Below are positions 1-64,000 of a DNA stretch of 64,000 bases, in pieces. A program made the translations under genes and the position numbers. The DNA is from Flavobacterium commune. GTDB taxonomy: Bacteria; Bacteroidota; Bacteroidia; Flavobacteriales; Flavobacteriaceae. The notes beneath the pieces were generated by a model. It was not told the origin of the DNA, did not search any database, and worked only from the letters and a program-made list of their open reading frames with translations. The number at the start of each line of letters is the position of its first letter. Position 1 is the first letter of the stretch. Location of the stretch: assembly GCF_001857965.1 (NCBI RefSeq), contig NZ_CP017774.1, positions 806,001 to 870,000 of the forward strand, given 5' to 3'.

Positions 1-279
1 TGCTGCCGCCGTATTTCTTGGTGTCGATTCTACAATATCCAGATAAGGCGTATTCCTTTTTTCTAAAATCTTTCTGCTCAAATGGCAGTTATCTACATTC
101 CCTACCACGATTACCTTATCGGCAATATCACTATTGCGTTCTACAGTCAATTCAAATAGGGACTTGCCTTCAAAAATTTCCAAATATTGCTTAGGTTGGC
201 TTTTACGTGATAAAGGCCATAAACGACTTCCTATTCCTCCTGTAAGGATTACGTGTATGATTGTGTGGGTTTTATTCAT
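1..279 (-). CDS. manC: Mannose-1-phosphate guanylyltransferase, N-terminal part (runs off window)
   Basis: Only the first 93 codons are inside the window; the rest lies beyond the left edge. The enzyme makes GDP-mannose from mannose-1-phosphate and GTP, a precursor for surface polysaccharides. Residues 14-33 carry the nucleotidyltransferase signature GGIGSRLWPLSRKSQPKQYL, including the RLWPxSR and PKQ parts that bind nucleotide and metal. The ATG at 279 gives a start 14 residues before this motif, normal for the family. It is the last visible gene of the exopolysaccharide locus and is separated from the upstream tviB-like gene by a 287-bp spacer filled with heptamer repeats. The short fragment cannot show whether a C-terminal isomerase domain is present. 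Confidence 0.88.
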   Translation of the reverse strand, partial: MNKTHTIIHVILTGGIGSRLWPLSRKSQPKQYLEIFEGKSLFELTVERNSDIADKVIVVGNVDNCHLSRKILEKRNTPYLDIVESTPRNTAAA

Positions 280-284
280 TTCTC

Positions 285-560
285 TGTTGTCAGTTGAGAG
301 TTTTCAGTTATTGGTTGTGTGTTATCGGTTGTTAAAAAATAGTAGTCGATTAAAAACAACCTTTTTATCTCATATCTTATTTTAAAGTTTTACACCTCCC
401 TAACCCTCCTCAAGGAGGGAATTTGTTTTGTATAATCTGGACGAATTCCCCTCTTGAAATCGAAGACTCAACGATTCCTAATAAAAATATTAAATAGAGT
501 TAGAGGGGTTAGGGCTGTGTTGTCGAATTACTAAAAACAGACAACCGAAAACAGACAACT
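285..560. repeat. Paired inverted heptamer arrays filling the tviB-manC spacer
   Basis: Seven consecutive 7-mers of form NGTTNTC occupy 285-333 on the plus strand. Four 7-mers of the same form occupy 530-557 on the minus strand, so the two arrays are inverted. Between them is a small palindrome, CCCTCCTCAAGGAGGG (403-418). The left array ends 6 nt from the manC start codon and the right array starts 7 nt after the tviB-like stop codon. No ORF in the spacer looks coding. The function is unknown. Confidence 0.7.
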
Positions 561-566
561 ATTATA

Positions 567-1868
567 TTATAACCTCCCGTCCACATTAGTCTTTAAAACT
601 CCTTTTACATCGTAAATTATACTTGCTGTATTTTGAAGTTTTGACAAATCCATTGTTAAAAACGGAGTATGTGATACTCCTAATACGATGGCATCGAATT
701 TTTCCTGTGGTATCTGATTGCTTGTGTTTAACTGGTATTCTTTTTCTACTTCAACCGGACTAGCTAATGGATCATAAATGCTTATAGAAATCCCATATTC
801 CTGCAATGCTTTAATTACATCTACAATTTTGGTATTGCGAACATCTGGACAGTTTTCTTTAAAAGTTATTCCTAACATTAATAAGCTGGCTCCATTAACC
901 GAAATCCCTTTCTTAATCATTAACTTAACTACTTGGGCAGCTACATACTCTCCCATACTGTCATTCAATCGTCGTCCGGCCAATATAATTTCAGGATGAT
1001 ATCCTAGTTCCTGTGCTTTTTGCGCCAGATAATAAGGATCAACCCCTATACAATGTCCTCCAACCAATCCCGGTTTAAATGGCAAAAAATTCCATTTAGT
1101 TCCCGCAGCTGCCAAAACCGCCTGGGTGTCAATATTCATCAAATGGAATATTTTAGCCAATTCGTTGACAAAAGCAATATTGATGTCGCGTTGGGAATTT
1201 TCGATTACTTTAGCCGCCTCGGCTACTTTGATAGAAGGTGCCAAATGCGTTCCTGCCGTAATTACTGATTGGTATAGTTTATCTACTTTTTCTCCGATTT
1301 CCGGAGTAGAACCGGCAGTAACTTTCAATATTTTATCTACAGTATGTTCTTTATCACCCGGATTAATTCTTTCAGGGGAATAGCCCGCAAAAAAATCAAT
1401 ATTAAATTGCAATCCTGATATTCGTTCTAAAACCGGCACACATTCGTCTTCCGTCACCCCGGGATAAACCGTTGATTCATAAATAACAATATCTCCTTTT
1501 TTCAAAACCTGACCTACTGTTTCGCTGGCCTTATACAAAGGAGTCAAATCAGGACGGTTATTTTTATCAACAGGTGTTGGTACAGTAACTATATAATAAT
1601 TACAATCGGCAATGTCTTTTAATTGATTTGTACAATAAAGTCCTTTTTGCATCGTTGTTTCTACAGACGTGTCTTCTTTTGAAACTAAAACCGATTTTAA
1701 AACCGATTCTTCAACTTCAAAAGTACTGTCTGTACCGGCCTGCAATTCTTCAATCCGTTTTTGATTGATGTCAAATCCAACAACTGCATATTTTGTAGCA
1801 AATAAACGAGCCAATGGCAAACCAACATAACCAAGACCTATAACTGCTATTTTAGAATTAGACTCCAC
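567..1868 (-). CDS. tviB: TviB/WbpO-type nucleotide-sugar dehydrogenase
   Basis: NAD-dependent UDP-sugar 6-dehydrogenase, 433 aa, of the UDP-glucose/GDP-mannose dehydrogenase superfamily. The N-terminal Rossmann motif is GLGYVGLPLA (residues 11-20). The active-site cysteine lies in GGHCIGVDPYYL, preceded by GTKWNFLPFKPGLV, a combination typical of the TviB/WbpO branch that oxidises UDP-GlcNAc or UDP-GalNAc to the uronic acid. With the WbpP/TviC-like epimerase upstream it could make UDP-GalNAcA, as in Vi antigen synthesis; this is inference. The start codon is GTG, since no ATG lies close to the Rossmann motif. It appears to have its own promoter, because a terminator hairpin follows upxY and a -7 box lies at 1969-1976. 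Confidence 0.88.
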   Translation of the reverse strand: MESNSKIAVIGLGYVGLPLARLFATKYAVVGFDINQKRIEELQAGTDSTFEVEESVLKSVLVSKEDTSVETTMQKGLYCTNQLKDIADCNYYIVTVPTPVDKNNRPDLTPLYKASETVGQVLKKGDIVIYESTVYPGVTEDECVPVLERISGLQFNIDFFAGYSPERINPGDKEHTVDKILKVTAGSTPEIGEKVDKLYQSVITAGTHLAPSIKVAEAAKVIENSQRDINIAFVNELAKIFHLMNIDTQAVLAAAGTKWNFLPFKPGLVGGHCIGVDPYYLAQKAQELGYHPEIILAGRRLNDSMGEYVAAQVVKLMIKKGISVNGASLLMLGITFKENCPDVRNTKIVDVIKALQEYGISISIYDPLASPVEVEKEYQLNTSNQIPQEKFDAIVLGVSHTPFLTMDLSKLQNTASIIYDVKGVLKTNVDGRL

Positions 1869-1893
1869 TGATTTCCCTTTATTTATGTCTACT

Positions 1894-1965
1894 TTACTGA
1901 CTTTTCTCCAACGCTTCGCGGTTCCAACTCACATAAAATGGGTTAGAATCCGACTTTTTTTTCAT
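1894..1965 (-). CDS. Possible 23-aa leader peptide before the tviB-like gene
   Basis: An ATG lies 3 nt after a perfect -7 box (TATATTTG), so a transcript from this promoter would start at or very near this codon. The frame runs 23 codons, beginning MKKKSDSNPF and ending REALEKSQ, and stops 25 nt before the GTG of the dehydrogenase. The composition is protein-like rather than low complexity. No family is recognised. It may be a leader peptide, a relic of a longer gene, or chance. Confidence 0.3.
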   Translation of the reverse strand: MKKKSDSNPFYVSWNREALEKSQ

Positions 1966-1968
1966 CCG

Positions 1969-1976
1969 CAAATATA
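1969..1976 (-). promoter_or_regulatory. -7 promoter box TATATTTG before the tviB-like gene
   Basis: Perfect match to the Bacteroidota -7 consensus TANNTTTG on the minus strand. No good TTTG was found at the expected upstream distance, so only the -7 part is supported. It lies downstream of the upxY terminator, which suggests a separate transcription unit for the tviB-like gene and manC. Confidence 0.5.
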
Positions 1977-2135
1977 AACGACTCAAAGTTGAATTCCTAT
2001 CAATACTTTTGAAATTGAACGAAAATAACAAATTAGAAACATTAATAAATAGAAAGCTTCAAATTAAAAATCTTTAATAAGCAGGCCAACAACACTATAA
2101 GAACTTTCTTTCTATTCTAAATTAAAAACAAAAAA

Positions 2136-2161
2136 AAGATATAAATTCACTCTTATATCTT
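2136..2161 (-). terminator. Hairpin terminator overlapping the end of upxY
   Basis: On the minus strand AAGATATAA pairs with TTATATCTT around a short loop, followed by a run of eight T. The stem includes the last sense codons and the stop codon of upxY. It is AT-rich, so of moderate strength. It could be a site where antitermination matters. Confidence 0.55.
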
Positions 2162-2632
2162 TTTCATCTTTAAAACACATCCCATTGATTCCAAAACAAG
2201 GATACAATTATTTCTATTTACTTCCTGAACGACAGCTTCCTGGGATTTAAAAGGCCCAGATTCCAAGACGACTTTATCCCCTACCTGTAAAGAAGCAACT
2301 GAAATCTCATACTTATCAGGCACGGCGAGCCATTTCTTAATAGTGTTAATTTCCTCATCACGCACAATCGCCGGTTTTCCCAACCAAAAAAGATAACGCA
2401 CAACACCTGAAGACTGGAATACTAAATTCCGATCATTCTCTGCTAAACGGACAAAAACATAGGAATTAAAAAGTGGCACTTCCACCTTTTTCTTTCGATC
2501 CGACCATTGACGAACCTGAGTAACCAAAGGACAATAGCACTCAATCCCTTTTTGAATTAATTGTTCGGCTACTTTTTTTTCCCACTTCGGTTTGGTGTAA
2601 ACTACATACCAATTCATACTTTCCTTCTTCAT
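2153..2632 (-). CDS. upxY: UpxY-family transcription antiterminator (NusG paralogue)
   Basis: 159 aa. The N-terminal NusG-like (NGN) domain starts at WYVVYTKPKWEKKVAEQL (residues 8-25), and a KOW-type module with VGDKVVLESGPF is near residue 117. UpxY proteins bind RNA polymerase and stop premature termination in capsule operons of Bacteroides. In Bacteroides the gene is usually first in the operon. Here it lies after wza, wzc, the epimerase and ugd, behind a 221-bp spacer with a weak -7 box (TATATTTC, 2640-2647), so it may open a second transcription unit. M6 (MNWYVVY) is an alternative start. It is not the housekeeping nusG, because there is no secE or rplK beside it. Confidence 0.85.
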   Translation of the reverse strand: MKKESMNWYVVYTKPKWEKKVAEQLIQKGIECYCPLVTQVRQWSDRKKKVEVPLFNSYVFVRLAENDRNLVFQSSGVVRYLFWLGKPAIVRDEEINTIKKWLAVPDKYEISVASLQVGDKVVLESGPFKSQEAVVQEVNRNNCILVLESMGCVLKMKKI

Positions 2633-2688
2633 TGAAATAGAAATATAAAAGCTCTAAATATTTTAAACCTGGATTACGCAATGGAACA

Positions 2689-2760
2689 CAGATTAAACGG
2701 ATTCAAACGGATTTTTTAATTATTTTTAAGCATAAAATCTACGATAATCTGCATAATCTG
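2689..2760. repeat. Imperfect inverted repeat with periodic arms in the ugd-upxY spacer
   Basis: The left arm (2689-2712) and the right arm (2736-2760, read on the minus strand) both consist of GATT-centred words of 9-10 nt (CAGATTAAA-like), so they form an imperfect inverted repeat around a 23-nt AT-rich centre. A second small palindrome, CTCTCCTTTGGAGAG, lies at 2825-2839. The layout resembles the paired-array elements elsewhere in the window, with another word length. The function is unknown. Confidence 0.55.
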
Positions 2761-2853
2761 CGGGACAAAAAAACAAAAAAATCCTAATGCGGGTTCTGGG
2801 TTAAACTGGCTACACTTCGACTCCCTCTCCTTTGGAGAGTGCTAGGGTGAGTT

Positions 2854-4245
2854 TTAAGACCCAATCGCCTGATAAACAAAACCAATCTTTTCCAAAACCG
2901 TTTTATCCAATATATTCCTTCCATCAAAGACAAAGGCAGGCTTTTGCATCGAATCGTAGATCTTCTGCCAATCATAAGTTACAAACTCATCCCATTCGGT
3001 AAGAATAGCAACGGCATGAGCCTTATTACAGGCTTCATAAGGATTATCGAAAGACAAAATACTATTGACATTCTCATCGGCTGTTCTGGACTGTAGGTAA
3101 TCCAAATCGGCTAAAACTTTTTTTCGGGATACTTTGGGGTCATAAACCGCAATTTTAGCATTTTCACTAATCAAATCATCCGCTACATATATAGCTGCTG
3201 ACTCTCTGGTATCGTTAGTATCTTTTTTGAAAGCCCAACCCAGGAATGCAATCTTTTTATCGGAAACAGTATTATAAAGCGTTTTTACAATATTATTTGA
3301 AAACCTTCTTTTTTGGTGGTCATTCATAATAATCACCTGTTCCCAATAATCTGCTACCTCGTTTAAGCCATAAGATTTTGCGATATAAACCAAATTCAAA
3401 ATATCTTTTTGAAAACAAGAACCTCCAAAACCTACAGAAGCTTTTAGAAATTTAGGACCAATTCGGCTGTCCATTCCTATGGCTCTCGCCACTTCGTTCA
3501 CATCGGCACCTGTTTTTTCGCACAGTTCTGACAGGGCGTTTATCGAAGAAATTCGTTGTGCCAAAAAAGCGTTAGCTGTCAATTTTGACAATTCAGAGGA
3601 CCAAACATTAGTAGTCAAAATTTGGTTGACCGGAACCCAATTAGCATAAACAGCAACCAATTCCTGAATGGCTTTTTCACCTTCATCGCTAGTGTCACCA
3701 CCTATCAAAATACGATCGGGATTTAACAAATCCTGAACAGCGGTGCCTTCAGCCAAAAATTCCGGATTAGAAAGAATCTGGAATTTTACTCCATTTCCTG
3801 TATTATCCAAAATACTTTTTATCGCCTCGGCAGTTCGCACCGGCAAAGTCGATTTTTCAACTACAATTTTATCCGACTTAGCCACCTTGGCAATCTGTCG
3901 GGCACACAATTCGATGTATTTCAAATCGGCAGCCATCCCTTTCCCTTTTCCATAGGTTTTGGTGGGTGTATTTACCGAAATAAAAATCATCTCTGCTTCA
4001 TCGATAGCTTTATCCACCTCGGTAGAAAAAAACAAATTACGACCTCTGGCCTCTTTTACAATTTCCGAAAGTCCGGGTTCGTAAATTGGAATATTATTCA
4101 CATCCGCATCATTCCAGGCTGCAATTCTTTCTTCGTTCAAATCCACCACAGTCACCTGTATATGCGGACATTTTTGTGCTATAATTGCCATTGTAGGTCC
4201 ACCAACATAGCCCGCCCCAATGCAACAAATTTTTGTAATTCCCAT
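2854..4245 (-). CDS. ugd: UDP-glucose 6-dehydrogenase
   Basis: 463 aa from the ATG at 4245 ([18 protein letters not shown]). The longer open frame starting at 4290 adds 15 residues before the Rossmann motif that are not typical of the family. The motif [14 protein letters not shown] and the catalytic segment [20 protein letters not shown] identify the animal/plant-like UGDH branch, which converts UDP-glucose to UDP-glucuronate using two NAD+. It has the three expected parts: NAD-binding domain, dimerisation helix and UDP-binding domain ([12 protein letters not shown]). It is transcribed after the epimerase across a 12-copy heptamer array. It presumably supplies UDP-GlcA for the capsule. Confidence 0.92.
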
Positions 4246-4293
4246 TATTTTATTTTCTATTATGTATCGAGTCATGAAATCTAAGCGCAACAG

Positions 4294-4377
4294 TAACTTC
4301 TAACTTCTAACCTCTAACTTCTAACTTCTAACTTCTAACTTCCAACTTCTAACTTCCAACTTCTGACTTCTAACTTC
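4294..4377 (-). repeat. Perfect-register 12 x 7-bp tandem repeat (GAAGTTA)
   Basis: Twelve adjacent heptamers, TAACTTC on the plus strand (GAAGTTA in the mRNA sense). Eight copies are exact and the other four differ at one position. The array begins inside the stop codon of the epimerase gene and ends 48 nt before the ugd start. It has no spacers, so it is not a CRISPR. The same 7-mer follows rarA at 41766-41793 in the same orientation relative to its upstream gene. Confidence 0.9.
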
Positions 4378-5359
4378 ATTTCAAATTATTCCAATACCAA
4401 TCTACCGCAATCCTAAGTCCTTCCTGCAAAGAATACTCCGGATTGTACCCTAACAAATCTTTTGCCTTATCAATACTCGCTAATGAATGCGGAATATCTC
4501 CGGCTCTATTGGGTCCGTAAACAACTGTTACATCTGCAATTTTAGCATCGTAAACACTCAAATATTGTTTTAAATAGCCAACCAAATCATTCAGCGTATT
4601 TCTGTCTCCATAAGCGGTGTTGTAAACCGTATTGACCGCTTCAATTTTATCTGTCGAAATTGCCAATTCATTCATTTGAATTACATTATCAATATAAGTA
4701 AAATCACGTGAGTAATTCCCATCACCATTGATAGTAATGCTTTCGTGATTCATTAATTGCATTACAAATTTTGGAATTACTGCCGCATAAGCGCCATTAG
4801 GATCTTGTTTTCTTCCAAAAACATTAAAATAACGCAAACCTACTGTTTCTATTCCATACGTCTTACTGAAAATTTCAGCATACAACTCGTTTACATATTT
4901 AGTAATCGCATAAGGCGAAAGTGGTTTACCGATAACATCTTCTACTTTTGGCAATCCTACTGAATCTCCATAAGTTGAAGAACTGGCGGCATACACAAAG
5001 CGTTTTACTTTGCCCTCTGTAGCTGCCTGTAACATATTCAAAAAACCCGAAACATTAACATCATTAGTCGTAATCGGATCATTGATAGAACGCGGAACCG
5101 AACCCAAAGCCGCCTGATGCAACACATAATCAACACCCTGAACCGCTTTTTTACAATCTTCGAAATTTCGAATATCACCTTCGATTAAAAGAAAATCAGG
5201 ATTATCAATACAGGCTTTCAAATTATGACGGTGACCTGTGGCAAAATTATCGAGACAAATCACCTTATTGCCTTTGGACAAAAAATATTCACACAGATTA
5301 GAACCTATAAATCCTGCTCCTCCGGTAATTAAAATGGTATATTTTGTTATTTCTCTCAC
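4376..5359 (-). CDS. wbpP: WbpP/TviC-type UDP-N-acetylhexosamine 4-epimerase
   Basis: 327-aa short-chain dehydrogenase of the extended NAD-epimerase class. The NAD-binding motif is GGAGFIG (residues 13-19). The catalytic elements are AASSSTYGDS and YAITK (YxxxK). The stretch HQAALGSVPRSINDP is characteristic of the WbpP/TviC/CapI branch, which interconverts UDP-GlcNAc and UDP-GalNAc. Residue-level substrate choice cannot be settled by eye. It is 20 bp after wzc and followed directly by the heptamer array and ugd. Together with the TviB-like dehydrogenase it would give UDP-GalNAcA. Confidence 0.85.
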   Translation of the reverse strand: MREITKYTILITGGAGFIGSNLCEYFLSKGNKVICLDNFATGHRHNLKACIDNPDFLLIEGDIRNFEDCKKAVQGVDYVLHQAALGSVPRSINDPITTNDVNVSGFLNMLQAATEGKVKRFVYAASSSTYGDSVGLPKVEDVIGKPLSPYAITKYVNELYAEIFSKTYGIETVGLRYFNVFGRKQDPNGAYAAVIPKFVMQLMNHESITINGDGNYSRDFTYIDNVIQMNELAISTDKIEAVNTVYNTAYGDRNTLNDLVGYLKQYLSVYDAKIADVTVVYGPNRAGDIPHSLASIDKAKDLLGYNPEYSLQEGLRIAVDWYWNNLK

Positions 5360-5379
5360 TGACGTATTTGAATTTCTTA

Positions 5380-7833
5380 TTAGACTTTTCTAATTTTCTT
5401 CATTATTTTTTTCAAAACATTCTTTGGTTTTTCCTCTTCATGATAACCGTTAGAATAATCTCCGTAACCATAGCCATAGCCGTACCCATAAGCAGATCCA
5501 TACTTGGCTTTATTTTCAAATCCATTCAAAATAATACTCACATTATTCATTTCTCCACGTTTAACCCTGTTATTCAATAACGGAATCATTTCTTTCTTAG
5601 TAATATTTTGCCTTACTATATACAAAGTAACATCAGCATATTGCCCTAACTCCAAAGAATCCGAAACCAAACCAACAGGAGGAGTATCTAAAATAATGTA
5701 ATCGTAATTCTTTTTTAACTCCTCAATCAACTCTGCCATAGCTTCACCAATAATCAACTCCGAAGGATTAGGCGGAACCGGCCCTGAAAGAATCACATCC
5801 AGATAAGGAATTGAGGTTGTATTGACTATTTGGTCTAAACTTTTTTGTTTAATCAAATAATTAACCACACCGACATCATTGGTCAAATTAAATTCCTGAG
5901 ACAATTTTGGTTTCCTCAAATCCAAACCAACAATTACTGTCTTCTTTTCGCTTAAAGCAAAAACCGTAGCGATATTAATCGAACAAAATGTCTTTCCTTC
6001 ACCACTTACCGAAGAAGTTATCATAAGGGTTTTAGCTCCTTCAACATGCTGCCTTTTATACAAAAACTGTAAAGACGAGCGAATGGCTCTAAAAGATTCA
6101 GATAAAGCCGATTTAGGCTTATCAAAAACCGCCAATTCCCCATTTTCCTTATACACACCTACAACTCCTATTAACGGAATTTGAGTTTGCTTGCTTACAT
6201 CTTCTGCGTTTTGGACCGAATTATTGATAAAAAAGAGTACAAAAATAAAAAGCAACGGAATTAAGATTCCCAGAAAAAGTGCCGATACATAATTTACAGA
6301 AGAATTAGGTCCTATCAAGCCTCCGCCCACATCTTTGGCCGGATCGATAAAATGAATATCGGATAAATTGGCTGCTTTTACAATATCGGCTTCGCTTCTT
6401 TTTTGAAGAAAAGTGCTGTAAATATTATCACTTAAATCGTATTTCCGCTTTATTTTAACCAATTCCTGCTGATCATCAGGTAACTTTTTAATATTCCCTT
6501 CAGCCTGATTAATTTTACTGTTTATCAAACCTAAGTCAAATTGCAATGATGATTTTGCGCTAGCGATATTTTCTAACAAAACACTTTTAACAGCCTCCAT
6601 TTGATTGTCAAAATCCCGGAATATCTTATCACTTTTTACAGCATAAGCCATTTCTGAACGTTGGGTAGAAAGAGCAATCAGCTTGGAAATATTAGCTACA
6701 ATATTAGGATCTTCAATTCCGGCAACGGATGGCGCAGGAAGTCTGGAATAATCAACACTGTTTTTTAAATAGGCTTTAAGCGAATTATAATAACTTATTT
6801 TTCGAACAATAGCATCTTTTTCCACATCATATTGAAGAATTTTATCCGAAAACTTAGCTCCTCCATCTTCAATGTTTAAAACATCTTTTCCTTTCTTAAA
6901 AGACTTCAGCTCTTCTCCGGCTGTCTTTAATTGCGATTCCATAGCCACAAGAGTACTATCAATAAAAGCAATGGTATTGGTTGCAAATCGATTCTTCTTG
7001 TCCAATTGCCTTTTAATCAACATATTCACCGTTGCATTGAGATACTCTACCATTCGGGCCTTATTAGTCCCAGTTAATTTTAAACTAAGTATCGAAGCTC
7101 CTTTTTCGTCAGCACTAACGTTGATTCCTCTGTAACGGGAAACGGTACCGTCAAAGTTATTGAATCGTACAAAATACTCTTTACCCTTATAAAAACCGGG
7201 ATTGTCTTTTATTTGTAATTTCCAGTGTAAAAACGGCAACGAAACCTGTTCGCCTACTTTGTATTTCTTAACAAAATCACCTACAGCTACAGCAGTATTA
7301 CTGTACGAATTATCAGAATAAGTAATTAATGAAGCCGAATTACCTTCAAAAATAATTTTTATTTGATATTCCGATTCGCTTAAAAATTGAATAGCAATCA
7401 AAGCTCCTGAAAGCTGCCCTTTGTTTTTATCAATAGTTAGATAAAACGGAACAGCACCATAAGCATCGACCATATTGTACTTTTCCTGTACCAGATAATC
7501 AATGTAAAACTGCAATTGATCAACAACTAATTCGTTATGAGAGCGGGATTGTAAGGTGGTTAAAATGGTCTGCATCTGATCGGAAACTCCTCCCCAATTG
7601 AATGTCAAACTCGTATTAGAAGTAAACAACGGATTATTCTCTTCTTTTACCGAAATCAAAGTTCCCATTTCGTAAATTTTCTCTTTACGAATATTCACCT
7701 GATAAGCAATAGTAAATGTAATGATTAAACTAATTAAAAACCATTTCCAATAACTCAGTATTTTTATTAGCAAACCTTTAAAGTCAAAACTAACTTGGTT
7801 TTCAAAAATGGAAAAATCTTTTATATCTAACAT
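5380..7833 (-). CDS. wzc: Wzc-type polysaccharide co-polymerase and tyrosine autokinase
   Basis: 817-aa inner-membrane protein. The N-terminal Wzz domain begins with a membrane segment near residues 30-47. A long periplasmic coiled-coil part follows, with the second membrane segment near 512-535. The cytoplasmic BY-kinase domain has Walker A SSVSGEGKT (about residue 610), Walker A' GLDLRKPK and Walker B IILDTPPVG (about 714). The C-terminal tail (about 772-797) holds eight tyrosines in an SAYGYGYGYGYGDY-type cluster, the expected autophosphorylation site. Phosphorylation cycles of this tail control capsule chain export. The gene is 15 bp after the wza-like gene, the usual export pair. Confidence 0.93.
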   Translation of the reverse strand: MLDIKDFSIFENQVSFDFKGLLIKILSYWKWFLISLIITFTIAYQVNIRKEKIYEMGTLISVKEENNPLFTSNTSLTFNWGGVSDQMQTILTTLQSRSHNELVVDQLQFYIDYLVQEKYNMVDAYGAVPFYLTIDKNKGQLSGALIAIQFLSESEYQIKIIFEGNSASLITYSDNSYSNTAVAVGDFVKKYKVGEQVSLPFLHWKLQIKDNPGFYKGKEYFVRFNNFDGTVSRYRGINVSADEKGASILSLKLTGTNKARMVEYLNATVNMLIKRQLDKKNRFATNTIAFIDSTLVAMESQLKTAGEELKSFKKGKDVLNIEDGGAKFSDKILQYDVEKDAIVRKISYYNSLKAYLKNSVDYSRLPAPSVAGIEDPNIVANISKLIALSTQRSEMAYAVKSDKIFRDFDNQMEAVKSVLLENIASAKSSLQFDLGLINSKINQAEGNIKKLPDDQQELVKIKRKYDLSDNIYSTFLQKRSEADIVKAANLSDIHFIDPAKDVGGGLIGPNSSVNYVSALFLGILIPLLFIFVLFFINNSVQNAEDVSKQTQIPLIGVVGVYKENGELAVFDKPKSALSESFRAIRSSLQFLYKRQHVEGAKTLMITSSVSGEGKTFCSINIATVFALSEKKTVIVGLDLRKPKLSQEFNLTNDVGVVNYLIKQKSLDQIVNTTSIPYLDVILSGPVPPNPSELIIGEAMAELIEELKKNYDYIILDTPPVGLVSDSLELGQYADVTLYIVRQNITKKEMIPLLNNRVKRGEMNNVSIILNGFENKAKYGSAYGYGYGYGYGDYSNGYHEEEKPKNVLKKIMKKIRKV

Positions 7834-7848
7834 TTATTAAAATGTGTT

Positions 7849-8634
7849 TTATCTTAATAATAAAAAAACAGTTGTACCTAATGATATCAATGTAAAGATT
7901 GTACCTAAAGATTCTATACCTGTTTTCCCTGTACCCCAGGTTTTTTGTCTTAGCGGTTTTACATAAATATAATCATTGGGTTGCAAATAATAATAAGGTG
8001 AATTTACCACATTTATATCTGTCAAATCAATGTCGTGCATTTCATTTCCTGTTGGGGTTTTCCGGATAATGGTAACCGCTTTTCTATTTCCTAAAAGTGT
8101 AATATCGCCAGCGTTAGCAATGGCTTCCATGATATTTACATTTTCCTGAAACAAAGTTTTAGTCCCTGTACTTCCTATTTCGCCATTAATAGTATAACGA
8201 AAACCGGCCAATTTTACTATCACAAAAATATTGGCTTCTTTCTTAAAATATTCGGCTAATAATTGTTTTTCTATACGTTGTCTTACTTCATCAAGAGTGT
8301 AACCTATTACATTTAACTCTCCTAAAATAGGCATTCTGATATTCCCGTGATCATCTACCGTAAAACCACTAAAATACAAAGCTGCTTCTGATTTTCCTGA
8401 TTCTCCACTACTTGTAGTACTAAAAATCTCGACTAATTTAGGATCATTCGCTTTAATACTAATACTCAAAACATCATTAGATTGCAAACGATAAGGCTTA
8501 GACACCACTGCCGAAATCGATGTTTCAGCATTGGTTTCGTTTTTATTTTGCAAATAAACCAAATCCCTTGTTGAAATACAGGAGGAAAACAACACACTAA
8601 TACTTAGCAATAAACCAAATAGATACTTACCCAT
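7849..8634 (-). CDS. wza: Wza-type polysaccharide export lipoprotein
   Basis: 261 aa. A lipoprotein signal peptide ends in the lipobox FSSC with Cys19 as the lipidated residue. The polysaccharide-export (Poly_export) domain follows (YRLQSNDVLSISIKANDP, then NIRMPILGELNVIGYTLDEV), with an SLBB-like part after it and a hydrophobic C-terminal segment (TIFTLISLGTTVFLLL). It is shorter than E. coli Wza (379 aa), which is usual for Bacteroidota homologues. It is the first gene of the visible capsule locus, behind a -7 box. It would form the outer-membrane exit of the capsule export channel. Confidence 0.9.
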   Translation of the reverse strand: MGKYLFGLLLSISVLFSSCISTRDLVYLQNKNETNAETSISAVVSKPYRLQSNDVLSISIKANDPKLVEIFSTTSSGESGKSEAALYFSGFTVDDHGNIRMPILGELNVIGYTLDEVRQRIEKQLLAEYFKKEANIFVIVKLAGFRYTINGEIGSTGTKTLFQENVNIMEAIANAGDITLLGNRKAVTIIRKTPTGNEMHDIDLTDINVVNSPYYYLQPNDYIYVKPLRQKTWGTGKTGIESLGTIFTLISLGTTVFLLLR

Positions 8635-8651
8635 TTTATTATTTTAGATAA

Positions 8652-8659
8652 CAAATATA
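8652..8659 (-). promoter_or_regulatory. -7 promoter box TATATTTG for the capsule locus
   Basis: Perfect TANNTTTG on the minus strand, 17 nt before the wza ATG. A TTTC lies about 19 nt further upstream in the position of the -33 element. This is the likely promoter of wza-wzc-wbpP-ugd. Confidence 0.55.
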
Positions 8660-8703
8660 GCTTTTCATTTATTATATTGAAAGCCTCGTTTGTATTAAAC
8701 CGA

Positions 8704-9324
8704 TTAATTATTTTTTATAGCTTTTTCAAACGGTAAACGCTGTAAAATACTCCTTCCTAAGGTCACTTCATCAGCATATTCTAATTCATCTCCCACGGCA
8801 ATTCCCCGCGCAATTGTTGAAATAATTATCCCTGAATCAGCTATTTGCTTGTAAATATAAAAATTGGTGGTATCTCCTTCCATCGTAGAACTCAGTGCAA
8901 AAATAACTTCACTCAATTTTCCTGATTTCACTTTTTCGACCAAACTCGCAATCTTTAACTGACTGGGTCCAACTCCGTCAATAGGCGAAATTTTTCCTCC
9001 CAAAACATGATAAACACCTTTAAACTGCCCTGTGTTTTCAATAGCCATTACATCACGAATATCTTCAACCACACATACCAATTGATGATTTCTGTTTGTA
9101 TTACTGCATATTTCACAAATGGCTGTATCCGAAATATTATGACAGCTTTCGCAAAATTTAATCTCCTCACGCATAGCAACCAATGCCTGTGTTAAAAAAC
9201 CGGTTTGCTCTTTAGGCTGTTTTAACAAATGCAAAACCAGTCGCAAAGCTGTTCGCTTACCGATTCCGGGCAATTGCGAAATTTCATTGACTGCTTTTTC
9301 CAATAATTTTGAAGAAAATTCCAT
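8704..9324 (-). CDS. recR: Recombination mediator RecR
   Basis: 206 aa, normal length. A helix-hairpin-helix lies in [17 protein letters not shown]. The four-cysteine zinc finger is [16 protein letters not shown]. The Toprim domain begins [15 protein letters not shown]. RecR with RecO and RecF loads RecA at single-strand gaps. It is a monocistronic-looking gene between the CoA-binding gene and the capsule locus. A perfect -7 box ends 5 nt before the ATG, so the mRNA is probably leaderless. Confidence 0.96.
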
Positions 9325-9329
9325 AGTTG

Positions 9330-9337
9330 CAAATGTA
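9330..9337 (-). promoter_or_regulatory. -7 promoter box TACATTTG for recR
   Basis: Perfect TANNTTTG on the minus strand. Its G lies 5 nt before the recR ATG, placing the transcript start at or next to the start codon. Confidence 0.55.
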
Positions 9338-9378
9338 ACAATTTGTTTATTGAAATTATTGATTATTCTAAAATGAAA

Positions 9379-9405
9379 AAGCCATCTTCTTTAGGAAAAC
9401 GGCTT
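9379..9405 (-). terminator. Hairpin terminator after the CoA-binding gene
   Basis: AAGCC pairs with GGCTT, extended by weaker AT pairs, around a long loop. The minus strand continues TTTTTCATTTT. It follows the CoA-binding gene. The stem is short, so this is of moderate strength. Confidence 0.45.
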
Positions 9406-9428
9406 ATTTTTTTAAAAAATCGGAAAAA

Positions 9429-9794
9429 TCAATATTGATTTGTTACCAACAAAGTCAGCGTACAAGCCACATCTACTTTTATATTATTTAATTCTAAAAG
9501 TTGGTACAACTCCGGATTCTCTGTTCCCGGATTAAAAATGACACGTTTAGGCTGTGCCTCTACTATATAATTATAATAATCACGCTGATTTTTGGCATTC
9601 AAATACAAAGAAATAGTATCAATATTTTTTAAAGGAATAGCTTTAGTCCTAATTTTAATTCCCGCCACTTCAGCTGTATTTTGACCAATCGCTAAGACCG
9701 AATGTCCTTTTTCAACAAGCAGCTCAATTGCTTTAAACACTGGTTTATGAGCTTTTGCAGAGGCTCCAAGAACCAAAGTTTTTTTATTTTTCAT
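9429..9794 (-). CDS. CoA-binding domain protein (YccU-like)
   Basis: 121 aa, a single Rossmann-like CoA-binding domain (KTLVLGASAKAHKPVFKAIELL at the N-terminus, VIFNPGTENPELYQLL near the C-terminus). Members bind CoA and resemble the N-terminal part of succinyl-CoA synthetase alpha; no enzymatic role is established for stand-alone members. A -7 box TACTTTTG lies at 9811-9818, 16 nt before the start. The gene is monocistronic with a terminator behind it. Confidence 0.8.
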   Translation of the reverse strand: MKNKKTLVLGASAKAHKPVFKAIELLVEKGHSVLAIGQNTAEVAGIKIRTKAIPLKNIDTISLYLNAKNQRDYYNYIVEAQPKRVIFNPGTENPELYQLLELNNIKVDVACTLTLLVTNQY

Positions 9795-9810
9795 TTCGAA
9801 TTATTTTTTA

Positions 9811-9818
9811 CAAAAGTA
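9811..9818 (-). promoter_or_regulatory. -7 promoter box TACTTTTG for the CoA-binding gene
   Basis: Perfect TANNTTTG on the minus strand, 16 nt before the ATG at 9794. A TTG lies only 16 nt further upstream, so the -33 element is uncertain. Confidence 0.5.
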
Positions 9819-9886
9819 GTAAAAATAGAACTACCAACGAGCTATTAAAACAGGACATACACACCAATTCCAAAAATAAAAAACGA

Positions 9887-10018
9887 CCACGAATTCCACG
9901 AAAAAACACAAATTGGGATGTCATAATATTTCACGAATCTGCCAAAGGCAGATAAAAATGTGTGTGTGTGTGTGTGTGTTTAATCACTACTATTTGCGTT
10001 AATTAGTGTAATTCGGGG
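9887..10018. repeat. Inverted-arm intergenic element with inner hairpin and TG microsatellite
   Basis: The 26-nt left arm (9887-9912) and right arm (9993-10018) are inverted copies matching at 20 of 26 positions. Between them is a small perfect hairpin, TCTGCC-aaa-GGCAGA (9938-9952), and a (TG)10 run (9959-9978). The element fills much of the 284-bp spacer between ctlX and the CoA-binding gene. No coding potential is seen. Confidence 0.55.
9959..9978. repeat. (TG)10 dinucleotide microsatellite
   Basis: Ten uninterrupted TG units. It lies about 140 bp upstream of the promoter of the CoA-binding gene and about 100 bp downstream of the ctlX stop codon. Such tracts are prone to slippage. Confidence 0.9.
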
Positions 10019-10078
10019 CAAAAATAGAACCCCTGGATTTACCCTGAATATTAAAACCAACCTAACTTATCAAACTCA

Positions 10079-11014
10079 TTAATTCTTGGGAAGGAAAATC
10101 TCAGCTAGCATACATCGGGCGCTTCCTCCGCCACAGTTTTCGATAGTTTGCAAATCAGCACTCAAAATACTCCCATATTTCCCCAACTGATTCTTTTGTG
10201 CAGCGTTCAACGACTCAAGAGCTGTAGTACTCATTACAATATACCTTTTATCATTAGTACCCGAAAGTTCTAACACATTTCCGGCAAATTGCTCCACTTG
10301 TTGCTCACTTATTAGAACAATCTCTTTCCCACTGGCTCTTAGATTATCCAAAACCATTTTGCGCTCTTTTTTATCATCAATCATATCGGCGCAAATTATT
10401 GCAAAATGTTCTCCAACACTCATCATCACATTAGTATGATAAACTAATTGTTGTTTTCCGCCAACCATATGATAGGCTTCAAAAATAACCGGAGCATAAT
10501 CAAAATCTTCGCAGAATTCAATAAAAAGTTCTTCATTGGCCCTTGGAGACAAAGCACAATAAGCAATCGAATTAACTCTATCCAAAACCACACTACCTGT
10601 TCCTTCCAAAAAAACACCCTCTTCTTCCGCCGAAGTAAAATCAACTACATTTTCAATCACAAAACCTTTTTCTTCCAAAATATCCAAAATATCTTCCCGA
10701 CGTTCAGTTCTGCGGTTCTCGGCAAACATTGGATACAAAACCACATCACCATTATCGTGAAACGAAATCCAATTATTTGGAAAAATACTATCCGGAGTAT
10801 CCGTTTCAGGAGTATCATCTACTACAATAACATCAACCCCCACACCTTGGAGCTGACTTACCAAAGCATCAAATTCCTGTTGTGCTTTAGCATTTATTGC
10901 TGCCGGCAACATTCCGCTTAATTCTTTTTGAAAATAATTATTGGCTGTCGTTTGCTCATTCATTCGAAAAGCTACCGGACGAATCATCAAAACTGAATTT
11001 GTTACTTGTTTCAT
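10079..11014 (-). CDS. ctlX: CtlX-family citrulline/guanidino hydrolase
   Basis: 311 aa, of the pentein-fold amidinotransferase/arginine deiminase superfamily. Family segments seen in order are FPNNWISFH, LEGTGSVVLDR, a histidine in VYHTNVMMSVG (about residue 192) and the catalytic cysteine in GGGSARCMLAEIFLP near residue 301. The last two supply the His and Cys of the pentein active site. The closest family I recognise is CtlX, described as a citrulline-utilisation hydrolase; many relatives are annotated only as amidinotransferase or dimethylarginine-hydrolase-like. The gene follows gltA on the same strand, separated by a terminator, so is probably expressed on its own. Confidence 0.78.
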   Translation of the reverse strand: MKQVTNSVLMIRPVAFRMNEQTTANNYFQKELSGMLPAAINAKAQQEFDALVSQLQGVGVDVIVVDDTPETDTPDSIFPNNWISFHDNGDVVLYPMFAENRRTERREDILDILEEKGFVIENVVDFTSAEEEGVFLEGTGSVVLDRVNSIAYCALSPRANEELFIEFCEDFDYAPVIFEAYHMVGGKQQLVYHTNVMMSVGEHFAIICADMIDDKKERKMVLDNLRASGKEIVLISEQQVEQFAGNVLELSGTNDKRYIVMSTTALESLNAAQKNQLGKYGSILSADLQTIENCGGGSARCMLAEIFLPKN

Positions 11015-11056
11015 TTAATTCAAAATATTATTTATTGCTTACACCAAAGATAAAAA

Positions 11057-11083
11057 AAAGCTCCACTTTTCAGTGAAGCTTTT
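11057..11083 (-). terminator. Terminator of gltA
   Basis: On the minus strand AAAAGCTTCACT pairs with AGTGGAGCTTTT with one bulge or mismatch, followed by TTTT. It is placed 19 nt after the gltA stop codon. Confidence 0.75.
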
Positions 11084-11101
11084 ACTTTGATGTATTCTAT
11101 A

Positions 11102-12379
11102 TTATACCGGTTTTTTAAATTCTCTTAATGGAGATCCAGTGTAAATTTGTCTTGGTCTTCCAATTGGCTCTTTGTTTTCACGCATTTCTTTCCATTGTGC
11201 AATCCAACCTGGCAATCTTCCGATAGCAAACATTACTGTAAACATATCAGTAGGAATTCCTAAAGCTCTGTAGATGATTCCTGAATAGAAATCTACGTTT
11301 GGATATAAATTTCTAGCTTTGAAGTATTCGTCTTCTAAAGCTGCTGCTTCTAATTTTTTAGCGATTTCTAAAATTGGATCATCAACTCCTAAAGTTCCTA
11401 AAACTTCATTAGCTGCTTTTTTGATAATTTTAGCACGAGGATCAAAGTTTTTGTAAACTCTGTGTCCGAATCCCATTAAACGGAATGGATCGTTTTTATC
11501 TTTTGCTTTAGCCAAATACTTTTCAGTATCTCCACCATTTTGGTGAATTTCTTCTAACATTTCCAATACCGCTTGGTTTGCACCACCGTGTAATGGTCCC
11601 CACAAAGCAGAAACTCCTGCAGAGATAGAAGCAAATAAACCTGCGTGAGAAGAACCTACCATTCTTACTGTAGAAGTAGAACAGTTTTGTTCGTGATCAG
11701 CATGTAAAATAAATAATTTATCAAGAGCTTCAGTTACAACAGGACTTAATTTATAAGGCTCAGTTGGCAACTCAAACATTAATCTCATGAAGTTTTCTAC
11801 ATATCCTTTAGTATTATCATAATAATTCAAAGGATACCCCATACTTTTTCTGTAAGTCCATGTTGCAATAACTAAAAATTTACCCATAGTTTTACAAACT
11901 GCCTGGTACAATTCTTTTTCGTTCTCAACATTAACTGATTTTGGATTGAAAGCAGTTAAAGCACTAGTTAAAGCCGCTAAAACTCCCATTGGGTGAGCTG
12001 TTTTAGGGAAACCATCGATAATACCTTTCATCTCCTCATTTACTAAGGTATGTTTTCTAATATCTGTTTCAAATTGTTCTAATTGAGCAGCTGTTGGCAA
12101 TTCACCAAAAATTAAAAGATAAGAAACTTCTAAAAAGTTAGCCTGATCTGCTAAATCTTCAATAGCATATCCTCTGTAACGCAAAATTCCCAGTTCTCCA
12201 TCTAAGAAAGTAATTCCACTAGTACAAGAACCTGAATTTTTATAACCCGGATCAATAGTGATTGCTCCTGTTAAATCTCTTAACTTGTTAATATTGATTG
12301 CTTCTTCGTTCTCGCTTCCTTTAATAACAGGAAACTCATACTTCTTACCATCAATTTCTAATATAGCTGTTTTTGACAT
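11102..12379 (-). CDS. gltA: Citrate synthase
   Basis: 425 aa, the length of the hexameric type II enzyme of Gram-negatives. The catalytic histidines are visible in ILHADHEQNCSTSTVRMVGS with LWGPLHGGANQ and in GFGHRVYKNFDPRA; the aspartate segment is YPNVDFYSG. It condenses oxaloacetate and acetyl-CoA as the first TCA cycle step. It has its own -7 box TAGATTTG (12417-12424) and terminator. Confidence 0.97.
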   Translation of the reverse strand: MSKTAILEIDGKKYEFPVIKGSENEEAININKLRDLTGAITIDPGYKNSGSCTSGITFLDGELGILRYRGYAIEDLADQANFLEVSYLLIFGELPTAAQLEQFETDIRKHTLVNEEMKGIIDGFPKTAHPMGVLAALTSALTAFNPKSVNVENEKELYQAVCKTMGKFLVIATWTYRKSMGYPLNYYDNTKGYVENFMRLMFELPTEPYKLSPVVTEALDKLFILHADHEQNCSTSTVRMVGSSHAGLFASISAGVSALWGPLHGGANQAVLEMLEEIHQNGGDTEKYLAKAKDKNDPFRLMGFGHRVYKNFDPRAKIIKKAANEVLGTLGVDDPILEIAKKLEAAALEDEYFKARNLYPNVDFYSGIIYRALGIPTDMFTVMFAIGRLPGWIAQWKEMRENKEPIGRPRQIYTGSPLREFKKPV

Positions 12380-12416
12380 AATAATTTGAAATAATTCTTT
12401 ACACTTAATAATTTAC

Positions 12417-12424
12417 CAAATCTA
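12417..12424 (-). promoter_or_regulatory. -7 promoter box TAGATTTG for gltA
   Basis: Perfect TANNTTTG on the minus strand, 37 nt before the gltA ATG. No clear TTTG was seen at -33. Confidence 0.5.
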
Positions 12425-12484
12425 AGGATAATAACATTAATTAAAAAGGGAAAAAAGCAGTGATATTGTTAAATTTAAAAAAAT

Positions 12485-12513
12485 AAAGCCATTCATTTAA
12501 TATGAATGGCTTT
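12485..12513 (-). terminator. Terminator of eno
   Basis: A perfect 12-bp stem, AAAGCCATTCAT with ATGAATGGCTTT around a 5-nt loop, followed on the minus strand by ATTTTTTT. It lies 22 nt after the enolase stop codon. Confidence 0.85.
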
Positions 12514-12535
12514 AAAAAATAACAAACTGTTATTC

Positions 12536-13840
<1,305 letters not shown>

Positions 13841-13855
13841 TTAAATTTTCGGTTA

Positions 13856-13863
13856 CAAATATA
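13856..13863 (-). promoter_or_regulatory. -7 promoter box TATATTTG for eno
   Basis: Perfect TANNTTTG on the minus strand, 27 nt before the eno ATG. TTTG motifs occur 12 and 16 nt upstream, shorter than the usual 19-20 nt spacing. Confidence 0.5.
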
Positions 13864-13996
13864 TTCTAAGTTTTTCAAACAAAGCACTATTTTTTTCATT
13901 CGTTATCAACGAAAACGTTATAAAAACATTTTTTAAACATAATTTAAAATAAAGTTTACAATTTATAAGCAACACAAAGACTTAGGACAAAAAAAA

Positions 13997-14023
13997 TAGG
14001 CCAAACAAAAAATGTTTAGCCTA
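13997..14023 (-). terminator. Terminator of carA
   Basis: On the minus strand TAGGCTAAACA pairs with TGTTTGGCCTA with a single G-T wobble, followed by TTTTTTTT. It lies 24 nt after the carA stop. Confidence 0.8.
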
Positions 14024-14047
14024 CCAATATACTTGAATATCAAAAAA

Positions 14048-15148
14048 TTATTTTTTCAAATTTTCAACAAATTGATCAAATAAATAAGAAGAATCATGTG
14101 GGCCTGGACTAGCTTCCGGGTGGTATTGAACAGAAAAACAATTTTTATTTTTCATTCTCATACCAGCTACAGTTCCGTCATTTAAGTGAAGATGTGTAAT
14201 TTCCATCTCAGCATTAGCCTCTAACTCTTCTCTATTTACTGCAAAACCGTGATTTTGAGAAGTAATCTCACCTTTGCCAGTAATCAAATTACTAACCGGA
14301 TGATTGATTCCACGGTGACCGTTGAACATTTTATAAGTAGAAATTCCATTAGCCAAACCTATAACCTGATGTCCTAAACAAATTCCGAATAACGGCTTAT
14401 TGTTAGCCAAAATTTCTTTAGCAACAGCTATAGCACCATCTAAAGGCTCCGGATCTCCAGGACCGTTTGAAAGAAAGAAACCATCAGGATTGAAAGAAGC
14501 TAAATCTGTATAAGATGCATCATAAGGAAAAACCTTAATGTAGCAATCTCTCTTAGCCAGATTACGAAGAATATTAGTTTTAATACCTAAATCCAAAGCC
14601 GAAACTTTATATTTAGCATTTTCATCTCCATAAAAATAAGGCTCTTTTGTGGAAACCTTAGAAGCTAATTCCAAACCTTTCATATCCGGAACCTTAGCTA
14701 AAGATGCTTTTAATTCTTCAATTGGAGTACCATCTGTACAAATTACAGCATTCATAGCTCCGTTTTCTCTAATATAACTTACTAAAGCACGAGTATCTAC
14801 ATCAGAGATACAGATTAGATTGTGTTTTGCAAAATAATCTTCTAAACTTCCTGAAGCATCTACTCTGGAATAGTTAAAACTGAAATTTTTACAAACCAAA
14901 CCAGCAATTTTAATTCCGTTTGATTCTACTTCATTTTCATTAACGCCATAATTTCCAATGTGCGTGTTAGTGGCCACCATGATTTGTCCAAAATAAGATG
15001 GATCAGTGAAAATTTCCTGATAACCAGTCATTCCTGTGTTAAAACAAACTTCACCAAAAGTGGTTCCGCTGATTCCGATAGATTTTCCGTGGAATATAGT
15101 TCCGTCACTTAATAATAGAACGGCGCTTTTTCGTGTTGTGTATTTCAT
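14048..15148 (-). CDS. carA: Carbamoyl-phosphate synthase small (glutaminase) subunit
   Basis: 366 aa. The N-terminal CPSase small-chain domain starts KSAVLLLSDGTIFHGKSIG. A class I glutamine amidotransferase domain follows, with SNGPGDPEPL, the nucleophile cysteine in GICLGHQVIGLANG, and the His-Glu pair in VQYHPEASPGP. It releases ammonia from glutamine for carbamoyl phosphate used in pyrimidine and arginine synthesis. The large subunit carB is not in this window. It has its own promoter and terminator. Confidence 0.97.
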   Translation of the reverse strand: MKYTTRKSAVLLLSDGTIFHGKSIGISGTTFGEVCFNTGMTGYQEIFTDPSYFGQIMVATNTHIGNYGVNENEVESNGIKIAGLVCKNFSFNYSRVDASGSLEDYFAKHNLICISDVDTRALVSYIRENGAMNAVICTDGTPIEELKASLAKVPDMKGLELASKVSTKEPYFYGDENAKYKVSALDLGIKTNILRNLAKRDCYIKVFPYDASYTDLASFNPDGFFLSNGPGDPEPLDGAIAVAKEILANNKPLFGICLGHQVIGLANGISTYKMFNGHRGINHPVSNLITGKGEITSQNHGFAVNREELEANAEMEITHLHLNDGTVAGMRMKNKNCFSVQYHPEASPGPHDSSYLFDQFVENLKK

Positions 15149-15166
15149 TTGTTTTTAAATATGGTG

Positions 15167-15197
15167 CAAATTTAATTCATTAAAGCAGTGAAAGCAA
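15167..15197 (-). promoter_or_regulatory. carA promoter (TTG, 20 nt, TAAATTTG)
   Basis: On the minus strand a TTG at 15195-15197 is followed after 20 nt by the perfect -7 box TAAATTTG (15167-15174), which lies 18 nt before the ATG. Both parts fit the Bacteroidota consensus. Confidence 0.6.
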
Positions 15198-15283
15198 CAA
15201 TTTTAAAAAATTATTTCAAAATTGAAATTAGAACTTATAATTAACTGCCAAGGTAACTTTTGGATAACAAAAAATCAAAAAAA

Positions 15284-15313
15284 AAGGATAAACTAAATAA
15301 ATAGTTTATCCTT
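15284..15313 (-). terminator. Terminator of the ribosomal protein super-operon (after rplQ)
   Basis: A perfect 12-bp stem, AAGGATAAACTA with TAGTTTATCCTT around a 6-nt loop, followed on the minus strand by a long T run. It lies 27 nt after the rplQ stop and is the only strong terminator seen between here and the start of the str cluster. Confidence 0.88.
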
Positions 15314-15340
15314 GATTTTATTGAATGATTATCTTCATAA

Positions 15341-15835
15341 TTATTCAGCAGCTTCAGCAGTAGTATCAGTTTCTGCAGCAGGAGCTTCAGTAGCTGGAGC
15401 TTCTTCTGTTTTCTTAGCTTTACCACCACGACGGCTTTTTGCTTTTTTAACTTCTTTTTTACCTCCGTTGTAAAGTTCGTTAAAATCTACTAATTCGATC
15501 ATTGCCATATCAGCATTATCTCCTAAACGATTTCCAACTTTAATGATACGAGTGTACCCACCTGGACGGTCACCAACTTTAGCAGCTACGTCTCTGAATA
15601 AATCAGTTACCGCATATTTGCTACGTAAGTTAGCAAAAACAATACGACGATTGTGAGTCGTATCATTTTTAGATTTTGTTATAAGCGGCTCAACAAATTG
15701 TTTAAGTGCTTTTGCTTTAGCAACAGTAGTATTAATACGTTTGTGCTCGATAAGAGAACAAGCCATATTAGCTAACATAGATTTTCTATGCGCAGTCTGT
15801 CTGCTTAAGTGATTGAATTTTTTTCCGTGTCTCAT
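15341..15835 (-). CDS. rplQ: 50S ribosomal protein L17
   Basis: 164 aa. The conserved core is [21 protein letters not shown] to about residue 120. A C-terminal tail first rich in Lys/Arg ([17 protein letters not shown]) and then in Ala/Glu/Thr follows, so the protein is about 35 residues longer than the E. coli one. L17 lies near the peptide exit tunnel. It is the last gene of the alpha operon, 63 nt after rpoA. Confidence 0.97.
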
Positions 15836-15898
15836 GACATTTTTTTTTAAACCTTCATCTTGCTACAATCCTCTTTGGAGAGCAAAATACGAAGTTAT

Positions 15899-16891
15899 TT
15901 ATTCTTTATCTAGTTTGTATTTCGCTAAATCCATTCCGAAAGTCAAATTCTTAACTGCTACAAGTTCATCTAGCTCAGTTAAAGATTTTTTACCGAAATT
16001 ACGGAATTTCATTAGGTCATTTTTATTGAACGATACTAAATCACCAAGTGTATCAACTTCAGCCGCTTTCAAACAATTTAAGGCTCTCACAGACAAATCC
16101 ATATCAACAAGCTTAGTTTTAAGCAATTGTCTCATATGTAATGATTCCTCATCATAAGATTCTGTTTGTGCAATTTCATCAGCCTCAAGTGTAATTCTTT
16201 CGTCAGAGAACAACATGAAATGGTGAATTAGAACTTTAGCCGCTTCAGTAAGTGCATCTTTTGGATTAATAGAACCATCAGTTTTAATTTCAAAAACTAA
16301 TTTTTCATAATCTGTTTTTTGCTCAACACGGAAGTTTTCAATAGCGTATTTTACATTTTTTACCGGAGTAAAAATTGAATCTGTAAAAATAGTTCCAATT
16401 GCAGCATTCTGTTTTTTGTTCTCTTCAGCAGGAACATATCCTCTACCTTTTTCGATTGTTAAATCAAGGTTTAATTTGATTTTAGAATCTAAATTACAGA
16501 TAACAAGTTCTGGGTTCAAAACTTGGAAACCTGAAATAAACTTTTGAAAATCACCAGCTGTTAGCTGATCTTTACCTGAAACAGAAATAGAAACTGATTC
16601 ATTATCAATATCTTCAATTTGACGTTTGAAACGTACTTGTTTTAGATTAAGGATAATTTCGGTAACATCTTCAACAACTCCTGAAATAGTAGAAAACTCA
16701 TGATCTACACCTTCTATGCGAACAGATGTAATTGCATACCCTTCCAATGCTGAAAGCAAAACTCTTCTAAGTGCATTACCAACAGTCAATCCATATCCTG
16801 GTTCCAAAGGTCTAAATTCGAATTTACCTTCAAAATCGGTTGAATCGATCATGATAACTTTATCGGGCTTTTGAAAATTAAATATTGCCAT
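15899..16891 (-). CDS. rpoA: RNA polymerase alpha subunit
   Basis: 330 aa. The N-terminal dimerisation domain includes [26 protein letters not shown]. The C-terminal domain, after about residue 255, contains [22 protein letters not shown] and [16 protein letters not shown], the helix-hairpin-helix region that contacts UP-element DNA and activators. It sits between rpsD (21 nt) and rplQ, as in most bacteria. Confidence 0.99.
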
Positions 16892-16912
16892 AAATTTCGA
16901 CTAAGTCAATTA

Positions 16913-17518
16913 TTATTTGTTGTACAACTCTACGATTAATTGTTCTTTAATGTTTTCTGGAATTTGAAGTCTAGCAGGTACAGCTACGAAAGTACCTTCT
17001 TTAACGTCATTGTTCCAAGTAATCCATTCATAAACTTGACTTGAATTAGATAAAGAACGTTCGATAGCCTCTAAAGATTTAGATTTTTCACGAACTGCAA
17101 CTTTGTCACCAGGTTTAAGGTGGTAAGAAGGAATGTTTACAACTTCACCGTTAACAGTGATATGTCTGTGAGAAACTAATTGTCTAGCACCTCTTCTAGA
17201 AGGAGCAACGCCCATTCTGAATACTACGTTATCCAATCTTGCCTCACATAATTGCAAAAGAACCTCACCAGTAACACCTTTAGTAGCTGATGCTTTTTTG
17301 AATAAACCTCTGAATTGTTTTTCTAAAATCCCATAAGAATATTTAGCTTTTTGCTTCTCCATTAACTGGATAGCGTACTCAGATTTTTTACCTCTTTTTT
17401 TAGCCATCCCGTGTTGTCCAGGAGGGTAATTTCTTTTTTCGAAAGATTTATCATCTCCGAAGATTGCTTCGCCAAATTTACGAGCAATTCTAGTTTTAGG
17501 ACCAGTATATCTTGCCAT
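16913..17518 (-). CDS. rpsD: 30S ribosomal protein S4
   Basis: 201 aa. The N-terminal S4 domain includes [17 protein letters not shown] and NYPPGQHG. The RNA-binding S4 fold lies at about residues 92-155 ([20 protein letters not shown]). It binds 16S rRNA early in assembly, and in enterobacteria S4 represses translation of the alpha operon. In this window its 88-nt upstream spacer holds a bulged hairpin that could be an equivalent control site. Confidence 0.98.
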
Positions 17519-17535
17519 TTCAATGAATTAATTAA

Positions 17536-17585
17536 GGTAGAGATTATGAATTCAGGTCATATCCTTCGATAATCGTGATTCTACC
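17536..17585 (-). promoter_or_regulatory. Bulged hairpin in the rpsK-rpsD spacer, candidate S4 control site
   Basis: In the mRNA sense GGTAGA, then a 5-nt bulge (ATCAC), then GATTAT pair with ATAATC and TCTACC, which are contiguous. This makes a 12-bp stem with a one-sided bulge and a 21-nt loop that has its own small AGG/CCT pairing. The spacer is 88 nt where most spacers in this cluster are 2-18 nt. Assignment to S4 autoregulation is inference from position. Confidence 0.4.
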
Positions 17586-17606
17586 TAGTTATACTTAAAT
17601 TTAATA

Positions 17607-17990
17607 TTAAACTCTACGTCTCTTTGGAGGACGACAACCGTTGTGTGGCATTGGAGTAACGTCAATAATTTCAGTTACTTCGATTCCACCGTTATGTATA
17701 GAACGGATAGCAGACTCACGTCCGTTTCCTGGTCCTTTTACATAAACCTTAACTTTTTTCAATCCAGCTTCAAGAGCTACTTTACTACAATCTTCTGCGG
17801 CCATTTGAGCTGCGTATGGAGTGTTCTTTTTAGAACCTCTGAAACCCATTTTACCAGCTGAAGACCAAGAAATAACTTCACCTTTTTTGTTAGTCAAAGA
17901 AATGATGATGTTATTGAAGGTAGCAGAAATATGAGCTTCTCCCGTTGATTCAACGATAACTTTACGTTTTTTTGTAGTTGCTTTAGCCAT
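17607..17990 (-). CDS. rpsK: 30S ribosomal protein S11
   Basis: 127 aa. Conserved segments are [38 protein letters not shown] and the C-terminal [17 protein letters not shown]11 is part of the platform of the small subunit. It is 8 nt after rpsM and precedes rpsD by an 88-nt spacer. Confidence 0.98.
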
Positions 17991-17998
17991 ATTACTTA

Positions 17999-18373
17999 TT
18001 ATTTAGTTGCTTTTTTCTTGTTAGCAACAGTTTTTCTTTTACCTTTTCTAGTTCTAGAGTTGTTTTTAGTTCTTTGTCCTCTTAATGGAAGACCAGTTCT
18101 GTGACGGATTCCTCTGTAACATCCAATATCCATTAAACGTTTGATGTTTAAAGATACTTCTGAACGTAACTCCCCTTCAATTTTGAATGCTCCAACAGCC
18201 TCACGAATTGCTCCGATCTCGTCATCATTCCAATCTTGAACTTTTTTATCTTGGCTAACTTGAGCTTTCTCTAAAATCTCAATAGCTCTACTTTTTCCTA
18301 ATCCGAAGATGTAGGTAAGTGCAATAACACCTCTCTTGTTTTTTGGGATATCTACCCCTGCTATTCTTGCCAT
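17999..18373 (-). CDS. rpsM: 30S ribosomal protein S13
   Basis: 124 aa. It starts [19 protein letters not shown], with the basic C-terminal tail [19 protein letters not shown] that contacts tRNA and the head of the small subunit. It lies 2 nt after rpmJ, opening the alpha cluster. Confidence 0.98.
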
Positions 18374-18375
18374 AA

Positions 18376-18492
18376 TTATCCTTGTCTTTGTTTAAATCTA
18401 GGATTCTTTTTGTTTATTACGTATAATCTTCCTTTTCTACGTACGATAATGCACTCGGCACTTCTCTTTTTTACTGATGCTCTTACTTTCAT
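18376..18492 (-). CDS. rpmJ: 50S ribosomal protein L36 (zinc-ligand-poor form)
   Basis: 38 aa, found by reading the gap between infA and rpsM. It starts [17 protein letters not shown] and ends NPRFKQRQG. The usual zinc ligands CxxC...C...H are mostly lost: only one cysteine (Cys14) remains, and the histidine before KQRQG is Phe. It therefore looks like the zinc-free C-minus type. It lies 11 nt after infA and 2 nt before rpsM. Confidence 0.93.
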
Positions 18493-18503
18493 TGTGAATA
18501 TCT

Positions 18504-18719
18504 TTAATATCTATAAGTAATTCTTGCTTTAGACAAATCGTAAGGACTCATTTCCAGTTTCACTTTATCACCAGGTAATAATTTGATATAATGCATACGC
18601 ATTTTCCCCGAAATATGAGCAATCACAACATGTCCATTCTCTAATTCTACACGGAACATCGCATTTGATAATGCTTCAATGATTGATCCGTCTTGTTCTA
18701 TTGCTGATTGTTTTGCCAT
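18504..18719 (-). CDS. infA: Translation initiation factor IF-1
   Basis: 71 aa, a single S1-like OB fold ([23 protein letters not shown], then [28 protein letters not shown], ending ARITYRY). It binds the ribosomal A site during initiation. It starts 4 nt after the secY stop. No map or adk lies between secY and infA; adk is found at 50 kb. Confidence 0.98.
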
Positions 18720-18723
18720 AAAA

Positions 18724-20070
18724 TTAAGCTACTGCTTTTCTATTTTTTCCGCTTTTCATTAAACCATCATAATGTTTATTCAACAAGTATGAGTTGATTT
18801 GTTGAATTGTGTCAATTGCAACACCTACCATAATAATTAATGAGGTACCTCCAAAAAACATTGCCCAAGATTGCTGAACATCCATAAGACTTACAACAAT
18901 GGCTGGGAACACAGCTATTAGAGCAAGAAATAAAGAACCTGGAAAAGTTATCAAAGACATCACTTTGTCAAGAAAATCAGAAGTTTCAGCTCCTGGTCTA
19001 ACACCAGGAATAAAACCACCACTTCTTTTAAGATCATCTGACATTTTATTAGTAGGAACCGTAATTGCAGTATAAAAGAATGTAAATACAACGATTAAAG
19101 TTGCAAAAACAAAATTATACCAAAAACCGAACATATTACTGAAAGCACCTACAATAGATTGTGAAGTATCGGATTTTGACAATCCTGCTACAGCAGCAGG
19201 AATAAACATAATTGCTTGCGCAAAAATGATAGGCATAACCCCAGCAGCATTAAGCTTCAAAGGAATCCATTGTCTGTTTCCACCTAACATATCTTGTTCA
19301 AAATCACCAGAAGCAGTACGACGTGCGTACTGAACTGGTATTTTTCGAATAGCCATAGTTAACAACACACATGCAATGATAACTAAAAGCCAAATAATTA
19401 TTTCAATCACTAACAACATTGGTCCACCGTTGTTATTAGTAACTCTAGTTGTAAATTCCTGAATAAATGCTTGAGGGAATCTTGCTAAAATACCCACCAT
19501 AATTAATAGTGAAATACCGTTACCAATTCCTTTATCAGTTATCTTTTCCCCTAACCACATGGCAAAAATAGTACCTGTAACTAAGATAATTACTGAAGAA
19601 AATAAGAATTCAAAAGAATTAAAACCTAATAAAAATGCACTTCCTGGTAGCGTTCTGTAAAGATTGTAGATATACGTAGGTCCCTGAACTAAAGTAATAA
19701 CGATAGTCAACCAACGTGTAATTTGATTAATCTTTTTTCTACCACTTTCTCCATCACTTTGTAATTTTTGCAAATAAGGAATAGCAATTCCCATAAGCTG
19801 TACAACGATAGATGCAGAAATATAAGGCATAATTCCTAAAGCAAAAACTGACGCTTTAGAAAAAGCTCCTCCAGTAAACATATCCAAGATAGATCCAAGA
19901 CCGTTTTCGGTCTGACCAGCAAGGCTGTTTAATTGTGTAGCGTCAATTCCCGGAAGAGTAACGTGTGCTCCAAAACGATAAACTAAAAGCAGTCCTAAGG
20001 TCATTAGGATTCTGTTTTTTAGTTCCTCGATTTTCCAAACATTACTTAATGATTCAATAAATTTCTTCAT
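18724..20070 (-). CDS. secY: Protein translocase subunit SecY
   Basis: 448 aa, ten membrane segments expected. Motifs are [42 protein letters not shown] (TM2 region) and [14 protein letters not shown]. It forms the channel of the Sec translocon with SecE and SecG. It lies 13 nt after rplO, the usual place at the end of the spc operon. Confidence 0.98.
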
Positions 20071-20083
20071 ACTAATTGAAAAA

Positions 20084-20536
20084 TTATATTGTTACAGCCT
20101 CTCCACCAGCAGCTTCAATAGCAGCTTTTGCAGTAGCAGTAAATTTGTGAGCAGTTACTTTTAATTTAGCTTTCAATTCTCCTCTTCCTAAAATCTTTAC
20201 AATTTCATTCTTAGTAGCCAAACGGTTTGCAACAAAAACTGTCATATCAACAGTATCTGTAATCACACCATTATCAACTAATAATTGAAGTGTATCTAGA
20301 TTAACACCTTCGTATTCTTTACGATTGATGTTTGTAAAACCAAACTTAGGAACACGTCTTTGAAGTGGCATTTGACCTCCTTCAAAACCAATCTTTTTAG
20401 AATATCCAGAACGAGATTTTGCTCCTTTGTGTCCACGTGCAGCGGTACCACCTTTTCCAGAACCTTCTCCTCTACCAACTCTCTTATTTTGATTGTGTGT
20501 TGACCCTTCAGCTGGTTGTAAGTTACTTAAATTCAT
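20084..20536 (-). CDS. rplO: 50S ribosomal protein L15
   Basis: 150 aa. It begins MNLSNLQPAEGSTHNQNKRVGRGEGSGKGGTA in type, with the Gly/Lys-rich N-terminal extension that penetrates 23S rRNA, then EGGQMPLQRRVPKFGF. It lies 11 nt after rpmD and 13 nt before secY. Confidence 0.97.
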   Translation of the reverse strand: MNLSNLQPAEGSTHNQNKRVGRGEGSGKGGTAARGHKGAKSRSGYSKKIGFEGGQMPLQRRVPKFGFTNINRKEYEGVNLDTLQLLVDNGVITDTVDMTVFVANRLATKNEIVKILGRGELKAKLKVTAHKFTATAKAAIEAAGGEAVTI

Positions 20537-20547
20537 AACAGTATTTG

Positions 20548-20730
20548 TTATTTAGCTTCTTCAACAGAAACTAAGTGTTTAACTTTGTTTATCATCCCAA
20601 GGATTGCAGGGTTTGAATCATGCTCTACAACTTGATTCATTTTACGTAGACCTAAAGCCTCTAATCCTCTTTTTTGATCAAGTGGACAGTTGATTTTACT
20701 TCTAACTTGTTTTACTAATAATTTAGCCAT
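20548..20730 (-). CDS. rpmD: 50S ribosomal protein L30
   Basis: 60 aa, the small L30 form (KLLVKQVRSKINCPLDQKR, LGLRKMNQVVEHDSNPAILG). It lies 11 nt from both rpsE and rplO, in the standard spc order. Confidence 0.97.
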   Translation of the reverse strand: MAKLLVKQVRSKINCPLDQKRGLEALGLRKMNQVVEHDSNPAILGMINKVKHLVSVEEAK

Positions 20731-20741
20731 AATTTCCTTGA

Positions 20742-21263
20742 TTAACCTTTAAAAACTTTTTCTAAAGATACTCCTCTTTGTTTTGCAACGGTGTGAGCAC
20801 TTCTCATTTGTAATAAAGCATCAAAAGTTGCTTTCACTACGTTGTGAGGATTTGATGATCCTTGAGATTTTGACAATACATCGTGAATACCTACTGATTC
20901 AAGAACCGAACGAACAGCTCCACCAGCAATAACTCCTGTACCATGAGAGGCAGGAATTAAGAACACACGTGCACCACCAAATTTTCCTTTTTGTTCGTGA
21001 GGAACTGATTGACCATTCAATGGAATTCTAACTAAATTTTTCTTAGCATCTTCTACTGCTTTCGCAATTGCTTCAGAAACGTCTTTAGATTTTCCTAATC
21101 CATGACCAACTACTCCGTTTTCATCACCTACAACTACAATAGCAGAAAAACCGAAAGCTCTACCACCTTTTGTAACTTTAGTAACACGATTAACACTTAC
21201 CAGACGATCTTTAAGTTCAAGACCACTTGGTTTTACTAATTCTACATTTTTGTATTTAGACAT
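20742..21263 (-). CDS. rpsE: 30S ribosomal protein S5
   Basis: 173 aa. The double-stranded RNA-binding-like N-terminal part reads [21 protein letters not shown], followed by [20 protein letters not shown] and the C-terminal [17 protein letters not shown]5 influences decoding accuracy. It lies 6 nt after rplR. Confidence 0.98.
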
Positions 21264-21269
21264 AATATA

Positions 21270-21620
21270 TTAGAATTTAAGTCCAGCCGCTCTTGCGCCT
21301 TCTGCTAATGATTTAATACGACCGTGGTATAAGTATCCTCCTCTATCGAATTTTACTGTTTCAACCCCAGCTTTTAACGCTTTTTCTGCAACAAGTTTTC
21401 CAACTGCAGCTGCAACTTCAACGTTAGTACCTTTTCCTATTTCTTTTTCTCTTGAAGAAGCAGACAACAATGTAACTCCGTTTACGTCATCAATTAATTG
21501 AGCATAAATTTCTTTGTTACTTCTAAATACAGATAATCTTGGGCTAGTAGCAGTACCACTAATCGTTTTTCTGATTCTGAATCTGATTCTCTGTCTTCTT
21601 TCAGGTTTTGTTAATGACAT
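21270..21620 (-). CDS. rplR: 50S ribosomal protein L18
   Basis: 116 aa. Conserved parts are [35 protein letters not shown] and the end [21 protein letters not shown]18 binds 5S rRNA. It lies 14 nt after rplF. Confidence 0.98.
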
Positions 21621-21634
21621 AATCTCTTATTTTT

Positions 21635-22177
21635 TTAAGCTGATTTACCTGCTTTTCTTCTTAATACTTCACCTACAAATTTAACACCTTTTCCTTTGTA
21701 TGGTTCTGGCTTACGGAAACCTCTGATTTTCGCAGCTACAGCTCCTAAAAGTTGTTTATCTAATGATGTTAATTTTACAATTGGGTTCTTACCTTTTTCA
21801 GATATAGTTTCAACAGTTACTTCTGGAGCAACTTCTAAAACAATATTATGAGAAAATCCAAGTGCCAAATCTAATTTTTGTCCTTGATTAGAAGCTCTGT
21901 AACCTACCCCTACCAATTCTAATGATTTAGTAAAACCTTCAGTTACACCAACAACCATATTGCTGATTAAAGATCTATATAAACCGTGTTTTGCTCTTTG
22001 ATCTTTATGATCAGATGATCTTTCTACTAAAACTTGATCACCTTCAACTGTTACAGTTACGTCCGAGAACTCCTGTGTTAGTTGACCATTTTTTCCTTTT
22101 ACTGTAATAATACCGTCTTTAACTTCTACAGTTACTCCAGCAGGGATTACAATTGGGCTTTTACCTATTCTTGACAT
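21635..22177 (-). CDS. rplF: 50S ribosomal protein L6
   Basis: 180 aa with the two repeated L6 folds. It starts MSRIGKSPIVIPAGVTV and ends in EPYKGKGVKFVGEVLRRKAGK. It lies 18 nt after rpsH, in standard spc order. Confidence 0.98.
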   Translation of the reverse strand: MSRIGKSPIVIPAGVTVEVKDGIITVKGKNGQLTQEFSDVTVTVEGDQVLVERSSDHKDQRAKHGLYRSLISNMVVGVTEGFTKSLELVGVGYRASNQGQKLDLALGFSHNIVLEVAPEVTVETISEKGKNPIVKLTSLDKQLLGAVAAKIRGFRKPEPYKGKGVKFVGEVLRRKAGKSA

Positions 22178-22195
22178 CTTATTTAGTCTTTAAAA

Positions 22196-22594
22196 TTAGT
22201 ATACGTAACAAATTACTTCACCACCTACATTTAATTGCTTAGCTTGTTTTCCTGTCATCAAACCTTTTGATGTAGAAACAATAGCAATTCCTAATCCGTT
22301 AAGGATTCTTGGTAATTTGGCTGCACCTGCATACTTACGTAAACCTGGTTTACTAATTCTTTGGATATCTTTAATTACTGGCTCTTTAGTATCTTTATCA
22401 TACTTCAAAGCAATTTTAATTGAACCTTGAACGGTGTTCTGTTCAAATTTGTAACTCAAGATATAACCTTGATCAAATAAGATCTTAGTTATTTCTTTTT
22501 TTAGATTAGATGCCGGAATCTCAACAACTTTGTGGTTTGCAGCCACAGCGTTTCTAACTCGCGTTAAATAATCTGCAATAGGATCTGTGTTCAT
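22196..22594 (-). CDS. rpsH: 30S ribosomal protein S8
   Basis: 132 aa. It begins NTDPIADYLTRVRNAV, with the C-terminal signature GIAIVSTSKGLMTGKQAKQ. S8 binds helix 21 of 16S rRNA, and in E. coli also represses the spc operon. Its upstream spacer is 72 nt, long for this cluster, but only a weak hairpin is visible in it. Confidence 0.98.
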   Translation of the reverse strand: MNTDPIADYLTRVRNAVAANHKVVEIPASNLKKEITKILFDQGYILSYKFEQNTVQGSIKIALKYDKDTKEPVIKDIQRISKPGLRKYAGAAKLPRILNGLGIAIVSTSKGLMTGKQAKQLNVGGEVICYVY

Positions 22595-22666
22595 ATTTAT
22601 TAATTTGCGGCTATGGTTTTCTTTGAGTCTCTCTCATTGAACCTTTAACCAATTAAAATTCGTTTT

Positions 22667-22936
22667 TTACCAGCTGGCTTTTTTAACTCCTGGTATCAAT
22701 CCACTGTTAGCCATTTCACGGAAAGTTACACGTGAAATACCGAATTGACGCATGTACCCTCTTGGTCTTCCAGTTAATTTACAACGATTGTGTAAACGTA
22801 CTGGCGAAGCATTTTTAGGTAATTTTTGCAAACCTACGAAATCTCCAGCCTCTATCAAAGCTTTTCTTTTCTCAGCATACTTTTCTACCGTTTTTTGTCT
22901 CTTAACCTCACGGGCTTTCATTGATTCTTTTGCCAT
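22667..22936 (-). CDS. rpsN: 30S ribosomal protein S14, zinc-free form
   Basis: 89 aa, the long form without the CxxC...CxxC zinc ribbon. The diagnostic parts are [20 protein letters not shown] and [19 protein letters not shown] with [18 protein letters not shown]. It lies 3 nt after rplE. Confidence 0.98.
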
Positions 22937-22939
22937 GTC

Positions 22940-23491
22940 TTAGTTCTTTTTAAAAGGTAAACCTAATTGAGTCAATAATGATTTTGCTTCTTTGTCTGTT
23001 TGAGCAGTAGTAACGAAAGTAATATCCATTCCTGAAATTTTGTTTACTTTGTCAATATCAATTTCAGGGAAAATGATTTGCTCTAAAACTCCAAGGTTGT
23101 AATTACCTCTACCATCAAATCCAGTAGCTTTGATACCACTAAAATCTCTTACACGAGGTAAAGCTGAAGTAATAAGTCTATCTAAAAACTCATACATTCT
23201 TTCTCCACGCAAAGTAACTTTTGCTCCAATAGGCATTCCTTTTCTCAATTTAAAAGACGCAACGTCTTTCTTTGAAATTGTAGAAACTGCTTTTTGTCCA
23301 GTGATCTTAGTTAACTCATCAACTGCATAGTCAATTAGTTTTTTATCAGATACAGCTGCACCAACTCCACGGCTCAAAACGATTTTTTCAAGTTTAGGAA
23401 CTTGCATTACGTTTGTGTATCCGAATTCTTCTTTAAGAGCAGAGATTACTCTACTCTTATATTCCTCTTTTAATCTAGGTATATACGCCAT
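22940..23491 (-). CDS. rplE: 50S ribosomal protein L5
   Basis: 183 aa. Motifs are [36 protein letters not shown] and [18 protein letters not shown]5 binds 5S rRNA and the P-site tRNA. It is separated from rplX by 2 nt. Confidence 0.98.
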
Positions 23492-23493
23492 TA

Positions 23494-23808
23494 CTATAGT
23501 ACTTGATTAGATTTTTTTGAAAATCTTACTTTCTTATCCCCCTCTACTCTTACACCTACTCTAGTTGTTTCCTTAGTTTTAGGATCAATTAGAGAGATAT
23601 TAGAAATTTGAATAGGAGCTTCTTTCTTTACGATACCACCTTGAGGGTTTTTTGCACTTGGCTTCGTGTGTTTTGAAACCAAGTTTACACCTTCAACAAT
23701 CGCTTTGTTTTTCTCACGGTCAACACGTAAAACTTTACCTTCAGCACCTTTGTGATCTCCAGCAATTACTCTTACAATGTCACCTGATTTTATTTTTAGC
23801 TTTATCAT
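23494..23808 (-). CDS. rplX: 50S ribosomal protein L24
   Basis: 104 aa with an N-terminal KOW motif ([20 protein letters not shown]) followed by [15 protein letters not shown]24 starts large-subunit assembly. It lies 11 nt after rplN. Confidence 0.98.
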
Positions 23809-23819
23809 CTTATAACGAA

Positions 23820-24188
23820 TTAAAGCACTTCTGGTGCTAATGATACAATTTTCATGAATTGTTTTTCACGAAGTTCTCTTGCTACCGGACCAAATACACG
23901 AGTTCCTCTCATTTCTCCTGCAGCGTTCAAAAGAACACATGCATTGTCATCGAAACGGATATAAGAACCATCAGCTCTTCTCACTTCTTTTTTGGTACGT
24001 ACAACAACTGCAGTTGAAACAGCTCCTTTTTTCACGTTTCCGTTAGGAGTTGAATCTTTTATAGATACTACAATCTTGTCACCAACAGAGGCATACCTTC
24101 TTTTAGTACCTCCTAAAACACGGATAGTTAAAACTTCTTTAGCTCCTGTGTTATCTGCTACTTTTAGTCTTGATTCTTGTTGTACCAT
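23820..24188 (-). CDS. rplN: 50S ribosomal protein L14
   Basis: 122 aa, standard length. It starts [19 protein letters not shown], has [20 protein letters not shown], and ends in [12 protein letters not shown]. It contacts the small subunit at an intersubunit bridge. It lies 2 nt after rpsQ. Confidence 0.98.
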
Positions 24189-24190
24189 AA

Positions 24191-24448
24191 TTATTTAGCT
24201 CTTTCTAGGATTTCAACCAATCTCCAACATTTTGACTTACTTAAAGGACGCGTTTCGCTAATTCTTACAGTATCTCCAATGTTACAGTCGTTTGTTTCGT
24301 CATGTGCAACAAATTTCTTTGTTTTCAATACGAACTTACCATATAATGGGTGTTTTACTTTAGTAACTTGTGCAACAACAATAGATTTATCCATTTTGTT
24401 TGAAGTTACAACACCAATTCTTTCTTTTCTTAAATTTCTTTTTTCCAT
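24191..24448 (-). CDS. rpsQ: 30S ribosomal protein S17
   Basis: 85 aa from the ATG at 24448 ([20 protein letters not shown]). A longer open frame begins at 24508, but it would overlap rpmC and adds 20 residues not found in S17, so the shorter start is chosen. Conserved parts are [18 protein letters not shown] and [19 protein letters not shown]. It lies 16 nt after rpmC. Confidence 0.97.
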
Positions 24449-24464
24449 CTTTCGCAGATTACAA

Positions 24465-24656
24465 TTATTGCAATTCTCTTTTAGTAAGCTCTGTAGCCAA
24501 TCTAGCAACTGTTCTTCTTAAACTTCTAATTTGAAGCGGATTCTCAATTGGAGATATTGCGTGAGCTAATTTTAGGTCAGCATAAGTTTTCTTAGCCTGG
24601 CTAAGATTTTCTTGCAACTGTGCTGCAGAAAGACCTTTTATTTCTGATTGTTTCAT
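24465..24656 (-). CDS. rpmC: 50S ribosomal protein L29
   Basis: 63 aa, two-helix protein. It starts [18 protein letters not shown] and has [21 protein letters not shown]. It sits at the exit tunnel near L23. It lies 11 nt after rplP. Confidence 0.97.
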
Positions 24657-24667
24657 AATAATATAGA

Positions 24668-25093
24668 TTATGCTTCGAAATCTCTAGCAACAACGAATTT
24701 AGTTTTTACTGGAAGTTTTTGAGCTGCAAGACGTAAAGCCTCTTTTGCAACTGACAATGGAACTCCTCCTACTTCAAACATAATTCTTCCGGGTTTAACA
24801 ACAGCTGCCCAATATTCAACGGCACCTTTACCTTTACCCATACGTACCTCAAGAGGTTTCTTAGTAATTGGTTTGTCTGGAAATATTTTAATCCATAATT
24901 GTCCCTCTCTTTTCATGTAACGAGTTGCAGCAATACGTGCAGCTTCGATTTGACGAGAAGTTAAGAACATACCATCTTCATGAACAGATTTAATACCAAA
25001 CATTCCGTTAGAAAGTTCATGCCCTCTCTGAGAGTTTCCTTTCATTCTACCTTTTTGTACCTTACGGTATTTTGTTCTTTTAGGCTGTAACAT
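24668..25093 (-). CDS. rplP: 50S ribosomal protein L16
   Basis: 141 aa. It begins [20 protein letters not shown], with [20 protein letters not shown] and [19 protein letters not shown]16 helps position A-site tRNA. It lies 18 nt after rpsC. Confidence 0.98.
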
Positions 25094-25111
25094 TTTTCTT
25101 TAATTTAAAAA

Positions 25112-25861
25112 TTACTTTCTTTTACGAGCGTCTGGTTTTCCACCTTTCGAAAAGTTAGATTTTCCACGAGGAGCATCTCCACCTTTACCGCTAGCTTGTT
25201 TTTTGTCCATTCCAGCAAGCGGAGAAAGATCTCTCTTTCCGTAAACTTCACCTTTCATGATCCACACTTTGATACCCATTCTACCGTAAGTAGTATGCGC
25301 TTCAGCAAGTGCATAATCAATATCGGCTCTGAAAGTTGACAAAGGAATTCTTCCTTCTTTGAAACCTTCTGAACGCGCCATCTCAGCACCATTCAAACGA
25401 CCAGAAATTAAAACTTTGATACCTTCAGCGTTCATACGCATAGAAGCAGCAATAGCCATTTTAATTGCACGTCTGTAAGAAATACGACTTTCGATTTGAC
25501 GAGCGATGCTTGTTGCAACTAAATAAGCATCTAACTCAGGTCTTTTGATTTCAAAGATGTTAATTTGAACCTCTTTGTCAGTAATTTTCTTAAGTTCTTC
25601 TTTCAACTTGTCTACCTCTTGACCACCTTTTCCGATAATGATACCAGGTCTAGCAGTAGTGATAGTAACGGTTACAAGTTTCAAAGTTCTCTCGATGATT
25701 ACTTTTGATACACTAGCTTTTGATAAACGAGCATGTACATACTTTCTGATTTTGTGATCTTCAGCTAATTTATCGCCGTAATCATTTCCACCATACCAGT
25801 TAGAGTCCCATCCTCTGATGATACCAAGTCTATTTCCAATTGGATTTGTCTTTTGTCCCAT
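25112..25861 (-). CDS. rpsC: 30S ribosomal protein S3
   Basis: 249 aa. It starts [20 protein letters not shown], with a KH domain carrying [16 protein letters not shown]. The C-terminal S3 domain ends in a basic Gly/Lys-rich tail (residues 220-249) longer than in many species. It forms part of the mRNA entry tunnel. It lies 6 nt after rplV. Confidence 0.98.
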
Positions 25862-25867
25862 CTTGTA

Positions 25868-26278
25868 TTAATTTGCTTGTGTGTTATTAATAGCTCCTAA
25901 CACGATTGTTACGTGATTTGAACGTTTTCTAATTCTGTGTGCACGACCTTGTGGAGCTGGACGAAGTCTTTTTAACATCATTCCACCATCTACTCTGATC
26001 TCTTTAACAAATAATCCAGCTTCTTCTAAATTACCTTCACTATTTTTTTGCTCCCAGTTATTGATTGCAGATAATAATAGTTTTTCTAATTTTCTTGAAG
26101 CTTCTTTAGAACTGAATCTTAAGATGTTAAGTGCTCTTTCTACCTTCTGACCTCTTACCAAGTCCGCTACTAAGCGCATTTTTCTAGGTGAAGTAGGGCA
26201 GTTATTCAATTTCGCGAAAGCAATAGACTTATTAGCCTCTTTTCTCGCATCTGCTGTTTCTCTTTTACGAACTCCCAT
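25868..26278 (-). CDS. rplV: 50S ribosomal protein L22
   Basis: 136 aa. Motifs are [20 protein letters not shown] and the beta-hairpin plus end [20 protein letters not shown], which lines the exit tunnel. It lies 6 nt from both neighbours, rpsS and rpsC. Confidence 0.98.
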
Positions 26279-26284
26279 TGCTTC

Positions 26285-26563
26285 TTATTTTTTACCTTTA
26301 TTTTTTGCTCCAGCATGACCCCTAAAAGATCTAGTTGGTGAAAATTCTCCTAATTTGTGTCCTACCATGTTTTCTGTTACGTAAACCGGTACAAATTGAC
26401 GACCGTTATGAACTGCTATAGTTTGTCCAACAAAGTCAGGAGTAATCATAGAAGCTCTAGACCAAGTCTTAACCACTCCTTTATTTCCACCTGCAATGTT
26501 CTCTTCAACTTTCTTTTCTAACTTATAATGAACGAAAGGTCCTTTTTTTAATGAACGTGCCAT
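26285..26563 (-). CDS. rpsS: 30S ribosomal protein S19
   Basis: 92 aa. It starts [19 protein letters not shown], has [20 protein letters not shown] and ends [21 protein letters not shown]. It binds with S13 in the head of the small subunit. It lies 7 nt after rplB. Confidence 0.98.
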
Positions 26564-26570
26564 ATCTTAA

Positions 26571-27395
26571 TTATTTCTTTCTACGTTCTACGATATACTT
26601 ACTACTCGGGTTTTTCGGAGAACGAGTTCTATAACCTTTAGCCGGTACTCCGTTTCTTGAACGTGGATGACCTCCAGAAGAACGACCTTCACCACCTCCC
26701 ATAGGGTGATCAACAGGGTTCATCGCTACTGGTCTTGTTCTTGGTCTTCTACCTAACCATCTTGTTCTACCTGCTTTACCAGATACTACTAATTGGTGAT
26801 CAGAATTAGAAACTGCTCCAATTGTAGCCGAACAAGTCAACAAGATTAATCTTGTTTCTCCAGATGGCATTTTAATTGTAGCATATTTTCCATCTCTTGC
26901 CATTAATTGAGCAAAAGTTCCTGCAGAACGAGCAATAACAGCTCCTTGACCAGGTCTCAATTCAATACAAGAAATTACAGTTCCTAGAGGAACTTTACTT
27001 AAAGGTAATGTATTCCCAATTTCTGGTTGAGCGTCAGCACCAGAAACTAATTTCTGACCAACTTTCAATCCATTTTGAGCAATAATATAAGTTTTCTCTC
27101 CATCAGCATACGCTAATAAAGCAATAAAAGCAGTTCTGTTTGGATCGTACTCAATTGATTTCACTGTAGCTGGAATTCCATCTTTAGTTCTTTTAAAATC
27201 AATGATACGATATCTCTGCTTGTGACCACCACCCGTATAACGCATGGTCATCTTTCCTTGACTATTTCTACCTCCAGAGTTTTTTATCGGCGCTATCAAA
27301 GAGCGTTCCGGCTTATCAGTTGTAATGGCGTCATAACCATTCACAACTCTAAATCGCTGACCTGCGGTAATAGGTTTTAATTTTCTTACTGACAT
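26571..27395 (-). CDS. rplB: 50S ribosomal protein L2
   Basis: 274 aa. The C-terminal peptidyl-transferase-centre loop includes [20 protein letters not shown], with the conserved histidine. The N-terminal OB fold contains [18 protein letters not shown]. It lies 9 nt after rplW. Confidence 0.99.
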
Positions 27396-27404
27396 TGTTA
27401 TATC

Positions 27405-27695
27405 TTAGATATTGTTGTAAAAATCAATTGTTTCTCCTTCTTGTACTTGAACAATTGCTTTTTTGATTGCATTTGTCTTTCCACTGATTAAACCACTTTT
27501 AGTGTATTTAGTAGTTCTATCTGGTCTTACATTCATTGTATTAACACTAACAACAGTTACACCATAAGCAGCTTCAACAGCTTTCTTAATCTCAACTTTG
27601 TTTGCTTTTTTATTAACAACGAACCCAAAACGGTTTAAAACTTCACTTTCTTTGGTTACTTTTTCCGTTACTATAGGCTTAATTATGATACTCAT
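27405..27695 (-). CDS. rplW: 50S ribosomal protein L23
   Basis: 96 aa. It starts MSIIIKPIVTEKVTKESE, with FVVNKKANKVEIKKAVEAAYGV. It is the docking site for trigger factor and SRP at the exit tunnel. It lies 6 nt after rplD. Confidence 0.98.
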   Translation of the reverse strand: MSIIIKPIVTEKVTKESEVLNRFGFVVNKKANKVEIKKAVEAAYGVTVVSVNTMNVRPDRTTKYTKSGLISGKTNAIKKAIVQVQEGETIDFYNNI

Positions 27696-27701
27696 CTCCT
27701 A

Positions 27702-28331
27702 TTATTTACTTAAATTTTCTTCAATTACTTCCAAAGAACTCTCCAAAAGCACTAAATTATTAGCATTTAAAATATCGTAAGTACTTAATTCCGAACTACT
27801 TACAACGTTAGACGCTTTTAAATTACGTGACGACAAATATACATTTTTATTGGTATTACCCAATACAAATAGAGATTTTTTATTTTCTAACTCTAAAGCT
27901 TTCAAAACGTTAATGAAATTTTTAGTGTTTGGAGCTTCAAAATTAAAGTCTTCAAGAACAATAATATTTGACTCTTTTGCTTTTATCGAGAACGCCGATT
28001 TTCTTGCCAAACGCTTCAAGCTTTTATTCAATTTGAATGAATAACTTCTTGGTCTAGGCCCGAAAATAGTTCCTCCACCTTTAAAAACAGGTGATTTAGC
28101 AGATCCTGCACGAGCAGTACCTGTACCTTTTTGTTTTTTAATCTTACGCGTACTTCCCGCTACTTCAGCTCTTTCTTTAGCTTTATGCGTTCCTTGTCTT
28201 TGATTAGCAAGATATTGCTTAACATCAAGATATACAGCGTGATTATTTGGTTCAATTGCGAATACTGAATCAGAAAGTTGAACTTTTCTTCCAGTATCTT
28301 TTCCGTTGAAATCTAATACTTTTACTTCCAT
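27702..28331 (-). CDS. rplD: 50S ribosomal protein L4
   Basis: 209 aa. Its extended loop is visible as [20 protein letters not shown], followed by [20 protein letters not shown]. In E. coli L4 represses the S10 operon; no such site was identified here. Its ATG overlaps the rplC stop codon by one base (TAATG), indicating coupled translation. Confidence 0.98.
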
Positions 28332-28948
28332 TACTTCTGAATGATTACATAAGAGTTGTTATGACCAGGAACACATCCTTTAATAACAAGTAGGTTCTTA
28401 TCAGCCACTACTTTTAAAACTCTAAGGTTTTGAACTTTTACATTTTCTCCTCCCATTCTTCCAGCCATACGCATTCCTTTGAATACTCTAGATGGATAAG
28501 AAGAAGCCCCCACAGAACCTGGCGCTCTTAAACGGTTATGTTGACCATGAGTTGCTTGACCAACACCACCAAAACCGTGACGTTTTACAACCCCTTGAAA
28601 ACCTTTACCTTTAGACACACCTTGTACATCTACAAATTCTCCTTCAGCAAAAATAGAAACATCAATAAGATCTCCTAATTTTTGTTCAGTTGCAAATTCT
28701 TTGAATTCAACGACTTTTTTCTTAGCAACAGTTCCTGCTTTTTTAAAGTGACCTAAAGCCGCTTTAGTGGAATGTTTCTCGTTTTTGTCATCGAAACCAA
28801 GTTGCAACGCTTCATACCCGTCAACCTCTTTGGTTCTGACTTGGGTAACAACACATGGACCTGCCTCAATAACAGTACAAGGAATATTCTTCCCGTTCTC
28901 ATCAAAAAGACTAGTCATGCCGATTTTTCTACCAATTAACCCAGACAT
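28331..28948 (-). CDS. rplC: 50S ribosomal protein L3
   Basis: 205 aa. It starts [19 protein letters not shown], and the conserved central part is [22 protein letters not shown]. It is the first gene behind a well-formed internal promoter in the 153-bp spacer after rpsJ. Confidence 0.98.
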
Positions 28949-28991
28949 AAATATTAATTATTAATTATTAAATATAAAAACAGAACACAAT

Positions 28992-29077
28992 CGTTTAAGT
29001 GAAGCCGTTTTTAAAGTGGTGCAAAAGTATAACTTATTTACACACAAACCAAAAAAACTTTTCACTTAAACGAAGTG
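28992..29077. repeat. Inverted repeat bracketing the rplC promoter
   Basis: A perfect 12-bp inverted repeat, CGTTTAAGTGAA at 28992-29003 and TTCACTTAAACG at 29061-29072, lies on either side of the promoter in the rpsJ-rplC spacer. On the minus strand the upstream arm also forms CACTT-cgttt-AAGTG followed by AAAAGTTTTTTT, a weak terminator for the str transcript. Confidence 0.55.
29022..29053 (-). promoter_or_regulatory. Promoter of the S10 cluster before rplC (TTTG, 20 nt, TACTTTTG)
   Basis: On the minus strand TTTG (29050-29053) is followed after exactly 20 nt by the perfect -7 box TACTTTTG (29022-29029). The predicted leader to rplC is about 65 nt. rpsJ is left outside this unit, joined to fusA. 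Confidence 0.7.
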
Positions 29078-29101
29078 CTCTAATTTACTCTTGAAAAAAA
29101 C

Positions 29102-29407
29102 TTAAACTTTGATTTCTACTTCAACTCCACTAGGTAATTCTAATTTCATTAAAGCATCGATAGTTTTAGATGAAGATGAATAAATATCAATTAATCTCTT
29201 ATATGACATTACTTCAAATTGCTCTCTAGCTTTTTTGTTTACGTGCGGAGAACGCAATACAGTAAACAATTTTTTGTGAGTTGGCAAAGGAATTGGCCCT
29301 GTTACAACTGCTCCGGTAGTCTTAACCGTTTTTACAATCTTTTCAGCAGACTTATCTACCAACATATGATCGTAAGATTTTAATTTTATTCTGATTTTTT
29401 GACTCAT
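29102..29407 (-). CDS. rpsJ: 30S ribosomal protein S10 (NusE)
   Basis: 101 aa. It starts [20 protein letters not shown], with [20 protein letters not shown]. Besides its ribosomal role S10 is NusE, partner of NusB and of NusG-type factors. It is only 11 nt after fusA but 153 nt before rplC, so it belongs to the str transcription unit here. Confidence 0.98.
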
Positions 29408-29418
29408 TTTCTTAAAGA

Positions 29419-31575
29419 TTAAGCGTTTCCTTTTGCTTTTTTGATTACTGCTTCTGAAATATTAGAAGGCGTTTCTGCATAGTGAGAGAATTCCATTGTA
29501 GAAGTAGCTCTACCAGAAGACAATGTTCTCAATGTAGTTACATATCCAAACATTTCTGACAAAGGCACATCAGCTTTAATAGTTTTCGCACCATTTCTAT
29601 CACCCATGTCATTAACCTGACCTCTACGGCGGTTAATATCACCTACGATATCTCCCATGTTTTCTTCTGGTGTAATAACCTCCATTTTCATGATTGGCTC
29701 AAGAATTACAGCTCCAGCAGCCTTAGCCACTTCTCTATAACCCATTCTAGCTGCTAATTCAAAAGAAAGAGCATCAGAATCCACAGGGTGGAAAGATCCG
29801 TCTAACAAAGTCACTTTCAAACTATCAACTTGGTACCCAGCTAAAGGACCAGTTTTCATAGCCTCTCTGAAACCTTTTTCAACAGCAGGAATATATTCTT
29901 TAGGAACGTTACCACCTTTTACTTCATTCACAAACTGTAATCCTACAGGAACTTTACCATCAACCTCATCAGCAGGCTCAACTCTAAATACGATATCACC
30001 GAATTTACCACGACCTCCAGATTGTTTTTTGTAAACCTCTCTATGTTGAGCAGATTTTGTAAACGCTTCTTTATACTCTACCTGAGGCTCACCTTGGTTA
30101 ACCTCAACTTTAAATTCACGTTTCATACGATCTACCAAGATATCCAAGTGAAGCTCACCCATACCTGAGATAATTGTTTGACCTGAAGCCTCATCAGTTC
30201 TAACAGTAAATGTTGGATCTTCCTCAGCTAATTTAGCCAAAGCCATACCCATTTTATCTACGTCAGCCTTAGTCTTAGGCTCAATAGCAATACCAATTAC
30301 CGGCGCAGGGAATTTCATAGACTCAAGAATAATTGGGTGTTTTTCATCACACAATGTATCTCCAGTTTTGATATCTTTAAATCCAACAGCAGCTCCAATA
30401 TCTCCAGCCTCGATATACTCGATTGGGTTTTGTTTGTTAGCATGCATTTGGTAGATACGAGAAATTCTTTCTTTGTTTCCTGAACGAGTGTTCAAAACAT
30501 AAGAACCAGCATCTAAACGACCAGAATAAGCACGGAAGAAAGCTAAACGACCTACGAATGGGTCAGTAGCAATTTTAAACGCTAAAGCAGCGAATGGCTC
30601 TTTTACATCTGGTTTACGTAAGATTTGAGTTTGATCCTCCTCTAACAATTCAGCATCATCCGGATGAATTCCTTTGATACCTTCTTTATCCATTGGAGAA
30701 GGCAAATATTTACAAACTGCATCTAACATGAATTGAACTCCTTTATTTTTGAAAGAAGACCCAGCAATCATAGGAATGATAGCCATATCCATAGTAGCAG
30801 CTCTTAACGCATTGTTGATTTCTTCCTCTGTAATAGAGTTTTCATCTTCCATATACTTATCTAAAAGATTCTCGTCATAAGTAGCGATTTCTTCGATAAG
30901 GATAGAACGATAATGCTTCACATCATCAATCATATCAGCTGGAATATCAACGATATCAAAAGTAGCACCCTGAGTTGCATCATGCCATACAATAGCTTGA
31001 TTCTTCACCAAGTCAACCACCCCTTTGAAATCATTTTCTTCACCAATTGGCAAAGTAATAGCAACAGCGTTTGATTTCAACATATCTTTAACTTGTTGAC
31101 AAACCGCCAAGAAGTTAGAACCCTGACGGTCCATTTTGTTTACGAATCCCATACGAGGAACTCTATATTGATCAGCAAGTCTCCAGTTAGTCTCTGATTG
31201 AGGCTCAACACCATCAACAGCAGAAAACAAGAAAACCAAACCATCAAGTACACGTAAAGAACGGTTTACCTCTACAGTAAAGTCAACGTGCCCAGGAGTA
31301 TCAATAATATTAAAGTGGTATGGTAATGATTCCGGCAACAATTTACCTTGCTCAGTTGGGAAATTCCACTCACAAGTTGTAGCAGCCGAAGTAATAGTAA
31401 TACCTCTTTCTTGCTCTTGTGCCATCCAGTCCATTGTTGCAGCACCATCGTGCACCTCACCAATTTTATGAGATTTACCCGTGTAAAAAAGAATACGCTC
31501 AGTAGTTGTTGTTTTACCAGCATCAATATGAGCAGCAATTCCGATATTTCTTGTATATTTTAAGTCTCTAGCCAT
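29419..31575 (-). CDS. fusA: Elongation factor G
   Basis: 718 aa. GTPase motifs are [16 protein letters not shown] (P-loop), [12 protein letters not shown] (G3) and [10 protein letters not shown] (G4), followed by the usual domains II-V, ending in a region with [19 protein letters not shown]. It drives ribosomal translocation and, with RRF, recycling. It lies 10 nt after rpsG in the str cluster. tuf does not follow; rpsJ does. Confidence 0.99.
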
Positions 31576-31585
31576 TTCTTACGAA

Positions 31586-32062
31586 TTAAAATCTAAAGTG
31601 AGAGAATGCTTTGTTAGCTTCTGCCATTTTGTGAGTATCCATTCTTTTCTTAACAGCCGCTCCTTCTTCTTTAGCCGCAGCTAAACATTCTGAAGCTAAT
31701 CTTTGAGCCATAGACTTTTCATTTCTTCTTCTAGCATAAAGGATTAACCATTTCATTGCCATAGAAATTTTTCTGTCTGGGCGAATTTGCATTGGAATCT
31801 GGAATGTAGCTCCACCAACTCTACGGCTACGTACTTCTACGTGAGGCATAACGTTTGTTAAAGCATCTTTCCAGATTTCTAATGAAGTTTTTTCGTCATT
31901 TTGCTTTTTAGTTTCAATGATATCAATTGCATCATAAAAAACTTTAAAAGCTGTAGATTTTTTACCATCCCACATTAAGTTATTCACAAAACGCGTTACC
32001 AGTTGGTCATTAAACCTTGGATCTGGTAAAAGTGGTCTCTTTTTTGCCGCTCTTTTTCTCAT
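31586..32062 (-). CDS. rpsG: 30S ribosomal protein S7
   Basis: 158 aa. It starts [19 protein letters not shown], with [20 protein letters not shown]. It binds the 3' domain of 16S rRNA, and in E. coli it represses the str operon. Its upstream spacer to rpsL is 116 nt and is made of paired heptamer arrays. Confidence 0.98.
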
Positions 32063-32081
32063 GTCTTTTTTTTAATAAAAA

Positions 32082-32174
32082 GTTATGGGGTATCCGCTAA
32101 ATGTTATGTGTTACAGATTTCTACTTACGTTTCAACCCTAACCCTTAACTCCTAACCTCTAACTCTTAACGTTT
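32082..32174. repeat. Paired inverted heptamer arrays between rpsL and rpsG
   Basis: Five adjacent 7-mers of GTTANNN type run along the plus strand at 32082-32116. Six 7-mers of AACYCYT type run at 32133-32174, which read GTTARRR on the minus strand. The arrays are therefore inverted, separated by 16 nt. Copies are degenerate but stay in exact 7-nt register. The element fills most of the spacer inside a conserved ribosomal operon. Confidence 0.65.
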
Positions 32175-32178
32175 TAAA

Positions 32179-32562
32179 TTACTTTTTTGCTTCTTTTGGG
32201 CGTTTAGCACCATACTTAGATCTTCTTTGCGTTCTTCCAGCAACACCTGATGTATCAAGCGCACCACGAACGATGTGATATCTAACTCCTGGTAAATCTT
32301 TTACCCTTCCACCCCTAACTAATACTATCGAGTGCTCTTGTAGATTGTGACCTTCACCAGGGATGTAAGCATTCACTTCATTACCATTAGTCAAACGTAC
32401 ACGCGCTACTTTACGCATCGCTGAGTTTGGTTTTTTTGGTGTAGTAGTGTAAACACGCGTACAAACTCCTCTTCGTTGAGGGCAAGAATCTAAAGCAACC
32501 GATTTACTCTTCTTAGTTATCTGAGTTCTTCCTGTTCTTACTAATTGTTGAATTGTTGGCAT
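32179..32562 (-). CDS. rpsL: 30S ribosomal protein S12
   Basis: 127 aa. It starts [20 protein letters not shown]. The decoding loops are [19 protein letters not shown] and [21 protein letters not shown]; both lysines where streptomycin-resistance changes usually occur are the sensitive wild type. It is the first gene of the str cluster, behind a full promoter. Confidence 0.99.
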
Positions 32563-32597
32563 AATTAATACTAAAAATTATTATGTAAATATAAATC

Positions 32598-32612
32598 CCG
32601 CTTTTTACGGGG
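32598..32612 (-). promoter_or_regulatory. Small hairpin at the 5' end of the str transcript
   Basis: CCCG pairs with CGGG around a 7-nt AT-rich loop, positioned directly at the predicted transcription start. It could protect the 5' end or take part in control; nothing more can be said from sequence. Confidence 0.35.
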
Positions 32613-32615
32613 TTG

Positions 32616-32646
32616 CAAATGTATAAATTATTTTTTACTCTACAAA
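32616..32646 (-). promoter_or_regulatory. str operon promoter (TTTG, 19 nt, TACATTTG)
   Basis: On the minus strand TTTG (32643-32646), 19 nt, then the perfect -7 box TACATTTG (32616-32623). The leader to rpsL is about 45 nt. This is one of the best consensus promoters in the window and fits strong ribosomal expression. Confidence 0.72.
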
Positions 32647-32815
32647 TGTTAATTCATTAATTTTCAACCAGATTATCTTCTTTGCGTTTTTCAACAAACA
32701 AACACCCACCCCAAAACCACAACAAACTTCTTTTTCAAGACAAAAAGAAGCATAAATATTAGGATATTTAACAATAATTTAAGATTTTTGCTAATAAGAA
32801 CCCAAATTATCAAAA

Positions 32816-35800
32816 ATGAAACCAAAACTCAAAGTAATATTATTGCTATTTACAGCAATAATAACACAGCTTTCTTATTCACAGGAAAGACTTGTAACTG
32901 GAACCGTTTCAGACAACACCGGAATACCACTACCTGGTGTAAGCATCTTAGTCAAAGGAACACAATCCAGTACACAGTCTGATTTTGACGGTAAATTCAA
33001 CATCAAAGTTGCTCCGACACAAACTCTAGTTTTTAGCTACATTGGTATGAAAACCCAAGAAATACCAGCTAATTCAACAAGCATTTCAGTAAAACTCCTA
33101 GACGACTCTATTGAACTTGAAGGAGTTGTCATTACTGCTTTTGGAATAAAAAGAAATCCTAAAGACTTAGGCTACTCGGTAAGCTCTATAAAAACAGAAG
33201 AAATCACCGAAAACTCCGAACCTGATTTAATACGTTCGCTCTCAGGCAAAGTAGCGGGAGTTAATGTAAATATTTCCAGCGGAGTAGCAGGAGCGGCCAA
33301 CCAAATTACAATAAGAGGCGTCAATACCTTTACTGGAAACACCCAACCTCTTATCGTTGTTGATGGTGTAACCTATAACAACACCTCTGTTACCACATCC
33401 AACCAATCTACAGGAGGCGGAGCATACGAATCAGCATTATCTACCTTGGATCCAAACGACATTGCATCCATAAATATTCTTAAAAGTGCAGCGGCATCGG
33501 CGCTATACGGTTCGAGAGCTGTAAACGGTGTTATTGTTATCACCACTAAGTCAGGATCTGCTAAGTCAGCAAAAACAAATAAATCAACCGTAACTTTTGG
33601 CTCTGGTATTTATTTTGAAAACATTGCTAACCTTCCCGATTACCAAAACAAATACGGAGCAGGCGCTAATTTTAAATACAGTGAAACTTCTAATGGCTCT
33701 TGGGGACCTGCTTTTGGAAAAGCAGGAGTCGTTTACAACTTAAATGATGACGGCACCATTCCAACATGGGCAACCGTTGCTGAAGTAGCTCCGGAATTAG
33801 GATCTACCGTTCCTTATGTTGCCAAACCAAACAACGTAAAAGATTTGTTTCGCACAGGTCTAGTAGCAGACAACACCCTAGGCTTTAACTACACTGGGCA
33901 AGATGGCAGTTTCAATACTACTATTTCCAACTTAAACCAGGACGGATACATCCCTTACAATACTTACGACAGAACTTCTATTTCTATTGGTGGAAATTTC
34001 AATCTTTCAGACAAATTTACCATTGGTGGAAACATGAGCTTTTCTGACACTAAACAAATTGGAGGATTTTTTGGAGACGATTCTTTTGTTGACGAAGCAG
34101 TTGCTCCATCATTCGCAAGAACACTATTCATAGCCAGAAACTGGGATTTAAACCTACCTTTCGAAAATCCTGTAACCGGGAAATCAGTAACCCCAAACGG
34201 CAATCAATTTGATCATCCTCTGTGGTCATGGAAACACGACAAAATCACCACCAATACCACCAGAACAGTAGCTGGCGTTAATATGAATTACAAATTTAAC
34301 GAACACATCTCTGCTTCTTACCGTATGGGTTACAATAAATACGACTTAAATCGTCAGGAAATTAGAGACAAAGGTTCTCTCGCTTACGGTGGAATTGGTG
34401 TTTTAAAAACAGAAAACTTTAACAATGAAGATATCGAATCTACCCTGTTAATTAATTTCAACTATCAATTATCCAAAGACATTGGACTAACAGCCATACT
34501 TGGAAACAACATTCTGCAAACAAAAACAAGCAGAACCAGTTATTTAGGAAAAGAATTTATCGTTCCTGATATCTTTAATATGCGAAACACTAAAAACATC
34601 TCCAGCCTTTATGATGAGGGAGACATAAAAAGGAATGCCGGGATATTTGCCGACCTTACTTTCTCTTATAAAGATTACTTCTTTATAAACGCTACAGGAC
34701 GTAATGATTTTTCTTCTACTCTGCCTGCTAACAACAATTCTTACTTTTATCCGTCTGTTAGTGGTTCGCTTATTGTAACAGACGCCCTAAAACTAGACAG
34801 CAAAGTACTGACATTTGCTAAACTTCGTGGAGGCTATGCTAAAGTAGGTAATGATGCTGCTGCCGAATTTTTAAACTCAACCTTATTAATTGGAGATGCT
34901 TACAATGAAAATCCGGTTATTGGAAACAATGATTATTTATCTGATCAACAAATAAAACCTGAATTCACTCAGGAATATGAAATTGGTGCTGATTTAGAAT
35001 TCTTTAACAGACGCATTGCTCTGGATTTCAGTTTATACAAAAAACGCACAACTGACTTAATTACCGAAGTTAGCGTTCCTGTTTCTAGTGGATTTTTATC
35101 TTACAACACCAATGTAGGAGAAATGGAAAACAAAGGAATCGAAGTAGGCCTTACTCTAGTCCCAATTAAATCACAGGATTTCAAATGGACTCTTTTCTCA
35201 ACTTTTACCAAAAACAAAAACAAGGTAACTAAAATTGCCGAAGGTCTGGACAGAAGTCCAATAGACATTGATCAAGTAGGTTACATCATTCAGGGAGAAG
35301 CTTTTGGTACTTTTTACGGAACAAAATTTGCAAGAGACAACGAAGGAAATTATCTAATTGATCCATCAAGCGGTGGTATTCTTGCAGCTACTGAAACAGG
35401 TATTATTGGGGATCCAAATGCCGATTTCAAAATGAGTTTTATCAATACCTTCAAGTATAAAAATATAAGTTTAAGAACTCAATTTGACTGGAAACAAGGT
35501 GGCGATATCCATTCAACAACCATAGAAAGTCTATTAGGAAGAGGAGTTACCAGAGACACAGAAGACAGAGAACACACTTACATCATTCCAGGGTATTTAG
35601 GAAACACTGACGGAACTCCAATGCTAGACAGCAACGATCAAAAAATTCCTAATACGACTCAAATCACAATGAATGATTTGTATTTCTCTCCCGGAACAAA
35701 CGGAAATACATTTGCAATCAACAGTGTTGATGAAGCAACAGTATATGACGGAACCGTATTTAGATTAAGAGAAATTAGTCTAACCTACGATTTTCCTTCT

Positions 35801-36004
35801 CAATTATTAAAAAAATCATTTTTAGACAAAGCAAGCTTAAGTATATTAGGTAGCAACCTTTGGTATTTTGCTCCAAACGTACCAAAACATACAAATTTTG
35901 ACCCTGAAGTAACTAGTTTTGGATCTAACAGATTACAAGGAGTTGAAGTAACATCAGCCCCAACAGCCAAAAGACTAGGATTAAAATTGAACTTAACCTT
36001 CTAA
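32816..36004 (+). CDS. SusC/RagA-family TonB-dependent outer-membrane transporter
   Basis: 1062 aa. A signal peptide ends near residue 22 (TQLSYSQ). A carboxypeptidase-D-regulatory-like domain follows (about 25-110, VTGTVSDNTGIPLPGVSILVKG), then the plug domain beginning VVITAFGIKRNPKDLGYSV, with IRGVNTFTGNTQPLIVVDGV and SALYGSRAVNGVIVITTKSG. The rest is the beta-barrel, ending SAPTAKRLGLKLNLTF with the usual terminal aromatic. It imports a large ligand, glycan or peptide, with its SusD partner 10 nt downstream. No glycosidase or peptidase is adjacent, so the substrate is unknown. It is divergent from the str operon; no clear promoter was found. Confidence 0.95.
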   Translation: MKPKLKVILLLFTAIITQLSYSQERLVTGTVSDNTGIPLPGVSILVKGTQSSTQSDFDGKFNIKVAPTQTLVFSYIGMKTQEIPANSTSISVKLLDDSIELEGVVITAFGIKRNPKDLGYSVSSIKTEEITENSEPDLIRSLSGKVAGVNVNISSGVAGAANQITIRGVNTFTGNTQPLIVVDGVTYNNTSVTTSNQSTGGGAYESALSTLDPNDIASINILKSAAASALYGSRAVNGVIVITTKSGSAKSAKTNKSTVTFGSGIYFENIANLPDYQNKYGAGANFKYSETSNGSWGPAFGKAGVVYNLNDDGTIPTWATVAEVAPELGSTVPYVAKPNNVKDLFRTGLVADNTLGFNYTGQDGSFNTTISNLNQDGYIPYNTYDRTSISIGGNFNLSDKFTIGGNMSFSDTKQIGGFFGDDSFVDEAVAPSFARTLFIARNWDLNLPFENPVTGKSVTPNGNQFDHPLWSWKHDKITTNTTRTVAGVNMNYKFNEHISASYRMGYNKYDLNRQEIRDKGSLAYGGIGVLKTENFNNEDIESTLLINFNYQLSKDIGLTAILGNNILQTKTSRTSYLGKEFIVPDIFNMRNTKNISSLYDEGDIKRNAGIFADLTFSYKDYFFINATGRNDFSSTLPANNNSYFYPSVSGSLIVTDALKLDSKVLTFAKLRGGYAKVGNDAAAEFLNSTLLIGDAYNENPVIGNNDYLSDQQIKPEFTQEYEIGADLEFFNRRIALDFSLYKKRTTDLITEVSVPVSSGFLSYNTNVGEMENKGIEVGLTLVPIKSQDFKWTLFSTFTKNKNKVTKIAEGLDRSPIDIDQVGYIIQGEAFGTFYGTKFARDNEGNYLIDPSSGGILAATETGIIGDPNADFKMSFINTFKYKNISLRTQFDWKQGGDIHSTTIESLLGRGVTRDTEDREHTYIIPGYLGNTDGTPMLDSNDQKIPNTTQITMNDLYFSPGTNGNTFAINSVDEATVYDGTVFRLREISLTYDFPSQLLKKSFLDKASLSILGSNLWYFAPNVPKHTNFDPEVTSFGSNRLQGVEVTSAPTAKRLGLKLNLTF

Positions 36005-36014
36005 AAAGAACATC

Positions 36015-37709
36015 ATGAAACTGCTAATAAAATCAAGAAAAAATACCTCAAAATTTGTGGTGTTATTGAGTTCGATACTCTTTTTAAGTTGTAATGACTA
36101 TATGGATGTTAACACTGACAAAGACAATCCAACAACGGCTCCTTTAAGCTTCTTACTTACAGGAACACAAGTAGATTTAAACAAAACCACCAACTTTTTA
36201 GATCAATCAGGTAATGTTTTGCAAGTTTACACCCATCAAATGACCGCAAGGGAGGAACAAGATCAATATGGAGCCAAAGTAAACAATACCGGAGTTCAAA
36301 ATGACTGGCAAAATCTTTACCTGACCCTTACAAATATCGAAACTCTTATTTCACAAGCTCAAGAATCAGAAGATTTAATCTATGTAGGAATTGCACAAAT
36401 GCAAAAAGCTTATTTAATGTCGGTTGCAGTAGACCTATGGGGAGACGTTCCTTTTTCAGAAGCCAATCAACTCAAAAACGGCATTATAGCTCCTAAATTT
36501 GATGATCAGGAAGAAATCTACGCCGCTGTATTTGAACTAATCGAAACCGCTAAAACAAATTTAAAAAGCAACCAAGGTTCTAAACCAAAAGCGGATGATT
36601 TATTCTATGGTGGAGATACTGAAAAGTGGGTACGTTTTGCTAATACTTTTAAATTAAAACTATACAATCAAACCCGCTTAACAACAAACTTTGATCAAGA
36701 TGGTCTTGATGCTTTAATTGCCGAAAACAACTTCTTCAAGTCTATTGATGATGATTTTGAATTTAAACACACTAAAAACATATCACCTACAGACGAAAGA
36801 AACAAATTATTTCTGGAATCATACAATAGCTCTCAATTTGGCACCTACATGAGTCCATGGTTCTATGAAATACTTATGGGAATGAATCCAAATATTCACC
36901 ATGAAAATCCTGATCCCCGAATTAAGTATTATTTCTATAACCAACTTGAAGCCGGAGAATTACCTGAATTAGCAGACGAGGATACAGGCGATCCAAAAGC
37001 GGATTATTGGGATGCTAATACTGGTTTTTTCAGTATCCGTTTTGGTAGCCAGGGTCCCTGGAGAGATTTTAGCGCAGAAAATTCAAATACTTACCCTGGT
37101 ATTTTTCCATGCGGAGGAAGATATGATGATGGCGAAGGAGAAACTATGGATGCGACAACTGCAACAGGTGTAGCACCTCACAGAATATTAACCTACGATG
37201 AATTTTTATACATTCAAGCCGAATTAATTCAAGCTGATTTACTAAACGGAAACGTAGCCACAAAACTGCAGGAAGCAATGGAAGCCAGTTTTGCAAAAGT
37301 GGATCAAGTAGTAGTTAATAGCGGAACCACACAAGTTGTACCTAAATTAGTAGGAAGTACAGAAGTGGAAGATTTCATAGACAATATAATTACCGAATTC
37401 AACAGTGGAAACGATAATAAAAAGCTTGAAATTATCATGACTCAAAAATGGGTAGCCACTTTTGGAGACCCAATGGATCAATACACGGATTACCGAAGAA
37501 CCGGATTTCCTGTTTTAGCAAATCCTAACTCAACATCAGGTGAATACCAGTTAAACAACGAAGATGATTTTCCATTAATTGATTCCGAAACGATACTCAA
37601 TACAGCCTATCCACGTTCATTATTTTGGCCACAGAGCGAATTAAACGTAAACAAAAATGCTCCGGCTCAAAAAACACCCGGGACTTACAAAATCTTTTGG
37701 GAAAACTAA
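36015..37709 (+). CDS. SusD/RagB-family surface lipoprotein
   Basis: 564 aa. A lipoprotein signal ends at FLSC with Cys26. The start of the mature protein (DYMDVNTDKDNPTTAP) is typical of the SusD-like group whose members carry DxNxDPNxP-type motifs. The body is expected to be helical TPR-like repeats (LYLTLTNIETLISQAQE, AYLMSVAVDLWGDVPFSEA). It caps the SusC barrel and binds the ligand at the cell surface. It lies 10 nt after the SusC gene. Confidence 0.93.
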   Translation: MKLLIKSRKNTSKFVVLLSSILFLSCNDYMDVNTDKDNPTTAPLSFLLTGTQVDLNKTTNFLDQSGNVLQVYTHQMTAREEQDQYGAKVNNTGVQNDWQNLYLTLTNIETLISQAQESEDLIYVGIAQMQKAYLMSVAVDLWGDVPFSEANQLKNGIIAPKFDDQEEIYAAVFELIETAKTNLKSNQGSKPKADDLFYGGDTEKWVRFANTFKLKLYNQTRLTTNFDQDGLDALIAENNFFKSIDDDFEFKHTKNISPTDERNKLFLESYNSSQFGTYMSPWFYEILMGMNPNIHHENPDPRIKYYFYNQLEAGELPELADEDTGDPKADYWDANTGFFSIRFGSQGPWRDFSAENSNTYPGIFPCGGRYDDGEGETMDATTATGVAPHRILTYDEFLYIQAELIQADLLNGNVATKLQEAMEASFAKVDQVVVNSGTTQVVPKLVGSTEVEDFIDNIITEFNSGNDNKKLEIIMTQKWVATFGDPMDQYTDYRRTGFPVLANPNSTSGEYQLNNEDDFPLIDSETILNTAYPRSLFWPQSELNVNKNAPAQKTPGTYKIFWEN

Positions 37710-37724
37710 TCAAAATAAAGAGTC

Positions 37725-38624
37725 ATGAAAAAAATTCAACACATAATCACGATACTCTGCTTATTATTTTTACTCCCATGTTGTGAAAACGACGGAGGAG
37801 ATTCTAAAATAAGCACACAAAAAGGAGCGCTGCCTAATATCCAAAAATTAGAAAACAGTGATAGTTTTATTGATCTAGTTGCTGTACAAAATAATCAGGA
37901 AATCAATTTAGGTTTCTCTGTTGATTTAGCCATTGGTAAAATTTCTTCAATGGATATAATTGGTCTATACATTAAATCTGACGGAACAATAATTAAAGCT
38001 ACTCTAGCTTCAAATATCACTTCTTTTCCTGTTTCATTTAATCTTAATCGCAACGATTTATATGATGCCTTTGAAAATCTAAACAGTTCTGAAGATTTTG
38101 CCACAGGAGACCAATTAATTATTTCAGCTGACATAACTTTGAAAGATGGCACTGTTTTAAAAATAATGAATGATGATGGGACTAATAATTTCAGTTCTAA
38201 CATTGCAACTTCTAATTTGTACAAAGTATTCCAAACGTACAATGTTTCTTGTCCATCTTATTTAGCTGGCACATACAACTACAGCACCACTAATATAGGA
38301 GATGGTTCTTATTTTACATCTGACGTTTTTACTGGAACTGTTACGTTTGAAGATCAAGGAGGGGGAGTTTATATAATTTCTGACGGAACCTTTGGCGGTT
38401 ACACTGCCTTATATGACGAAACAGCAATTGGTGTGGAACTAAAAGACATTTGTAACCAAATTTCATTTCAAGGATCAAATCAATATGGCGACACTTTCAC
38501 TATGTCCAATCTAGTTGTAAACGGAAACAAATTAACTTTTCATTGGGAAACCTCATTTGGAGAATTTGGAGACACCACTTTAACCAGAACAGACAACACT
38601 AATTGGCCTAATTTGACCCTATAA
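37725..38624 (+). CDS. Putative lipoprotein encoded with the SusC/SusD pair
   Basis: 299 aa. The signal peptide ends LLFLLPC followed by Cys20 and an acidic stretch (ENDGGD), which could favour surface exposure in Flavobacteria. No family is recognised with confidence. The C-terminal half is beta-rich (TYNYSTTNIGDGSYFTSDVF, GTVTFEDQGGGVYIISDGTF), resembling the small accessory lipoproteins that follow susD in many Bacteroidota loci. It is 15 nt after susD and just before a terminator, so is the third and last gene of the operon. A ligand-binding role is inference. Confidence 0.8.
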   Translation: MKKIQHIITILCLLFLLPCCENDGGDSKISTQKGALPNIQKLENSDSFIDLVAVQNNQEINLGFSVDLAIGKISSMDIIGLYIKSDGTIIKATLASNITSFPVSFNLNRNDLYDAFENLNSSEDFATGDQLIISADITLKDGTVLKIMNDDGTNNFSSNIATSNLYKVFQTYNVSCPSYLAGTYNYSTTNIGDGSYFTSDVFTGTVTFEDQGGGVYIISDGTFGGYTALYDETAIGVELKDICNQISFQGSNQYGDTFTMSNLVVNGNKLTFHWETSFGEFGDTTLTRTDNTNWPNLTL

Positions 38625-38644
38625 AACAAGCTATTTATATAAAA

Positions 38645-38676
38645 AAATCCATCCTAAAACGGGATGGATTTTTTTT
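38645..38676 (+). terminator. Terminator of the SusC/SusD operon
   Basis: AAATCCATCC pairs with GGATGGATTT around a 7-nt loop and is followed by a run of T. The T run ends within a few nt of the rlmB -7 box, so terminator and next promoter abut. Confidence 0.85.
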
Positions 38677-38677
38677 A

Positions 38678-38685
38678 TATATTTG
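38678..38685 (+). promoter_or_regulatory. -7 promoter box TATATTTG for rlmB
   Basis: Perfect TANNTTTG. Only 4 nt separate it from the rlmB ATG, so the transcript is expected to be leaderless. Confidence 0.55.
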
Positions 38686-38689
38686 CGCC

Positions 38690-39424
38690 ATGGAAAAAGA
38701 ACATCAAATATTCGGAATTAGAGCCATTATTGAAGCTATTCAGGCTGGAACAACAATAGACAAAGTATATATTCAAAAAGAAGCCTCTGGTGAATTGATG
38801 AAAGACTTGATGAAAGTCATGAAACGCGCTAATGTCAATTTTTCTTATGTTCCTGTTGAAAAACTAAACAAACTCACTCCTAACAACCATCAGGGTGCGG
38901 TAGCTTCTATCTCCCCTATTTCGTTTTTTGATTTAGAAACTTTGATTGAAACAGTTATCGAAAACGGTAAAAAACCATTGTTCTTAATTTTAGACCAAAT
39001 CTCGGATGCCCGTAATTTCGGTGCTATTATCAGGACTGCCGAATGTACCGGAGTAAACGGAATCATTATCCAAAAATCAGGATCAGCTCCTGTAAATGGA
39101 GACACTGTTAAAACATCTGCCGGTGCAGTTTTCAATATTCCAATTTGTAAAGTAGAGCACATTAAAGATGCTATTTTCCTTTTGCAGGGAAGTGGAATCA
39201 AAACCGTTGCTGCAACTGAAAAAACAGACGACACTATTTATAATGTTAACATGAACGAACCAGTAGCCATTATCATGGGTTCTGAAGATCGTGGAGTAAA
39301 TCCATCAGTATTAAAAATTGTTGACGAAAAAGCTAAACTACCTATGTTTGGAACGATTGGTTCTTTGAACGTATCTGTAGCCTGTGGTGCCTTTTTATAC
39401 GAAGTGGTAAGACAGAGAAGTTAA
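38690..39424 (+). CDS. rlmB: 23S rRNA 2'-O-ribose methyltransferase (TrmH/SpoU family, RlmB)
   Basis: 244 aa. The N-terminal substrate-binding domain starts IFGIRAIIEAIQAGTTIDKV. The SpoU knotted methyltransferase domain carries ILDQISDARNFGAIIRTAEC, IIMGSEDRGVNPSVL and GSLNVSVACGAFLYEVVRQR (motifs 1-3). It methylates a 23S rRNA ribose using S-adenosylmethionine. The starting ATG lies directly behind a -7 box. Confidence 0.92.
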   Translation: MEKEHQIFGIRAIIEAIQAGTTIDKVYIQKEASGELMKDLMKVMKRANVNFSYVPVEKLNKLTPNNHQGAVASISPISFFDLETLIETVIENGKKPLFLILDQISDARNFGAIIRTAECTGVNGIIIQKSGSAPVNGDTVKTSAGAVFNIPICKVEHIKDAIFLLQGSGIKTVAATEKTDDTIYNVNMNEPVAIIMGSEDRGVNPSVLKIVDEKAKLPMFGTIGSLNVSVACGAFLYEVVRQRS

Positions 39425-39441
39425 AAATTTTAGAATTCAGT

Positions 39442-39457
39442 CCCGATAGCTATCAGG
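39442..39457. repeat. Palindrome CCCGATAGCTATCAGG (copy 1)
   Basis: Near-perfect 16-bp palindrome, one base different from the copy at 41848-41863. It lies 17 nt after the rlmB stop, in a convergent spacer. It may be a weak terminator or a dispersed repeat unit. Confidence 0.6.
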
Positions 39458-39487
39458 ATAGATTTTAATTAAAATAAAAAAGGCGAA

Positions 39488-40288
39488 TTAAGACTCAGGT
39501 TTTGATTCGTCTTTTTCTTTTGGGACAATTTCATAATTCACTTCCTGATTTGAAATATAGTAATTCTGAAAACCATCCAATTCCTCCACTTCTTCTTTTG
39601 GAGGATTTACAAAATTACCGTTTTCATCAAATCGCTGCATAAACTTATCCTCTGCCGGATTATAATCAGGCATTTCCCATTCGTATTTAGGCACCTTTTT
39701 ATACTCAGGCGTTTGATACAAAACTGCTAAAACAAAACCTGTAATCAATCCGGCCAAATGCCCTTCCCAGGAAATACTATTATCCACCTCAGGAAAAACG
39801 TACCAGATCATTCCGCCATACATCATAATTACTGCCAAAGACAAAGCCACCAAACGATAATATTGTGTCATTATTCCTTTAAAAAAGATAAAAGCAAACA
39901 ACACATAAATCAATCCGCTGGCGCCAATGTGATAACTTTCCCTCCCAATTAACCAGGTTAAAATACCCGAAAACAAAATACCGTAACCAATAACTTTAAT
40001 AGACAATTTCGAATAAAAAAACTGTAAAGCTGCCAACAAAACCAAAAGCGGAATGGAGTTATTGTAAAGATGGTTCAAATCGGAATGGATAAACGGGCTA
40101 AAAATTACACCTTGCAATCCTGAGAAAATCCGCGGATAAATTCCTTTTTCTACAAAGTCAAAATCAAAACGAATTTGGAGCCAATAAACAAACCACAACG
40201 TCAACACAAAAAAAAGTGGGAGTGCTACAACCGCGTTTGTAAATTTGAAATGTTTATCCATTTGTTTCTTTTTGAAAAATTCAATCAA
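39488..40288 (-). CDS. Rhomboid-family intramembrane serine protease
   Basis: 266 aa with about six membrane segments. The catalytic serine is in GASGLIYVLFAF (about residue 123) and the histidine in WEGHLAGLITGFVLA (about residue 177). The HSDLNHLYNNSIPLL segment is the conserved HxxxN-type loop. The C-terminal tail (about 200-266) is charged and cytoplasmic. Substrates are unknown. M10 (MDKHFKF) is an alternative start. It is convergent with rlmB and divergent from rarA. Confidence 0.88.
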   Translation of the reverse strand: MIEFFKKKQMDKHFKFTNAVVALPLFFVLTLWFVYWLQIRFDFDFVEKGIYPRIFSGLQGVIFSPFIHSDLNHLYNNSIPLLVLLAALQFFYSKLSIKVIGYGILFSGILTWLIGRESYHIGASGLIYVLFAFIFFKGIMTQYYRLVALSLAVIMMYGGMIWYVFPEVDNSISWEGHLAGLITGFVLAVLYQTPEYKKVPKYEWEMPDYNPAEDKFMQRFDENGNFVNPPKEEVEELDGFQNYYISNQEVNYEIVPKEKDESKPES

Positions 40289-40378
40289 TTATGTAACCAA
40301 AGTCAAGATAATGCTATTTTGTCAGGAATTAATTTATTTTATTTCAAAAAGAAATTAGACCACTTAACACGCACGTAT

Positions 40379-40461
40379 TTTAGCCCAGATCGAAGCGGCA
40401 TCCTTTTATCTCGTTAACCAAACGAGATAAAAGATATAGTGGAGAGCTGGAATAGCTTCAA
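40379..40461 (+). ncRNA. Structured RNA candidate resembling a recurrent Flavobacteria motif
   Basis: A perfect 13-bp hairpin (40403-40415 with 40421-40433, loop AACCA) is enclosed by conserved-looking flanks: AGCCCAGATCGAAGCGGCAT before it and GATATAGTGGAGAGCTGG plus AATAGCTTC after it. The flanks can pair with each other: CCAG (40385-40388) with CTGG (40447-40450), and AGC with GCT. From memory this flank pattern with a variable central hairpin recurs in Flavobacteriaceae intergenic DNA and may correspond to the Flavo-1 family. The strand is chosen from that remembered orientation. It ends about 25 nt before rarA. Confidence 0.5.
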
Positions 40462-40471
40462 ATAAAAATAG

Positions 40472-40479
40472 TAATTTTA
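40472..40479 (+). promoter_or_regulatory. -7-like box TAATTTTA for rarA
   Basis: Seven of eight positions fit TANNTTTG. The box ends 4 nt before the rarA ATG, the same placement as for rlmB and the GbsR-type gene. Confidence 0.4.
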
Positions 40480-40483
40480 CGGC

Positions 40484-41761
40484 ATGGAAGCACCACTAGC
40501 AGAACGCATACGCCCGCAAAAACTGGACGAATACATCAGTCAATCCCATTTGGTTGGGCCAAATGGTTCTTTGACACAACAAATTTCCAAAGGAATTATT
40601 CCGTCATTAATATTTTGGGGACCACCGGGAACGGGGAAAACCACCTTGGCACAAATTATTGCGCAGGAATCGCAACGTCCGTTTTTTGTCTTAAGCGCCA
40701 TTAATTCGGGGGTAAAAGACATTCGTGATGTAATAGAAAAAGCCAAACAATGTGGCGGACTTTTCACTGCCAAAAACCCAATTTTATTTATTGATGAGAT
40801 TCATCGTTTTAGCAAATCACAGCAGGATTCACTACTGGCTGCTGTCGAAAAAGGTTGGATTACACTAGTTGGTGCCACAACTGAAAATCCGAGTTTTGAG
40901 GTCATTCCCGCTTTGCTTTCGCGCTGTCAGGTTTATGTCTTAAATGCCTTTACCAAAGCTGATTTGGAATCCCTATTGGAACGTGCAATGAAAACGGATG
41001 TTTATTTAAAAACCAAAAACATCCGATTAAACGAAACCGAAGCTTTGTTGCGACTTTCAGGCGGAGATGGACGCAAACTATTAAATATTTTCGAATTGGT
41101 CGTAAATGCTTCGGCTGGAGACGAAATTATCATCACAAACAATCGTGTTCTTGAATTGGTTCAACAAAACACAGTTTTGTATGACAAAAGTGGTGAACAA
41201 CATTATGACATTATTTCGGCTTTTATCAAATCCATTCGTGGAAGCGATCCCAACGGTGCTGTTTATTGGTTAGCCCGTATGATTGAAGGCGGCGAAGATG
41301 TAAAATTTATTGCCCGAAGATTGCTGATTTCAGCCAGTGAAGACATCGGAAATGCCAACCCAACAGCCTTAATTATGGCCAATAATACATTTCAGGCGGT
41401 TACGACTATTGGCTATCCCGAAAGCCGTATTTTACTGAGCCAATGCGCTATTTATTTGGCTACCTCACCTAAAAGCAATGCTTCCTATATAGCAATAAAT
41501 AGCGCACAACAAATAGTGAAACAAACCGGAGATTTATCTGTTCCAATCCATTTGCGAAACGCACCAACTAAATTAATGAAAGAACTGGGATATGGCGAAG
41601 AATATAAATATTCGCACGAATATGCTAATAATTTTGCAGAGCAGGAATATTTACCCGAAGAAATTAAAAACACTCCTATATATGTTCCCGGTGATAATTC
41701 CAGGGAAAAAACAACCCGGGAATTTCTTAAAAACCGCTGGAAAGACAAATACGGCTATTAA
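40484..41761 (+). CDS. rarA: Replication-associated recombination protein A (RarA/MgsA AAA+ ATPase)
   Basis: 425 aa. The AAA+ core has Walker [16 protein letters not shown], Walker [20 protein letters not shown], sensor 1 [13 protein letters not shown] and an arginine finger region [11 protein letters not shown]. The C-terminal tetramerisation part includes [20 protein letters not shown] and [15 protein letters not shown]. It acts at stalled replication forks. A four-copy heptamer array starts 4 nt after its stop codon. Confidence 0.96.
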
Positions 41762-41765
41762 GAAA

Positions 41766-41863
41766 GTTAGAAATTAGAAGTCAGAGGTTAGAAGTAAAAA
41801 AACAGATTTCAGACTAGATGATTAACATTCTTAATCTGAAATCTGAACCCGATAGCTATCGGG
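41766..41863. repeat. Heptamer array, inverted repeat and palindrome after rarA
   Basis: Four in-register 7-mers of GTTAGAA type (41766-41793) start 4 nt after the rarA stop. A perfect 11-bp inverted repeat, CAGATTTCAGA (41803-41813) with TCTGAAATCTG (41835-41845), follows; its right arm is itself two heptamers. It ends with the perfect 16-bp palindrome CCCGATAGCTATCGGG (41848-41863). The stretch separates convergent genes and could also end transcription. Confidence 0.7.
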
Positions 41864-41876
41864 ACTGAAATCTGAA

Positions 41877-42635
41877 CTAAAACTTAACGTTTATCTTTTC
41901 GGAAACTAATTGATCATTTTGATAATATTCAAAAAACCATTGGTTTTCTTTTTTAATCAAAACACCTTGCTGATTTCCTTTTTGAGCTAAGAAAGAATTA
42001 GCATCAGAGGTTTTATAAAGTTTAATCACCACACTTGGTTTGCTGTCAATAAGCTGGTAATTTCCTCCTGCAAGTGGCTGTGCAAAAAGCAATTCGTTTG
42101 GATCAATAACAACAGCTGCTACCGATTGTGGTACTGTTTCCACTTTCTCTACTTTTTCAATCTTCTCTACTTTTTCCTGTCTTGCCGGTTTTGCTTCTAC
42201 AGCAACATTTGTTCCGCCATTGTACTGGTATTCTAGTTCATAAACCGAAGTAAAAGCCTTATTTAAAGCATCCGTATAAGCTAATTGAAATTCTTTTTCT
42301 CTACTCATACCTACTTCTGATTGATAGACAATTTTGCCATAGCAATCTTTAAATGTAATGTATAATTTTGTTGTTAAAAAGGCATTTTCTTTTACTATAT
42401 CATAATTCAACACAGCACATCTGTTAATGTCATTTGGAACAACCTGGTTCGAATAATACACATCAAAACCCACTTTATTCAAATTAAACTTAGATAAAGT
42501 TGCCAAACGATATTGATTTTCTGATTTTAAAAATTCGTATTTTAAAGGTACAACTACCGTTTTATAATCGTTTAAAGATTGTGCAAATCCAAAGCTGGAA
42601 ACCAGTAATAAAAGCAATAAGAATTGTTTTTTCAT
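41877..42635 (-). CDS. Secreted protein of unknown function
   Basis: 252 aa. A clear signal peptide (MKKQFLLLLLLVSSFGFAQS) is followed by a domain of about 120 residues (TVVVPLKYEFLKSENQYRLATL ... in type) and a charged linker near residues 150-165 with the repeated word EKVEKIEKVEKVE. A short C-terminal beta-rich part (GNYQLIDSKPSVVIKLYKTS, QQGVLIKKENQWFFEYY) follows. I do not recognise the family; the layout looks like a conserved Flavobacteria periplasmic or outer-membrane-associated protein. It is monocistronic. Confidence 0.78.
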   Translation of the reverse strand: MKKQFLLLLLLVSSFGFAQSLNDYKTVVVPLKYEFLKSENQYRLATLSKFNLNKVGFDVYYSNQVVPNDINRCAVLNYDIVKENAFLTTKLYITFKDCYGKIVYQSEVGMSREKEFQLAYTDALNKAFTSVYELEYQYNGGTNVAVEAKPARQEKVEKIEKVEKVETVPQSVAAVVIDPNELLFAQPLAGGNYQLIDSKPSVVIKLYKTSDANSFLAQKGNQQGVLIKKENQWFFEYYQNDQLVSEKINVKF

Positions 42636-42728
42636 ATTAAGTTAATTTTGATTGTTGTTAGTTTATAGTATATAGATTGTGTCTTATTCAATTAGTTGCT
42701 TCAAAGATTACTATCAATAAAAAATAAT

Positions 42729-43418
42729 TTACAGGTAATTTTTAAGTTCTAATAAATGATTGATTTGTTTAATATTATTATCTACAAGCTGTTTACTTTC
42801 GTTAAAATAAATAGCATCAATTCCCGCTTCTAAAGCTCCTAAAACATCCGCTTCAATGGAATCGCCAATCATGATACTGGTTTCTTTTTTGGCTTTTGCC
42901 AAATCCAAAGCATATTCAAAAATAATAGGATTCGGTTTTTTAACTCCAGCCATTTCCGAATTGGTAACAGTCGAAAAATAAGTATTTAAATTAGCATTTG
43001 TAAGCTTCTTAACTTGTACATGAGCAAAACCATTGGTAATGACGTGCAACTTGTACTTTTTGTTCAGATATTCCAAAATTTCAAAAGTCCCTTCAAAAAG
43101 ATGATTGTTCTCAGTCAACAAATCGATGTACTGATTCGAAATAACATCAATTTCGGCATCTGAAATCTCATAACCAATCGCATCAAAGGATAATTTCAAT
43201 CGATTGTAACGCAACTGCTGATGTGTAATTTTATCGTATTGATACAATTTCCAACAGGCCTGATTAATCGGAATATAATGAGCAATAAATGAATAGATGT
43301 TTACTTCAGGATGACTTTGAGCAAAAATAGTCTCAAAGGTTATTTTCGAATTTTTATCAAAATCCCAGAGGGTATGATCCAAATCAAAAAACACATCTTT
43401 TATATTATCAATTCTCAT
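42729..43418 (-). CDS. HAD-family hydrolase, YjjG-type noncanonical nucleotidase
   Basis: 229 aa. The HAD motif I is FFDLDHTLWDFDKNS, with nucleophile and acid Asp. Motif II is HVITNGFAHVQ, motif III KKPNPIIFEYALD and motif IV MIGDSIEADVLGALEAG. The WDFDKN stretch is typical of the YjjG branch, which dephosphorylates noncanonical pyrimidine nucleotides. It starts 9 nt after the radC stop codon, so the two are probably co-transcribed. Confidence 0.82.
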   Translation of the reverse strand: MRIDNIKDVFFDLDHTLWDFDKNSKITFETIFAQSHPEVNIYSFIAHYIPINQACWKLYQYDKITHQQLRYNRLKLSFDAIGYEISDAEIDVISNQYIDLLTENNHLFEGTFEILEYLNKKYKLHVITNGFAHVQVKKLTNANLNTYFSTVTNSEMAGVKKPNPIIFEYALDLAKAKKETSIMIGDSIEADVLGALEAGIDAIYFNESKQLVDNNIKQINHLLELKNYL

Positions 43419-43427
43419 TTTTACTTT

Positions 43428-44120
43428 TTAAAAAATCCCTTCATCCACAAAGCTAAAATATTTTGTCTCAGTCACAATCAAATGATCCAAAACTTTAACA
43501 TCTAGACTATCTCCTGCTTGTTTCAATTTCTTAGTAATTTGTTTATCGGCATCACTTGCAACTAAAGCCCCTGATGGATGATTATGACACAATATCAAAG
43601 CAGTTGCGCCTTTTTCGAGTGCCATTTTAAAAACCAAACGCACATCTACAATTGTTCCTGTAATACCGCCTACGCTAATTTGTGCTTTCGAAATCACCTT
43701 ATTGGAATTATTCAGATACAAAATCCAAAATTCCTCATGTGGCAATTCGCCAATAATGGGTTGCATGATTTCAAAAACAGTCTTACTCGAAGTAACCTTA
43801 GTTAATTCAACAGCTTCCTCTACTCTTCTTCGTCTTCCCAGTTCCATGGCGGCAATTATCGAAATCGCCTTTGCCTCACCTATACCCTTAAATTCCATCA
43901 ATTGCGCCATAGACAATTTGCCAAGGCTATTCAAATTATTAGCTACTTTGGACAAAATCCTTTTGCTTAAATCAACCGCAGATTCGTTCCTGCTTCCAGA
44001 ACCAATTAAAATAGCAATTAACTCGGCATCACTTAAAGCACTTTTGCCTTTGAGCATCAATTTCTCTCTAGGCTTATCGTCTTCAGACCAATTGGTAATA
44101 GGGAAATGATTGTTTTCCAT
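43428..44120 (-). CDS. radC: RadC-family JAB-domain protein
   Basis: 230 aa, full length. An N-terminal helix-hairpin-helix-like part (LMEFKGIGEAKAISIIAAMELG) precedes a JAB/MPN domain with the metal motif LILCHNHPSGALVASDAD (HxHPSG...D). Despite its name, a DNA-repair role for RadC is not established. It is located upstream of the YjjG-like gene on the same strand. Confidence 0.94.
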   Translation of the reverse strand: MENNHFPITNWSEDDKPREKLMLKGKSALSDAELIAILIGSGSRNESAVDLSKRILSKVANNLNSLGKLSMAQLMEFKGIGEAKAISIIAAMELGRRRRVEEAVELTKVTSSKTVFEIMQPIIGELPHEEFWILYLNNSNKVISKAQISVGGITGTIVDVRLVFKMALEKGATALILCHNHPSGALVASDADKQITKKLKQAGDSLDVKVLDHLIVTETKYFSFVDEGIF

Positions 44121-44242
44121 AGCAAAAGATTCAGTTTACAACAACTCACATATAGTAAATATAGTACTAAATCTTTTAAACACAAACTCGTAACTCCTCT
44201 AAATTGAGATTCCTATGGAAAGACAAACTTTGAAGTTAGTTT

Positions 44243-45598
44243 TTATTCAATCAAACCTTTTACTTCATCAAAATTCAATCCACCATAATTTCCAGAACTC
44301 ATCAATAATAAAGCAGAATTATCCAGTTTTAAATTGAAAAGATATTCTTTAAACTCAGCAGGATTAGTATAAATAATCAAATCTTCACGATTGAATGCTT
44401 TGGCAATTTGCTCATAAGTTACTTCTTCCAATTGCTTAATTTTTACCGCATCGGGAGAATAAAACACAACCGCTGTATCGGCATTAGCTAAAGCCCCTTC
44501 GTATTCTTTCAAGAACTCGGCGTTCAAACTGCTGTAAGTATGCAGCTCTAAACAAGCCACGACGGTTCTATCCGGATACTGTTCCTTTACGGCTTTTGTA
44601 GTTGCAGAAACCTTAGATGGAGAATGTGCAAAATCTTTGTAAGCTACTTTTGTTTTGCTTTCAGCAATTTTTTCCAAACGCTTCGAAGCTCCTTTAAAAC
44701 TCGCAATCGCTTCATGAAAATCGGCTTCATCCACACCCATATTTTGACAAATCCATTTGGCTCCAGCCAAATTATTCAAATTGTGTGCTCCAAATACCTC
44801 TATTGGCATATCACCTTCCGGAGTTTCTAATAAAGTTGTTCCGTTTTCTACTCTGTAATTTGGTGTAGAATAAGGTATTTTTCGAATTGGATTTGTAGCT
44901 GCTTCTGCTACTCGTTTAACTTCGGGATCATTTTCGTTGTAAACTAAAATTCCGCCATTGGTAATTTTATCAATAAAAATTTCAAACTGTTCCACATAAT
45001 TTTCATACGTTGGAAACACATTGATATGATCCCAGGCAATTCCTGAAATCAGAGCGATATTAGGTTGGTACAAATGAAATTTTGGTCGTCTGTCAATTGG
45101 CGAAGACAAATATTCATCACCTTCCAAAACCATGAAATCATTTTCTTCGGTAAGATGCACCATCGTATCAAAACCTTCTAATTGTGCACCCACCATATAA
45201 TCCACTTCAATATCGTGGTAATGCATGACATGCAAAATCATTGAAGTAATAGTAGTTTTTCCATGTGAACCACCAATAACTACACGGGTTTTATTCTTAG
45301 ATTGTTCGTATAAAAACTCAGGATACGAGTAGATTTTCAATCCCAATTCCTGAGCTTTCAACAATTCAGGATTATCGGCTTTGGCATGCATTCCTAAAAT
45401 AACAGCATCAATATCAGCAGTGATTTTTTCAGGAAACCAACCTAATTCAGCGGGTAAAATTCCTTTTTTCTCTAAACGTGATTTCGAAGGTTCAAAGATA
45501 GCATCGTCACTTCCTGTAACCTGATATCCTTTGTTGTGTAATGCTAATGCCAGATTGTGCATGGCACTTCCGCCAATAGCTATAAAATGTGTTTTCAT
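44243..45598 (-). CDS. mpl: UDP-N-acetylmuramate--tripeptide ligase Mpl
   Basis: 451 aa, a Mur ligase. It starts KTHFIAIGGSAMHNLALALHNKGYQVTGSDD in type. The ATP-binding motif is IGGSHGKTTITSMI, the substrate region NDFMVLEGDEYLSSPIDRRPK, and the C-terminal domain has YKDFAHSPSKVSATTKAVKE. It links recycled L-Ala-gamma-D-Glu-meso-DAP tripeptide to UDP-MurNAc in peptidoglycan recycling. The family is distinguished from MurC by the IGGSAMHNLA opening. Confidence 0.9.
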   Translation of the reverse strand: MKTHFIAIGGSAMHNLALALHNKGYQVTGSDDAIFEPSKSRLEKKGILPAELGWFPEKITADIDAVILGMHAKADNPELLKAQELGLKIYSYPEFLYEQSKNKTRVVIGGSHGKTTITSMILHVMHYHDIEVDYMVGAQLEGFDTMVHLTEENDFMVLEGDEYLSSPIDRRPKFHLYQPNIALISGIAWDHINVFPTYENYVEQFEIFIDKITNGGILVYNENDPEVKRVAEAATNPIRKIPYSTPNYRVENGTTLLETPEGDMPIEVFGAHNLNNLAGAKWICQNMGVDEADFHEAIASFKGASKRLEKIAESKTKVAYKDFAHSPSKVSATTKAVKEQYPDRTVVACLELHTYSSLNAEFLKEYEGALANADTAVVFYSPDAVKIKQLEEVTYEQIAKAFNREDLIIYTNPAEFKEYLFNLKLDNSALLLMSSGNYGGLNFDEVKGLIE

Positions 45599-45636
45599 AT
45601 TAATTATTCGCTTATGCGTAAGTTTATTTTCCTTAA

Positions 45637-46335
45637 TTAATTGTCGCTTTTCTTTTTATACTCTTCTAAAACCGCTTGAGCCTTATCAGGAGATTTCATT
45701 TTATTGGCATACAAATTAGCCAATTTTTGATAGGTTTTCTTCGAATTCCCCACAGCTATTGCCTTTTTATAATGTTGCTCGGCTTTTGTGTATCTTTTAA
45801 AATATTCATCGATATGCCCTCTGGATAAATGACCGTCAACAGCGGATATTTGCAACAGTTCATTCGAATACTGAATGGCTTTTTTCTCACTTCCTCCCAA
45901 AATTCCCGGCAATTGAAGATTCAATTCAATCAAAGCCCATCTGGCTTCAATGTGTTTTGGATTTAGCTGTATTGCTTTTTCAAAATTCGTCCGCACTTCG
46001 TCAATCATTCCTAATGCCTTGAATTTATTCACTTCTAAAGCTTTCATTCCTAAAACACCGCCGTATTTAAAATAAAAATTAGCCTCAGAAGGTTTGGCTT
46101 TCTTCAGTTTTCCGTAATACAACAAGGCTTCATCCCAAGCTTTACTGCGTCCTGCAATATCCCCTAAACATTCCATGATTTTTATATTGGATGGATTTTT
46201 TTTCAAAAGAACTTCAAACATAGGCTTAGCCTGTTCGAATTTTCCTTCTTCAAATAATTGCTGGGCTTTCTCAAAATTTGCCTGAGAAAAAACCACTATA
46301 GGAAATAAAAATAATAACAGCAGAATGTGTTTCAT
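45637..46335 (-). CDS. Secreted tetratricopeptide-repeat protein
   Basis: 232 aa. A signal peptide ends near VVFSQA (residue 20). The rest is several TPR units, e.g. FEKAQQLFEEGKFEQAKPMF, WDEALLYYGKLKKAKPSEANF, FEKAIQLNPKHIEARWALIEL and YTKAEQHYKKAIAVGNSKKTY. It is likely a periplasmic scaffold; partners are unknown. It lies 38 nt upstream of mpl on the same strand and divergent from the glycosyltransferase gene. Confidence 0.85.
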   Translation of the reverse strand: MKHILLLLFLFPIVVFSQANFEKAQQLFEEGKFEQAKPMFEVLLKKNPSNIKIMECLGDIAGRSKAWDEALLYYGKLKKAKPSEANFYFKYGGVLGMKALEVNKFKALGMIDEVRTNFEKAIQLNPKHIEARWALIELNLQLPGILGGSEKKAIQYSNELLQISAVDGHLSRGHIDEYFKRYTKAEQHYKKAIAVGNSKKTYQKLANLYANKMKSPDKAQAVLEEYKKKSDN

Positions 46336-46475
46336 TTTCCAAAAATAAGCAAATTTAAAAGGATTATAAAAACTTTATCTCTTATAAAAACAATAAATAG
46401 TAACCTAATAGAAATCTTAAAACAACCTTTTAATAACATCTCTAATTTACTTTCGTAAGATGAAAATTCAGAAAT

Positions 46476-47465
46476 ATGAAAATATTCTATGCCATACAGG
46501 CAACAGGAAATGGGCACATCAGTAGAGCAACACAATTGTATCCTTATCTACAAAAATTTGGTAAAGTAGATTTTTTTTTAAGTGGAAACAATGCCAGTTT
46601 AGACATCAAATTACCCATAAAATTCAAGAGTAAAGGTTGTAGTTTACACTACAGCAAATGTGGCGGATTAAATTATTGGGACATTCTTAAAAACATTAAA
46701 CCACGCCAAATATACAAAGATGCCGATGCGCTTCCGTTAAAAAATTATGATGTAATCATCAATGATTTTGATTCTATTACTTCCCTTACTTGTAAAATGC
46801 AAAAAGTACATTCGGTTCAGTTAGGACATCAGGCGAGTTTTATTTCTGCCAATACTCCCAGACCCGAAAAAAAGAGCATAATGGGCGAAATGATTCTGAA
46901 ACATTATGCGCCATCTCCTAAGAACATTGGCTTACATTTTGAAAAATACGACTCTTTTATTCTTCCTCCCATCATCAAAGATGAGATTGTTCAAGCCGAA
47001 CCAACCAACTTAAAACACATCACGGTTTACTTGCCTTCTTTCGATAAAGATTGTCTCGAAAAAGCGTTCAACAAAGTAAAAGACGTGCAATTTCACTGGT
47101 TTCTACAAGGAGTAGAATTCAAACACACTATTGGAAATATTACCTATTTTCCGGTAAATCAAAAAAAATTTAACAACAGTTTAATTTCCTGTGAAGGAAT
47201 CATCACGGGCGGTGGTTTTGAAACTCCAGCCGAAGCTTTACACTTGGGCAAAAAAATCCTTTCTATTCCTATCAAAAAACATTACGAACAAGAATGTAAT
47301 GCAGCAGCATTGAAAAGAATGGGAGTTCCTGTGGTTTATGAAGTTGGAAAAAACTTTGAAACAATTATAGAAAATTGGCTCAACCAGGATATTATTTATC
47401 CAAAAATGCAAGCCAATAACATCCCTGAAACTTTGCAATATTTGTTTGATACATATAGAGAATAA
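46476..47465 (+). CDS. Glycosyltransferase, GT-B type (MurG/UGT-like)
   Basis: 329 aa. The N-terminal part MKIFYAIQATGNGHISRATQ has the glycine loop with GxGH seen in MurG-like enzymes. The C-terminal nucleotide-sugar region is ISCEGIITGGGFETPAEALH followed by KKILSIPIKKHYEQECNAAA, typical of the GT1/GT28 fold. The acceptor is unknown; flavobacterial relatives are annotated only as glycosyltransferases. It is a single gene ended by a bidirectional terminator. A -7-like TACTTTCG lies at 46448-46455. Confidence 0.8.
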   Translation: MKIFYAIQATGNGHISRATQLYPYLQKFGKVDFFLSGNNASLDIKLPIKFKSKGCSLHYSKCGGLNYWDILKNIKPRQIYKDADALPLKNYDVIINDFDSITSLTCKMQKVHSVQLGHQASFISANTPRPEKKSIMGEMILKHYAPSPKNIGLHFEKYDSFILPPIIKDEIVQAEPTNLKHITVYLPSFDKDCLEKAFNKVKDVQFHWFLQGVEFKHTIGNITYFPVNQKKFNNSLISCEGIITGGGFETPAEALHLGKKILSIPIKKHYEQECNAAALKRMGVPVVYEVGKNFETIIENWLNQDIIYPKMQANNIPETLQYLFDTYRE

Positions 47466-47493
47466 GAAAAATATTGATTTTTTTTAAAACAAA

Positions 47494-47528
47494 AAAACCA
47501 CTAAAGAACTCAATTCCTTAGTGGTTTT
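47494..47528. terminator. Bidirectional terminator between the glycosyltransferase gene and obgE
   Basis: AAAACCACTAA pairs with TTAGTGGTTTT, extended by GAA/TTC across one mismatch. T runs lie on both sides (plus TTTTTATAT, minus TTTTTTTG). The flanking genes converge here. Confidence 0.85.
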
Positions 47529-47549
47529 TATATATTGTAAAAATGTTAT

Positions 47550-48551
47550 TTACTCATTCAACATTTTCCAAAGTTTATCTTTCAATTCTGTTAATCCTTG
47601 TTGGGCAACAGAAGAAATAAACAAATAAGGAACATCTTTGAAAGCAGCATCCAATTCTACTTTTAGCTCAGCTCTCAATTCATCATCCAGCATATCGCAT
47701 TTAGTAATGATTAAAAGGCGTTCTTTGTCTAACATCTCGGGGTTGTATTTGGTCAATTCGTTAACCAAAATATCGTACTCCGCTTTAATGTCCGGCGTAT
47801 CTACAGGAACCATAAACAGCAACGTAGAGTTACGCTCAATATGACGCAGGAAATAATGTCCCAAACCTTTTCCTTCGGCTGCTCCTTCAATAATCCCCGG
47901 AATGTCGGCAATTACAAAAGATTGAAAATCTCTATAGGCGACAATTCCAAGATTTGGTTTTAAAGTCGTAAACGGATAATCAGCAATTTTTGGCTTAGCA
48001 GAAGTCAAAACCGATAATAAAGTAGATTTTCCTGCATTTGGGAACCCAACTAAACCTACATCGGCCAAAACTTTCAATTCCAGAATAACGTCCATTTCTG
48101 TACCCGGCAACCCTGGCTGAGCATATCTTGGAGTCTGATTTGTAGAACTTCTAAAATGCCAGTTTCCTAAACCTCCTTTACCTCCCTGGCAAAGAATTCT
48201 TTTCTCTCCATGTTCAGTAACTTCAAATAAAACTTCACCCGTTTCTTTGTCTTTCACAACAGTTCCTAATGGCACTTCGATAATTTTATCTTCTCCATCA
48301 GCTCCGGTACTTCTATCTCCTCCACCGTCTCCACCGTGACCCGCTTTAATATGGCGTGCAAATTTCAAGTGAAACAAAGTCCAAAGTCCTTTATTTCCGA
48401 CTAAATAAATGTGTCCTCCACGACCACCATCACCACCATCTGGTCCTCCATACTGGATGAACTTTTCTCTATGTAAATGCGTAGAACCTTTTCCTCCTTT
48501 TCCGGATGAAACAAATATTTTTACGTAATCTACAAAATTTCCTTCTGTCAT
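47550..48551 (-). CDS. obgE: GTPase ObgE/CgtA
   Basis: 333 aa. The glycine-rich Obg domain is seen in [37 protein letters not shown] and [16 protein letters not shown]. The G domain has [19 protein letters not shown], the switch region [34 protein letters not shown] and TKCDM. It lacks the C-terminal OCT domain found in some species. It acts in large-subunit assembly and stress response. Confidence 0.97.
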
Positions 48552-48558
48552 TTTTTTA

Positions 48559-48695
48559 AGTGTTCAGTCATCAGTTTTTAGTATTCAGTTTCAGATTGCT
48601 CCAAATTAAAACTAAATCTTTCGACAATTTAATTCATTTTTCAATGTTCATTTTTTTAATCGCAAAAACTGCCAACTAAAAACGGGAACACTGAA
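48559..48695. repeat. Paired inverted heptamer arrays between the CNNM/CorC gene and obgE
   Basis: Five 7-mers of AGTNTTC type (48559-48593) lie on the plus strand next to the obgE start. A matching inverted group of ACTGAAT type words lies around 48668-48695, next to the stop codon of the upstream gene; one unit there has an extra base. Between them is about 75 nt of AT-rich DNA with no ORF. Confidence 0.6.
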
Positions 48696-48700
48696 TACTT

Positions 48701-49972
48701 TTATTTTAGGGCTTTCACCATTACTTTATCAATCTTCACACCATCCATATCGATGACCTCCAATTCAAATCTGTGCCATATCAATTTTTCTCCTTGTTTT
48801 GGAATACGTGACAATTCGGTCATGATTAATCCGCTTACAGTTGTTACTTCATAATCGCTTAACAATTCGTCCAAATCAAAATAAGTCAAGAAATCATGTA
48901 ACGAATAATGTCCGTCAACTAACCAACTGCCATCTTCCCTTTCAATCAATTGGAAATCTTCTTTATAAAAATCAGATGCGTTACCCACCAATGCTTCCAG
49001 AATATCATTCAACGTGATTATCCCTTGAAAAACACCGTATTCGTCAGCAATAACAGCATAATGAATCCCTGTCTTTTTAAAGTTTTCCAATGCGTTATAA
49101 GCCGTTGTGTACTCCATTAAATAAGGCGGCTCTGTCATGATACTTTCCAATTTGAAATTTTCTTTCTCAATGGTAGCAAAAATATTTTTCAGACTCACCA
49201 CACCTACAATCTCATCAAAATTATCCTTATACACCGGATAAAAAGAATGTAATTCCTGAAGCATAAACTCTTTGACCTGACTTTTATTCGAATCTAATGG
49301 TAACATCACCACCGAATTTCTATGGGTCATCAACGAATTTACTTTACGGTCTCCAATATGAAAAACACGCTCCACAATATCCTGTTCAATCTCTTGAACT
49401 TCCCCTACCTCAGTTCCTTCCTTAATAATAGCTTTAATTTCTTCTTCAGTAACTTTCCCATCTGCCGTTGGTCTTATTTGAAGAACATTCAATAAAAACT
49501 CGGTCGAATGGGTCAACATCCAAATAAATGGAGCGGTAACAATCGAAACTATTTTCATTGGCATGGCAACTCCTTTTGCAATCGCTTCAGGATAATTCAA
49601 GCCAATTCTTTTGGGCAATAATTCACCTAATACTAATGAGAAAAAAGTCAATACTACCACCACAATTCCTACTGCGATAGAATGCGCTTGAGGTTTTAAA
49701 ATTGCAAAACCCGAAACAAAAACTTCTACATCAGTCGTAATCTTATCACCACTAAAAATACCGGTCAAAATTCCGATTAGCGTAATCCCAATTTGAACTG
49801 TTGACAGAAATTTATTTGGCGAATTAGCCAAATCCAGCGCTATTTGTGCACTATTATTTCCTTTTTTAGCAGAATTTTCCAGTCTTGATTTCCTTGCCGA
49901 AATCAATGCAATTTCGGACATCGAAAAAAGTCCGTTAAGTAAAATCAAAAAAAGAATTATAAATAGTTCCAT
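48701..49972 (-). CDS. CNNM/CorC-type membrane protein (hemolysin family, DUF21-CBS-CorC_HlyC)
   Basis: 423 aa. The N-terminal CNNM (DUF21) domain, about residues 1-180, has four membrane segments and starts LFIILFLILLNGLFSMSEIA. A CBS pair follows (about 200-325, with VNSLMTHRNSVVMLPLDSN and YAVIADEYGVFQGIITLNDI). The CorC_HlyC domain is at the end (ERLDGSWLVDGHYSLHDF-like). Relatives are linked to Mg2+ or Co2+ efflux; the hemolysin name is historical. Confidence 0.9.
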   Translation of the reverse strand: MELFIILFLILLNGLFSMSEIALISARKSRLENSAKKGNNSAQIALDLANSPNKFLSTVQIGITLIGILTGIFSGDKITTDVEVFVSGFAILKPQAHSIAVGIVVVVLTFFSLVLGELLPKRIGLNYPEAIAKGVAMPMKIVSIVTAPFIWMLTHSTEFLLNVLQIRPTADGKVTEEEIKAIIKEGTEVGEVQEIEQDIVERVFHIGDRKVNSLMTHRNSVVMLPLDSNKSQVKEFMLQELHSFYPVYKDNFDEIVGVVSLKNIFATIEKENFKLESIMTEPPYLMEYTTAYNALENFKKTGIHYAVIADEYGVFQGIITLNDILEALVGNASDFYKEDFQLIEREDGSWLVDGHYSLHDFLTYFDLDELLSDYEVTTVSGLIMTELSRIPKQGEKLIWHRFELEVIDMDGVKIDKVMVKALK

Positions 49973-49995
49973 TCAGTATGTTGCTAGTTTAAAAA

Positions 49996-50056
49996 TTTAA
50001 AGTTTAAGGTCGCTAAAATAACTCTAGCAACTTTAAACTTTAAACATCAAACATTT
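49996..50056. repeat. Inverted repeat and heptamer array after adk
   Basis: A 20-bp inverted repeat (49996-50015 with 50025-50044; 18 of 20 positions pair) lies between adk and the CNNM/CorC gene. Its right arm is part of four in-register 7-mers of AACTTTA/AACATCA type (50029-50056) that end 5 nt from the adk stop codon. It may act as a terminator, but no long T run follows. Confidence 0.6.
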
Positions 50057-50061
50057 TTTAT

Positions 50062-50634
50062 TTACAAATTGTCAATTACATTACTTAAACGCTCTGTAAT
50101 TTCAGCAATAGATCCAATACCGTTTACTGCATAAAATTTATTTTGCTCTTTATAAAATCCAATAAGAGGTGCTGTTTTCTCATTGTATTCCTGATATCTG
50201 TTACGAATTTTTTCTTCGTCCTGATCATCAGCTCTTCCAGAAGTTTTACCTCTTTCTAATAATCTGGCTACAAGAATTTCATCATCAGCTTCTAATGCAA
50301 TTGTAGCTGTAATTTTTTGATTTTTTGTAGTCAAAAAAGCATCCAAAGCTTCTGCCTGAGCAATTGTTCTAGGAAAACCATCAAATAAGAAACCTGCAGA
50401 ATCCGGATTAGCTTCCACTTCACTTTGCAACATTTTAATTGTCACTTCATCAGGAACTAATTCACCCTTATTGATATAGGTTTGCGCTAATTTTCCCAGT
50501 TCAGTTTCATTTTTGATATTAAATCTAAAAATATCACCTGTTGAAAGATGAGTCAAATTGTATTTCCCTTTTAAAAACTCTGCCTGAGTTCCTTTTCCTG
50601 CTCCTGGTTTCCCAAATAAAACAATGTTAGTCAT
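50062..50634 (-). CDS. adk: Adenylate kinase
   Basis: 190 aa, the short form lacking the extended LID insertion. The P-loop is FGKPGAGKGTQAEFL (residues 6-20). Further motifs are LSTGDIFRFNIK, GFLFDGFPRTIAQAEAL and LLERGKTSGRADDQDEEKI. It interconverts ATP plus AMP and two ADP. It lies 27 nt after hpt; in some Flavobacteriia these two are fused, but here they are separate genes. Confidence 0.96.
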   Translation of the reverse strand: MTNIVLFGKPGAGKGTQAEFLKGKYNLTHLSTGDIFRFNIKNETELGKLAQTYINKGELVPDEVTIKMLQSEVEANPDSAGFLFDGFPRTIAQAEALDAFLTTKNQKITATIALEADDEILVARLLERGKTSGRADDQDEEKIRNRYQEYNEKTAPLIGFYKEQNKFYAVNGIGSIAEITERLSNVIDNL

Positions 50635-50661
50635 AAACTTTTTTAATTTTTATTTAATGAT

Positions 50662-51192
50662 TTATTCTTTTAACTGATATACTTCCGGTAAATTCCTGCC
50701 TAAACCATCATAGTCCAAACCAAAACCTACTATAAATTTATTTGGAATCTGAATTCCAATATAATCAATTTTAACCTCTTTTTTATAAGCTTCAGGCTTA
50801 AAAAAAAGAGTCGCTATTTTAAAATGTTTCAAGTTTTGTTTCTTAAACAAAGCTTTCAACTCAACAATAGTGTGACCAGTATCGATAATATCTTCAATCA
50901 CCACAACCGAACGCCCCGTTAAATCCTGATTCAAACCGATTAATTCTTTCACCTTTTCAGTTGACGACAATCCGTTATAAGAAGCCATTTTCACAAAACT
51001 CACTTCGCATGGTTTTTTATAACTTTTTACAAAGTCGGAAACCACCATGAAAGAACCGTTCAAAACACCAACAAAAACCGGAATTTCATCAACAAAATCA
51101 TCTGCAATCTGAGCTGCCATTTTCTGGATAGCAAAGTCAATTTCTTCGGCAGAAATAAACGGAACAAATTGTTTATCGTGAAGTTGAATCAT
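50662..51192 (-). CDS. hpt: Hypoxanthine phosphoribosyltransferase
   Basis: 176 aa. The PRPP-binding signature is SVVVIEDIIDTGHTIVELK, with FVGVLNGSFMVVSDFVKSY before it and GFGLDYDGLGRNLPEV near the end. It salvages hypoxanthine and guanine to nucleotides. A -7 box TATCTTTG lies at 51217-51224, 24 nt before the ATG. It is divergent from the 51.3-kb gene and co-directional with adk. Confidence 0.93.
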   Translation of the reverse strand: MIQLHDKQFVPFISAEEIDFAIQKMAAQIADDFVDEIPVFVGVLNGSFMVVSDFVKSYKKPCEVSFVKMASYNGLSSTEKVKELIGLNQDLTGRSVVVIEDIIDTGHTIVELKALFKKQNLKHFKIATLFFKPEAYKKEVKIDYIGIQIPNKFIVGFGLDYDGLGRNLPEVYQLKE

Positions 51193-51292
51193 TATTTTTT
51201 ATTTTAAAATAATGCGCAAAGATAGGGATTTCGAAATTGAGTTTTACAATTGATTCTTAATTTGTATTTTTAATGCCATTTCTTACAAAACC

Positions 51293-51850
51293 ATGAGTGA
51301 ATTAGCCACAATTATTGCACAAACAACAGGATATAAAAACAGCCGACAAGCCGCTGCCAATTACATCATGAAACACACTGAACTGATGGATGATTTTATG
51401 CAAATTTGTTTCGAAAACACCAATCCTGACCATTACAAAGCCTGTTGGGTCATGGAATTGATTGCTTTAGAAAAACTGGATTCCTTTCAAAATTACCTGC
51501 CTTTAATTTGTTCTAAAAGCAAAACACTCTCTAATGAAAGTGCTATCAGACCACTTTCAAAAGTTATTTTTCTACTCATCGAAGCACATTATAAAACTCC
51601 GAAAAATGAAATTCATTTTACCGAAACCCAACGCCAAGAACTCATCGAAATTAATTTTGACTGGCTTATAACCGATACAAAAGTCGCTTCAAAAGTGTAT
51701 GCCATGCGTAGTTTGCTGCTTTTAGGAAAAGAATACCATTGGATTCATCCCGAATTGCAAACCATTTTAGCTAAGGATTTCAGCACGCATACTGCAGCTT
51801 ACAAATCGGTTTCTAAGCATATTTTGAAGAAAATAAACCATCAAAAATAA
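51293..51850 (+). CDS. Conserved helical protein of unknown function
   Basis: 185 aa, no signal peptide or membrane segment. It appears all-alpha, with a possible HEAT/ARM-like pattern (AANYIMKHTELMDDFMQICFE, VMELIALEKLDSFQNYLPLI, RPLSKVIFLLIEAHY). Relatives are sometimes labelled adenylosuccinate lyase in databases, but none of that enzyme's motifs is visible. It is followed 33 nt later by a toxin-antitoxin pair with its own promoter. Confidence 0.75.
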   Translation: MSELATIIAQTTGYKNSRQAAANYIMKHTELMDDFMQICFENTNPDHYKACWVMELIALEKLDSFQNYLPLICSKSKTLSNESAIRPLSKVIFLLIEAHYKTPKNEIHFTETQRQELIEINFDWLITDTKVASKVYAMRSLLLLGKEYHWIHPELQTILAKDFSTHTAAYKSVSKHILKKINHQK

Positions 51851-51854
51851 TTAT

Positions 51855-51881
51855 TACGTACATTTGTAAAAAATATACGTA
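51855..51881 (+). promoter_or_regulatory. Toxin-antitoxin promoter with two TACGTA palindromes
   Basis: A perfect -7 box TACATTTG (51859-51866) lies 17 nt before the antitoxin ATG. The hexamer palindrome TACGTA occurs at 51855-51860 and 51876-51881, exactly 21 bp apart, i.e. two helical turns, on either side of the -7 box. This is a plausible operator for a dimeric ribbon-helix-helix antitoxin. Confidence 0.5.
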
Positions 51882-51883
51882 TC

Positions 51884-52132
51884 ATGAACACTAAGCTCAC
51901 TTTATCGTTAGAAAAAGAAGTCATAGAACAGGCAAAATCCTATGCTAAAAAAACGGGCAGAAGTTTATCTGAACTAGTGGAAAGTTATTTTAAAAATCTG
52001 ACTGAAAAAACAGAAAAAGAAGACGATATTCATCCGAAAGTTAAAAAATTGATTGGAAGAATCACTCTTCCAGAAGATTTTGATGAGAATAAAGCAAGGG
52101 ATGACTACTATAAAGAGAAATATGGTATTTAA
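51884..52132 (+). CDS. Antitoxin, ribbon-helix-helix type (DUF6364-like)
   Basis: 82 aa. The N-terminal MNTKLTLSLEKEVIEQAKSY followed by AKKTGRSLSELVESYFKNL is a ribbon-helix-helix fold: a short strand, then two helices. The charged C-terminal part (EKEDDIHPKVKKLIGRITLP) is the likely toxin-binding tail. Its stop codon overlaps the PIN toxin start by 11 nt. It probably neutralises the toxin and represses its own promoter. Confidence 0.85.
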   Translation: MNTKLTLSLEKEVIEQAKSYAKKTGRSLSELVESYFKNLTEKTEKEDDIHPKVKKLIGRITLPEDFDENKARDDYYKEKYGI

Positions 52133-52550
52133 TCAGATTTTTTTAGATACCAATATTTTAGTAGATATTGTCGCCAATAGAAAACCTTTTTCTAAGGATG
52201 CAATCGAAATTTTCGATCATTGTCAGAGAAAAAAAATCAAAATGTATTCGACTTCCATTTCAATTGCCAACTTACATTATATAGCAAAAAAAATTGTTGA
52301 CGAAAAAGAACTTCGATCTATTATTGACGATTTACTAGACACTATTTCTATAATTCCAATTACGGAAACTATTTTGAGAAAAAGTCTAAAATCGAGTCAT
52401 AAAGATTTTGAAGACGCCATTCAAATTACCGCTGCGCAATCCATTCACAACATGGACTGCATTGTTACAAGAGATTTAAAAGATTTTAAAAATTCGGAAA
52501 TTAAGGTTTTCACACCTGATGAATTTTTAACTAAAACAACAATATTATAA
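52122..52550 (+). CDS. PIN-domain toxin (VapC-like ribonuclease)
   Basis: 142 aa from the ATG at 52122, which overlaps the antitoxin stop by 11 nt. The longer frame from 52053 is antitoxin DNA read in another phase. PIN residues visible are Asp9 in IFLDTNILVD, the FEDAIQITAA acidic pair (Glu97, Asp98) and Asp118 in CIVTRDLKDF. These would bind Mg2+ for endoribonuclease activity. The RNA target is unknown. Confidence 0.87.
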   Translation: MVFNQIFLDTNILVDIVANRKPFSKDAIEIFDHCQRKKIKMYSTSISIANLHYIAKKIVDEKELRSIIDDLLDTISIIPITETILRKSLKSSHKDFEDAIQITAAQSIHNMDCIVTRDLKDFKNSEIKVFTPDEFLTKTTIL

Positions 52551-52562
52551 TTATTTTACAAG

Positions 52563-53714
52563 ATGAATTATTTTTCTTCTGATTTTAAATTAGGAATTCT
52601 GGGAGGCGGACAATTGGGAAAAATGCTCTTATTCGATACTAGAAAATTCGACATACAAACTTACGTTTTGGATCCAAGCGATGAGGCTCCCAGCCGAATG
52701 GCTTGCAACCAATTTTTTAAAGGCGATTTAATGGATTTTGACACCGTTTATCAATTTGGTAAAAAGGTCGACGTACTTACTTTCGAAATCGAATTGGTTA
52801 ATTTAGAAGCTTTAGAAAAACTGGAAGACGAAGGTCTAAAAGTATATCCTTCTCCAAAAACACTGAGAAAGATTCAGAATAAAGGAACTCAAAAAGATTT
52901 CTACACAGAGCATTCCATCCCTACAGCAGCCTACAAACGCTTTAATGATTTAAAAAGTCTTGTGGTGCAAATTTTAGATTCTAAGCTAAAAATGCCTTTT
53001 GTATGGAAATGCACTGAATTTGGATATGACGGTAATGGAGTAAAAATCATCCGTGAAATTGCTGATTTAGATCATCTTCCTAATGTAGAATGTATTGCCG
53101 AAGAAATGGTTCCGTTCAAAAATGAGTTGGCAGTTATCGTTTGTCGCAATCCATCGGGAGAAATCAAAACTTACCCTGTGGTCGAAATGGAATTTCATCC
53201 CGAAGCTAACCAGGTAGAATATGTAATTTGTCCTGCACGAATAGACGAAAAAGTAGCCGAAAAAGCCCGAGCTATTGCATTGAATGTTTCTCAAAACTTC
53301 AATCATGTTGGACTTTTAGCTGTCGAAATGTTCCAAACGCATGACGACCAAATTATAGTAAATGAGGTTGCTCCTCGCCCACACAATTCAGGACACTATT
53401 CTATCGAGGCAAGTTACACCTCTCAATTCGAAAACCATTTACGTGCTATTTTAGATTTACCTCTTGGAAATACAGATAGTAAAGTGGCCGGGATTATGGT
53501 AAATTTAGTAGGCGAAGAAGGTTTTTCAGGAAATGTAGTATACAAAAACATCGAGAAAATATTAGGATGGTACGGCGTTACGCCACACATCTACGGTAAA
53601 AAAGAAACGCGTCCTTTTAGAAAAATGGGACACGTAACCATTGTAAACGAAAACATGACCGAAGCAAGAAAAATTGCCGAGGATGTAAAGAATACGATTA
53701 GAGTAATTGCATAA
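52563..53714 (+). CDS. purK: 5-(Carboxyamino)imidazole ribonucleotide synthase
   Basis: 383 aa, an ATP-grasp enzyme. It starts with LGILGGGQLGKMLLFDTRKF (N-terminal nucleotide-binding). ATP-grasp residues are in FVWKCTEFGYDGNGVKII and GLLAVEMFQT, with VNEVAPRPHNSGHYSIEASY. It converts AIR and bicarbonate to N5-CAIR using ATP in purine synthesis. It is separated from purE by an unusual 71-aa membrane protein gene. Confidence 0.97.
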   Translation: MNYFSSDFKLGILGGGQLGKMLLFDTRKFDIQTYVLDPSDEAPSRMACNQFFKGDLMDFDTVYQFGKKVDVLTFEIELVNLEALEKLEDEGLKVYPSPKTLRKIQNKGTQKDFYTEHSIPTAAYKRFNDLKSLVVQILDSKLKMPFVWKCTEFGYDGNGVKIIREIADLDHLPNVECIAEEMVPFKNELAVIVCRNPSGEIKTYPVVEMEFHPEANQVEYVICPARIDEKVAEKARAIALNVSQNFNHVGLLAVEMFQTHDDQIIVNEVAPRPHNSGHYSIEASYTSQFENHLRAILDLPLGNTDSKVAGIMVNLVGEEGFSGNVVYKNIEKILGWYGVTPHIYGKKETRPFRKMGHVTIVNENMTEARKIAEDVKNTIRVIA

Positions 53715-53930
53715 ATGGATATACTAGATTTTATAATAAATTTATTAAATCTTACTGATTCAGAAAATCTTGTAAAGAAAAATTGGAATGTTTTCTCTGA
53801 TAAAAATGAATATTTAGGAGAAAGAATAATTAGCTTTTTTGCAGTTATTTTATTAATTGCAGTTTATCTATTTCTAATAGCACTTACATTATACATAATC
53901 TATTATTTATTTTTAAATAAAAAACAATAA
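53715..53930 (+). CDS. Small membrane protein between purK and purE
   Basis: 71 aa. It begins at the base after the purK stop codon and ends 6 nt before purE, so is fully embedded in the operon. One membrane segment is clear (FFAVILLIAVYLFLIALTLYIIYYLFLNK, in type). The N-terminal half is polar (NLLNLTDSENLVKKNWNVF). No family is recognised. It may be a recent insertion or a genuine small partner. Confidence 0.6.
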   Translation: MDILDFIINLLNLTDSENLVKKNWNVFSDKNEYLGERIISFFAVILLIAVYLFLIALTLYIIYYLFLNKKQ

Positions 53931-53936
53931 AAACAA

Positions 53937-54422
53937 ATGAGCAAAGTAGCCGTAATCATGGGAAGTATCTCTGACATGCCAGTCATGCAGGAAGCCATCA
54001 ACATATTAAAAGAATTTGGAATCGAAACAGAAGTAGATATTGTTTCGGCACACAGAACACCTGAGAAATTATTCGATTTTAGTAATAATGCGCATCAAAG
54101 AGGAATTTCGGTAATTATTGCCGGTGCCGGAGGTGCGGCTCATTTACCAGGAATGGTTGCTTCGATGTCACCGCTTCCTGTAATTGGGGTTCCTGTAAAA
54201 TCAAGCAATTCTATTGATGGCTGGGATTCTGTTTTATCTATTTTACAAATGCCGGGCGGTGTTCCAGTAGCTACTGTTGCCTTAAACGGAGCAAAAAATG
54301 CCGGAATCTTAGCGGCACAAATCATCGGAAGTGCTGATGCTACAGTTTTAAACAAAATCATTGACTATAAAGAAAACTTAAAAGAAGCTGTAATTAAAGC
54401 TTCTGAAAGCTTAAAGAAATAA
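53937..54422 (+). CDS. purE: N5-carboxyaminoimidazole ribonucleotide mutase
   Basis: 161 aa. The class I PurE motifs are MGSISDMPVMQEAINIL, VDIVSAHRTPEKLFDF, IAGAGGAAHLPGMVASMSPL and GVPVKSSNSIDGWDSVLS. It moves the carboxyl group of N5-CAIR to give CAIR, the step after PurK. Together they replace one-step AIR carboxylation. Confidence 0.97.
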   Translation: MSKVAVIMGSISDMPVMQEAINILKEFGIETEVDIVSAHRTPEKLFDFSNNAHQRGISVIIAGAGGAAHLPGMVASMSPLPVIGVPVKSSNSIDGWDSVLSILQMPGGVPVATVALNGAKNAGILAAQIIGSADATVLNKIIDYKENLKEAVIKASESLKK

Positions 54423-54436
54423 AATAATTTAACGGA

Positions 54437-54504
54437 GATTCGCAAAGAAAACACAGAGACTCGCAAAACATTTAGCGTCTCTTCGCGTGTTCTCTTTGCG
54501 AATC
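54437..54504. repeat. Long nested inverted repeat between purE and the M3 peptidase gene
   Basis: An 18-nt arm GATTCGCAAAGAAAACAC (54437-54454) pairs with its inverted copy at 54487-54504 with one mismatch. Inside, AGAGAC (54455-54460) pairs with GTCTCT (54477-54482). The words TTCGCAAAG recur. No T run follows, so it is more like a dispersed repeat than a terminator. Confidence 0.75.
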
Positions 54505-54526
54505 TTTGCGTAACAAAACAATCCAC

Positions 54527-56554
54527 ATGAGCATTCTAACAAAACATTTCGATACCAAACACAACACCGCTCCTTTTTCGCAAATTAAAAACGAAGATTA
54601 TTTCCCTGCTTTTCAGGAAGGAATTGCTTTGGCGAAAGCCGAAATCGATGCGATTGTAAATAATCCTGAAGCACCCACTTTTGCAAACACTATCGAAGCG
54701 ATGGATTATTCGGGAGCTATTCTTGATAGAATTTCGAGTATTTTCTTCAATCTAAATTCGGCTGAAACCAGTGACGAAATGCAAAAAATTGCGCAGGAAG
54801 TTTCGCCTTTGTTGTCAGAATTCGGGAACGACATTACGCTAAACGCCGATTTGTTTGCACGTGTAAAAGCAGTTTATGAACAAAAAGACACGTTGAATTT
54901 AAATACAGAACAGGCTACGCTTTTAGACAAAAAATACAAGAGTTTTTCCAGAAACGGAGCCAATTTATCTGAAGAAAAGAAAAGCGAATTACGTGAAATT
55001 GACAAAGAATTATCGAAATTAAGTTTACAATTTGGCGAAAATGTATTGGCTGAAACCAATGCTTTTCAGCTACACCTAACTGATGAAAAAGATTTAGCCG
55101 GTTTACCCGAAGGCACCATCGAAGCAGCTCGCTCTTTGGCGAAAAGCGAAGAAAAAGAAGGCTGGATTTTCACCTTAGATCATCCAAGTTATCTTCCGTT
55201 TATGACGTATGCCGATAATCGCGAATTGCGTAAAAAAATGGCAATTGCTTTTGGTTCAAAAGGTTTTCAAAATAACGAATATGACAATCAGGAAATTGTT
55301 TTAAAAATTGTAAAACTACGCCAGCAAAGAGCCAATTTATTAGGGTACCAAACCCATGCCCATTTTGTTCTGGAAGAACGCATGGCTGAAAGTCCTGAAA
55401 AAGTAATGGCTTTTGAAAATGATTTATTGGCGAAAGCCAAACCTGCTGCACAAAAAGAATTTGCTCAACTAACCGAATTTGCAAAAAAACTGGACGGCAT
55501 CGAGCAATTGGAAAAATGGGATGGCGCTTACTATTCAGAGAAATTAAAACAGCAGCTTTTTAATTTAGACGACGAAAAATTAAAACCTTATTTTCAGTTA
55601 GAAAAAGTACTTAACGGTGCTTTTGTAATCGCCGGGAAATTATACGGACTCACTTTTACCGAAGTATTTGACATTGACAAATACCACGATGAAGTGATGA
55701 CTTATGAAGTTAGAGACGAAAACAATAATTTGGTCTCCATATTCTACGCCGACTTTTTCCCAAGAAAAGGAAAACGAAACGGTGCCTGGATGACTTCATT
55801 CAAATCACAATATGTTAAAGACAGCGTGAACGAAAGACCACATATTTCGAATGTTTGCAATTTTACAAAACCTACCGAAACCAAACCATCATTATTAACT
55901 TTTAATGAAGTAACGACTTTATTTCACGAATTTGGTCACGGTTTACACGGAATGTTAGCCAACACAACTTATCCAAGTTTATCTGGAACTTCGGTATTTT
56001 GGGACTTTGTGGAATTGCCAAGTCAGGTGATGGAAAACTGGTGTTACGAACCGGAAGCCTTAGCTTTATTTGCCACTCACTACCAAACCGGAGAAGTAAT
56101 TCCGATGGAATATGTAGAAAAAATCAAAGAAAGCGCGAGTTTCCAGGAAGGTTTGGCTACTTTGCGTCAGTTGAGTTTTGGATTACTAGACATGGCTTGG
56201 CACGGACAAGACCCGACTAATATTACCGATTTAAAAGCTTTTGAAACCGAGCAATTTGCTAATACTCAATTGTATCCGGATGTAAAAGAAAATGCCATGA
56301 GTACCGCTTTTTCGCATATTTTCCAAGGCGGTTATTCATCAGGATATTACAGTTATAAATGGGCTGAAGTTTTGGATGCTGATGCTTTCGAATATTTCAA
56401 AGAAAATGGCATTTTTAACAAAGAAGTGGCAACTAAATTTAAAGACAATGTACTTTCTAAAGGCGGTACCGAAAACCCGATGACTCTATACAAACGCTTT
56501 AGAGGTCAGGAACCAAAACCTGAGGCTTTGTTAAAAAGAGCGGGATTGATTTAA
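54527..56554 (+). CDS. M3-family metallopeptidase (peptidyl-dipeptidase Dcp/oligopeptidase A type)
   Basis: 675 aa from the ATG at 54527 (MSILTKHFDTKHNTAPFSQI). The zinc motif HEFGH lies in TLFHEFGHGLHGMLANTTYP near residue 467, and the second glutamate ligand is in the WDFVELPSQVMENW helix. The length and the C-terminal SHIFQGGYSSGYYSYKWAEV fit M3A enzymes. It is cytoplasmic (no signal peptide) and degrades short peptides. It is followed by a terminator. Confidence 0.93.
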   Translation: MSILTKHFDTKHNTAPFSQIKNEDYFPAFQEGIALAKAEIDAIVNNPEAPTFANTIEAMDYSGAILDRISSIFFNLNSAETSDEMQKIAQEVSPLLSEFGNDITLNADLFARVKAVYEQKDTLNLNTEQATLLDKKYKSFSRNGANLSEEKKSELREIDKELSKLSLQFGENVLAETNAFQLHLTDEKDLAGLPEGTIEAARSLAKSEEKEGWIFTLDHPSYLPFMTYADNRELRKKMAIAFGSKGFQNNEYDNQEIVLKIVKLRQQRANLLGYQTHAHFVLEERMAESPEKVMAFENDLLAKAKPAAQKEFAQLTEFAKKLDGIEQLEKWDGAYYSEKLKQQLFNLDDEKLKPYFQLEKVLNGAFVIAGKLYGLTFTEVFDIDKYHDEVMTYEVRDENNNLVSIFYADFFPRKGKRNGAWMTSFKSQYVKDSVNERPHISNVCNFTKPTETKPSLLTFNEVTTLFHEFGHGLHGMLANTTYPSLSGTSVFWDFVELPSQVMENWCYEPEALALFATHYQTGEVIPMEYVEKIKESASFQEGLATLRQLSFGLLDMAWHGQDPTNITDLKAFETEQFANTQLYPDVKENAMSTAFSHIFQGGYSSGYYSYKWAEVLDADAFEYFKENGIFNKEVATKFKDNVLSKGGTENPMTLYKRFRGQEPKPEALLKRAGLI

Positions 56555-56589
56555 AGATTACAGAACCTAGATTTCAGAATACAGATAAA

Positions 56590-56618
56590 AACCGAAGCGT
56601 TATTGCTTCGGTTTTTTT
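56590..56618 (+). terminator. Terminator after the M3 peptidase gene (also used by antiporter side)
   Basis: AACCGAAGC pairs perfectly with GCTTCGGTT around GTTATT, followed by seven T. The same 20-nt core recurs 3.8 kb away at 60394-60413. Confidence 0.88.
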
Positions 56619-56638
56619 ATATCTATTTTGCACTAATT

Positions 56639-57901
56639 TTATTCTTTCTCTAAAACTTTCTTGGCCAGTTTTCCAACAGTCAATCCCTGTACTAAAATTG
56701 AAAATAGTACTACAATATAAGTTACTTCAAGTAGCAGGTTTTTATATTCTCCATCAGGCATCGAAAGTACTAATGCAATGGAAACTCCTCCACGAATTCC
56801 TCCCCAGACTAAAACCATTAACGAACCTTTATTATAAGCTGATTTGATTCCGAAAAACTTAAAAAAATCAAAAAACATCCACGGTAAAACGATAGAAGCA
56901 ATTCTTGAAAATAACACTATAAATATCGCCACAAAACCTGTTAGCAACTGTTTATTCAAATCGGGCAACAATAATAATTCGAAACCAATAAACAAGAATA
57001 AAATAGCATTCAATATCTCATCTATAAGCTCCCAAAACTTTTCCAGATAATCTTTAGTTTCTTCGCTCATGGCAACTTTTTTGCCATAATTACCAATGAT
57101 TAATCCGGCTATTACCATCGCTAACGGACTGGAAACATGTAAACTTTGCGCAATTAAAAATCCACCCATTACAATAGAAAGCGTAATCAATACAGAAACT
57201 TTATAATCATCTATTTTCTTCATCACATTCGATGCTGAGAATCCTAAAACCGCTCCTAATAAAAGTCCGCCGATTCCTTCTTTAGCAAACAACCATGCAA
57301 TTGAACCAAAACTCATATCAAATGTAGGATCAGTTGCCATTTTTAAAACAACGGCAAACATCACTACTGCTACTCCATCGTTAAATAAGGATTCACCAAC
57401 GATTTTAGTTTCTATTCGTTTAGGAACTTTAGCCTGCTTTAAAACTCCCAGTACTACAATAGGATCCGTTGGCGAAATTAACGTTCCAAAAACCAAACAA
57501 AATATATAAGGAATATTGATTCCAAAAATTGGAGTAATATTATACAGTAATATAGAGATAATTAATGCCGACAATACTACACTAACCGTAGAATAAATTA
57601 TAATAGGAACTTTTTGCTCTTTAAGATCGGACATATTCACATGAAGTGCACCTGCAAATAAAAGAAAGTTCAACATCGCACCCATCAATATCTCATTGAA
57701 ATCGAATTCTTTTATCAGCTAAAAAAACTCTTTTGTAGTATGAGGAAAATAAGAATCTCCAAGTACACGAATTCCTACTGAAACTAACATAGCAATAATC
57801 ATGATTCCAATAGTCCCCGGGAGTTTTAAAAATCTTAAATTGAGATAAGCGAAAAAAGAAGCCAATACAATGAGTACTGAAAAAGTATAATATAATTCCA
57901 T
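56639..57901 (-). pseudogene. Cation/proton antiporter (CPA1/NhaP type) with an in-frame amber codon
   Basis: Read through, the frame would give about 420 residues with the usual 12-13 membrane segments. Codon 61 is TAG (57719-57721). The first 60 codons (ELYYTFSVLIVLASFFAYL ... HTTKEFF) and the part after it (LIKEFDFNEILMGAMLNFLLFAG) are in the same frame and both fit the family, so a single base change explains the break. Conserved parts downstream include FGTLISPTDPIVVLGVLK, GESLFNDGVAVVMF and LVWGGIRGGVSIALVLSMP, the ion-binding and transport helices. A downstream start (GTG, ATG or TTG near 57688) could express a truncated protein lacking the first helices. A sequencing error is also possible. 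Confidence 0.8.
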
Positions 57902-57989
57902 AAAAAGTGATTTTTACAAAAATATCTTTCTCATTATTTAATAGAAACTTTCAAAGCCTCAATTAACATAACTTTATAATTGAATAAAC

Positions 57990-58015
57990 AAACTTTCATT
58001 TTTTTTTGAAAGTTT
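57990..58015. promoter_or_regulatory. Operator copy 1 before the GbsR/MarR-type gene
   Basis: A perfect 9-bp inverted repeat, AAACTTTCA, 8 nt of T, TGAAAGTTT. The right half overlaps the -33 region of the promoter. An identical arm and spacing recur at 58564-58589. It probably binds the regulator encoded 26 nt downstream. Confidence 0.65.
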
Positions 58016-58036
58016 AAAAACTTTTACTTACATTTG
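58005..58036 (+). promoter_or_regulatory. Promoter of the GbsR/MarR-type gene (TTTG, 20 nt, TACATTTG)
   Basis: TTTG (58005-58008), 20 nt, then the perfect -7 box TACATTTG (58029-58036), 4 nt before the ATG. The -33 part lies inside the operator, so repressor binding would block RNA polymerase. The transcript is predicted to be leaderless. Confidence 0.65.
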
Positions 58037-58040
58037 AGTC

Positions 58041-58544
58041 ATGGAAATCAAAGAAGCTAAAAATAAATTTATTCAGACTTGGGGAGCACTTGGTTCGCAA
58101 TGGGGAATTAACAAAACCATGGCACAAATTCATGCTTTACTAATGGTTTCTACTGAAGCTGTTTCTATGGAAGAGGTGATGGAACAATTGCAAATTTCAC
58201 GCGGAAATGCTAGTATGAATTTAAGAGCTTTGATGGACTGGGGTATTGTTTATAAAGAATACAAAGCTGGAGAGCGAAGAGAGTTTTTTACCGCCGAAAA
58301 AGATTTAGATGAATTAGCCATAAAAATTGCTAAAGAGCGTAGTAAAAGAGAAATTAAACCAGCTTTAAAAATTTTAAAAGAAGTTTCTTCGATACAATCA
58401 AATAACACAGCCGAAGAAATTCAGTTTATCGAGCAAACCACAAAACTCTATGATTTTGTTTTGAAAGCCGATAATGTATTAGACAAAATCACTGAATACA
58501 AAGACAACTGGTTGACCAAACTAGTAGTCAAGTTTATGAAATAG
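58041..58544 (+). CDS. GbsR/MarR-family transcriptional regulator
   Basis: 167 aa. A winged-helix domain follows an N-terminal helix: QIHALLMVSTEAVSMEEVME, QLQISRGNASMNLRALMDWG (recognition helix) and VYKEYKAGERREFFTAE (wing). The C-terminal helical part mediates dimerisation. The closest family is GbsR-like regulators, some of which respond to choline; the ligand here is unknown. Identical inverted repeats before this gene and before the next one suggest it controls itself and the small membrane-protein genes downstream. Confidence 0.88.
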   Translation: MEIKEAKNKFIQTWGALGSQWGINKTMAQIHALLMVSTEAVSMEEVMEQLQISRGNASMNLRALMDWGIVYKEYKAGERREFFTAEKDLDELAIKIAKERSKREIKPALKILKEVSSIQSNNTAEEIQFIEQTTKLYDFVLKADNVLDKITEYKDNWLTKLVVKFMK

Positions 58545-58563
58545 AACTAAAAAAATTTAATTA

Positions 58564-58589
58564 AAACTTTCATTTTTTTCTGAAAGTTT
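58564..58589. promoter_or_regulatory. Operator copy 2 before the 111-aa membrane protein gene
   Basis: Same arms and same 8-nt spacing as the copy at 57990-58015 (spacer seven T and one C). It lies 16 nt before the next ATG. No clear -7 box follows, so it may be an extra regulator site rather than a full promoter. Confidence 0.6.
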
Positions 58590-58605
58590 AAAATAAAAGA
58601 AAATT

Positions 58606-58941
58606 ATGAAAATTATAAACTACCTAAATTACTTTTTTGTTGGAGTTCCAACAATTTTATTTCTAATCGGAATTTTAAAAGACAGCTTTTTATTTTTCGG
58701 TTTACTTTCAGTTATAATGACTGGGCTATTTCAAGTCACAATAGGAATAAAAATGTTAATAGATAAACCAAATGACAAATTTCTCATGGCTTACATAATT
58801 GGCGTATTAACATTCTTTATTTTATGGTTCATTTGTTTAATTACCGATTATGAAAATCCAATGTTTTACATATTGATTTCAACACCACCCATTTTAGCAA
58901 TCTATCTTTCAATAATAATCTATAAAAAAGCAAACAAATGA
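58606..58941 (+). CDS. Small membrane protein of unknown function
   Basis: 111 aa, about four membrane segments (YFFVGVPTILFLIGIL, LFFGLLSVIMTGLF, AYIIGVLTFFILWFICLI, YILISTPPILAIYLSIII). No family is recognised. It sits behind the second operator, and its stop codon overlaps the start of the DUF2071-type gene (ATGA), so the two are translationally coupled. Confidence 0.72.
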   Translation: MKIINYLNYFFVGVPTILFLIGILKDSFLFFGLLSVIMTGLFQVTIGIKMLIDKPNDKFLMAYIIGVLTFFILWFICLITDYENPMFYILISTPPILAIYLSIIIYKKANK

Positions 58942-59651
58942 GCTTCTTAACTGCAAACTGGAACAATTTAGCATTAATCAATTACGTGATTAATCCTAAG
59001 ATGCTAAACAAATACCTTCCAAAGGGAACCGAAATAGATTTATGGAATGACAAATGTTATGTTAGCTTGGTGGGCTTTATGTTCAACAACACTAAATTAT
59101 TGGGTTTAAAAATTCCATTTCACATCAACTTTGAAGAAGTAAATCTTAGGTTTTATGTCAAACGATTTGAAAATGGTGGATGGAAACGTGGTGTAGTTTT
59201 TATAAAAGAAGTAGTTCCAAAACGAGCACTAAGCTTAATAGCAAACACCTGGTATAAGGAACATTATCAAACCAACAAGATGAGTCATGGAGTTACCGAA
59301 AATAATACCTCAAGAACATTTACCTATCAATGGAAAAACAACAACCATTGGAATTCTATTCAAGTGGAAACAAAATTAGATCAGTCAGCTATCGAATTAA
59401 ATTCAGAAGCCGAATTCATAACAGAGCATTATTTTGGTTATACCAAATATGATAAAAACATCACTTTTGAATATGAAGTCACACACCCAAGATGGGAACA
59501 ATTTGAAATAATCAATTATAAAATTGATGTAGATTTTGAAAACAATTACGGAAAAGATTTTGCTTTCCTCAACGAATCAAAACCTGTTTCTGTATTCTTA
59601 GCCAAAGGCTCTAAAATTACTGTTGAAAATAAACGAAAAATAAAATCATGA
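58938..59651 (+). CDS. DUF2071-type (YqjF-like) protein
   Basis: 237 aa, soluble. The opening FLTANWNNLALINYVINPKM and the segments GTEIDLWNDKCYVSLVGFMF, EEVNLRFYVKRFENGGWKRG and FIKEVVPKRALSLIANTWY match the DUF2071/YqjF family. No enzymatic role is established. It overlaps both neighbours by ATGA. Confidence 0.8.
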   Translation: MSFLTANWNNLALINYVINPKMLNKYLPKGTEIDLWNDKCYVSLVGFMFNNTKLLGLKIPFHINFEEVNLRFYVKRFENGGWKRGVVFIKEVVPKRALSLIANTWYKEHYQTNKMSHGVTENNTSRTFTYQWKNNNHWNSIQVETKLDQSAIELNSEAEFITEHYFGYTKYDKNITFEYEVTHPRWEQFEIINYKIDVDFENNYGKDFAFLNESKPVSVFLAKGSKITVENKRKIKS

Positions 59652-59992
59652 ACCTTAACATCATTGGATATTGCATCTATTTAGGTATCACCACAATTAT
59701 AATTTTAAGAGTGGGAAGAATATGTTATGAAAATGGAAACGTATATGTTTCGACACTCATTCCAAACCATGAAGATCTATGTCATAAAATCAACCAAATC
59801 TTACTGATAGGCTATTATTTAATGAATCTTGGTTATTGCGCAATGACACTAATCTCATGGAATAAAATCAACTCAATCATACAATTAATCGAAGTTATCT
59901 CCTCCAAATCGGCAATAATAATTTGTATAATAGCAGCTATGCATTACATCAATATCATCATACTAACAAAATACATCAAAAAATTAATTTAA
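59648..59992 (+). CDS. Small membrane protein, paralogue of the next gene
   Basis: 114 aa with three to four membrane segments. It shares with the 121-aa protein that follows the pattern IGY-YL near the start, then N-VY, a middle N-L-GYYL/GFYLLNLG motif and a hydrophobic C-terminus. The pair looks like a tandem duplication. It overlaps the DUF2071-type gene by ATGA. Confidence 0.7.
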   Translation: MNLNIIGYCIYLGITTIIILRVGRICYENGNVYVSTLIPNHEDLCHKINQILLIGYYLMNLGYCAMTLISWNKINSIIQLIEVISSKSAIIICIIAAMHYINIIILTKYIKKLI

Positions 59993-60003
59993 AAAATTCA
60001 ATT

Positions 60004-60369
60004 ATGGAAACTACAAAAATTTTAATCGGATACGCTGTTTATTTACCCGTTGCTTTGTTCTTGACTTACTATGTTTCTAGAACTCTTTTTAGAAACAGTA
60101 AAGTCTACATGATGGATATTTTTAGAGGACGAGAAGAAATTGCCGATGCTACCAACAAACTCTTCGAAACCGGATTTTACTTACTCAATTTAGGTTTTGC
60201 TCTAATGATTTTGGAAATGAAAATGAAAAATGATAGTTACCAATTATTAATTGAAAAATTGAGTTACAAAATTGGGGGCTTTACCATTTATTTAGGAATT
60301 ATGCTTTTTCTAAACTTATATTTTTTCTTTAGAGGAAAAAGAAAAGCGAAAGAAGCAGCAATCAATTAA
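60004..60369 (+). CDS. Small membrane protein, paralogue of the previous gene
   Basis: 121 aa from the ATG at 60004 (METTKILIGYAVYLPVALF). The longer frame from 59923 overlaps the previous gene and is rejected. It shows the same GFYLLNLGFALM core as its neighbour and ends in a basic tail (FFFRGKRKAKEAAIN). It is the last gene of the cluster, closed by the second copy of the CCGAAGC hairpin. Confidence 0.75.
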   Translation: METTKILIGYAVYLPVALFLTYYVSRTLFRNSKVYMMDIFRGREEIADATNKLFETGFYLLNLGFALMILEMKMKNDSYQLLIEKLSYKIGGFTIYLGIMLFLNLYFFFRGKRKAKEAAIN

Positions 60370-60393
60370 ATTGAAAATTTTTAAACTAATTCA

Positions 60394-60420
60394 AACCGAA
60401 GCGTTATTGCTTCAGTTTTT
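60394..60420 (+). terminator. Terminator of the GbsR-type gene cluster
   Basis: AACCGAAGC with GCTTCAGTT around GTTATT, one mismatch, followed by T. Its first 20 nt match the terminator at 56590 exactly. Confidence 0.75.
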
Positions 60421-60423
60421 CAT

Positions 60424-61236
60424 TTAAAACAAAAGCACCATCAACCACCAAAGAACAGGAATGCTTTCTACCCAAAAAGAAGTGTAATATTTAGAGCGAT
60501 TTTCATTCGATAAAATAATAAAAAGAGAAAGTATCACTACCAAAATCAAATTGACGACCAATTGTTTTTCGATAAAATTATTTTTAAAAAACTCTAAAAA
60601 ATAAAAAAGAAACAACAATAACAAACCCATGATTTTGGTTCGTTTAACGCCTATTTGTTGCGGAACGGTTTTAAGATGCGGATCATCATTAGACAAATCG
60701 ATAATTTCAAAAACTAAAATTAAATCGAAAATCAATATAAATCGTTGGATGCATTTAATCAAAAAATCAAAACCTAAATCAACATGAGCATTGATTAACG
60801 GCAAAACCAAAGTAACTCCTACCCAACACAAAGACACTATATATATTTTGACTCCAGCCCAGTTTCGTGCATTCTTTCGATTAGGAAAAAAAGGGAGCGT
60901 GTACAATAACGTCAGGATTAAAACGCTGACAGCCACAAGTTGGGTGACTCTTTCTAACTTAAAAAAATAAAAACCAACAGCCAAAAATGAAAAAAAGCTC
61001 AAAACAGCGATCATTTTCAGTTCGTTGCGCATCACTCTTTTTTTGGCTCTGGCCAAAGCATCGTATTTTACAAAGTTATAGCCAACAATGGTTCCAAAAA
61101 AAGAAAAAAGCGCAATGGATTCATCATAGGGAATTTCGAACATAAATTGTGTCATCCGCACCAGAGCATACACCGATAAAGCGACGTGAATACTGGATTT
61201 AAGATAAAAATCAAAAAGGGCTTGAATACGAATCAT
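60424..61236 (-). CDS. UbiA-superfamily prenyltransferase-like membrane protein
   Basis: 270 aa, about eight membrane segments. It has NFVKYDALARAKKR in the position of the first aspartate motif, LYTLPFFPNRKNARNWAGVK, and the second motif IDLSNDDPHLKTVPQQIGVK, similar to the DxxxD...TxP region of UbiA enzymes. The first motif is weaker than in known prenyltransferases, so activity is uncertain. It is convergent with the GbsR-type cluster. Confidence 0.65.
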   Translation of the reverse strand: MIRIQALFDFYLKSSIHVALSVYALVRMTQFMFEIPYDESIALFSFFGTIVGYNFVKYDALARAKKRVMRNELKMIAVLSFFSFLAVGFYFFKLERVTQLVAVSVLILTLLYTLPFFPNRKNARNWAGVKIYIVSLCWVGVTLVLPLINAHVDLGFDFLIKCIQRFILIFDLILVFEIIDLSNDDPHLKTVPQQIGVKRTKIMGLLLLFLFYFLEFFKNNFIEKQLVVNLILVVILSLFIILSNENRSKYYTSFWVESIPVLWWLMVLLF

Positions 61237-61332
61237 CTAACAAAATTAATCATTTAGAAAGAATATTTATAAATTCCTTTTAAACAAACAAAATCAATCC
61301 TAAAAAACAATGATTTAAAGCGGAATTATGTT

Positions 61333-61340
61333 TATTTTTG
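61333..61340 (+). promoter_or_regulatory. -7 promoter box TATTTTTG for gcvP
   Basis: Perfect TANNTTTG. A leader of about 117 nt would follow, containing a small hairpin GACCA-TAAATT-TGGTC (61387-61402). No convincing -33 TTTG was found at 19-20 nt. Confidence 0.5.
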
Positions 61341-61378
61341 CGCCACGAAAAATAGAACCTTTTTTATAGCTACATGAA

Positions 61379-61468
61379 ATGAGCATGACCATAAATTTGG
61401 TCAAGAAACAAATGAAGTTCTATGTGAATTCCATTTTCCGATTAAAAACAGATATTATCTACAAATGA
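61379..61468 (+). CDS. Possible 29-aa leader ORF overlapping the gcvP start (ATGA)
   Basis: An ATG at 61379 opens 29 codons beginning MSMTINLVKK and ending in a TGA that overlaps the gcvP ATG as ATGA. The overlap would couple translation of the leader to gcvP. The peptide is basic and not glycine-rich, so there is no sign of attenuation by glycine codons. It may be real or chance. Confidence 0.35.
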   Translation: MSMTINLVKKQMKFYVNSIFRLKTDIIYK

Positions 61469-64000
61469 AAACAGACGCTTTTGCTTTAAGACACATAGGT
61501 CCAGAGGAATCAGACTTACAACATATGTTGAAAACAATAGGAGTTGACTCGATAGAACAACTCATTTATGAGACCCTTCCGGATGATATACGTCTAAAAG
61601 CACCTCTAAATTTAGATCCTGAAATGACGGAATATGAATATTTAAAACATATTACGCTTTTAGGAAGTAAAAATAAAATGTTCAAAACCTACATAGGTTT
61701 AGGTTACAACCAAGCCATCGTTCCTGCGGTTATTCAAAGAAACGTGTTTGAAAACCCGGGCTGGTACACGGCTTACACGCCTTACCAGGCCGAAATTGCG
61801 CAAGGTCGTCTGGAAGCAATTTTGAATTTTCAAACGATGGTGATCGAATTAACCGGAATGGAAATCGCCAATGCTTCACTTCTTGACGAAGGTACTGCTG
61901 CAGCTGAGGCTATGGCATTATTATTTGATGTAAGAACCAGAGAGCAAAAGAAAGCTAATGTTTGTAAATTCTTCGTTTCAGAAGAAATCTTACCACAAAC
62001 TTTATCGGTTTTACAAACCCGTTCTACACCTATTGGAGTAGAATTAGTAATAGGAAATCACGAAAACTTTGACTTTTCTGATGAATTCTTCGGAGCTATT
62101 TTACAATATCCTGGGAAATTCGGTCAGGTAAATGACTATACTCCTTTTATTGCAAAAGCTGCTGAAAACAATATCAAAGTAGCTGTTGCTGCCGATATTT
62201 TAAGTTTAGCTAAATTAACTCCTCCGGGAGAAATGGGAGCTGCCGTAGTACTTGGAACTACACAACGTTTCGGAATTCCGTTAGGTTACGGTGGTCCTCA
62301 CGCTGCTTATTTTGCTACCAAAGAAGAATACAAACGTTCTATGCCAGGAAGAATCATCGGGGTAACTGTTGATACTAATGGAAACCGTGCATTGCGTATG
62401 GCATTGCAAACACGTGAACAACACATTAAACGTGATAAAGCAACTTCTAACATCTGTACTGCACAGGTTTTATTGTCAGTTATGGCGAGTATGTATGCTG
62501 TTTATCACGGTCCAAGAGGATTAAGATACATTGCAAACAAAGTACATGCTTCGGCGGTGACTTTAGCAAATACTTTAGCTAAGTTAGGTTTCGAACAAAC
62601 CAATACTGCTTTCTTTGACACTATTGTTATAAAAGCAGATGCTAAAAAAATAAGAGAAATTGCCGAAGCAAACGAAGTGAATTTCTTTTATCCAAATGAA
62701 AATTCAGTTTCTATTTCATTGAATGAAACCATCGGTTTTGCCGATTTGAATAAGGTAGTTTCAATTTTTGCTGCTGCAAAAGAATTAGCTACAATTACAA
62801 TTAGCGAATTATCAGAAACGAATCATTTCCCGGAAAGTTTAATCAGAACTTCAACGTTCTTACAACACGAAGTTTTCAACAAATATCATTCGGAAACTGC
62901 TTTGATGCGTTACATCAAAATGTTAGAGCGTAAAGATTTAGCTTTAAATCACTCAATGATTTCACTAGGTTCTTGCACGATGAAACTAAATGCCGCAGCC
63001 GAAATGTTGCCATTAAGTTCTCCAAGCTGGAATAGCATTCACCCATTCGCTCCTTTAGATCAGGCAAAAGGATACCAAAAAATGCTTTCTAAACTGGAGG
63101 AATACCTAAATGAAATTACCGGTTTTGCTGCAACTACTTTGCAACCAAATTCAGGTGCACAAGGAGAATACGCAGGATTAATGGTAATTCAGGCGTATCA
63201 TGAATCAAGAGGCGATCATCATAGAAATATTGCTTTGATTCCCGCTTCGGCTCACGGAACCAACCCGGCTTCTGCGGCTATGGCAGGAATGAAAGTGGTT
63301 GTTACCAAAACCTTAGAAAACGGAAATATTGACGTAGAAGATTTACGCGAAAAAGCTATTTTACACAAAGACAATTTATCTTGTGTGATGATTACCTATC
63401 CATCCACTCACGGTGTTTACGAAAGCGCGATTAAAGAAATCACTAAAATTGTTCACGATAATGGTGGTCAGGTTTATATGGACGGTGCAAATATGAATGC
63501 TCAGGTTGGATTAACCAATCCAGCAACTATCGGTGCTGACGTTTGTCACCTAAACTTACACAAAACATTTGCTATTCCTCACGGTGGTGGAGGACCTGGT
63601 GTGGGACCAATATGTGTTGCGCCACAATTAGCTCCGTTTTTACCAACAAATCCCGTAGTTCCTACAGGTGGAGAAAATGCAATTACGGCTATTTCTGCTG
63701 CTCCTTGGGGTTCTGCATTAGTATGCTTGATTTCTTATGGATACATCAAAATGCTTGGAGCCGAAGGTTTAAAATCGGCTACTGAACACGCTATTTTGAA
63801 TGCTAACTATATCAAAGAAAAATTAAGCGGTCATTACGACACTTTATATTCAGGAGAAATGGGACGTGCGGCACACGAAATGATTTTAGAATGCCGTCCG
63901 TTCAAACAAAAAGGAATCGAAGTTACCGATATTGCAAAACGTTTGATGGATTACGGTTTCCACGCTCCAACTGTTTCTTTCCCGGTAGCCGGAACTTTAA
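61465..64000 (+). CDS. gcvP: Glycine dehydrogenase (decarboxylating), P-protein, 3'-truncated by window end
   Basis: 845 codons are present and the frame is open to the right edge. It starts MKTDAFALRHIGPEESDLQH, with YIGLGYNQAIVPAVIQRNVF, NPGWYTAYTPYQAEIAQGRL and LLDEGTAAAEAMALL in the N-terminal half. The PLP-binding lysine is residue 700 in CHLNLHKTFAIPHGGGGPG. It decarboxylates glycine and passes the aminomethyl group to the H-protein of the glycine cleavage system. It is the single-chain form with both halves fused. Confidence 0.97.
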   Translation, partial: MKTDAFALRHIGPEESDLQHMLKTIGVDSIEQLIYETLPDDIRLKAPLNLDPEMTEYEYLKHITLLGSKNKMFKTYIGLGYNQAIVPAVIQRNVFENPGWYTAYTPYQAEIAQGRLEAILNFQTMVIELTGMEIANASLLDEGTAAAEAMALLFDVRTREQKKANVCKFFVSEEILPQTLSVLQTRSTPIGVELVIGNHENFDFSDEFFGAILQYPGKFGQVNDYTPFIAKAAENNIKVAVAADILSLAKLTPPGEMGAAVVLGTTQRFGIPLGYGGPHAAYFATKEEYKRSMPGRIIGVTVDTNGNRALRMALQTREQHIKRDKATSNICTAQVLLSVMASMYAVYHGPRGLRYIANKVHASAVTLANTLAKLGFEQTNTAFFDTIVIKADAKKIREIAEANEVNFFYPNENSVSISLNETIGFADLNKVVSIFAAAKELATITISELSETNHFPESLIRTSTFLQHEVFNKYHSETALMRYIKMLERKDLALNHSMISLGSCTMKLNAAAEMLPLSSPSWNSIHPFAPLDQAKGYQKMLSKLEEYLNEITGFAATTLQPNSGAQGEYAGLMVIQAYHESRGDHHRNIALIPASAHGTNPASAAMAGMKVVVTKTLENGNIDVEDLREKAILHKDNLSCVMITYPSTHGVYESAIKEITKIVHDNGGQVYMDGANMNAQVGLTNPATIGADVCHLNLHKTFAIPHGGGGPGVGPICVAPQLAPFLPTNPVVPTGGENAITAISAAPWGSALVCLISYGYIKMLGAEGLKSATEHAILNANYIKEKLSGHYDTLYSGEMGRAAHEMILECRPFKQKGIEVTDIAKRLMDYGFHAPTVSFPVAGTL

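Follow-up and report, generated by a model that had tools for sequence, protein, structure and literature searches.

A candidate intercistronic stem-loop with heptamer-array arms in Flavobacterium commune and its relatives

The spacer between the tviB-like and manC-like genes

The genome of Flavobacterium commune consists of one contig of 3.85 Mb, and the window analyzed here is the 64-kb stretch at its positions 806001–870000, with a GC content of 35%. The left edge of the window cuts a nucleotidyl transferase gene, of which the 5′ part is retained (1–279, minus strand; PF00483, E 2.2e-11); the name manC, given to it in a preliminary description of this DNA, presumably suits its family. The neighboring gene on the same strand (567–1868; PF03721, PF00984, and PF03720) encodes a UDP-sugar dehydrogenase of 433 aa, tviB-like in the same naming, and the nearest named match of the protein (87%) is from Flavobacterium palustre. 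The manC-like start codon lies at 277–279 and the tviB-like stop codon at 567–569. Because both genes are on the minus strand, the spacer of 280–566 is downstream of the tviB-like stop and upstream of the manC-like start. Gene edges were set by simple ORF calling or by homology to the his proteins of this genome, so some start codons may be misplaced. A search of a plasmid collection with the first 6 kb of the window returned no match.

The spacer carries two heptamer arrays. The left array (285–333, plus strand) comprises seven words that start at 285, 292, 299, 306, 313, 320, and 327, in a strict 7-nt register, and read in order TGTTGTC, AGTTGAG, AGTTTTC, AGTTATT, GGTTGTG, TGTTATC, and GGTTGTT. 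The right array (533–560, minus strand) comprises four words that read AGTTGTC, TGTTTTC, GGTTGTC, and TGTTTTT from 560 downward. The preliminary description gave seven NGTTNTC words at 285–333 and four on the opposite strand at 530–557. The register and the NGTT core hold in all words (7/7 left and 4/4 right), whereas the full NGTTNTC is exact in only 3/7 left and 3/4 right words, and the right array is shifted to 533–560. The gaps to the manC-like start and the tviB-like stop are as short as claimed, at 5 and 6 nt rather than 6–7 nt. Read along the mRNA, the G-rich right array forms the 5′ outer arm, directly past the tviB-like stop, and the C-rich left array forms the 3′ outer arm, immediately before the manC-like start. 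Between the arrays lies the small palindrome CCCTCCTCAAGGAGGG (404–419) of the preliminary description, together with an inner inverted repeat that it missed; the two plus-strand arms of this repeat, ACACCTCCCTAACCC at 392–406 and GGGTTAGGGCTGTGT at 506–520, are 15 nt long and 87% complementary; CCCTAACCC lies inside the outer arms together with them.

Seven GTT at 7-nt spacing match at 286–330 and in 0 of 100 dinucleotide shuffles of the window; the window holds five such matches, the other four inside the array at 4294–4377. The period-7 column score is 0.66 for 280–335 and 0.57 for 528–562, reached by 6/2000 and 14/2000 Markov shuffles, respectively. Long simple sequence repeats of 5–11 nt consist of tandem copies of one unit; here the 7-nt register exceeds chance, yet the unit is degenerate enough for 285–333 to escape Tandem Repeats Finder at score 30. 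Based on the predicted RNA fold, the whole intercistronic spacer (280–566, minus strand) can be read as one nested hairpin: the minus strand of 279–569 folds at −78 kcal/mol (z −5.7), and none of 200 shuffles folds equally well. The outer-arm duplex of 528–562 with 280–335 reaches −27.3 kcal/mol, equaled by 22/2000 shuffles, while the inner duplex by itself is weak evidence, with 110/2000 shuffles equally good.

The preliminary description considered the element unlike terminators, CRISPRs, or REP elements, and this assessment holds. The minus-strand outer stem closes with ..CAGAG and then runs into AAA and AUG, and not into the U tract of an intrinsic terminator; the unit is 7 nt without spacers, and not a direct repeat of at least 20 nt with unique spacers; and the words vary between spacers. 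The covariance models of Rfam 15 gave no match in the 280–566 spacer at the gathering score. The two Rfam matches in the window, a Flavo-1 RNA and an S4-Flavobacteria ribosomal leader, lie elsewhere, at 40378–40457 and 17542–17574.

At a column-score cut of 0.62, six further spacers of the window have a period-7 array (4276–4375, 28949–29101, 32063–32178, 41762–41876, 48552–48700, and 56555–56638), in agreement with the at least five proposed earlier. The array at 28949 may be due to chance, since the sequence is A/T-rich and chance arrays are expected at this cut. By column score and pattern match, a single minus-strand array of 12 GTTAGAA-type words (4294–4377) fills most of its spacer without an inverted partner, and by column score GTTAGGG/GTTAGAG-type words (32132–32178, minus strand) adjoin a stop codon. 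In the convergent spacer 41762–41876, a GTTAGAA-type array past one stop is followed by CAGATTT-type inverted words, and in 48552–48700 the array listing shows TTCAGT-type words next to the start, with words complementary to them next to the stop. The inverted design, described as frequent, is clear by eye at 41762 and 48552, whereas 4276–4375 holds a single array.

Amid the right-hand words of the 41762–41876 spacer lies a further palindrome, CCCGATAGCTATCGGG (41848–41863), which has 18 sites in the genome. At least 4 of the 16 distinct sites listed are amid heptamer words: besides the window site, these are in the stretches L169, L181, and L190 (centre) and, within 4336–4685, in L113. By eye, direct repeats of 4–6 nt lie on either side of these sites, as would be the case if small elements inserted into arrays. 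The same palindrome also occurs within the heptamer words of an Aequorivita locus.

Arrays and hairpins across the genome

The sample of this genome consisted of the window and 40 stretches of 20 kb (859,032 unmasked bases, ~859 kb), and a masked N stretch in L005 and spacers outside the stated lengths were excluded from the counts. The scan for 7-nt periodicity that the preliminary description had proposed found 30 of 456 spacers (30–1000 nt, ~859 kb) with a period-7 score of at least 0.65, compared with 5.3 expected from Markov controls; at 0.70, there were 20 compared with 2.0. Periods 8, 9, 10, and 11 reached 0.65 in 0, 1, 0, and 0 of the 456 spacers, and periods 5, 6, and 8–11 showed no clear excess over controls. 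Markov-shuffled spacers lacked the periodicity; equal periodicity in shuffled sequence, which the preliminary description had named as telling against its proposal, did not come about. Over all spacers, the mean lag-7 match is barely raised (0.322 compared with 0.313, z 5.3; lags 3, 6, and 21 are raised too), so a minor part of the spacers accounts for the signal. Because the words drift, searches for exact words overlook most arrays; TCNGTTN three times in tandem, for example, occurs at 2 places in the genome.

At a cut of 0.62, 33 spacers carry 46 arrays, 28 of these spacers being codirectional, 3 convergent, and 2 divergent. After 14 of the 46 arrays that do not adjoin a single edge were left out, 32 edge arrays remained for a count of polarity. 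Read outward from the gene edge, 27 of them have more G than C, 3 show the reverse, and 2 are ties. Array-free spacers have no G bias beside stops (68:74 and 59:63) and a milder outward G bias beside starts (103:56 and 81:55). Within a spacer, the outward bias makes the left arm G-rich and the right arm C-rich regardless of gene direction, which is expected on both strands from a palindrome with a G-rich 5′ arm. The G-rich strand running outward from both gene edges would equally suit the healing of broken DNA, in which intergenic 3′ ends are extended with G-rich words and then joined into head-to-head arrays. However, a symmetric palindrome yields the same polarity without any break, and hairpins are rare in divergent spacers, as given below; we consider end healing very unlikely.

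The edge arrays adjoin stop codons in 19 of 32 cases and start codons in 13. This distribution bears on whether a regulator of translation or an RNA-binding regulator uses the arrays as binding sites, a role proposed for the TAACTGA repeats of Beggiatoaceae. The arrays do abut starts, and in the orientation described in that work, where 12 of 14 sets in F. litoralis run forward before a start and 1 is reversed right past a stop (PMC4679880). Against it, arrays adjoin stops at least as often as starts, and words that vary from one junction or species to the next provide no fixed site; a binding-site role is quite unlikely.

The two arms of an array spacer match each other. Among 29 array spacers of this genome, the complementarity of an arm with its own partner averages 14.4, compared with 9.93 (sd 0.65) for permuted partners, and 0 of 2000 permutations reach the observed value. 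The G-arm-first polarity is not general to hairpins, since among those with z<−3 in the same sample, the ratio of G-arm first to C-arm first is 20:14 for codirectional spacers and 6:13 for convergent ones.

Hairpins depend on gene orientation. In spacers of 40–300 nt, scored on the better strand against 30 shuffles, hairpins with z<−3 occur in 89/257 codirectional, 43/52 convergent, and 2/50 divergent spacers (codirectional against divergent, p 2e-6). The convergent hairpins are probably mostly terminators, because 29 of 42 array-free ones have a U tract. The arrays themselves show no significant depletion in the divergent spacers of the sample (25/328 compared with 2/65, p 0.28). Codirectional array spacers have z<−2 in 17 of 25 cases, and a U tract follows 5 of these 17 hairpins. 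In the his operons of relatives, described below, it follows 4 of 72 hairpins when the sequence is read only to the start codon; most hairpins of the his operons do not qualify as intrinsic terminators.

The 23S–5S spacer is a surely transcribed place that has the same array build. In all five rrn operons of the genome it contains GTTATGAGTTTTGAGTTATAAGTTAAGAG with complementary words behind (in L058 at about 5979–6058). Across 24 genomes of the genus including this one, with one locus per genome, 20 of these spacers fold with z<−2, and in 11, whose words vary, period 7 is significant at p<0.05; this count leaves out 6 of 30 loci, of which 2 had short upstream sequence, 3 had partial 5S matches, and 1 was the second copy from a genome.

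The his operon and other Bacteroidota

The his operon was taken from this genome and 20 further genomes of the genus. Its seven junctions could be cut out in 143 of 147 cases; leaving aside the other 4 and 37 of the 143 that fall outside 40–260 nt, 106 spacers were analyzed. In our genome, the his operon contains spacers filled with arrays, while 17 of the 143 junctions are compact (0–15 nt), in some with the ATG directly behind the stop. At a four-row score of at least 0.7, period-7 arrays are present in 51 of 106 spacers, compared with 1.2 expected; period 8 reaches this score in 10 (0.5 expected), period 6 in 2 (2.0), and period 9 in 0 (0.4). None of the 21 species lacks an array in its his operon. 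The absence of arrays from relatives, which the preliminary description had held against its own proposal, was thus not found, though not every relative sampled carries them. The words change from species to species: at hisB–hisH, they include GTTGGAAG, GTTTAAA, GTTGATA, GTTTCAAG, AAGCTTA, and the 8-nt GACTTTAA.

The his spacers fold with z<−2 in 72/106 and z<−3 in 51/106 cases. Since array-free spacers often fold too (z<−2 in 27/45, and in 38/51 of the period-7 spacers), arrays appear to be one route among several to a hairpin. With both halves considered, 33 of the 51 period-7 spacers have the G-rich arm first, 1 has the C-rich arm first, and 17 are mixed; the 10 period-8 spacers include 7 G-arm first and 1 C-arm first, and the 45 array-free spacers include 8 of each.

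When right halves were dealt among species within each junction (n=98), the complementarity of arms with their own partners averaged 14.0, compared with 9.90 (sd 0.38), and 0 of 2000 permutations reached the own-partner mean; this is not a p-value, because species are not independent, and the permutation, which treats them as exchangeable, has its mean raised by like-worded relatives. The advantage of the own partner is clear at 4 of 7 junctions: hisG–hisD (16.0 vs. 8.6), hisD–hisC (14.9 vs. 11.7), hisB–hisH (16.6 vs. 9.2), and hisA–hisF (14.4 vs. 8.6). At hisH–hisA (7.8 vs. 7.0), hisF–hisIE (9.2 vs. 8.5), and hisC–hisB (18.4 vs. 17.9), the own partner is hardly better than that of another species.

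To compare relatives directly, 124 ordered pairs of spacers with 70–97% identity were each set against 60 simulations, in which an equal number and kind of changes fell at random places, and the resulting fold was compared with that of the real relative. A median of 1.7% of simulations folded as well as the real relative; the matching fraction was below 10% in 91/124 pairs and above 90% in 0/124. The pairs share species and are not independent, and retention is weakest in the hisH–hisA pairs. Gaps between aligned relatives are mostly 1–5 nt with no excess at 7, so these species differ mainly in other ways than by whole words gained or lost; the missing excess also argues against simple unit slippage as the chief kind of change. 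The comparison of orthologous spacers called for in the preliminary description thus shows compact and filled junctions, changing words, and often kept pairing, without an excess of 7-nt gaps. Collectively, because the words change while pairing is often kept, these comparisons suggest that the fold rather than the spelling matters.

Several features of single his junctions were observed. The hisB–hisH spacer (L071 16828–16909 compared with L201) is 95% identical to that of G443, whereas the flanking DNA is 83% and 81% identical, and the nearer relatives L194–L196 carry different words. This identity may reflect spacer exchange or strong constraint. In L194, the TAG stop of hisD is apparently supplied by an array word, with a hisD–hisC gap of 24 nt relative to L193. 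At hisC–hisB, some species have extra ORFs; the ORF in this genome (L071 15233–15655) encodes a DUF2846 protein, and the one in L195 (4027–4638) lies between AACCCTGATAGGGTT-type palindromes. The latter ORF appeared transposase-like by eye, a reading rejected for want of a Pfam match at E 0.001.

The 95% identity at hisB–hisH and the compact and filled states of orthologous junctions could point to a mobile palindromic element, akin to REP or MITE sequences, that a Y1 (RAYT-like) transposase might move, and the genome has three Y1_Tnp matches. However, the words differ from spacer to spacer, and the three Y1_Tnp loci have no period-7 array (top scores 0.49–0.56, within Markov controls). For both reasons, membership in the REP/RAYT class was rejected, and a mobile element in general is unlikely.

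Across the phylum, six GTT at 7-nt spacing occur in 104/247 Bacteroidota genomes (57/121 genera). The 8-nt spacing, used as a second control, matches in 38/247 genomes (28/121 genera) and is an imperfect control, because 8-nt arrays are themselves real; the backward-read control is unclean and matches in many of the same genomes, because TTG-type words also form arrays. AAGTTAG repeated three times was found in 10/296 Bacteroidota genomes including our own, with single control matches in 3 genomes. In 182 spacers of 40–500 nt from 80 named loci, a score of at least 0.65 was reached by 13 period-7 spacers (1.0 expected) and 11 period-8 spacers (0.3 expected), the 7-nt type mostly in Flavobacterium and the 8-nt type mostly in Salinimicrobium and Salegentibacter; one Aequorivita locus has both. 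The Salegentibacter and Salinimicrobium loci L092, L098, and L102 show 8-nt arrays of AATTAACC- and GAGTCCCC-type words, some similarly inverted. Arrays are few in 80-kb samples of five other genomes, with period-7 spacers in 2/32, 1/41, 0/48, 3/52, and 0/48, compared with 0.3, 1.0, 0.3, 1.0, and 0.0 expected.

The existence of 8-nt arrays with the same drift, together with arrays that have no partner, fits the strongest of the alternatives, in which the arrays are neutral simple repeats made by slippage and decayed by mutation, and the hairpins are a functionless by-product of template switching. An earlier survey cited in PMC4679880, moreover, found heptanucleotide units to be the commonest long repeats in the majority of its genomes. 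In contrast, neutral repeats would not readily account for hairpins that depend on gene orientation, a polarity of 33 to 1 in array spacers, pairing kept between relatives, or placement in the 23S–5S spacer. We regard neutrality as possible but doubtful.

A predicted stem-loop with drifting words and its known counterparts

At the tviB–manC junction and elsewhere, the feature is, by computation, a stem-loop with heptamer-array arms, and its fold is kept at several junctions. We lean, with some reserve, toward reading it as a transcribed intercistronic stem-loop that likely serves as RNA punctuation, its stems written and renewed by tandem words whose spelling drifts while the pairing lasts. 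A G-rich array directly behind the upstream stop would pair with a C-rich array directly before the next start, with the inner palindrome closing the structure, and the same build would recur at other junctions of the genome and genus. The stem-loop would act in RNA, most likely as punctuation between cistrons rather than as an ordinary intrinsic terminator, either as an exonuclease barrier or as a site of processing and insulation. Slippage may lengthen one arm, and template switching between the arms may then copy the lengthened arm into its partner; by this route, spelling would drift and pairing would last.

The stem-loop reading draws on the periodicity, the arm complementarity, the retention of folds, the fold z scores, the array polarity, the orientation context, the 23S–5S spacers, the compact and filled junctions, and published template switching. 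Counted against it are partnerless arrays such as that of 4276–4375, the junctions hisH–hisA, hisF–hisIE, and hisC–hisB, the facts that hairpins are not peculiar to arrays and have no general polarity, the lack of array depletion in divergent spacers, the U tracts in 5 of 17 hairpins, the lack of a 7-nt gap excess, and the few arrays in the five 80-kb samples. The suggestion of an RNA structure class in the preliminary description nevertheless has good computational support, in that the arrays are predicted to pair together and the pairing appears often kept in relatives.

More tentatively, and with somewhat less confidence than doubt, we propose a Bacteroidota class of intercistronic and rRNA-operon stem-loops in which fold, place, and polarity would be conserved and sequence left free, a 7- to 8-nt mutational step would write and repair the arms, and a functional RNA element would outlive full replacement of its sequence. 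If this is true, a layer of operon punctuation in Bacteroidota escapes homology searches, since its members have no more than the fold and the 7-nt rhythm in common. The spacers would also offer a natural system for watching DNA-level copying make and maintain RNA stems among close species, and might suggest how the scattered heptamer arrays known from Beggiatoaceae, cyanobacteria, and Bacteroidetes can be understood in structural terms.

Several known systems share part of this build. The short tandemly repeated repetitive (STRR) heptamers of cyanobacteria have a 7-nt unit and are mostly intergenic, as here. Intercistronic stem-loops such as REP hairpins protect upstream mRNA and, like the present feature, place a stable stem past a stop inside operons; REP elements are one conserved sequence in many copies, whereas here the fold is common and the words vary.

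Intergenic heptamer arrays as such are already known. In MacGregor 2015 (PMC4679880), TAACTGA/TCAGTTA direct repeats have five Bacteroidetes among their carriers, relatives with shorter, repeat-free spacers were noted, and no particular structure was predicted for the repeats themselves. Both systems have tandem heptamers adjoining starts, and one F. litoralis set is reversed past a stop; the arrays here lie in matching orientations, with 5 nt separating one from the manC-like start and 6 nt separating the other from the tviB-like stop. TCAGTTA, the complement of TAACTGA, occurs once in the left array (304–310) with differing neighboring words, and two or more exact tandem copies were not found in 285–333. 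The claim of an undescribed repeat family therefore fails for heptamer arrays in themselves. It may still hold for arrays that are inverted and paired, for words that turn over while pairing is kept, for the arm polarity, and for the occurrence in rRNA operons, of which our literature search, partial in coverage and hence weak evidence, found no account. The TAACTGA work follows one exact word, while here the words drift and differ by junction; and the TAACTGA repeats have no predicted structure, while the inverted arrays here pair into a stem (PMC4679880).

For the proposed origin of the arms, the nearest counterpart is template switching, which makes and maintains RNA hairpins (PMC8794818). 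To judge from its abstract and headings, that study concerns RNA genes (the headings name rRNA), and the abstract has no 7-nt periodicity. As in those hairpins, the arms here would be copied from each other, and pairing would outlive the change of sequence.
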